Part shown: positions 1 through 27,495 of the stretch, one piece after another | Position numbering within the stretch: the first letter of the stretch is position 1 | How the letters are laid out: each line of letters opens with the position of its first letter | Source of the DNA: Pseudomonadota bacterium | Lineage (GTDB): Bacteria > Pseudomonadota > Gammaproteobacteria > Burkholderiales > SHXO01 | Direction of reading: 5' to 3' | Assembly: GCA_023430065.1 (NCBI GenBank) | Contig: JAEZCG010000149.1 | Coordinates: 1-27,495, forward strand | DNA length: 27,495 nt | Program-made: the position numbers and the translations under genes | The notes under the pieces: model-generated | What the model was told of the DNA's origin: nothing | Database searches by the model: none | Seen by the model: only the letters and a program-made list of their open reading frames with translations

Positions 1-984
1 CAGATCGAACAGGGCCAGCTGTTCCGCCTCGGCGGCTCGGTGGTCACCGTCGGCGGCGTGCTCGCCGGCCTCGCCATCCTGACGGTGGCCTGGCTGGCCT
101 CGAAGCTGGTCAGCCGGGCCCTGCGCCGCCTCCGTGAGCGGTCAAACCGCAGCGCCGGCGCGCTGCATGTGCTCGAGAAGCTGGCCAGCTACGGCCTCAT
201 CGTCGTCGGGGTGTTCTGGGCCCTGTCGGTCGCCGGGCTGAACCTGTCGTCGCTGGCGGTGTTCGCCGGGGCGCTGGGCATCGGCGTCGGCCTCGGCCTG
301 CAAGGGGTGGTCAAGGAGTTCGTCTCCGGCCTGTTCCTGATCTTCGACCGCATGGTTTCGGTCGGCGACTACGTCGAGATCGGCGGGGCCATGACCGGCA
401 CGGTCCGGGCCGAGGGCATGCGCGGGGTGATCACCGAGATCGGCCCCCGCGCCGTGCGCATCCGCACCAACGACAACGTCAACGTCCTGGTCCCCAACTC
501 GCGCCTGATCGAGCAGCCGGTGGTCAACTGGACGCTGAAGGGCGACACCCGCCGCATCCACATCCCCTTCGCCGTCGCCTACGGCGCCGACCGCGGCAAG
601 GTGCGCGAGGCGGTGCTGGCCGCCGCCCGCGCCAGCCCCTTCACCTCGTCCGAGAGCGAGGACCGCAGATGCCAGGTCTGGCTGGTCGGCTTCGGCGAGC
701 GCGGGCTGGAGTTCGAGCTGCTGGTCTGGCCGACGCGCGAGGCGGTCAAGCGGCCCTCGGCCATGCATGCGGCCTACACCTGGGTGGTGGCCGACGCGCT
801 CGAGGCAGCCGGAATCGAGACGCCGGTGCCGCAGACCGATCTGCGCCTGCGCAGCGTCTTCGGCCACGAGGGCTCGGAAGGTCTGGCCGCCCTCGGCCTC
901 GCCGCCGCCCCGGCCGCCCCGCGCCCCCCCCCCGCCGCCCCCCCCCAAGACCCGGCGCCGGTGCGCATCGACGTGGAAGCCTAG
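1..984 (+). CDS. MscS-family mechanosensitive channel, 5' end missing
   Basis: The reading frame is open from the first base, so the start lies upstream; the GTG at position 40 is probably internal. The product is an inner-membrane pore that opens under membrane tension to release solutes. A hydrophobic segment lies near the N end, followed by a second one running into the Gly/Ala-rich pore helix typical of MscS (FAGALGIGVGLGLQGVVKEF), then the beta domain start (DRMVSVGDYVEI) and the cytoplasmic alpha/beta region. The C-terminal tail is low-complexity Ala/Pro, encoded partly by a run of ten C (924-933) and one of nine C (938-946). Its stop overlaps the stop of the convergent gene by a few bases. 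Family assignment is firm; the physiological subtype (small MscS or the end of a larger MscK-like protein) cannot be decided from the fragment. Confidence 0.85.
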   Translation, partial: QIEQGQLFRLGGSVVTVGGVLAGLAILTVAWLASKLVSRALRRLRERSNRSAGALHVLEKLASYGLIVVGVFWALSVAGLNLSSLAVFAGALGIGVGLGLQGVVKEFVSGLFLIFDRMVSVGDYVEIGGAMTGTVRAEGMRGVITEIGPRAVRIRTNDNVNVLVPNSRLIEQPVVNWTLKGDTRRIHIPFAVAYGADRGKVREAVLAAARASPFTSSESEDRRCQVWLVGFGERGLEFELLVWPTREAVKRPSAMHAAYTWVVADALEAAGIETPVPQTDLRLRSVFGHEGSEGLAALGLAAAPAAPRPPPAAPPQDPAPVRIDVEA

Positions 985-1871
985 AGTCGGCGCACGGCGA
1001 AGCCCATTGCCGCGAGCAGTGCTGGCAAACCGGATTCGCCGGTCAGGTGTCCGGCACCCACCGCGACGAAGTGCACCGTCCCCTGTTCCAGGATCGCCCG
1101 CAGCTTCTGCGCCATGGCCTGGTTGCGTGACACGTAAACGCGGGTCTGCAGCTCCTGCACGGACGCCTCGTCCAGACTTTCCATTTCGCGTGCCACCGCG
1201 CGCTCGATGCCATCGGCATCCCCGCGCATCCATGCCGACACCAACGCCTCCAGTTCCTCGCGCAAATCCTGTGTGCCGATCGCGTGAAGCGCTGCGCGCA
1301 GCATGTCCTCCTGCACGTCTTCGGACAACGATTCGAACATGTCCATCTGCTGCGTCATCGATTCCAGTTCGACGATGGGTTTGCTCTCGCGTCGCGCGCG
1401 TTGCGCGAAGTGCTGGTCCAGCCCGAGCGCCGGCTGATAACCCAGCTGCTGTATTTGCATCATGGTGATCGTCATCGCCAGCAGGTGGGGCTTGAGCGCT
1501 CGGGCGTACTCGAGCGGCAACCGGATTTGCGGCAGCTTCGCCACCAGTTCACGGTACAGCTCGGGCGAGATGTGCTGCTCGAGGTTCTCCGGCGGCCGGT
1601 ACACCGAGGCGGAGATGGCGAGCGCGTTTGCCGCCTCGTCGGTAGGATCGGCCTCCAGCGCCAGTGCCCCGGATGCGGCGAACGCCGCCTCCACCTGCGG
1701 GCTGAGCGGATACATGCCGCGCGTGCCGACGTGGACCGTTCCGAACAGATAGACGGTGGTGGTCGCCGATTTCACCTCGAACAGAAGGGGCGTGCTGCCT
1801 TGTCCGACACAGGGCAGGGACAGCACGATGGCGGCGAACGCGAACCACAGACGCAGGCGATGCTTGAACAC
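981..1871 (-). CDS. TraB/GumN family secreted protein
   Basis: A 296-residue protein beginning at a GTG preceded by a good GAGGAG ribosome site six bases upstream. A longer frame reaching position 1970 exists but would run into the maeB promoter. The N-terminus (FKHRLRLWFAFAAIVLSLPC) is a signal peptide or lipoprotein-like leader. The mature part opens with the family hallmark LFGTVHVGTRGMYPL, and the conserved C-terminal piece VHFVAVGAGHLTGESGLPALL is present. TraB/GumN (TraB/PrgY) proteins are proposed metalloprotease-like enzymes related to Tiki; the bacterial members have no settled role. It is transcribed divergently from maeB and converges on the channel gene with overlapping stops, so it is probably monocistronic. 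Confidence 0.85.
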   Translation of the reverse strand: MFKHRLRLWFAFAAIVLSLPCVGQGSTPLLFEVKSATTTVYLFGTVHVGTRGMYPLSPQVEAAFAASGALALEADPTDEAANALAISASVYRPPENLEQHISPELYRELVAKLPQIRLPLEYARALKPHLLAMTITMMQIQQLGYQPALGLDQHFAQRARRESKPIVELESMTQQMDMFESLSEDVQEDMLRAALHAIGTQDLREELEALVSAWMRGDADGIERAVAREMESLDEASVQELQTRVYVSRNQAMAQKLRAILEQGTVHFVAVGAGHLTGESGLPALLAAMGFAVRRL

Positions 1872-1920
1872 GCGAGTCTCCTCGAAGGCCGGCGCAGTGT
1901 AGCAAACGCGCCGGTTGGTG

Positions 1921-1949
1921 CTGGAACTGCCACTGCTCCGCCCTATAAT
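1921..1949 (+). promoter_or_regulatory. Sigma70 promoter of maeB
   Basis: A perfect TATAAT at 1944-1949 lies 17 bases after a weak -35 hexamer CTGGAA (1921-1926). The predicted transcript start is about 50 bases before the maeB ATG. Seen by eye; the -10 is convincing, the -35 is not. Confidence 0.6.
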
Positions 1950-2005
1950 TCCCGCTTCGCGGACTTTCACCTCGCATGCGTCCGCCTACTGACAGGACAC
2001 CCTGC

Positions 2006-4279
2006 ATGGATCCTTCCCTTCGCAAGGCTGCACTCGACTACCACCGTTTTCCAAAGCCCGGCAAGGTCTCGGTCGCCCCCACCAAGAGCCTCATCAACCA
2101 GCGCGATCTCGCGCTCGCCTATTCGCCCGGCGTGGCGGCAGCCTGCGAGGAGATCGTGGCAGATCCGGCCAGCGCGCGCGACTACACCGCGCGCAGCAAT
2201 TTGATCGGCGTGGTCACCAACGGAACGGCGGTGCTGGGATTGGGCGCGATCGGTCCGCTGGCGGCGAAGCCGGTGATGGAAGGCAAGGGGGTGCTATTCA
2301 AGAAGTTTGCCGGCATCGACGTGTTCGACATCGAGATCGCCGAGCGCGACCCGGAGAAGCTGGTCGACATCATCGCCAGCCTCGAGCCCACCTTCGGCGG
2401 CATCAACCTGGAGGACATCAAGGCGCCGGAGTGCTTCACCATCGAGCGCGCACTGCGCGGGCGCATGAAGATCCCGGTGTTTCACGACGACCAGCACGGC
2501 ACCGCCATCATCGTCGGTGCTGCGGTGCTCAACGGACTGAAGGTCGTCGGCAAGGACATCAAGCGCGTCAAGCTGGTGTGCTCGGGTGCGGGCGCTGCCG
2601 CGCTGTCCTGCCTCGATCTGCTGGTCAACCTGGGCCTTCCTCTCGAGAACATCTACGTCAGCGACATCAAGGGCGTGGTGTATCAGGGCCGCGTCGAGGA
2701 GATGGACGCGTACAAGGCGCGCTATGCCAAAGCGGTGGCGGCGCGAACGCTGGGCGACCTCATCGAGGGCGCGGACGTCTTCCTCGGCCTGTCGGCGGCG
2801 AACGTGCTCAAGCCCGAGATGGTCGCGCGCATGGCCGAAAAGCCGCTCATCCTCGCGCTGGCCAACCCCAATCCGGAGATCCTGCCGGAGGCCGCCAAGG
2901 CGGTGCGGCCGGATTGCGTGATCGCCACCGGCCGCTCGGACTATCCCAATCAGGTCAACAACGTCCTGTGCTTTCCCTTCATCTTCCGCGGAGCGCTCGA
3001 TGCCGGCGCGACCACCATCACCGAGGAGATGAAGCTGGCTGCCACCAAGGCCATCGCCGAGCTGGCGCAGGCCGAGCAGTCGGACGTCGTGGCCATGGCT
3101 TACGGCGACGTCAGTCAGAGTTTCGGGCCCGAGTATCTGATACCGCGCCCGTTCGACCCGCGCCTGATCGTGAAGATCGCCCCCGCGGTGGCGCAGGCGG
3201 CGATGGACAGCGGTGTGGCCACACGGCCGATCACCGACATGGACGCCTACCGCGATCAGCTCACGCAGTTCGTCTACCACTCCGGCTTGATCATGAAGCC
3301 GGTGTTCTCGGCGGCGAAGACCAACCCCAAGCGCGTGGTGTTCTGCGAGGGCGAGGACCAGCGCGTGCTGCACGCCGTGCAGGTGGTCGTGGACGAGGGT
3401 CTGGCAAAGCCGATCGTGATCGGCCGCCCGGAAGTGGTGGACGTGCGCCTGGAAAAACTCGCCCTGCGCATGCGCCCGGGGCGCGACTTCGAACTGGTCA
3501 ACCCGAACAGCGACCCGCGATTCCGCGACTACTGGCAGCTGTACTACAACATCATGGAGCGACGCGGGGTGTCGGTGGAAGTCGCCAAGCGCGAGGTGAT
3601 CCGGCGGACCACGCTGATCGGCGCGCTGATGGTCAAGCAGAACGAGGCCGACGCCATGATCTGCGGAACCTACGGCGAGCACGGCACCCATCTCTGGTAC
3701 ATCGGCAACGTGATCGGGCTCAAGCCGGGCGTGAAGCAGTTTGCGGCGATGAACATGCTGCTGCTCCAAAACCGCACCATCTTCATCTGCGACACCTACG
3801 TCAATCCCGATCCCACCCCCGAGCAGCTGGTGGAGATCACCCTTCTGGCGGCCGAGGAGGTGAAACGTTTCGGCCTGACGCCCAAGGTGGCGCTGCTGTC
3901 GCATTCGAACTTCGGCAGCGCACGCACGCCCTCCGCACTGAAGATGAGCCGCGTGCGCGATATGCTCGAGGAGACCGCGCCCGACCTGGAGGTCGAGGGC
4001 GAGATGCACGGCGACGCCGCGCTGGTGGAGTCGATCCGCATGCAGCACTTCCCCAACTCCAAGCTCAGGGGCGAGGCCAACCTGCTGATCATGCCCACGC
4101 TGGATGCTGCCAACATCTCGTTCAACCTGCTCAAGGCGGTCGCCGGCGAGGGCATCACGGTCGGGCCGATGCTGCTGGGGGCGGCACAGACCTGCCACAT
4201 CCTCACGCCCACCGCATCGGTGCGCAGGCTGGTGAACATGACCGCGCTGGCGGTGGTGGAGGCCGGCAGCGGCCGGTAA
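2006..4279 (+). CDS. maeB: NADP-dependent malic enzyme fused to phosphotransacetylase-like domain
   Basis: A 757-residue cytosolic enzyme converting malate to pyruvate and CO2 with NADPH production, linking the TCA cycle to gluconeogenesis and lipid synthesis. The start at [20 protein letters not shown] matches the usual MaeB beginning and has an AGGA eight bases upstream; an in-frame ATG ten codons earlier is less likely. The first ~420 residues are the malic domain ([14 protein letters not shown], the [13 protein letters not shown] region, and [20 protein letters not shown] leading into the NAD(P)-binding fold). From about residue 430 onward ([20 protein letters not shown] to the end) is a phosphotransacetylase-like domain, which in MaeB homologues is regulatory and binds acetyl-CoA rather than catalysing. 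Length is normal for this two-domain family. No sign of frameshift. Confidence 0.95.
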
Positions 4280-4313
4280 GGGTCGCGGTTCGACAGCGGT
4301 GCGCTGAGGGGAC

Positions 4314-4341
4314 TTGCCGTGGCACCTGCCTTGCTTAAAAT
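4314..4341 (+). promoter_or_regulatory. Putative sigma70 promoter for the TPR gene
   Basis: TTGCCG (4314-4319) and TAAAAT (4336-4341) are spaced by 16 bases, about 30 bases ahead of the ATG at 4374. Both hexamers are close to consensus. Inferred only from sequence. Confidence 0.5.
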
Positions 4342-4373
4342 TTGGGCAGTCGTGCATCCGGAGTCCGCGCCGC

Positions 4374-4910
4374 ATGTTCAGCGAAACCCTCAGACTGGTC
4401 GCTCACCTGCCGCAACGCCGTCCCGCCCCCAGCCTGCCTGGGCGGCTGGAACAGCTGTTCCGCCACCTGGCGGTCGGTGACTGCTCGGTTCAGGAACTCG
4501 AGGACGAGATCTGGCACGTGTGGATGCAGCATCCGCACCGTGCCGCTTCGCGCGCGCTTGACCGCGCCGCGGACGACATCGCCGGACAGCGCTTCGACCT
4601 GGCCGAAACGCGGCTGCACTTCCTGCTGCGTGCCTGTCCGGATTTCCCCGAGGCGTGGAACAAGTCGGCGACCCTGTACTACCTGATGGAACGCGACCAG
4701 GAGAGCGTACAGGCGATCCACCGCACGCTCGAACTGGAACCGCGCCACTTCGGCGCGCTCAGCGCACTGGGGGAGATCTGCCTGGGGCAGGGGGACCGCG
4801 ACGCCGCACTGCTGGCGTTCTCCGCCGCGCTGCGCATCAATCCGCACCTGGACGGCGCGCGCGCCAGCGTGGAGCGGCTCCTGGAAGACGGCACCGGCAG
4901 CGTTCACTGA
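4374..4910 (+). CDS. Tetratricopeptide-repeat protein
   Basis: 178 residues starting at MFSETLRLVAH, with GGAG ten bases upstream; the frame extends further up but that part would overlap the promoter. The N-terminal third is Arg-rich with no signal peptide. From about residue 75 there are helical pairs typical of TPRs (FDLAETRLHFLLRACPDFPEAW, ESVQAIHRTLELEPRHFGAL, DAALLAFSAALRINPHLDGA), about three repeats. Such proteins act as protein-protein adaptors; the partner cannot be read from this sequence. It is isolated: maeB ends about 95 bases upstream and the downstream genes are on the other strand. Confidence 0.75.
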   Translation: MFSETLRLVAHLPQRRPAPSLPGRLEQLFRHLAVGDCSVQELEDEIWHVWMQHPHRAASRALDRAADDIAGQRFDLAETRLHFLLRACPDFPEAWNKSATLYYLMERDQESVQAIHRTLELEPRHFGALSALGEICLGQGDRDAALLAFSAALRINPHLDGARASVERLLEDGTGSVH

Positions 4911-4967
4911 AGACCACCTTCGGCGTCGGGTGGAAGCTGATCCACCGCGACTGCCCCAGGCCGGTGT

Positions 4968-5261
4968 CTACTTCGAGGGCGCCGGCTCGTCCAGTTCGAG
5001 CTCGTCCAACGGGTCTTTCTTGTGGATCCCGACCGCCCGACGCGCCTTCGCGAGATCTTCCATCGCTTCGCGCTCGTGGCCGGTGCGGCAGTGCTTCAGC
5101 GCCAGATCGATCCATGCCGCCAGGTCGAACTTCTGCATCTCGGTGAGCCTGGCGGCGCGCAGGTCCTGACCCAGCAGTTCCAGTTCGAGTTGGCAGTCTG
5201 CCCCGGCTGCCGGGGACAGCAGGGCGGCGAGCAGCCCCAGCGCGATCGGTTCGAGGCGCAT
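4968..5261 (-). CDS. Small secreted protein, paralogue of the upstream gene
   Basis: A 97-residue protein with a clear signal peptide (MRLEPIALGLLAALLSPAAG, cleavage near AGA-DC). The mature protein starts with a Cys two residues after the predicted cut and is mostly helical. Its segment EAMEDLAKARRAVGI matches ESVDTLAKARKILGI at the end of the protein encoded just upstream at 5286-5528, and both mature proteins begin with a Cys; this suggests a tandem duplication. It adds an acidic tail (DPLDELELDEPAPSK). The 24-base gap to the upstream gene suggests co-transcription. I do not recognise a named family; a periplasmic location is inferred. Confidence 0.65.
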   Translation of the reverse strand: MRLEPIALGLLAALLSPAAGADCQLELELLGQDLRAARLTEMQKFDLAAWIDLALKHCRTGHEREAMEDLAKARRAVGIHKKDPLDELELDEPAPSK

Positions 5262-5285
5262 CCCGGCTGCCCGCCGTACCGCCGC

Positions 5286-5528
5286 TCAGATTCCCAGGAT
5301 CTTCCTGGCCTTGGCCAGCGTGTCGACCGACTCCTGATGCTTGCCGGCCTTGTGCAGTGCTTCACCCTCGGCGCGGTACTTCTTCACGTCGGCCATCTGC
5401 TCGGCTGACAGAGCCGGGTTCTTCGACATGGCCTCGTCGATCGCCTTCATGTCCATCGGGCAGTGGTTGGCGAGGGCTGGGGTGGCGAAGGTCAAGGTCA
5501 GGGCGGCAATCCATCCACGTGCTCTCAT
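5286..5528 (-). CDS. Small secreted protein, function unknown
   Basis: 80 residues from the ATG at 5528, preceded by GAGGAG nine bases upstream; the longer frame to 5609 has no reason to be used. MRARGWIAALTLTFATPALA is a textbook signal peptide followed by NHC. The mature domain of about 60 residues is helical (AIDEAMSKNPALSAEQMADV, KYRAEGEALHKAGKHQESVD) and ends LAKARKILGI. It is the first gene of a two-gene leftward unit with its paralogue. An 18-bp perfect palindrome lies about 50 bases upstream of its start. No function can be assigned. Confidence 0.7.
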   Translation of the reverse strand: MRARGWIAALTLTFATPALANHCPMDMKAIDEAMSKNPALSAEQMADVKKYRAEGEALHKAGKHQESVDTLAKARKILGI

Positions 5529-5579
5529 CGTCCGGATCTCCTCGTATCGATTCCCGCATAAGCGGTACGACTGTTCGAG

Positions 5580-5597
5580 CCGGTCCGATCGGACCGG
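5580..5597. promoter_or_regulatory. 18-bp perfect palindrome, candidate operator
   Basis: CCGGTCCGATCGGACCGG reads identically on both strands, and the flanks extend the symmetry to 24 bp with one mismatch. It sits between the divergent small secreted gene pair (start 5528) and nudL (start about 5702). The position is right for a dimeric repressor or activator; which one is unknown. Confidence 0.5.
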
Positions 5598-5660
5598 TTC
5601 CCCTTGCATCCCGACACCTCTCCGTCACCGGAAAGAGGCGACGCGGCGACCACGGCCGAT

Positions 5661-5666
5661 TAGAAT
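5661..5666 (+). promoter_or_regulatory. -10 element of nudL
   Basis: TAGAAT, five of six to consensus, lies about 36 bases before the proposed GTG start. No good -35 hexamer was found at the right distance. Confidence 0.4.
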
Positions 5667-5701
5667 ACCTTTGTGGAACCGGTTTTGCTTTTCCCCGCGA
5701 A

Positions 5702-6313
5702 GTGTCCCTGACCGACGCTCCCTCGATCTCCCGCTCCTGGCTCTCGCAGCGCCTGCTGCGTGCGCACGACCTGCCGGCGGAACCGGGCGTACTGCGCTAT
5801 GTGCACGCACCGGACTTCGTCTCCACGCCGGCGGCGGTGCTGGTGCCGCTGATCAACCGCCCCGCGGGCATCACCGTGATGTTCACGCAGCGCACCGCGC
5901 ACCTGAACGACCACGCTGGCCAGATCAGCTTCCCCGGCGGCCGGGTGGATCCGGGCGACGTCGACCGCGTCTACACCGCTCTGCGCGAGGCCGAGGAAGA
6001 AACCGGGGTGGCGCGGGAGCTGGTCGCGATCTTGGGGAGCCTGCCGGATTACGACATCCCGACCGGCTTTCGGGTGACGCCGATCGTCGGGTGGATCGAG
6101 CCCCCGGTGAGCTTTGCGCCCGATCCGTTCGAGGTCGCCGAGGTGTTCGAGGTGCCGCTTACCCACTTCCTCGACCCGGATAACCACCAGCGCCACAGTG
6201 ACGAGCGGAACGGGCGGTGGCGCCACTACTACTCCATGCCCTATGAGGGGCGCAACATCTGGGGTGCCACCGCCGGCATGCTGCACATGCTGTATCGTGC
6301 ACTGCGTGCCTGA
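5702..6313 (+). CDS. nudL: NudL-type CoA pyrophosphatase (Nudix hydrolase)
   Basis: About 203 residues. The open frame reaches back to 5357 but the part before VSLTDAPSIS lies opposite the small secreted gene, so the GTG at 5702 is taken as start, with a poor ribosome site. The NudL signature LNDHAGQISFPGGRVD precedes the Nudix core REAEEETGV (residues about 95-103), with the one-residue-longer spacing between glycines and core typical of NudL/YeaB. The family splits CoA and its derivatives into 3',5'-ADP and phosphopantetheine in a metal-dependent way in the cytosol. It is followed 27 bases later by ybaK, so the two may be co-transcribed. The start is the uncertain part. Confidence 0.85.
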   Translation: MSLTDAPSISRSWLSQRLLRAHDLPAEPGVLRYVHAPDFVSTPAAVLVPLINRPAGITVMFTQRTAHLNDHAGQISFPGGRVDPGDVDRVYTALREAEEETGVARELVAILGSLPDYDIPTGFRVTPIVGWIEPPVSFAPDPFEVAEVFEVPLTHFLDPDNHQRHSDERNGRWRHYYSMPYEGRNIWGATAGMLHMLYRALRA

Positions 6314-6340
6314 CGCCGGGCAGGGGACCCGGACGCCTCG

Positions 6341-6826
6341 ATGAGCAAGGACAAGACGCCGGTCACCCCGGCCGTGCGCCAGTTGCGTGCGGCCGGCGTG
6401 GCCTTTACCGATCACCTGTACGACTACGAAGAACAGGGCGGGACCGCCGTCCCGGCAAGGGAACTGCGCGTGGATGAGCACAGCGTGGTCAAGACACTGG
6501 TGATGGAGGACGACGCCAAGCGGCCGCTGGTGGTGCTGATGCACGGCGACAAGCACGTATCGACGAAGGAGTTGGCGCGGGTGCTGGGAGTGAAGACGAT
6601 TCAGCCCTGCAGTCCGGAGACGGCCAACCGCCATTCCGGATACGTGGTTGGTGGCACCTCACCCTTCGGAATGCGCAAGCCCATGCCGATGTACATGGAG
6701 CGCAGCATCGCCGACCTGTCCCGGATCTACATCAACGGAGGCAAGCGGGGATACCTCGTGGGGCTTGCACCGGCCGACGTGATCGCGGTGCTGAAGCCCA
6801 TCCTGGTGAGCGTCGCCACCGAATGA
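6341..6826 (+). CDS. ybaK: Cys-tRNA(Pro) deacylase YbaK/EbsC
   Basis: 161 residues, the normal family length. Motifs of the YbaK branch of trans-editing proteins are visible: TPAVRQLRAAGVAFTDHLYDY at the N end, HSVVKTLVMEDD around residue 47, STKELARVLGVK, then GYVVGGTSPFGMRK and the closing YINGGKRGYLVGLAPADVIA. The family hydrolyses cysteine mischarged on tRNA(Pro), cooperating with prolyl-tRNA synthetase. ATG at 6341 with only a weak GGGG upstream. A small coiled-coil gene follows 24 bases after the stop. Confidence 0.92.
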   Translation: MSKDKTPVTPAVRQLRAAGVAFTDHLYDYEEQGGTAVPARELRVDEHSVVKTLVMEDDAKRPLVVLMHGDKHVSTKELARVLGVKTIQPCSPETANRHSGYVVGGTSPFGMRKPMPMYMERSIADLSRIYINGGKRGYLVGLAPADVIAVLKPILVSVATE

Positions 6827-6850
6827 GTCGGATTACAACTGGAGACAACC

Positions 6851-7177
6851 ATGATCCACACCGAAGAACGTCGCGTCCACACCGGCCGACGCGCCTCCGA
6901 CCTGCAGCGCGAACAGGAGCTGTCCATGCTCCGCGCCGAGCTGGAGATGCTGATGGCCGAGCGCGAACACTTGCTTCGCGCTGCCGGTGCCGCCGCCATG
7001 TTCGTCGCCAAGATGGACGATCACGTCGACGTTCTGCCCAAGGACAGCTATGACGCCGCCTATTCGGTGGCTCAGGCGGTCAACACGCTACCCGAGGAAA
7101 CGCTGAAGGAAGCGCTTGAGAGCGCGCGTCTCCAATCCGCAACCGCGGTCGAGGACAACAAGGCGCGTCTGTCCTGA
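6851..7177 (+). CDS. Hypothetical coiled-coil protein
   Basis: 108 residues; ATG with GGAG six bases upstream. A charged N-terminus (MIHTEERRVHTGRRASDLQR) leads into a heptad-like helix (residues about 18-45, QEQELSMLRAELEMLMAERE), a short Ala/Gly section and a second helix rich in Ala/Glu. There is no signal peptide or membrane segment. The frame has good coding character and a proper ribosome site, so I believe it is real, but I do not recognise the family. It lies between ybaK and the methyltransferase gene with short gaps. Confidence 0.65.
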   Translation: MIHTEERRVHTGRRASDLQREQELSMLRAELEMLMAEREHLLRAAGAAAMFVAKMDDHVDVLPKDSYDAAYSVAQAVNTLPEETLKEALESARLQSATAVEDNKARLS

Positions 7178-7214
7178 TCGCTTGGCCGGACCGGGGAGCC
7201 CTCCGGTCCAACCC

Positions 7215-7799
7215 GTGAAGCCCTACTCGGAAGCCTGCGAGCGCAACAAGGGCCCGATTCTGGCAGTCCTGCGTGATGCGTTCGCCGATCGCAGCGCCGT
7301 GCTGGAGGTCGGCAGCGGCACGGGCCAGCACGCGCTGCACTTCGCCCAGGGGCTTCCGCACCTGTCCTGGCAGCCGAGCGACGTCGCGGAGAATCTGCCC
7401 GGGCTGCAGGCGCAGTTCGCGGGCATCGAACTCCCCAACCTCCGTGCCCCCATTGTGCTCGACCTGGACGCGGACTGGGCACCTCTGGGCGGCGATGCCG
7501 TCTTTACCGCCAACACGCTGCACATCGTCTCGTGGTCGCGGGTCGAGCGTTTCTTCCGTCACGCCGGCACGCAACTGATCGACGGCGGTGTGCTGGCCGT
7601 GTACGGGCCGTTCAACATCGGCGGGCGCTTCACCTCCGAGAGCAATGCGCAGTTCGATGCGATGCTGCGGGCCCGCGACCCGGCCAGCGGCATTCGTGAC
7701 ATCGAGGCGATCGATATGCTTGCCCGCGGCCAGGGTTTCGCACTTGCCGAGGACGTTGCCATGCCGGCGAACAACCGCACACTGGTCTGGCGACGGTAG
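7215..7799 (+). CDS. DUF938 class I SAM-dependent methyltransferase
   Basis: 194 residues starting at a GTG (VKPYSEACERNKGPILAVLR), which matches the usual start of DUF938 proteins; the frame continues upstream over the preceding gene and is not used. The SAM-binding glycine motif is LEVGSGTGQHALHFAQ (about residues 29-44), followed by WQPSDVAENLPGLQAQ; ANTLHIVSW and VYGPFNIGGRFTSESNAQFD are family-specific. Fold and cofactor are clear, but the methyl acceptor is unknown for the family. The ribosome site is weak (a GGGGAG is about 15 bases upstream). Confidence 0.85.
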   Translation: MKPYSEACERNKGPILAVLRDAFADRSAVLEVGSGTGQHALHFAQGLPHLSWQPSDVAENLPGLQAQFAGIELPNLRAPIVLDLDADWAPLGGDAVFTANTLHIVSWSRVERFFRHAGTQLIDGGVLAVYGPFNIGGRFTSESNAQFDAMLRARDPASGIRDIEAIDMLARGQGFALAEDVAMPANNRTLVWRR

Positions 7800-7844
7800 C
7801 GGTTCGCTCATGCCCGTGCACATCGCCGGGGCAAAAAATCCTTA

Positions 7845-7861
7845 TGCACCAAGGTAGTGCG
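7845..7861 (+). promoter_or_regulatory. NtrC-like site upstream of urease cluster 1
   Basis: TGCACC-AAGGT-AGTGCG matches the NtrC consensus TGCACC-N5-GGTGCA at 10 of 12 positions, 70 bases before ureD. No sigma54 GG-N10-GC promoter was found between it and the gene, so its use is uncertain. A small inverted repeat GCGACC-ATCA-GGTCGC lies closer to the gene, at about 7909-7924. Confidence 0.4.
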
Positions 7862-7931
7862 TGATTCTTCGCGCTTCGCGTGCTAGCCTAGCCGGAACAA
7901 CAACGAGGGCGACCATCAGGTCGCTCGCACC

Positions 7932-8816
7932 ATGTCACCGTGCATGCGCCTGTCATTGCCACTCGCCGCCGCTCTGCCGTGCCCAAGACAGACCGCCGAC
8001 GGCTGGTCCGCGGCCCTCGACCTGCGCTACGAGTGCCGCGAGCGGCGCACCGTCCTCGCCGCGCGCTCGCACCACGGGCCGCTGCGCGTGCAGCGCCCGT
8101 TCTACCAGGAAGGGGAAAGCGTCTGCCAGAGCATCGTCATCCACCCGCCCGGCGGGATCGTCGCCGGTGACCGCCTGGCCATCGCCGCGACCGCTGCGCG
8201 CGGTGCGCACGCCCTGTTGACCACACCCGGTGCAAGCAAGTGGTATCGCTCCACCGGCCCAGAGGCCAGCCAGGGGGTGAAGCTCTGCGTCGAGCCTGAA
8301 GCAGTCCTGGAGTGGATGCCGCTGGAATCCATCGTGTTCGACGGCGCCCGCGTCGACCAGCGCCTGCGCGTGGATCTCGCCCAGGGTGCACGCTACGTAG
8401 GCTGGGAGATCACCTGCTTCGGCCGCACCGCGTCGGGCGAGCGCTTTGCGCACGGGCGGCTGCGCCAGCGAACCGAGGTCTATCAAGGCGCACGGCCCAT
8501 CTTCGTCGAGTATGCCGACATCGAAGGCGGCAGCCGGGTGCTGGCGTCGAAGGCGGGACTGGCCGGGTACACCGTCAACGCGCTGATGCTTGCTGCCGGC
8601 TTCGATGCCTCGCGGGCGCTGATTGCGTCGCTGCGAGCCGTGCCGGCAGGAAAGGGCGACCTCGCCGGCATCACCACGCTGCCGCAGGTGACCATCGCAC
8701 GTTACCTGGGCCACTCCGCGCACGCCGCGCGCGACTGGTGCACGAACCTGTGGCGCGTGCTGCGTCCCGCCATGCTGCAGCGCGAGGCTCTGCCCCCGCG
8801 CATCTGGGCTTGTTGA
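7932..8816 (+). CDS. ureD: Urease accessory protein UreD (UreH)
   Basis: 294 residues. UreD joins UreF and UreG on the urease apoprotein and takes part in nickel delivery and lysine carbamylation. Family features: RRTVLAARSHHGPLRVQRPFY near the N end, IVIHPPGGIVAGDRLAIAAT, TTPGASKWYRS, LEWMPLESIVFDGA and the C-terminal LWRVLRPAMLQREALPPRIW. A second Met four codons in is an alternative start; neither has a clear ribosome site. It is the first gene of cluster 1 and the only ureD in the window, so the second urease must use this one or a copy beyond the right edge. Confidence 0.95.
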   Translation: MSPCMRLSLPLAAALPCPRQTADGWSAALDLRYECRERRTVLAARSHHGPLRVQRPFYQEGESVCQSIVIHPPGGIVAGDRLAIAATAARGAHALLTTPGASKWYRSTGPEASQGVKLCVEPEAVLEWMPLESIVFDGARVDQRLRVDLAQGARYVGWEITCFGRTASGERFAHGRLRQRTEVYQGARPIFVEYADIEGGSRVLASKAGLAGYTVNALMLAAGFDASRALIASLRAVPAGKGDLAGITTLPQVTIARYLGHSAHAARDWCTNLWRVLRPAMLQREALPPRIWAC

Positions 8817-8854
8817 AGCACGCGCAAGTCGAGCAATTGTAGAGAGCCAAGACG

Positions 8855-9157
8855 ATGGAGCTGACACCCCGAGAGAAGGACAAACTGCTGATCTTCACCG
8901 CGGCACTGCTGGCCGAGCGGCGCAAAGCCCGCGGCCTCAAGCTCAACTACCCGGAGGCGATCGCCTACATCACCGCCGCCATCATGGAAGGCGCGCGCGA
9001 CGGCCGCTCGGTATCGGACCTGATGGGCTACGGCGCGACGCTGCTCAAGCGCGACGAGGTGATGGAGGGCGTGCCGGAGATGATCCCGGAAATCCAGGTC
9101 GAGGCGACGTTCCCCGACGGGACGAAGCTGGTGACGGTGCATCACCCGATCGTTTGA
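8855..9157 (+). CDS. ureA: Urease gamma subunit
   Basis: 100 residues, exactly the family norm ([20 protein letters not shown] ... [18 protein letters not shown]). It is the smallest structural subunit of the (alpha-beta-gamma)3 urease, forming the outer contacts of the trimer. It lies 38 bases after ureD and is separated from ureB by an unusually long 106-base gap filled by a palindromic element. Confidence 0.97.
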
Positions 9158-9168
9158 ACAAGGCATTG

Positions 9169-9237
9169 ACCACGAAGGTCACGCACGAAGGCAAATCGAA
9201 CGAGGTGTTCTTCGTGTTCCTTCGTGACCTTCGTGGT
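9169..9237. repeat. Large imperfect inverted repeat between ureA and ureB
   Basis: The left arm ACCACGAAGGTCACG (9169-9183) pairs perfectly with CGTGACCTTCGTGGT (9223-9237). Further in, CACGAAG (9184-9190) pairs with CTTCGTG (9210-9216), leaving a six-base bulge and an 18-20 base loop: 22 pairs in all. It has no U-run, so it is not a standard terminator. The style (accacgaaggtcacgaagg) resembles dispersed intergenic palindromes of betaproteobacterial genomes; copy number cannot be tested here. Confidence 0.8.
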
Positions 9238-9263
9238 AATCAGAACTGAATCAGGGAAAAGCC

Positions 9264-9568
9264 ATGATCCCAGGTGAAATGAAAACGCAGCCCGGCGAGA
9301 TCGAACTCAATGCCGGGCGCAGGACGGTCAGCGTGACGGTGGCCAACACGGGCGATCGGCCGATCCAGGTCGGATCGCACTACCACTTCTTCGAGACGAA
9401 CGCGGCGCTCGAGTTCGAGCGGCAGCAGGCCTACGGCTTCCGCCTCAACATCCCGGCCGGCACCGCGGTGCGCTTCGAGCCCGGACAGGAACGCACGGTC
9501 GAGCTGGTGGAACTGGCCGGCGATCGCGTCGTGTACGGCTTTCTCGGCAAGGTGATGGGGAAACTCTG

Positions 9569-9569
<1 letters not shown>
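9264..9569 (+). CDS. ureB: Urease beta subunit
   Basis: 101 residues, normal length, starting [19 protein letters not shown]. The core [20 protein letters not shown] and [20 protein letters not shown] are near-invariant in urease beta chains. It forms the jelly-roll-like subunit packing between alpha chains. The stop overlaps the ureC start (TGATG), implying translational coupling with ureC, whereas the ureA side is separated by a hairpin-forming gap. Confidence 0.97.
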
Positions 9570-11275
<1,706 letters not shown>

Positions 11276-11392
11276 ACTCGACCTCCCACGGGTGTCACTC
11301 CGAGCGGGGCGCAGCGAAGCGAGGAATCCTCGCTTTCTTCCTTGCAGCGCGAGGGAGTCACCCAAGCACGACGAACGTTTCTCCCCGCAAGC

Positions 11393-11444
11393 GGAGAGGG
11401 CTGTCCGAACGCGACAGACTCCCTCTCCCCGTCGGTGGAGAGGG
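11393..11444. repeat. Alternative hairpins between ureC and ureF
   Basis: GGAGAGGG occurs at 11393-11400 and again at 11437-11444, with its complement CCCTCTCC between them at 11421-11428. The first pairing is extended by CTGTC/GACAG (11401-11405 with 11413-11417), giving about 13 pairs with a three-base bulge; the second is an 8-bp stem. The two are mutually exclusive. Just upstream (about 11292-11328) is TGTCACTCCGAGCG...GCGAGGAATCC, in the style of dispersed repeats. No U-run follows. It is either a repeat cluster or an attenuator-like switch. Confidence 0.6.
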
Positions 11445-11475
11445 CCGGGGTGAGGGGGCAGGGCAGAACACAACC

Positions 11476-12207
11476 ATGACCGCTGAAGTCATACAACTCC
11501 CATCCGACGGAGATCCCCCGCGACCCGCCGACACCCTCTCTCTCGTTCGCCTCCTCCGCCTCGCCAGTCCCGCATTCCCGGTCGGCGCCTTCGCCTACTC
11601 CCAGGGCCTGGAAACTGCCATCGCCGAAGGCTGGGTCCACGACGAAGTCTCCATCGGCGACTGGATCTGCGACGTCCTCGAATTCAACCTCGCCCGCTTC
11701 GAGGCGCCGGTGCTGCATCGCTCGATGCTCGCGTGGTCGGCCAACGACGTGGAGGAAGTGCGGCGATTGAACGACTGGTTTCTGGCCGCGCGCGAGACGG
11801 CCGAGTTTCGTGCCGAAACTGCGCAGATGGGCATTGCGCTGCGGCAGTTGTTCGAGGCGACGGAGGAGTCCAGGGTGCAGGAGGTGGCCGCGGTGAGGGC
11901 TATAGAACCCATCGCGTTCCCTACGGCGTTTGCGTTTGCGGCGGCCCGGTGGCAACTCATGCCGGCCGATGTGCTAGCAGCATATCTGTTCGCATGGGCC
12001 GAAAATCAGGTCAACGCAGCGATGAAGGGGATGCGGCTGGGGCACGTGGGGGCGCAGCGAATACTTGCGCGGGTGAGCGCATGCTTGCCGCAATTGGTTC
12101 AGCCGGCATTGCGCTGTGACCTCGAGCAGATCAACAACTTCACCCCGGTGCTTGCAATCGCAGGTTGCTTGCACGAGTCGCAGGATTCGAGGGTGTTTCG
12201 ATCTTAA
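11476..12207 (+). CDS. ureF: Urease accessory protein UreF (cluster 1)
   Basis: 243 residues from MTAEVIQLPS; the open frame is far longer upstream but that part is antisense or out of frame to ureC. The UreF signature SPAFPVGAFAYSQGLETA is at residues 31-48, and the C end HESQDSRVFRS is the typical UreF tail thought to contact UreD/UreG. UreF acts as a scaffold and fidelity factor for UreG GTPase during nickel insertion. It is the last gene of cluster 1: ureE, expected before it, and ureG, expected after it, are missing from this place. Confidence 0.95.
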   Translation: MTAEVIQLPSDGDPPRPADTLSLVRLLRLASPAFPVGAFAYSQGLETAIAEGWVHDEVSIGDWICDVLEFNLARFEAPVLHRSMLAWSANDVEEVRRLNDWFLAARETAEFRAETAQMGIALRQLFEATEESRVQEVAAVRAIEPIAFPTAFAFAAARWQLMPADVLAAYLFAWAENQVNAAMKGMRLGHVGAQRILARVSACLPQLVQPALRCDLEQINNFTPVLAIAGCLHESQDSRVFRS

Positions 12208-12400
12208 GTATCTGAGAATCCGGCACGATCAGCCGCTCCGAGCTGCTCGGACAGTGCAATCTACGGATTCAGCGCAATGCGTTCCTTCGCAGTGTATCGT
12301 CCCGCATCCCAATGAGGCGCGGTATTCCATACACTGGAGCTGTCACGCTTGACGGCAGCGTCGCGAAACTCAATTCCACCAAGTCACGGACGCAGACAGA

Positions 12401-14179
12401 ATGAGTAAGAACGATACACCCGCTGGCATCTCCCGCCGCCAGTTCCTCACCGCGACCGCCGGCGTCGCTGCCGCCTCCCTCTCCGGCCTGAAGCTCGCCA
12501 GTGCGGCCGACTCGTCCGCTCCATCCTCTGCAACCTCCGCCTCCGGATGGAAGCGCAAGCACAACATTCTGTTCGTGTTTACCGACCAGGAGCGCTACAT
12601 TCCGCAGTGGCCGGAACACATGTCGCTGCCCGGGCACGAACGCGTGCTGCGCACCGGCGTCACCTTCCGGAACCACTACTGCCCGGCGGTGATGTGCACC
12701 AGTTCGCGGGCGGTGATGCTGACCGGGTTGCAGACGCCGGACAACGGCATGTTCGAGAACGCGGACATGGCCTACGTGCCGCCGCTGTCGACGCAGACGC
12801 CGACCATCGGACACATGCTCCGCAAGGCGGGCTACTACACCGCCTACAAGGGCAAGTGGCACCTCAACCCGGAGTTCGACCGCGAGCAGATGGATCATCT
12901 GTTCACCAAGGAGATGGACGCCTACGGCTTCTCCGACTACCTGTGGCCGGGCGACGTCGTGGGCCACACCCTGGGCGGGCACGTCTACGACAACATGATC
13001 GGCGGCAGCGCGGTGTCCTGGCTGCGCAGGAACGGCCGCACATTGAGCGATGAAGGCAAGCCGTGGGCGCTGTTCGTAAGCCTGGTGAACCCGCACGACA
13101 TCATGTACTTCAACACCGATGCGCCGGCAGAGCAGGTGCAGGACAACGGCCGGCTCTTGATGCACGCGGCGCGTGCGCCGGAGCACGCGATGTATCGCCG
13201 GACCTGGGATCAGCCGCTGGCCGCGAACTTGACGCAGCCGATGGACGAGCCCGGACGGCCGAAAGCGCACGGCGAGTTCCTGCGCTCGTGGGGCTATACG
13301 CTCGGCAACATTCCGCCCGAGGCGGAGCGGTGGAACCGGTTCACCGACTACTACTTCAACTGCATCCGCTCGGTGGATCAGCAGATCCACGCCATGCTCA
13401 CCGAACTGGATGCGCTCGGTCTGACCGAGGACACCATCGTCGTGTTCACCTCCGACCACGGCGAGATGGGCGGCGCGCACGGCCTGCGCGGCAAGGGACC
13501 GTTCGCCTACGAGGAAATCACGCACCTGCCGCTGCACGTCGTGCATCCGGACGTGCAGGGCGGTGCGGGGACGAAGGCCCTTACCAGCCACATCGATCTC
13601 GTGCCGTCACTGCTCTCGATGGCGGGGGTGAATGCGACGAAGGCGGCGGAGTTCGCCGGCCGCGAGCTGCCCGGCAAGGATTTCAGTATCGCCGTGGCCG
13701 ATTACCGCACCAGCGATCTCCACACCGTGCGCGACAGCGTGCTCTTCACGTACAGTGGACTGGCGACCAACGACAGCGAATTGATCCGCCTCGTCTCCGA
13801 GGCACGGGCCGCCGGCAAGGATCCTAGAGAGGCCGTCAAGGCTGCCGGCTACCGCCCCGACCTGAAGAAGCGCGGCAGCCTGCGCATGGTGTTCGACGGG
13901 CGCCACAAGTTCACGCGCTACTTTTCCCCACTGGAGCGCAACAGTCCCAAGACGCTGGACCAGTTGTACGCGGCCAACGATGTCGAGCTGTTCGATCTCC
14001 AGTCCGACCCCAAGGAGATGACCAACCTGGGTGCGAGGAAGGGCGAGAACGCAGAGCTGGTCGCCGCGATGAGCGCCAAGCTGGAGGCGGCGATCAAGGC
14101 CGAGATCGGCATCGACGACGGACGGGAGATGCCGGAAGTCGAGGGCATCGACTGGCGCATCGACCGGATCGATTTGTAG
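12401..14179 (+). CDS. Tat-exported sulfatase-like hydrolase
   Basis: 592 residues with a twin-arginine leader (SRRQFLTATAGVAAASLSGL, residues 11-30), so it is exported folded. The sulfatase core starts at KRKHNILFVFTDQ (metal-binding Asp62, Gln63). The modification site is C99-T-S-S-R103 followed by AVMLTG; classical sites are C-x-(P/A)-x-R, so Ser replaces Pro at the third position. Later motifs are present: KGKWH, VVFTSDHGEMGGAHGLRGKG (metal Asp/His) and an arylsulfatase-like C-terminal DVELFDLQSDPKEMTNLG. If Cys99 becomes formylglycine, the enzyme would cleave sulfate or phosphonate esters; substrate unknown. It stands alone between the urease clusters, with a 193-base upstream gap in which I found only a weak TTGACG and a 7-bp inverted repeat (12291-12297 and 12329-12335). 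Confidence 0.88.
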   Translation: MSKNDTPAGISRRQFLTATAGVAAASLSGLKLASAADSSAPSSATSASGWKRKHNILFVFTDQERYIPQWPEHMSLPGHERVLRTGVTFRNHYCPAVMCTSSRAVMLTGLQTPDNGMFENADMAYVPPLSTQTPTIGHMLRKAGYYTAYKGKWHLNPEFDREQMDHLFTKEMDAYGFSDYLWPGDVVGHTLGGHVYDNMIGGSAVSWLRRNGRTLSDEGKPWALFVSLVNPHDIMYFNTDAPAEQVQDNGRLLMHAARAPEHAMYRRTWDQPLAANLTQPMDEPGRPKAHGEFLRSWGYTLGNIPPEAERWNRFTDYYFNCIRSVDQQIHAMLTELDALGLTEDTIVVFTSDHGEMGGAHGLRGKGPFAYEEITHLPLHVVHPDVQGGAGTKALTSHIDLVPSLLSMAGVNATKAAEFAGRELPGKDFSIAVADYRTSDLHTVRDSVLFTYSGLATNDSELIRLVSEARAAGKDPREAVKAAGYRPDLKKRGSLRMVFDGRHKFTRYFSPLERNSPKTLDQLYAANDVELFDLQSDPKEMTNLGARKGENAELVAAMSAKLEAAIKAEIGIDDGREMPEVEGIDWRIDRIDL

Positions 14180-14216
14180 CCGGTTCAGCCGATGCGCCGT
14201 TTTAGACGGTCCTGGA

Positions 14217-15176
14217 TCACTTTCCCGTGCGTTGGAAGCTTTGCGTGATTGAGCGAAAGTGCGGGAGGATGGCCTCGGCGCGATCGCGACCCGCCAGTCC
14301 CTGCATGATGAAATAGCCGCCCGGATCGAGGGCAATCACCTGATACAGACGGATCGGTGTTGCGTTGCGCCGATCTTGCGCATCGGCGAGCAACTCGTAG
14401 GCAGGCAGGCCGTCCACGCTCATGTTGCGGCCGGAAATGATGCGCAGGTCGCGCAGCTGGGCGGTCTGGTGTGCTCGGGTCTCCGAGAAGCGGCGCAGGT
14501 CGCCGGCGGGCGGGTTTCCAAGTGATGGGCCGACGACGTAGAGCGCTTCCCGGGGATCTGCGCTCGGGAGGACGCCGGACTCGTTGAACAGCAGCATGTT
14601 CCCCATGCGGCCGCCCAGCTTGAGGCCCGGGGCAGCGTCCACTCGAAATGCCAGCCCCTCGAACGGATCGCTCGCCCTTTCCGGGCGTGCCCAGGTCGCC
14701 GACAGCACCGCCGCGCGCATGCGGGAGGACAGATCAGCCGCGGCACTCTGCGGGAACGTTCCGACCACGAGCACCGAGGTCGAGTGATCGCCTGTCACCA
14801 GCATCCACTTGCGGTACTGTGCGCCGGCGGCGGACTGGGCCACCTCCAGCAGCTGCCCATCGCGTCCATCCACGTTGACCGCGGTGGACGAGCGCACGTC
14901 CATTCCTTTGGCGGCGAGCGCTTCCCGCGTCATGCCTTTCATCATATCCGCCGCCGGAGCCGCGATCTCGGTGACCACGATCGATGCCTGGGAACGGGCA
15001 TGTTCGAAACCTGGGAAACGATTGGAGGGCGAGAACCCTTCCGGCGGACGGAGTGCGGTCCCGGTGCCAGGCACGCGGACGGGATCCCCTGCACCTGCGT
15101 GCGTGGTGAGTACGAGTGCCAGCGACAGGCCGACAGCCCAGCGCCCCATGATGCTTGCGAACCTCGATACGTGCAT
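14217..15176 (-). CDS. Secreted protein of unknown function
   Basis: 319 residues from the second of two close ATGs; AAGGGG is seven bases before it, while the other Met, two codons earlier, would be too near that site. The N end (SRFASIMGRWAVGLSLALVL, cut after HAGA) is a signal peptide. The mature part has two similar halves in style, each holding a stretch such as VVTEIAAPAADMMKGMTREA or YQVIALDPGGYFIMQGLAGR that looks like alternating beta and helix, and it ends FRSITQSFQRTGK. It converges on the sulfatase gene with a 37-base gap. I do not recognise the family; a periplasmic location is inferred. Confidence 0.75.
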   Translation of the reverse strand: MHVSRFASIMGRWAVGLSLALVLTTHAGAGDPVRVPGTGTALRPPEGFSPSNRFPGFEHARSQASIVVTEIAAPAADMMKGMTREALAAKGMDVRSSTAVNVDGRDGQLLEVAQSAAGAQYRKWMLVTGDHSTSVLVVGTFPQSAAADLSSRMRAAVLSATWARPERASDPFEGLAFRVDAAPGLKLGGRMGNMLLFNESGVLPSADPREALYVVGPSLGNPPAGDLRRFSETRAHQTAQLRDLRIISGRNMSVDGLPAYELLADAQDRRNATPIRLYQVIALDPGGYFIMQGLAGRDRAEAILPHFRSITQSFQRTGK

Positions 15177-15278
15177 GCGCATTCCCCTTGATTTGCCGGC
15201 CGCGAGTTTGCCATACAAATCGCTCATTCCGGCGCTCATGCGCGTGCTTTTCTCGCGAGTCGCCTCCCACAAGGCGTG

Positions 15279-15935
15279 CTAGGTCACACCGCCAGTCTTC
15301 CGCGGCATCGCCTCCATTCCCAGGATCTCGTTGGCGTTGATCACCGCATCGGCGATTTCCTCGGTGGTCACCCGCTTGGCCATCGCCTGATCGCGGATGA
15401 CCTTGTAGGCGGCCTCCTCCGATAGTCCACGCGTGCTCATCAGGATCTGCTTGGCCTTGGCGATCTTGCGCAGCCCGTTGAGGCGCTGCTCGAGCTTGCC
15501 GATGTATTTCTCCTGCGCGCAGCGCTCCTCTGCCAGGTTCCGCGCCAGCACCACCGAGGTGAGCAGCCCGAACGATTTCACCGGCGAAGCGACCACCGCC
15601 GTCGCCTTGAGCCGCAGCACCGCCTCGATGATGGTCGGATTCTCGTAGTTGACCACGGCGATGATGGGCGGCAGGTCCTCGCGCTTGAGCCAGGGCAGAT
15701 CCATCGACATGACTTCCGGGCGCATCGCGAAGAATACGATGTCCACTTCGTCAGGCAGCTGTTCGCGCGGCGGCCAGGTCGCACGTAGCTGGCAGCCGAT
15801 GCGCTGCAGCTGCGCGCTCAGTTCCTGCCCGTCCTGGTCGTCCGGGTGGATCAGCAACACGCGCAGCGAGCGCAGCTCGCGCAGCATGTGCGGCGTGCCG
15901 CTGCCGTGACGGCGCCGGGTCGACGGCGTGCTCAT
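15279..15935 (-). CDS. amiR: AmiR-type ANTAR-domain transcription antiterminator
   Basis: 218 residues; the ATG overlaps the amiC stop in an ATGA, so the two are translationally coupled. The N-terminal part (LRSLRVLLIHPDDQDGQEL, then RIGCQLRATWPPREQLPDEV) resembles P. aeruginosa AmiR, a pseudo-receiver in which the phospho-acceptor Asp is not conserved (VDIVFFAMRP). A coiled coil (EEKYIGKLEQ-type region) leads into the C-terminal ANTAR helices (KAKQILMSTRGLSEEAAYKV, then EEIADAVINANEIL). AmiR binds nascent leader RNA to prevent termination and is held inactive by AmiC until an amide appears. A matching leader with hexaloop hairpin and terminator lies at 17395-17556, ahead of the divergent operon. 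Confidence 0.93.
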   Translation of the reverse strand: MSTPSTRRRHGSGTPHMLRELRSLRVLLIHPDDQDGQELSAQLQRIGCQLRATWPPREQLPDEVDIVFFAMRPEVMSMDLPWLKREDLPPIIAVVNYENPTIIEAVLRLKATAVVASPVKSFGLLTSVVLARNLAEERCAQEKYIGKLEQRLNGLRKIAKAKQILMSTRGLSEEAAYKVIRDQAMAKRVTTEEIADAVINANEILGMEAMPRKTGGVT

Positions 15936-17086
15936 TGGGGCTGCAGCCTCACGGTGGCCGACCAATCCTTCAGGCTGTGCTCGACGAGGTAGGGATCGGG
16001 CCGCACCCAGCTCGTCGCCTCTTCCAGGATGTCGAACTGCCCCTGCGCATTCACGCGCCCGATGCGCGGCCGCAGATAGGTGTGGTGATTGTCCTCGTCC
16101 ACGCGCACCGTTCCCTGGGGGGCCGCAAACTCGGAGCCAGGCAGCACGCGCAGCAGCTCGCGCGCGTTGTCCGTCTCGGTGTGGCGCAGGGCGTTGGCCA
16201 GCAGGTGCGTCTGGAAGTACGCCGCCTCCCAGCACATGTTGGTGACCACGTCCGGACCGAAGCGCTGCTTGCACTTGGCCACGCAGGCGGCGTTCACCTC
16301 GTTGGCCAGCGACTGGAAATAGACTGCCGAGGTGATGTGGCCCTCGGCAATGTCGGCCCCCATCTGCTGCACCTCGGCCTCGCAGGTGGTCAGGCTGGCG
16401 ATGGGCGTGCGCGCCGGATCCAGTCCGGCCCTTGCGAAGGACTGGTGGAGCAGCGCGGTGCCGTCGCCCACCACGGTCGAGAACACGAAGTCGGGCGAGG
16501 ACTGTTTGATGCGCTTGACGATCGCGGCATAGTCCTCGGGGCCCGCGTCGAGTGGCAGGTAGTACTCGCCGACCCTCTCGCCTCCGTGCTCGGCGATCAG
16601 GTCGCTCATGATCCTATTGGACTCGTACGGATAGAGATAGTCCGAGCCGACGAGGAAGACGCGCGAGCCGAAGCGACGCATCATGAACTCGGCCAGCGGC
16701 ACGCTGTTCTGGTTCGGCGCAGCACCGGTGTAGATCGCATTGCGAGAGTACTCGAAGCCCTCGTACAGTGTCGGATACATGAGGAGCGCGTGCCACTTTT
16801 CGACAATCGGGATGACGGCCTTGCGTGTGCTCGACATGTAGCAGCCAAGGATGATACGCACGCCATCCTCGAGGATGAGGCGTTCGGCGAGCTGCGCGAA
16901 GCGCGCTGGATCGGAGGCGGGATCGCGGCAGACGAATTCGATGGGCCGGCCATGGATGCCGCCCTGTTCGTTGATTTCCTGCACAGCGAGGAGGGTTCCC
17001 ATCCGTTCGGAGCGCTCGATGACGGAGGTCACGCCTGTCTCGGAAAACAGGACGCCGATGCGAATGGGTTCAGCAGTAGTGTTCAT
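15932..17086 (-). CDS. amiC: AmiC-type cytosolic amide sensor, negative regulator of AmiR
   Basis: 384 residues starting MNTTAEPIRIGVLFSETGVT, the same length and start as P. aeruginosa AmiC and without a signal peptide; the longer frame upstream is not used. It has the periplasmic-binding-protein fold but works in the cytosol. Regions lining the acetamide site of AmiC are recognisable: LFSETGV, GCYMSSTRKAV, LMYPTLYEGFEYS, GAAPNQNS, VGSDYLYPYESN, FSTVVGDGTALLHQ. It sequesters AmiR in the absence of amide. It lies head-to-head with the urtA-like gene, itself a member of the same binding-protein superfamily but with a Tat leader. Confidence 0.93.
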   Translation of the reverse strand: MNTTAEPIRIGVLFSETGVTSVIERSERMGTLLAVQEINEQGGIHGRPIEFVCRDPASDPARFAQLAERLILEDGVRIILGCYMSSTRKAVIPIVEKWHALLMYPTLYEGFEYSRNAIYTGAAPNQNSVPLAEFMMRRFGSRVFLVGSDYLYPYESNRIMSDLIAEHGGERVGEYYLPLDAGPEDYAAIVKRIKQSSPDFVFSTVVGDGTALLHQSFARAGLDPARTPIASLTTCEAEVQQMGADIAEGHITSAVYFQSLANEVNAACVAKCKQRFGPDVVTNMCWEAAYFQTHLLANALRHTETDNARELLRVLPGSEFAAPQGTVRVDEDNHHTYLRPRIGRVNAQGQFDILEEATSWVRPDPYLVEHSLKDWSATVRLQPQ

Positions 17087-17215
17087 TCGTTGTGCTCTTG
17101 CCTCGGTGCGTTTGCGTGTATCGCGGTTTCTAAACTCTACATGCAGCGAACATTCGTTGGCCAGTGCTCGTACATCGTCCGCTTCCCCGATGAAACGCAT
17201 GCTCGTCGTGAGTCC

Positions 17216-17232
17216 TGCCCTGCGCGGGTGCA
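17216..17232 (+). promoter_or_regulatory. NtrC-like site 1
   Basis: TGCCCT-GCGCG-GGTGCA matches TGCACC-N5-GGTGCA at 10 of 12 positions. Its centre is 31 bases from that of site 2, close to the ~32-base spacing of paired NtrC sites at glnA. Confidence 0.6.
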
Positions 17233-17246
17233 TCGAACGCGCTCAC

Positions 17247-17263
17247 TGCACCGAGTCGGTGCG
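17247..17263 (+). promoter_or_regulatory. NtrC-like site 2
   Basis: TGCACC-GAGTC-GGTGCG matches the consensus at 11 of 12 positions. It is centred about 140 bases before the predicted sigma54 transcript start, the usual enhancer range. Being between divergent units, it could also affect amiC-amiR. Confidence 0.7.
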
Positions 17264-17314
17264 CATAAGATCGCTTTGCCTGACGAGGCGAGGCCCGTGA
17301 AGCGGACGAAGTGA

Positions 17315-17326
17315 TCGGAATTCCGA
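17315..17326. promoter_or_regulatory. 12-bp perfect palindrome
   Basis: TCGGAATTCCGA lies between the NtrC-like sites and the sigma54-like promoter. It could bind another regulator or be chance; nothing else supports it. Confidence 0.25.
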
Positions 17327-17368
17327 CGCCGCATGAAGCACTTGGCGTTGCGAAGCACGTTGGCCGAT

Positions 17369-17384
17369 GGGCCAGCCTGATGCA
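17369..17384 (+). promoter_or_regulatory. Sigma54-like -24/-12 promoter
   Basis: GGGCCA-GCCTG-ATGCA holds the invariant GG (17370-17371) and GC (17382-17383) separated by exactly ten bases, with the flanking C after GG and TGCA at -12 also conserved; other positions deviate from TGGCAC-N5-TTGCA. Transcription would start near 17395, leaving a leader of about 210 bases. The paired NtrC-like sites upstream make it more believable than the match alone. Confidence 0.55.
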
Positions 17385-17394
17385 GGCCCCCAAT

Positions 17395-17556
17395 TTGCGA
17401 TAGGTAAGTCCGCGGCGGCGAATCAGCGCCGCACGCACGATCGCGTGCGTGAGCTGCGGAACGGACAGAGCTCGATTGCGAACAAGGTCGTTCGCGAGAC
17501 GAGACAGGCGATGAAGCCCATGCAGCGGAGCCTAGCTCCGCCGGTGGGCTTTTTTG
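17395..17556 (+). promoter_or_regulatory. Candidate ANTAR (AmiR) target leader RNA
   Basis: The leader can fold several hairpins. One is GCGGCG-AATCAG-CGCCGC (17415-17432), a 6-bp stem with a hexaloop starting with A. A perfect 8-bp stem CACGCACG/CGTGCGTG is at 17432-17451. The key one is GCGAAC-AAGGTC-GTTCGC (17478-17495): a 6-bp stem and a six-base loop with A at position 1 and G at position 4, the known ANTAR recognition feature. An intrinsic terminator follows about 20 bases later. The first hairpin has C at loop position 4, so the pair is not fully canonical. An amiR gene 1.5 kb away supports the assignment. Confidence 0.65.
17514..17556 (+). terminator. Intrinsic terminator in the leader of the urt-ami-ure operon
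   Basis: Outer arms AAGCCCA (17514-17520) and TGGGCTT (17545-17551), inner arms GCGGAGC (17525-17531) and GCTCCGC (17535-17541) with a three-base loop, followed by six T (17550-17555). It lies about 55 bases before the first gene, where it would stop transcription unless antiterminated. Confidence 0.8.
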
Positions 17557-17608
17557 TTGTTGCGGTCGGGAGCCGTCAACCACGTCATACACGGGGAAAG
17601 GAGTCCAA

Positions 17609-18799
17609 ATGAGCAAGGTCACGAGAAGAGAGTTCATCAAGGCCGGGACCGTCGCGGCGGCAGCGGCCACCGTATCTGCGCCGTTCATCTGGCCGAAGGG
17701 CGCGCAGGCAGCGGATCCCATCAAAGTCGGCATCCTGCATTCGTTGACCGGCACCATCGCCATCGCCGAAGCGTCGGTGGTCGACGCCGAGAAGATGGCC
17801 ATCGAGGAGATCAACAAGGCAGGCGGTGTCATGGGTCGCCCATTGGAGGTGATCGTCGAGGACGGCGCCAGCGATTGGCCGACCTTTGCCGAGAAGGCGC
17901 GCAAGCTGCTGGAACGCGACAAGGTGGCGGCTATCTTCGGCTGCTACACCTCGGCCTCGCGCAAGGCCGTCCTGCCGGTGATGGAGCGCTACAAGGGCCT
18001 GCTCTACTACCCCACCTACTACGAAGGACTGGAGCAGTCTCCCAACATCATGTACACCGCGCAGGAGGGCACACAGTCGGCGATCGCCTCTCTCGACTGG
18101 CTGTACAAGAACAAGGGCAAAACGTTCTATCTCATCGGCTCGGACTACATCTGGCCGCGCACGATGAACAAGATCGCGAACCTGCACGTCAAGAAGATCG
18201 GCGGAAAGATCGTCGGCGAGAGCTACTATCCCCTCGGCTCCATCGAGTTCGCTTCCGAGATCAACAAGATCAAGGCAGCCAAGCCCGACGTCATCTGGAG
18301 CACCGTGGTAGGAGGCAGCAACGTGGCCTTCTACAAGCAGCTCCAGGCGGCCGGTATCAACGGCAAGAACCAGGCGCTATGTGCGATGGCGGTATCCGAG
18401 GAGGAAGCGTCGGGTATCGGCGCCGAGAACCTCGAGGGCTTCATGTCGTGCATGGGTTACTTCCAGAGCCTGAAGAACCCCGCCAACGACAAGTTCGTCA
18501 AGGCGTTCAAGGCCAAGTACGGCGCGAACCGTGTCGTGGGCGACACCATGGCGTGCGGCTATACCTCGGTGTACTTGTGGAAACTCGCGGTCGAGAAGGC
18601 GACGAGCCTGGAGGTACCGAAGGTGGTGGCGGCCTCGTCCGATCTGGGCTTCGACGCCCCGGAAGGCAAGATCAAGGTTCACAAGAGCAACCATCACCTG
18701 TGGAAGCACGCGCGCATCGGCACATTCCGCAGGGACGGGCAGATCGACATGATTTACGAGTCGACGCTGATCGAGCCGAATCCCTTTCCGAAGTTCTAG
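17609..18799 (+). CDS. urtA: Urea/short-chain amide ABC transporter, substrate-binding protein
   Basis: 396 residues. The start MSKVTRREFIKAGTV carries a twin-arginine leader with cleavage after the AQA of PKGAQAADP, so the protein is exported folded. GAAAGGAG stands seven bases before the ATG. The mature protein belongs to the UrtA/FmdD branch of leucine-type binding proteins: IKVGILHSLTGTIAIAEAS, VEDGASDWPTFAEKARKLL, FGCYTSASRKAVLPVMERY, LLYYPTYYEGLEQSPNIMYT, YLIGSDYIWPRTMNKIA. UrtA proteins bind urea and FmdD binds formamide/acetamide; sequence alone does not settle which. It is the first gene after the antitermination leader, and its AmiC homologue lies in the opposite direction. A strong hairpin follows the stop. 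Confidence 0.85.
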   Translation: MSKVTRREFIKAGTVAAAAATVSAPFIWPKGAQAADPIKVGILHSLTGTIAIAEASVVDAEKMAIEEINKAGGVMGRPLEVIVEDGASDWPTFAEKARKLLERDKVAAIFGCYTSASRKAVLPVMERYKGLLYYPTYYEGLEQSPNIMYTAQEGTQSAIASLDWLYKNKGKTFYLIGSDYIWPRTMNKIANLHVKKIGGKIVGESYYPLGSIEFASEINKIKAAKPDVIWSTVVGGSNVAFYKQLQAAGINGKNQALCAMAVSEEEASGIGAENLEGFMSCMGYFQSLKNPANDKFVKAFKAKYGANRVVGDTMACGYTSVYLWKLAVEKATSLEVPKVVAASSDLGFDAPEGKIKVHKSNHHLWKHARIGTFRRDGQIDMIYESTLIEPNPFPKF

Positions 18800-18801
18800 C
18801 G

Positions 18802-18826
18802 TGAGGCCGCCTTCCAGGCGGCCTCA
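18802..18826 (+). repeat. Hairpin after urtA
   Basis: TGAGGCCGCC-TTCCA-GGCGGCCTCA is a perfect 10-bp stem with a five-base loop, three bases after the urtA stop codon. There is no T-run. Such intercistronic hairpins commonly protect the binding-protein message and lower expression of downstream transporter genes, giving an excess of binding protein. Confidence 0.65.
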
Positions 18827-18830
18827 TGTC

Positions 18831-18920
18831 GTGACTCGTGACGTCGTGACTCGACCCCTCTCCTTGGTCTCACGCGGGAAGGGGGAAAGCAAGCGTCACG
18901 AATCACGAATCACGAGTCAC
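18831..18920. repeat. Repetitive inverted/direct repeat DNA between urtA and urtB
   Basis: GTGACTCGTGA (18831-18841) is the exact complement of TCACGAGTCAC (18910-18920). Both flanks are made of short iterations (CGTGACTCG on the left, TCACGAA on the right). It looks like a degenerate palindromic repeat element. It ends close to the urtB start and leaves that gene without a visible ribosome site. Confidence 0.6.
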
Positions 18921-18934
18921 AACGATCACGAACG

Positions 18935-19843
18935 ATGACGCCCGAGATCCTCGCCATGCAGGCCTTCAACGGCCTGAGCCTGTTCACCATCCTGGTGCTG
19001 ATGGCGCTGGGGCTGGCCATCGTGTTCGGGTTGATGGGCGTGATCAACATGGCGCACGGCGAGCTGATGGCGCTGGGCGCTTACATGACGTACGCCACCT
19101 CCATCGTCTTCGAGCGCTTCGCCCCCGGCATGATGGACATCTACTTCGTAGTCGGGATCGTCGTCGCTTTCTGCGTGACGTTCGTATTCGGCTATATCCT
19201 CGAACGCGGCTTCATCCGCTTTCTCTACAAGCGGCCTCTCGACACCATGCTCGCGACGTGGGGGCTGAGTCTCATCCTGCAGCAGGTGTTCCGCCACGTT
19301 TTCGGCCCCAAGGAAGTGGGCGTCCCGACGGTGTCCTGGCTGCAGGGCGCCTGGCAGCCGTCTTTCTTCCCCGGAGCGTCGTTTCCCCTGAGTCGCATCT
19401 TCATCGTTGCGCTCGCGCTCGCAGTGGGCGCTGCGGTCTGGTACCTCCTGTTCAAGACGCGCTGGGGGTTGCGCATTCGCGCCGTCACGCAGAACCGCGC
19501 GATGAGCAGTGCGGCCGGTATCAACACCGAACGCGTCGATGCGCTGACATTCGCTCTGGGTTGCGGCCTGGCGGGCATCGCAGGCAGTTCCTTCACCATG
19601 CTCGCCTCCACCGGACCCGTCACTGGCCAGCAGTACGTCGTGGACACCTTCATCGTGGTGGTGTTCGGTGGCGTGGAGAGCCTGCTCGGCACCTTCCTGT
19701 CGGCCTTCGTCATCGGTCAGCTGCAGTCGACGTTCGAGTTCCTGACGACGGGCTCCATGGCGAAGGCGTCCATCCTGTTGCTGGTGATCGTCGCGCTCTA
19801 CTTCCGGCCTAACGGCCTGTTCGCTGCGAAGGTGAGAAGGTAG
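18935..19843 (+). CDS. urtB: Urea/amide ABC transporter permease, LivH/UrtB type
   Basis: 302 residues, hydrophobic throughout, with about eight membrane spans. Family marks are QAFNGLSLFTILVLMALGLA at the N end, VFGLMGVINMAHGELMALGA, LLFKTRWGLRIRAVTQNRAM (the cytoplasmic coupling loop), LTFALGCGLAGIAGSSFTML and VVVFGGVESLLGTFLSAFVI. It lacks the N-terminal extension of many UrtB proteins and is the compact form seen in FmdE-like systems. It forms the inner-membrane channel with the next gene product. The ribosome site is poor, probably because of the repeat DNA just before it. The next gene starts directly at its stop. Confidence 0.85.
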   Translation: MTPEILAMQAFNGLSLFTILVLMALGLAIVFGLMGVINMAHGELMALGAYMTYATSIVFERFAPGMMDIYFVVGIVVAFCVTFVFGYILERGFIRFLYKRPLDTMLATWGLSLILQQVFRHVFGPKEVGVPTVSWLQGAWQPSFFPGASFPLSRIFIVALALAVGAAVWYLLFKTRWGLRIRAVTQNRAMSSAAGINTERVDALTFALGCGLAGIAGSSFTMLASTGPVTGQQYVVDTFIVVVFGGVESLLGTFLSAFVIGQLQSTFEFLTTGSMAKASILLLVIVALYFRPNGLFAAKVRR

Positions 19844-20971
19844 ATGGGCAATGGTGTCATCGCGGCCGGCGGTCACGCCGCAGCCGGACCGAACGAAACG
19901 ATAATGAGTGCCCGGCTGGGGAAATTGGGTTTCCCGCTCCTGGCCCTGCTGCTGCTCATCGTGGTTCCACTTTCGCTGAGCGAGTTCCGCCTCAGCCTTG
20001 CGGCCAAGTATCTGTGTTTCGCCTTTCCCGCCATTGGCATCGTGCTGATCTGGGGCTACGGCGGCATCCTCAGCCTGGGTCAGGGTATCTTCTTCGGCCT
20101 GGGCAGCTACATGATGGCGATGTTCATGAAGCTGGAGTCGACCGCTAGCGGCAGTTCGGCGCAGGCGCTGGCTGAGTTCTTCGGCTCGAACCTTCCGGAC
20201 TTCATGGTGTGGAACAGCGTCGAGAAGCTGCCCTGGTGGTGGGAGCCGTTCCACTACTTCTGGTTCACGCTCCCGGCCATCGTCCTGCTGCCCGCGGCGC
20301 TCGCCTTCATTCTCGCCTACGCAAACTTCCGCAAGCGCGTCGGCGGTGTTTACTTCTCCATCATCACGCTGTCGCTGTCGGCGATCATGGCCATCGTCAT
20401 TATCGGCCAGCAAGGCGTCACCGGCGGCGTCAACGGCATCACCGACTTCAAGACTTTTCTAGGCATCAGCCTCGAGGAAGACGGCATTCGCACCAAGTTC
20501 TACTTCGTGACGGTGGTCCTGCTGCTCGCCGCAGTGCTGCTCGGTTCCTTCATCGTCCGAAGCCGCCTGGGCAAGGTGCTGGTCGCCATCCGGGACCGCG
20601 AAGACCGGGTCCGCTTCTCCGGCTACGACCCTGCCCTGTTCAAGGCCTTCATCTTCGCGGTGGCTGCCGTGTTCGCCTCTGTCGGCGGGGCGTTGTTCAC
20701 CATCCAGGTCGGCCTTGCCTCGCCTTCCCTGGTGGGCATCGTCCCGTCGATCGAGATGGTGATCTACGCGGCCGCAGGCGGCCGTCTGTCGCTGATCGGT
20801 GCCGTCTACGGTGCCGTCCTCGTGGGCGCCGCGAAGACGTTCTTCTCCGAGAACTTCCTCGAGTACTGGCTGTACTTCATCGGCGGCCTGTTCATCGTCA
20901 TCGTCGTGTTTCTGCCAGACGGGCTGGCCGGCTTGCTGAGCCGCGTGACGGGCAAGCAGAGGAAAGCATGA
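19844..20971 (+). CDS. urtC: Urea/amide ABC transporter permease, LivM/UrtC type
   Basis: 375 residues if translation starts at the ATG directly following the urtB stop; a second Met at 19904 (MSARLGKLGFPLLALL) is a plausible alternative giving 355 residues. Highly hydrophobic, about nine spans. UrtC-type motifs are LCFAFPAIGIVLIWGYGGIL, SLGQGIFFGLGSYMMAMFMK, GVYFSIITLSLSAIMAIVII, VLVAIRDREDRVRFSGYDPA (coupling loop) and IVPSIEMVIYAAAGGRLSLI. It pairs with the preceding permease. Its stop overlaps the urtD start (ATGA), so expression is coupled. Confidence 0.87.
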   Translation: MGNGVIAAGGHAAAGPNETIMSARLGKLGFPLLALLLLIVVPLSLSEFRLSLAAKYLCFAFPAIGIVLIWGYGGILSLGQGIFFGLGSYMMAMFMKLESTASGSSAQALAEFFGSNLPDFMVWNSVEKLPWWWEPFHYFWFTLPAIVLLPAALAFILAYANFRKRVGGVYFSIITLSLSAIMAIVIIGQQGVTGGVNGITDFKTFLGISLEEDGIRTKFYFVTVVLLLAAVLLGSFIVRSRLGKVLVAIRDREDRVRFSGYDPALFKAFIFAVAAVFASVGGALFTIQVGLASPSLVGIVPSIEMVIYAAAGGRLSLIGAVYGAVLVGAAKTFFSENFLEYWLYFIGGLFIVIVVFLPDGLAGLLSRVTGKQRKA

Positions 20972-21708
20972 GCGAGCAGCTGATCCTCTCGGTCGAGGAC
21001 TTGACCGTCTCCTTCGATGGGTTCAAGGCGGTCGACAACCTCAATTTCTACGTCGAGGAGAACGAACTGCGCTGCGTGATCGGACCGAACGGCGCAGGCA
21101 AGACCACGCTGCTCGACATGATCTGCGGCAAGACCAAGCCGACCACGGGCACGATCAAGTTCAAGCGTCATCAGCTGCAGGACATGATCGAATACCAGAT
21201 CACGCGCCTCGGCGTCGGTCGCAAGTTCCAGAACCCGTCGGTGTACGAGGATCTCACGGTGTTCGAGAACCTCGAGATCTCCTATCCGAAGAGGCGCGGC
21301 ATCCTGGGTTCACTGTTCTTCCGTCGGGACAGGGCGCTGCTGGAGAAGATCGACAAGGTCGCCGAGGAGATCTTCCTGCACGAGGTCCTGCGGCATAAGG
21401 CCGGACAGCTCAGCCACGGGCAAAAACAGTGGCTGGAGATCGGCATGCTGCTGATGCAGGACCCGGAACTGCTTCTGCTCGACGAGCCCGTCGCGGGCAT
21501 GAGTTTGAAGGAGCGCGAGCAGACGGCGCAACTGCTCAACCGCATCTCGAAGGGGCGATCGATCGTCGTCATCGAACACGACATGGCCTTCGTGCGCATG
21601 ATCGCGCACAAGGTCACCGTTTTGCACCAGGGTAAGCTGCTCGCCGAGGGCAGCATGGACCAGGTTCAGAGCGACCCGAAGGTCATCGAAGTCTATCTCG
21701 GGCACTGA
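20968..21708 (+). CDS. urtD: Urea/amide ABC transporter ATP-binding protein UrtD
   Basis: 246 residues from MSEQLILSVEDLTVSFDGFK; the frame is open further up but that part overlaps urtC. Walker A is GPNGAGKTT (residues about 39-47); VGRKFQNPSVYEDLTVFENL is the Q-loop region typical of UrtD. The signature is LSHGQ instead of LSGGQ, as in UrtD proteins, and Walker B is LLLLDEPVAGM followed by the switch region VVIEHDMAFV. It powers uptake together with UrtE. Confidence 0.93.
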   Translation: MSEQLILSVEDLTVSFDGFKAVDNLNFYVEENELRCVIGPNGAGKTTLLDMICGKTKPTTGTIKFKRHQLQDMIEYQITRLGVGRKFQNPSVYEDLTVFENLEISYPKRRGILGSLFFRRDRALLEKIDKVAEEIFLHEVLRHKAGQLSHGQKQWLEIGMLLMQDPELLLLDEPVAGMSLKEREQTAQLLNRISKGRSIVVIEHDMAFVRMIAHKVTVLHQGKLLAEGSMDQVQSDPKVIEVYLGH

Positions 21709-21718
21709 GGCCGTCGAC

Positions 21719-22408
21719 ATGCTCGCAGTCCACAACATCAACGTCTTCTACGGGGACAGCCACGTCATCCGCAACGTCGCGTTCCGGCTCGGGCCGCAGG
21801 AAACCATTGCCATCATGGGGCGCAACGGGATGGGCAAGACCACCTTGCTCAAGTCGCTCATCGGCATGCTGCCAGTGCGCAGTGGCAAGGTGAGCCTGAA
21901 TGAGCGCGAGCTCACTCACGCCAGGAGTCACGAACGGGTTTCAGCCGGAATGGGCTTCGTGCCACAGGGGCGAATGATCTTCCCTTACCTCACAGTCGAG
22001 GAGAACATTCTCACCGGCATGGAGAACGCGGCTGAAAAGTCGGTGCCTGGTTACATCTACGACGTGTTCCCGGTGCTGAACGAGATGAAGCGCCGCCGCG
22101 GCGGGAACCTTTCGGGCGGCCAGCAGCAGCAGCTGGCGATCGCGCGCGCCCTGGTGAGCAATCCCAAGGTGCTGATCCTGGACGAGCCGACGGAAGGCAT
22201 CCAGCCGTCGATCATCAAGGAAATCGCGCGAGCGCTGAACACGCTGAAGACGCAACGCGGGTTCTCGCTGGTGGTCTCGGAGCAGGTGCTCAGTTTCGCG
22301 ATGGAGATCGCCGACCGATTTCTGATCATGGAGAAGGGCGAGTTCGTGCATGAGCAGACCCGCGCGACCGCTGACACGGCAAGGATCCATGCCTACCTCA
22401 CGGTGTAG
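21719..22408 (+). CDS. urtE: Urea/amide ABC transporter ATP-binding protein UrtE
   Basis: 229 residues, the second ATPase. Walker A GRNGMGKTT (residues 34-42), VPQGRMIFPYLTVEENILTG, signature LSGGQQQQLAIARAL, Walker B VLILDEPTEGIQPSIIKEIA and switch region VVSEQVLSFA. The GMGKTT variant and the TEGIQPSII stretch are typical of UrtE. Ten bases separate it from urtD; a gap of 108 bases without a T-run terminator precedes amiE. Confidence 0.93.
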   Translation: MLAVHNINVFYGDSHVIRNVAFRLGPQETIAIMGRNGMGKTTLLKSLIGMLPVRSGKVSLNERELTHARSHERVSAGMGFVPQGRMIFPYLTVEENILTGMENAAEKSVPGYIYDVFPVLNEMKRRRGGNLSGGQQQQLAIARALVSNPKVLILDEPTEGIQPSIIKEIARALNTLKTQRGFSLVVSEQVLSFAMEIADRFLIMEKGEFVHEQTRATADTARIHAYLTV

Positions 22409-22516
22409 TCGGCATGGAACGGAAATCTTGGAGGCGGGCGGTCCCGGCCGCGCCGTCGAAGAGAAGGAAGCTCAAGGGCGAGCGCACGTCACAAACCAGT
22501 CTTAAGGAGAGCCTTG

Positions 22517-23557
22517 ATGCTACACGGAGACATTTCGAGCAGTAACGACACCGTCGGCGTCGCCGTCGTCAACTACAAGATGCCGCGGCTGCACACCAAG
22601 AAGGAAGTGCTCGACAACGCCCGCAAGATCGCGGAGATGATCGAGGGAATGAAGGTGGGGCTGCCGGGCATGGACTTGGTCATCTTCCCCGAGTACAGCA
22701 CGCACGGGATCATGTATGACTCCAAGGAGATGTACGAGACGGCCTCGAACGTGCCGGGCGAGGAGACTGAAATCTTCGCCGCTGCGTGCCGCAAGGCCAA
22801 GGTGTGGGGCGTGTTCTCGCTGACCGGCGAGCGCCACGAAGATCACCCCAACAAGGCGCCGTACAACACGCTGATCCTGATGAACGACAGAGGCGAGATC
22901 GTGCAGAAGTACCGCAAGATCATGCCCTGGGTGCCCATCGAAGGCTGGTACCCGGGCAACTGCACCTATGTGTCGGAGGGGCCAAAGGGGCTGAAAGTCA
23001 GCCTGATCATCTGCGACGATGGCAACTATCCCGAGATATGGCGCGACTGCGCGATGAAGGGAGCCGAACTGATCGTGCGCTGCCAAGGCTACATGTACCC
23101 GGCAAAAGATCAACAAGTGATCATGGCCAAGGCCATGGCATGGGCCAACAACGTCTACGTCGCGGTGGCCAATGCTGCCGGCTTCGACGGCGTGTATTCC
23201 TACTTCGGCCATTCGGCCATCGTCGGCTTCGATGGCCGCACGCTGGGCGAGTGTGGCGAGGAGGAGTACGGCATCCAGTTTGCGCAACTCTCCAAGAGTC
23301 TCATCCGCGACGCGCGCAAGAACGCCCAGTCCAACAACCATCTGTTCAAGCTGCTGCATCGCGGCTACACCGGCAAGATCAATTCGCGCGAGGGCGATGA
23401 GGGCGTTGCCGCGTGCCCGTACGATTTCTACAAGAAGTGGATCACCGATCCGGAAGGCACCAAGAAGATGGTGGAAGCCATCACGCGTCCGACCGTCGGA
23501 ACGGAGGAGTGCCCGATCGAAGGGATTCCCAACCCGAAGACGAAGGCCCACGCCTAG
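22517..23557 (+). CDS. amiE: Aliphatic amidase AmiE
   Basis: 346 residues, the same length as P. aeruginosa AmiE, starting [27 protein letters not shown] lies six bases upstream, and a TTG one codon earlier can be ignored. It is a nitrilase-superfamily enzyme that hydrolyses short-chain amides (acetamide, propionamide) to acid and ammonia in the cytosol. The catalytic triad is in place at the family numbering: Glu59 (FPEYS), Lys134 (QKYRKI) and Cys166 (LIICDDGNY). The sequence is recognisably close to the Pseudomonas enzyme along its length ([38 protein letters not shown]). Its place between an ABC importer and urease genes, under the ami-type leader, suggests imported amides are used as nitrogen source. 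Confidence 0.96.
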
Positions 23558-23567
23558 AGGTCGGCGG

Positions 23568-23606
23568 CGCCACCGCTCTGGCCGGTAGCTGGCTGGCACG
23601 GTGGCG
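23568..23606 (+). repeat. Hairpin-forming sequence after amiE
   Basis: CGCCACCG (23568-23575) pairs with CGGTGGCG (23599-23606) around a 23-base loop. TCTTG follows, too poor in T for a firm terminator. It may reduce read-through into the urease genes or do nothing. Confidence 0.3.
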
Positions 23607-23663
23607 TCTTGAATCGAAATAAGTCGATGAGAGTTCTCGCCAGGCTAGGAGCACACGCTTGCT

Positions 23664-24236
23664 GTGAATGCAGTATACGAGTTGCTCGGCTTCGCCTCGG
23701 TATCGACAAGAAGTGACACTCACGACCAAGTAATGAACCAGTTGCTGCTAGAGTCCGAGGTCAAGTACCGACTCTTGACCAACGGCACGATGCTGAAGAT
23801 CGACCACATCGTCGGCCTCGCGACCGACCCGGACATTTCCGATGCCCTGCACCGCCTCGAGCACGCCGGTGCGGTCGAGGTCGTCACGCTCAGCGAACTG
23901 GACACGCATCGCCATCACCTGCGGGCGATCACCGACCGCGGCACCGAGTGCGCGGTACGCCTGCCGCGCACGCAGCACCTGAGCGATGGGGCCGTGCTGT
24001 TTCTCGACACGGCGCGCGCGGTCGTGGTGCGCATGGCTGAGAAGAAGTGGCTGGTGCTGGAAGCGTCGGACGTCGCCTCGGCGCTGGAAGTCGGCTACTT
24101 CGCCGGAAACATGCATTGGAAGGTGGAGTTCGACGGGCCGCGCCTGCGCATCGCCCTCCAGGGGCCGGTCGAGTCGTACCTGGAGCGCCTCGCGCACATC
24201 ACGGCCGATGGACGTGTGAAGCGGGTCGAGTCGTGA
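23664..24236 (+). CDS. ureE: UreE-like urease metallochaperone with N-terminal extension
   Basis: 190 residues from a GTG with AGGAG 13 bases upstream, or 167 residues from the ATG at 23733 (MNQLLLESEVKY); the start is unsettled. The second half is UreE: AITDRGTECAVRLPRTQHLSDGAVLF (shown in parts) is the peptide-binding domain, and EVGYFAGNMHWKVEF carries His151 of the conserved G-N-x-H nickel motif. There are two departures. A stretch of about 45 residues with beta and helix character (MLKIDHIVGLATDPDISDAL) precedes the UreE domain, and the His-rich tail of many UreE proteins is absent (the end is VKRVES). It would deliver nickel for the downstream urease, and perhaps for cluster 1, which has no ureE. 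Confidence 0.75.
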   Translation: MNAVYELLGFASVSTRSDTHDQVMNQLLLESEVKYRLLTNGTMLKIDHIVGLATDPDISDALHRLEHAGAVEVVTLSELDTHRHHLRAITDRGTECAVRLPRTQHLSDGAVLFLDTARAVVVRMAEKKWLVLEASDVASALEVGYFAGNMHWKVEFDGPRLRIALQGPVESYLERLAHITADGRVKRVES

Positions 24237-24246
24237 AGCTGAGAGC

Positions 24247-24966
24247 ATGACCTCCGACGCTCGCTTGCAGGCGACGATGTCCGCTAACGTCGATGCAGAA
24301 ACCATGCTGTTCGCCTGCCTGCAGAACGCAGACAGCTTCTTTCCCGCGGGGGCGATCGCCTTCTCCTGGGGATTGGAGACGTTGATCACGGACGGCCTGG
24401 TACACGGTGCGGGTCAGGTCGAGGCCTTTTTGCTCGGCCAGCTGGTGCAGCGCTGGGACGTTGCCGACCGGCCAGCGCTGGTCGCCGCACACCGGACGTG
24501 GGACCTCGATGACGCCTGCGAGATCGACGCGCAGGTCGAGGCCATGACGCTGGCCAGCGAACTGCGCGAGGGGTCCAGGCGGGCGGGCGCTGCGCTGCTC
24601 AGCGTGCACGGGCGGCTCGGCACGGACGGTGTGCCGGCGCTTCAGGAGGCCGTTCGAGGCGGCCGCGCAACCGGGCATCTGGCCGTGGTGCAGGGGTGGG
24701 TATGGCGCGGTGCGGGGATGAGCGAGATGGCCGCGCAGATCGTGTCTGCGCACAGCTTCTGCGTGGCGCTGCTGGGGGCGGCGTTGCGCCTGGGCTGCAT
24801 CGGCCATCTGCATGCCCAGCGCATCCTGCTGGCGGCGCGCTCGACGATGGTCGAACTGCTGCGCACGCCCGCCCTCGCGGTCGACGCGATGTACGGCTGC
24901 GTACCCGCGACGGAGATCGCCGCGATGCGCCACGAGACGCAGGCCTCGCGCTTGTTTGCCAATTGA
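24247..24966 (+). CDS. ureF: Divergent urease accessory protein UreF (cluster 2)
   Basis: 239 residues, starting ten bases after the ureE-like gene. The UreF signature is recognisable but altered: [17 protein letters not shown] (residues 30-46) against SPAFPVGAFAYSQGLET in cluster 1. The C end [13 protein letters not shown] keeps the HETQ-x-SRLF tail. The middle, [20 protein letters not shown] and the section up to the QRILL helix, follows the all-helical UreF pattern. The distance from cluster 1 UreF means it is not a recent duplicate and probably serves its own urease. It ends 40 bases before the fused structural gene. Confidence 0.85.
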
Positions 24967-25006
24967 ACGACGGCGCGGGTCAGGATACTTCAGAAGGACA
25001 ACCAAC

Positions 25007-25711
25007 ATGCTGCTGACGCCCACCGAGATCGAGCGGCTGACCATCTATGTCGCCGCAGAGATGGCACGCAAGCGCAAGGCCAAGGGGCTCAAGCTCAACC
25101 ATCCGGAGGCGACCGCCTACATCGTGGATGAGATCCTGGAAGGTGCGCGCGAAGGGCGCTCGGTCGCGGAACTGATCGGATTCGGGTCCACGCTTCTGTG
25201 CCGGGACGATGTGATGTCGGGCGTCGCAGAGCTGATGCCGATGCTTCAGGTCGAGGCGACGTTTCCGGACGGCACCAAGCTGGTCACCGTGCACGAGCCG
25301 ATCAGGCCCGGCAAGGGCACGACGAGAGAGGCCGGCGTGCACATGACGCCGGGCGAAATCATCCCCGCCGACGGCGATATCGAGATCAACGCCGGCAGGA
25401 CGAAAGCCAGGGTCAGGGCCCTCAACACCGGCGACCGCCCGATCCAGGTGGGCAGCCACTTCCATTTCTTCGAGGTGAACAAGGCGCTCGACTTCGACCG
25501 GGCGCAGGCCTTCGGCATGCACCTCGACATCCCCGCCGGAACCGCCGTGCGCTTCGAGCCCGGCGAAGCGAAGGAGGTCGAACTGGTCGCTTTCGGCGGC
25601 ACCGGCGAGATATTCGGGTTGAACGGCCTGACCAACGGCTCCACCCGCAGCGCGAACCGCAAGGAGGAGGCGCTGCGGCTGGCGCGCGAACGTGGGTACA
25701 GGGGTGCCTGA
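25007..25711 (+). CDS. ureAB: Fused urease gamma-beta subunit (cluster 2)
   Basis: 234 residues; ATG with AAGGA eight bases upstream. Residues 1-100 are a complete gamma domain ([20 protein letters not shown] ... [17 protein letters not shown]), 101-112 a linker, and from Met113 ([18 protein letters not shown]) a beta domain with [20 protein letters not shown] and [20 protein letters not shown]. The C end ([15 protein letters not shown]) is longer than in the stand-alone beta chain of cluster 1 and resembles the tail of Helicobacter UreA, which is also a gamma-beta fusion. Contrast with cluster 1, where the same subunits are separate genes. Confidence 0.95.
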
Positions 25712-25800
25712 GGCGCCTTTCGCATCACCTGGGCAAAACAAATCCGATGCCGGTGCTTTCCAATCCGACGCAGAACCGATATTTCTCAATCGAATGAAAA

Positions 25801-25815
25801 CTTCCTCAAAGGAAG
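25801..25815 (+). promoter_or_regulatory. Hairpin covering the ureC2 ribosome site
   Basis: CTTCC-TCAAA-GGAAG is a 5-bp stem that includes the AAAGGAAG ribosome site, six bases before the second ureC start. It could reduce translation when folded, but the stem is short. Confidence 0.3.
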
Positions 25816-25821
25816 CCGAAC

Positions 25822-27495
25822 ATGGCGAGAATGTCCCGTAAGGAATACGCGCAGCTCTACGGTCCCACCAAGGGCGACGGCGTGCGCCTCGGTGACACCT
25901 CGCTGATCGCCGAGATCGAACACGACCACGCGGTGCCGGGCGACGAGTGCCTGCACGGCGGCGGCAAGACGCTGCGTGACGGGCTGGGGCTCACGCCCGG
26001 CTTCGACAGTGCCCAGGGTGCGCTGGACATGCTGATCAGCAACGCCGTCATCATCGATCCCGTGCTCGGCGTGGTGAAGGGCGACATCGGCATCAAGGAC
26101 GGCAGGATCGTCGCCATCGGCAAGGCGGGCAACCCGGCCACCATGGACGGCGTGCATCCGAAGCTCATCTGCGGCGCGGCTACCACGGTGCGCGACGCCG
26201 AAGGGCTGATCGCCACGCCGGGAGGTATTGACGTGCACGTGCACTTCGACAGCGCCCAGCTGGTCGAGCACGCCATCGCCTCGGGCCTGACCACGATGAT
26301 CGGCGGCTCGCTCGGCCCGATCACGGTGGGCATCGACTGCGGCGGCGAGTGGAACGTCGGCAAGATGCTCCAGGCCTCGGAGGCCTGGCCGATGAATTTT
26401 GGTTTTCTCGGCCGCGGCAACACCTCCAAGCCGCGCTCGATCTATGACCAGATGCGCGGCGGCTGCATCGGCCTCAAGATCCACGAGGACTGGGGTGCGA
26501 TGCCGGCGGTCATCGACACCTGTCTCAGCGTGGCCGACGAGCTCGACTTCCAGGTTCAGCTGCACACCGATACGCTAAACGAGTCGGGCTTTTTGGAGGA
26601 CACGCTGGCTGCGATCAACGGCCGCACCATCCACATGTATCACACGGAAGGTGCGGGCGGCGGCCATGCGCCCGACATCATCGCGGTGGCCGGGCAGATG
26701 AACTGCCTGCCGTCGTCGACCAATCCGACCAATCCGTACACGGTGAATACGTTCGACGAGCATCTAGACATGATCATGGTGTGCCATCACCTCAATCCCG
26801 CGGTGCCGGAGGACGTAGCCTTCGCCGAGTCGCGCATCCGCGCGCAGACCATCGCTGCGGAAGACATCCTGCACGACATGGGCGCGATCTCCATGCTCGG
26901 CTCGGACAGCCAGGGCATGGGGCGCATCAACGAGGTGATCTGCCGGACTTGGCAACTCGCCTCGAAGATGAAGGATCAACGCGGCCGGATGCCGGAAGAG
27001 AAGAGCCGCATCGGTGACAACGAACGCATCAAGCGCTACATCGCCAAGTACACGATCAACGCCGCGCGCTCTTTCGGAATCGACGCCTATATCGGCTCGC
27101 TGGAGAGCGGCAAGCTCGCCGATGTCGTGCTGTGGCGACCCGGCTTCTTTGGCATCAAGCCGGAATTGGTGATCAAGGGCGGATTCATCGCCTGGGGTGC
27201 CATGGGAGACAGCGCGGCAAGTCTGATGACCTGCGAGCCGCTGGCGATGCGTCCGCAGTGGGGCGCATTCGGCCAGGCGCGCAAGCACCTGTCGGTCAAC
27301 TTCGTCGCCCAGGCGGCGGTGGACTACGGCGTGCGCGAACGCCTCGGACTGGTGAAGGCGTGCCTGCCGGCGAAAGGCACGCGCAAGCTGAACAAGACGC
27401 ACATGCTGCACAATGATGCCTGCCCCAACATCACGGTGAACCCGCAGACCTTCGATGTGATGATCGACGGCAATGTGATCACCTGCGAACCGGCC
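25822..27495 (+). CDS. ureC: Divergent urease alpha subunit UreC2, 3' end cut by window
   Basis: 558 codons read without a stop to the window end; about ten residues are probably missing. It starts [20 protein letters not shown]. Every metal ligand and catalytic residue of urease is kept: His139/His141 (DVHVHF), Lys219 ([10 protein letters not shown]), His221, the His of [12 protein letters not shown] and [14 protein letters not shown], Cys321-His322 (MVCHHLNP), Arg of AESRIR, and Asp362. Differences cluster around the substrate: the canonical [18 protein letters not shown] is replaced by [15 protein letters not shown], three residues shorter; DSQAMG is DSQGMG (Gly365); YGEE near the N end is PGDE; and NASIPTPQP becomes AASLMTCEP. 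An active hydrolase is likely; urea as substrate is not certain. It follows the fused gamma-beta gene by 110 bases. Confidence 0.93.

Follow-up and report, generated by a model that had tools for sequence, protein, structure and literature searches.

Urease, a textbook enzyme, is regarded as acting almost exclusively on urea, and its chemistry requires a carbamylated lysine, two nickel ions and a flap histidine. In ureases, the carbonyls of Ala167 and Ala363 (numbering of Klebsiella aerogenes UreC, KAU) take hydrogen bonds from the distal nitrogen of urea. Haloarcula is among the organisms with urease activity. The amiC/amiR/amiE regulon of Pseudomonas aeruginosa resembles the locus described here, where an AmiC-like sensor and AmiE occur together with a putative AmiR-like regulator; that regulon is not known to contain urease genes. 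The gene order ureEF(AB)CGD was drawn in 2008 for PSYR2197 of P. syringae B728a (Psyr_2195-2205) and for genes 1962/4442 of Bradyrhizobium BTAi1 (PMC2492869), and Psyr_2195-2205 has been named a urease gene cluster that converts urea to ammonia, the other cluster being its duplicate (PMC4554452). The accessible portions of these two papers mention, for the PSYR2197 cluster, neither the loop, the glycine and the amide link discussed below nor an assay. Brucella ure2 resembles the cluster studied here in being a second urease operon; deletion of ure1 reportedly left no urease activity that could be detected from its product, and in the published tree it clusters with UreC of the Yersinia type (PMC1983905, PMC2492869). 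The literature, as far as accessible, yielded no report of the loop, the glycine, the amide link, or an assay or kinetics of such enzymes, an absence that weighs little given that subscription journals lay mostly outside the search.

The window (the whole stretch of 27,495 nt that was analysed, from SHXO01, Burkholderiales) contains two urease clusters, a canonical one (cluster 1) and a second one encoding the alpha subunit UreC2 (cluster 2; Table 1). Cluster 2 starts with divergent amiC/amiR genes on the minus strand, followed by a five-gene importer, amiE, ureE, ureF, a fused ureAB and ureC2, with amiE directly upstream of ureE2. The second clusters of P. syringae B728a and Bradyrhizobium BTAi1 have the same gene order and a fused gamma-beta subunit. 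Two P. syringae loci of our collection (L039 and L055) encode a UreC2 with the GPITVGID loop and the glycine described below, from which we infer that PSYR2197 of B728a is probably of the same type. The ureC2 reading frame runs open to the window end, the full-length database protein (P0002) having 570 residues; the UreG and UreD positions lie beyond that end, and UreE2, UreF2 and UreAB2 are inside. Among the open reading frames listed from ureC1 to the amiR gene (window 7932-15272), no ureE, ureF or ureG was seen. The AmiR-like gene (15279-15896 scanned) matched no NCBIfam family at E 0.001, and its plasmid counterparts are annotated ANTAR. E59, K134 and C166 of AmiE are what we take to be the Glu-Lys-Cys triad.

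Table 1 Features of the window.
Feature	Position	Strand	Basis or remarks
Cluster 1	7932-11275		ureD, A, B and canonical ureC
UreC1, canonical paralog	9569..11275	+	ATTCTPG, DSQAMG; in-window control
AmiR-like regulator, antiterminator type, 218 aa	15279..15935	-	position adjoining AmiC; similar genes near UreC2 elsewhere
AmiC-like amide/urea sensor, 384 aa	15932..17086	-	best solved match AmiC 1pea, 378.7 bits
UrtA-type binding protein of importer	17609..18799	+	TIGR03407, 509.3 bits (cut-off 492.75)
UrtB-type permease	18935..19843	+	TIGR03409, 383.6 bits (cut-off 250.3)
UrtC-type permease	19844..20971	+	TIGR03408, 421.1 bits (cut-off 296.2)
UrtD-type ATPase	20968..21708	+	TIGR03411, 381 bits (cut-off 304.1)
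UrtE-type ATPase	21719..22408	+	TIGR03410, 328 bits (cut-off 285.8)
AmiE, aliphatic amidase	22517..23557	+	NF009802, 722.1 bits (cut-off 427); E59, K134, C166 present
UreE2, nickel delivery	23664..24236	+	NF009752, 172.6 bits (cut-off 162)
UreF2, activation	24247..24966	+	similarity and position versus relatives annotated UreF family in plasmids
UreAB2, fused gamma-beta subunit	25007..25711	+	NF009671 (bifunctional urease subunit gamma/beta), 350.5 bits (cut-off 243)
UreC2, Gly-type urease alpha subunit	25822..27495	+	558/570 residues in window
Remodelled substrate loop of UreC2, residues 163-177	26308..26352	+	alignment
Gly365 codon of UreC2 (= KAU Ala363)	26914..26916	+	alignment

With 816.5 bits, UreC2 lies above the curated cut-off (680) of the urease-alpha equivalog model TIGR01792/PF00449, and it is 50-57% identical to canonical UreC in structural alignments; its predicted structure has the UreC fold, with a pLDDT of about 75-82 in the loop region. 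The preliminary description of this DNA had claimed a complete metal site together with an altered loop, and alignment to KAU confirmed both parts. All nickel ligands (H139, H141, K219, H248, H274 and D362) are kept, K219 being the lysine expected to be carbamylated, as are the flap Cys-His pair (C321, H322), H221, D223 and R338 (H221 and R338 correspond to KAU His219 and Arg336). UreC2 thus shares its fold, nickel ligands, flap Cys-His and Arg with the canonical UreC of K. aerogenes, S. pasteurii, H. pylori and plants, which differ from it in having an ATT-type loop and Ala363 and in lying on the opposite side of a branch in the trees that hold K. aerogenes UreC. Residues 163-177 lack ATTCTPG and are three residues fewer than in UreC1, ITVGIDCG standing where ATTCTPG with Ala167 stands in canonical UreC, and the pocket alanine of DSQAMG (KAU Ala363) is Gly365. 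The description of ATTCTPGPW as near-universal holds for the solved ureases compared (the ATT stretch is seen in K. aerogenes, K. pneumoniae, jack bean, pigeon pea and H. mustelae), but haloarchaeal exceptions exist. The hydrogen-bonding argument attached to Gly365 was wrong as worded, since a change from Ala to Gly keeps the backbone carbonyl and loses a methyl group. Because the segment with the Ala167 carbonyl is swapped for one with Asp172 and Gly365 loses that methyl, the distal-nitrogen side of the pocket is predicted to be wider and more acidic, and it would suit a substituted nitrogen or a urea-like compound of greater basicity.

A genome scan gave 390 relatives confirmed by tblastn, and the best 80 of these, 80-95% identical to UreC2, were kept. 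By record title they are alpha-, beta- and gammaproteobacteria, many of them close Pseudomonas. GPITVGID and Gly365 are invariant in all of these best 80 of 390 relatives, and GPITVGID is followed by Cys in 79 of them and by Ser in the remaining one. An assembly or sequencing error as the source of Gly365 is ruled out, as is chance, because the same Gly occurs in 80/80 related loci. The metal and catalytic residues that we checked are kept in all 80 close relatives and in the window protein, the UreC2 frames matched in 26 genomes contain no stops, and accessory genes adjoin. These observations argue against UreC2 being a catalytically dead or structural paralog, which we regard as the least probable of all readings, even though some Gly-type paralogs have Ala, Ser or Val in place of the flap Cys and one (P0269) has lost a nickel ligand.

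Additional loop types emerged from a profile search and from second UreC copies of these genomes (HGILMAIDSGG, GAAFAVDSG, MGPLFAIDCGG, GPKTVGIECPG, GPTTVPIASTG, GPHFDVSCSG and GPVFDVGSG), all with Gly at the DSQ(A)MG position, and it is among these that the flap replacements are found. In an alignment of 514 rows, which contains many near-copies and the window protein, the 349 rows with loops of 17-18 residues all have Gly and the 165 with loops of 21 residues all have Ala; ATT is present in 163 of the latter, the other two rows being a single Pontibaca protein present twice. An acidic loop residue occurs in 45 of 46 short-loop representatives versus 3 of 23 long-loop ones, and all 39 canonical control loci have ATT[CV] and DSQAMG. 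The phylogeny bore out a separate branch for UreC2: in a tree of 69 representatives from which the loop and DSQ columns had been removed, short-loop/Gly and long-loop/Ala sequences were split by one branch (support 100/99), and in a tree with haloarchaeal and plasmid rows (55 rows) Gly/Ala was still a single change, with weaker support (87/87, 90% of bootstrap trees), both trees being without an outside root. By sequence and phylogeny, the Gly type stands as a genuine separate branch within a known enzyme family, and no proven urease with the same short loop and Gly was found among the sequences examined. Of 398 Pseudomonadota genomes drawn evenly, 12 had a match to the Gly marker (7 of the matches in a UreC, 5 elsewhere), and UreC at E 1e-100 was found in 143 of the same number of genomes, with at most three candidates scored per genome.

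In two of the three haloarchaeal UreCs fetched (L222 and L223), the loop is four residues shorter than in K. aerogenes and ATT and Ala are kept; the former, UreC of Haloarcula hispanica pHH400 (59% identity), shares the shorter loop and a similar post-HxH stretch with UreC2 but retains ATT and Ala and falls on the Ala side of the tree. Loop length was therefore rejected as the defining trait, and the absence of ATT together with Gly is a better mark than shortening. The post-HxH residues of UreC2 (FDSAQL) are unlike KAU, but haloarchaeal UreC has a similar FNSAQL, so these changes were rejected as a mark of a new substrate. The third haloarchaeal UreC (L226) is odd, with Ala but AASTTAG.

Several other unusual paralogs were encountered. 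The Natrinema zhouii UreC just mentioned (L226:3001-4707) combines its AASTTAG loop with TDALAMG and a flap Ala, and the second UreC of G024 (L149:8913-10619; Pontibaca salina by locus L073) has a long loop, GPTEGSKATLATPG, with SDGQAMG and a flap Ala. Type F UreC has a flap Ser and the loop GPTTVPIAST or GATTVPIAST (L231, L227, L230, L224) and is plasmid-borne in Enterobacter, Ancylobacter, Comamonas and Aminobacter, with the plasmids of the first three typed conjugative.

We searched the surroundings of the 80 loci (best 80 of 390; tblastn, E 1e-12, 30% coverage) for genes of amide, nitrile and urea-forming metabolism, covering 1375 kb for UreC2 and 335 and 390 kb for the two control sets. 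A gene for AmiE, an amidase-signature protein, DMFase, nitrile hydratase or a ureohydrolase was present near UreC2 in 48/80 loci, and in 36/45 of those of at least 19 kb (the other 35 being shorter); the same test with canonical UreC was positive in 2/19 same-genome loci and 0/20 other controls. This contrast is an association and not a measured rate, since the families were preselected from neighbours of Gly-type UreC and related Pseudomonas make up many of the 80 loci. The queries came from the window or from those Gly-type loci, the canonical loci were searched for these families alone, and the control loci were chosen from high-scoring UreCs, not at random. One of the positive same-genome controls (L193) overlaps the UreC2 cluster of its genome, and the other (L191; AmiE 78%, ureohydrolase 34%) counts as a genuine exception. 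The genes concerned were those for amidase-signature proteins (21/80, 19 at 35% identity or more), AmiE (18/80), the DMFase large subunit (9/80, assigned by PF20254) and ureohydrolases (4/80, one at only 30% identity); tblastn found nitrile hydratase in none of the 80. UreG was found near UreC2 in 70/80 and UreD in 69/80 relatives. With stricter identity, AmiC was found in 39/80 and AmiR in 30/80 loci, each in 0/20 controls; a looser test gave AmiR-like genes beside UreC2 in 31/80, and at a loose cut-off AmiC also matched 10/19 and 12/20 controls, at 29-37% except for L193, matches that we take for cross-hits of UrtA. The earlier observation that UreC2 shares an operon with an amide-type regulator, importer and amidase is thus backed by AmiC-like regulators and amide enzymes at related loci.

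Urea slowly inactivates aliphatic amidases, and UreC2 might accordingly be a scavenger that shields AmiE from urea and keeps it active, as the position of AmiE just upstream of ureE2 and its presence in 18/80 loci would allow. We consider this very improbable: 62/80 loci have no AmiE nearby, though 35/80 are shorter than 19 kb, and the loop change would be left unexplained.

Other Gly types also have amide-related neighbours. An amidase was found near type G in 5/5 and near type H in 2/2 loci, some of which are cut by the stretch end and one of which is the source of the query. Annotations add an amidase and two AmiC at a Pleomorphomonas locus, an acetamidase/formamidase on a Rhizobium tumorigenes plasmid, and nitrilase-family genes beside type F UreC on Ancylobacter and Enterobacter plasmids. 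Several unrelated amide-hydrolase families (AmiE, amidase signature, DMFase, nitrilase-family and acetamidase/formamidase) adjoin Gly-type UreC; near the type B to E copies (L143, L144, L145, L159 and L160), no amidase, AmiE, DMFase or nitrile hydratase was found. Nitrile hydratase with a CobW protein occurs in two nearly alike type G loci, and the nitrile hydratase and amidase matches of L158 and L152 are self-matches, since queries come from those loci. Purine-related genes were seen on two plasmids, allantoin genes beside UreC2 in Aminobacter and urate/allantoin genes in Methylobacterium. At an identity of at least 50%, GMA-synthetase-like and glxD-like genes were found in 1/80 loci, on one plasmid, and in Stutzerimonas such genes lie some 17 kb from UreC2; with so few glnT/glxD neighbours, N-methylurea was dropped as a firm substrate call.

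Some arrangements are recorded here in their own right. In L157 and L158, genes for nitrile hydratase alpha, split beta-like proteins and a CobW chaperone stand between Gly-type UreC and an ABC importer with an amidase. The loci with a DMFase large subunit include L075 and L078 (Methyloversatilis), L028 (Caballeronia) and L033 (Stutzerimonas); in L075 and L078 the gene is upstream, on the same strand, within the gene run leading into ureE. Two ureohydrolase-family genes (L160:1-3558) precede a type A ureE-F-AB-C-G-D set, with a second Gly-type UreC about 10 kb away. A CbbQ/NorQ-type AAA ATPase (PF08406) and a large putative VWA partner are each found near UreC2 in 16/80 loci and near canonical UreC in 0/39 (for example L027:8792-9616 and L042:4309-6108, with similar genes in other loci); the large protein is annotated VWA in L142 and is without a Pfam match in L042. 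The pair perhaps serves in the activation of UreC2 or AmiE.

All five importer subunits of the window exceed the curated cut-offs for the urea transporter UrtABCDE, and urea-binding proteins are among the nearest solved matches of its UrtA. UrtA at least 55% identical to that of the window is found near UreC2 in 39/80 loci and in 0/20 other canonical controls, and UrtA near canonical ureC, L193 apart, is 38-45% identical to it. The importer subfamily is not constant, because five type A loci (L033, L034, L053, L070 and L073) have UrtA at only 39-41%. Judged by sequence identity, the importer mostly falls into a subfamily of its own though it lies above the urea-transporter cut-offs. In G006, the two urease clusters stand side by side, each with a UrtABCDE set of its own, which we read as a pair of import routes that differ in ligand or regulation. 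A single UreG above cut-off was found there, adjoining UreC2, so the two enzymes may share these maturation genes, or a second UreG is missing from the assembly.

These importer scores, together with the purine/allantoin and ureohydrolase neighbours, are compatible with urea as the substrate. UreC2 could then be a true urease that is differently regulated, induced by amides and perhaps of high affinity, the loop change being neutral or tuning affinity, with urea entering through the UrtABCDE-type importer or arising from purines or guanidines. The complete catalytic residues and the shortened loop tolerated in haloarchaeal UreCs favour the same reading, and so does the coexistence survey in part. 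Among 26 UreC2 genomes that we chose from the 80 loci, 23 have another full-length UreC, verified as canonical in 19. In the seven genomes without a verified canonical UreC, the Gly type may therefore be the urease of the cell: the other copies are all Gly types in G001, G012 and G023, there is an odd Ala-type one in G024, and nothing else was found in three. On the other hand, a differently regulated urease is disfavoured by a different loop and Gly strictly kept in 80/80 relatives (best 80 of 390) across three proteobacterial classes, by the verified canonical UreC that coexists in 19/26 genomes and in the window, by a separate importer per urease cluster in G006, and by the rarity of the tested amide-enzyme families near canonical UreC. 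We therefore regard a true urease as a serious but less probable reading.

Our preferred reading, which we hold to be somewhat more probable than not, is that UreC2 is a nickel hydrolase of urease fold, belonging to the distinct Gly-type branch and taking part in the scavenging of amide and urea nitrogen. The rebuilt loop, the separate branch and the amide-use operon mean that UreC2 may act on something besides urea, and the balance tips modestly towards a substrate other than plain urea, preferably an N-substituted urea (N-methylurea-like) or another urea-like amide. Of the original proposal of a urease-like enzyme for substituted ureas or amides, the remodelling, the branch and the association with amide genes stand; the non-urea substrate is conjectural.

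We propose that AmiC/AmiR-type regulation would turn on the cluster 2 operon, that the UrtABCDE-type transporter would bring in small amide- or urea-like compounds, and that AmiE would split simple carboxamides. UreC2, matured by UreE2/F2 and, as in relatives, UreG/UreD, would act with the fused UreAB2 in the nickel-dependent hydrolysis of a urea-type compound to ammonia, presumably as in urease, with carbamylated Lys219, two nickel ions, a bridging hydroxide and flap His322. Regulation, nickel loading, activity, pocket shape and substrate are in this scheme deduced from the observed sequence, phylogeny, predicted fold and gene context.

A broader reading, which we put slightly below an even chance, is that the whole Gly-type branch, annotated as urease subunit alpha, is made up of nickel enzymes that hydrolyse urea-like compounds rather than urea and that diversified by loop swapping. 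The fixed Gly and the nearly always acidic loop residue would have been kept, and several subtypes would be teamed with their own amide or nitrile hydrolases and importers; candidate substrates would be N-alkylureas and ureas derived from nitriles/cyanamides or guanidines.

Should the Gly-type branch indeed act on other compounds, it would illustrate how a dinickel site with a carbamylated lysine changes substrate, and it would add a route for the breakdown of substituted ureas and amides. Surveys of ureolysis, in which ureC is the marker, would then miscount part of its signal.
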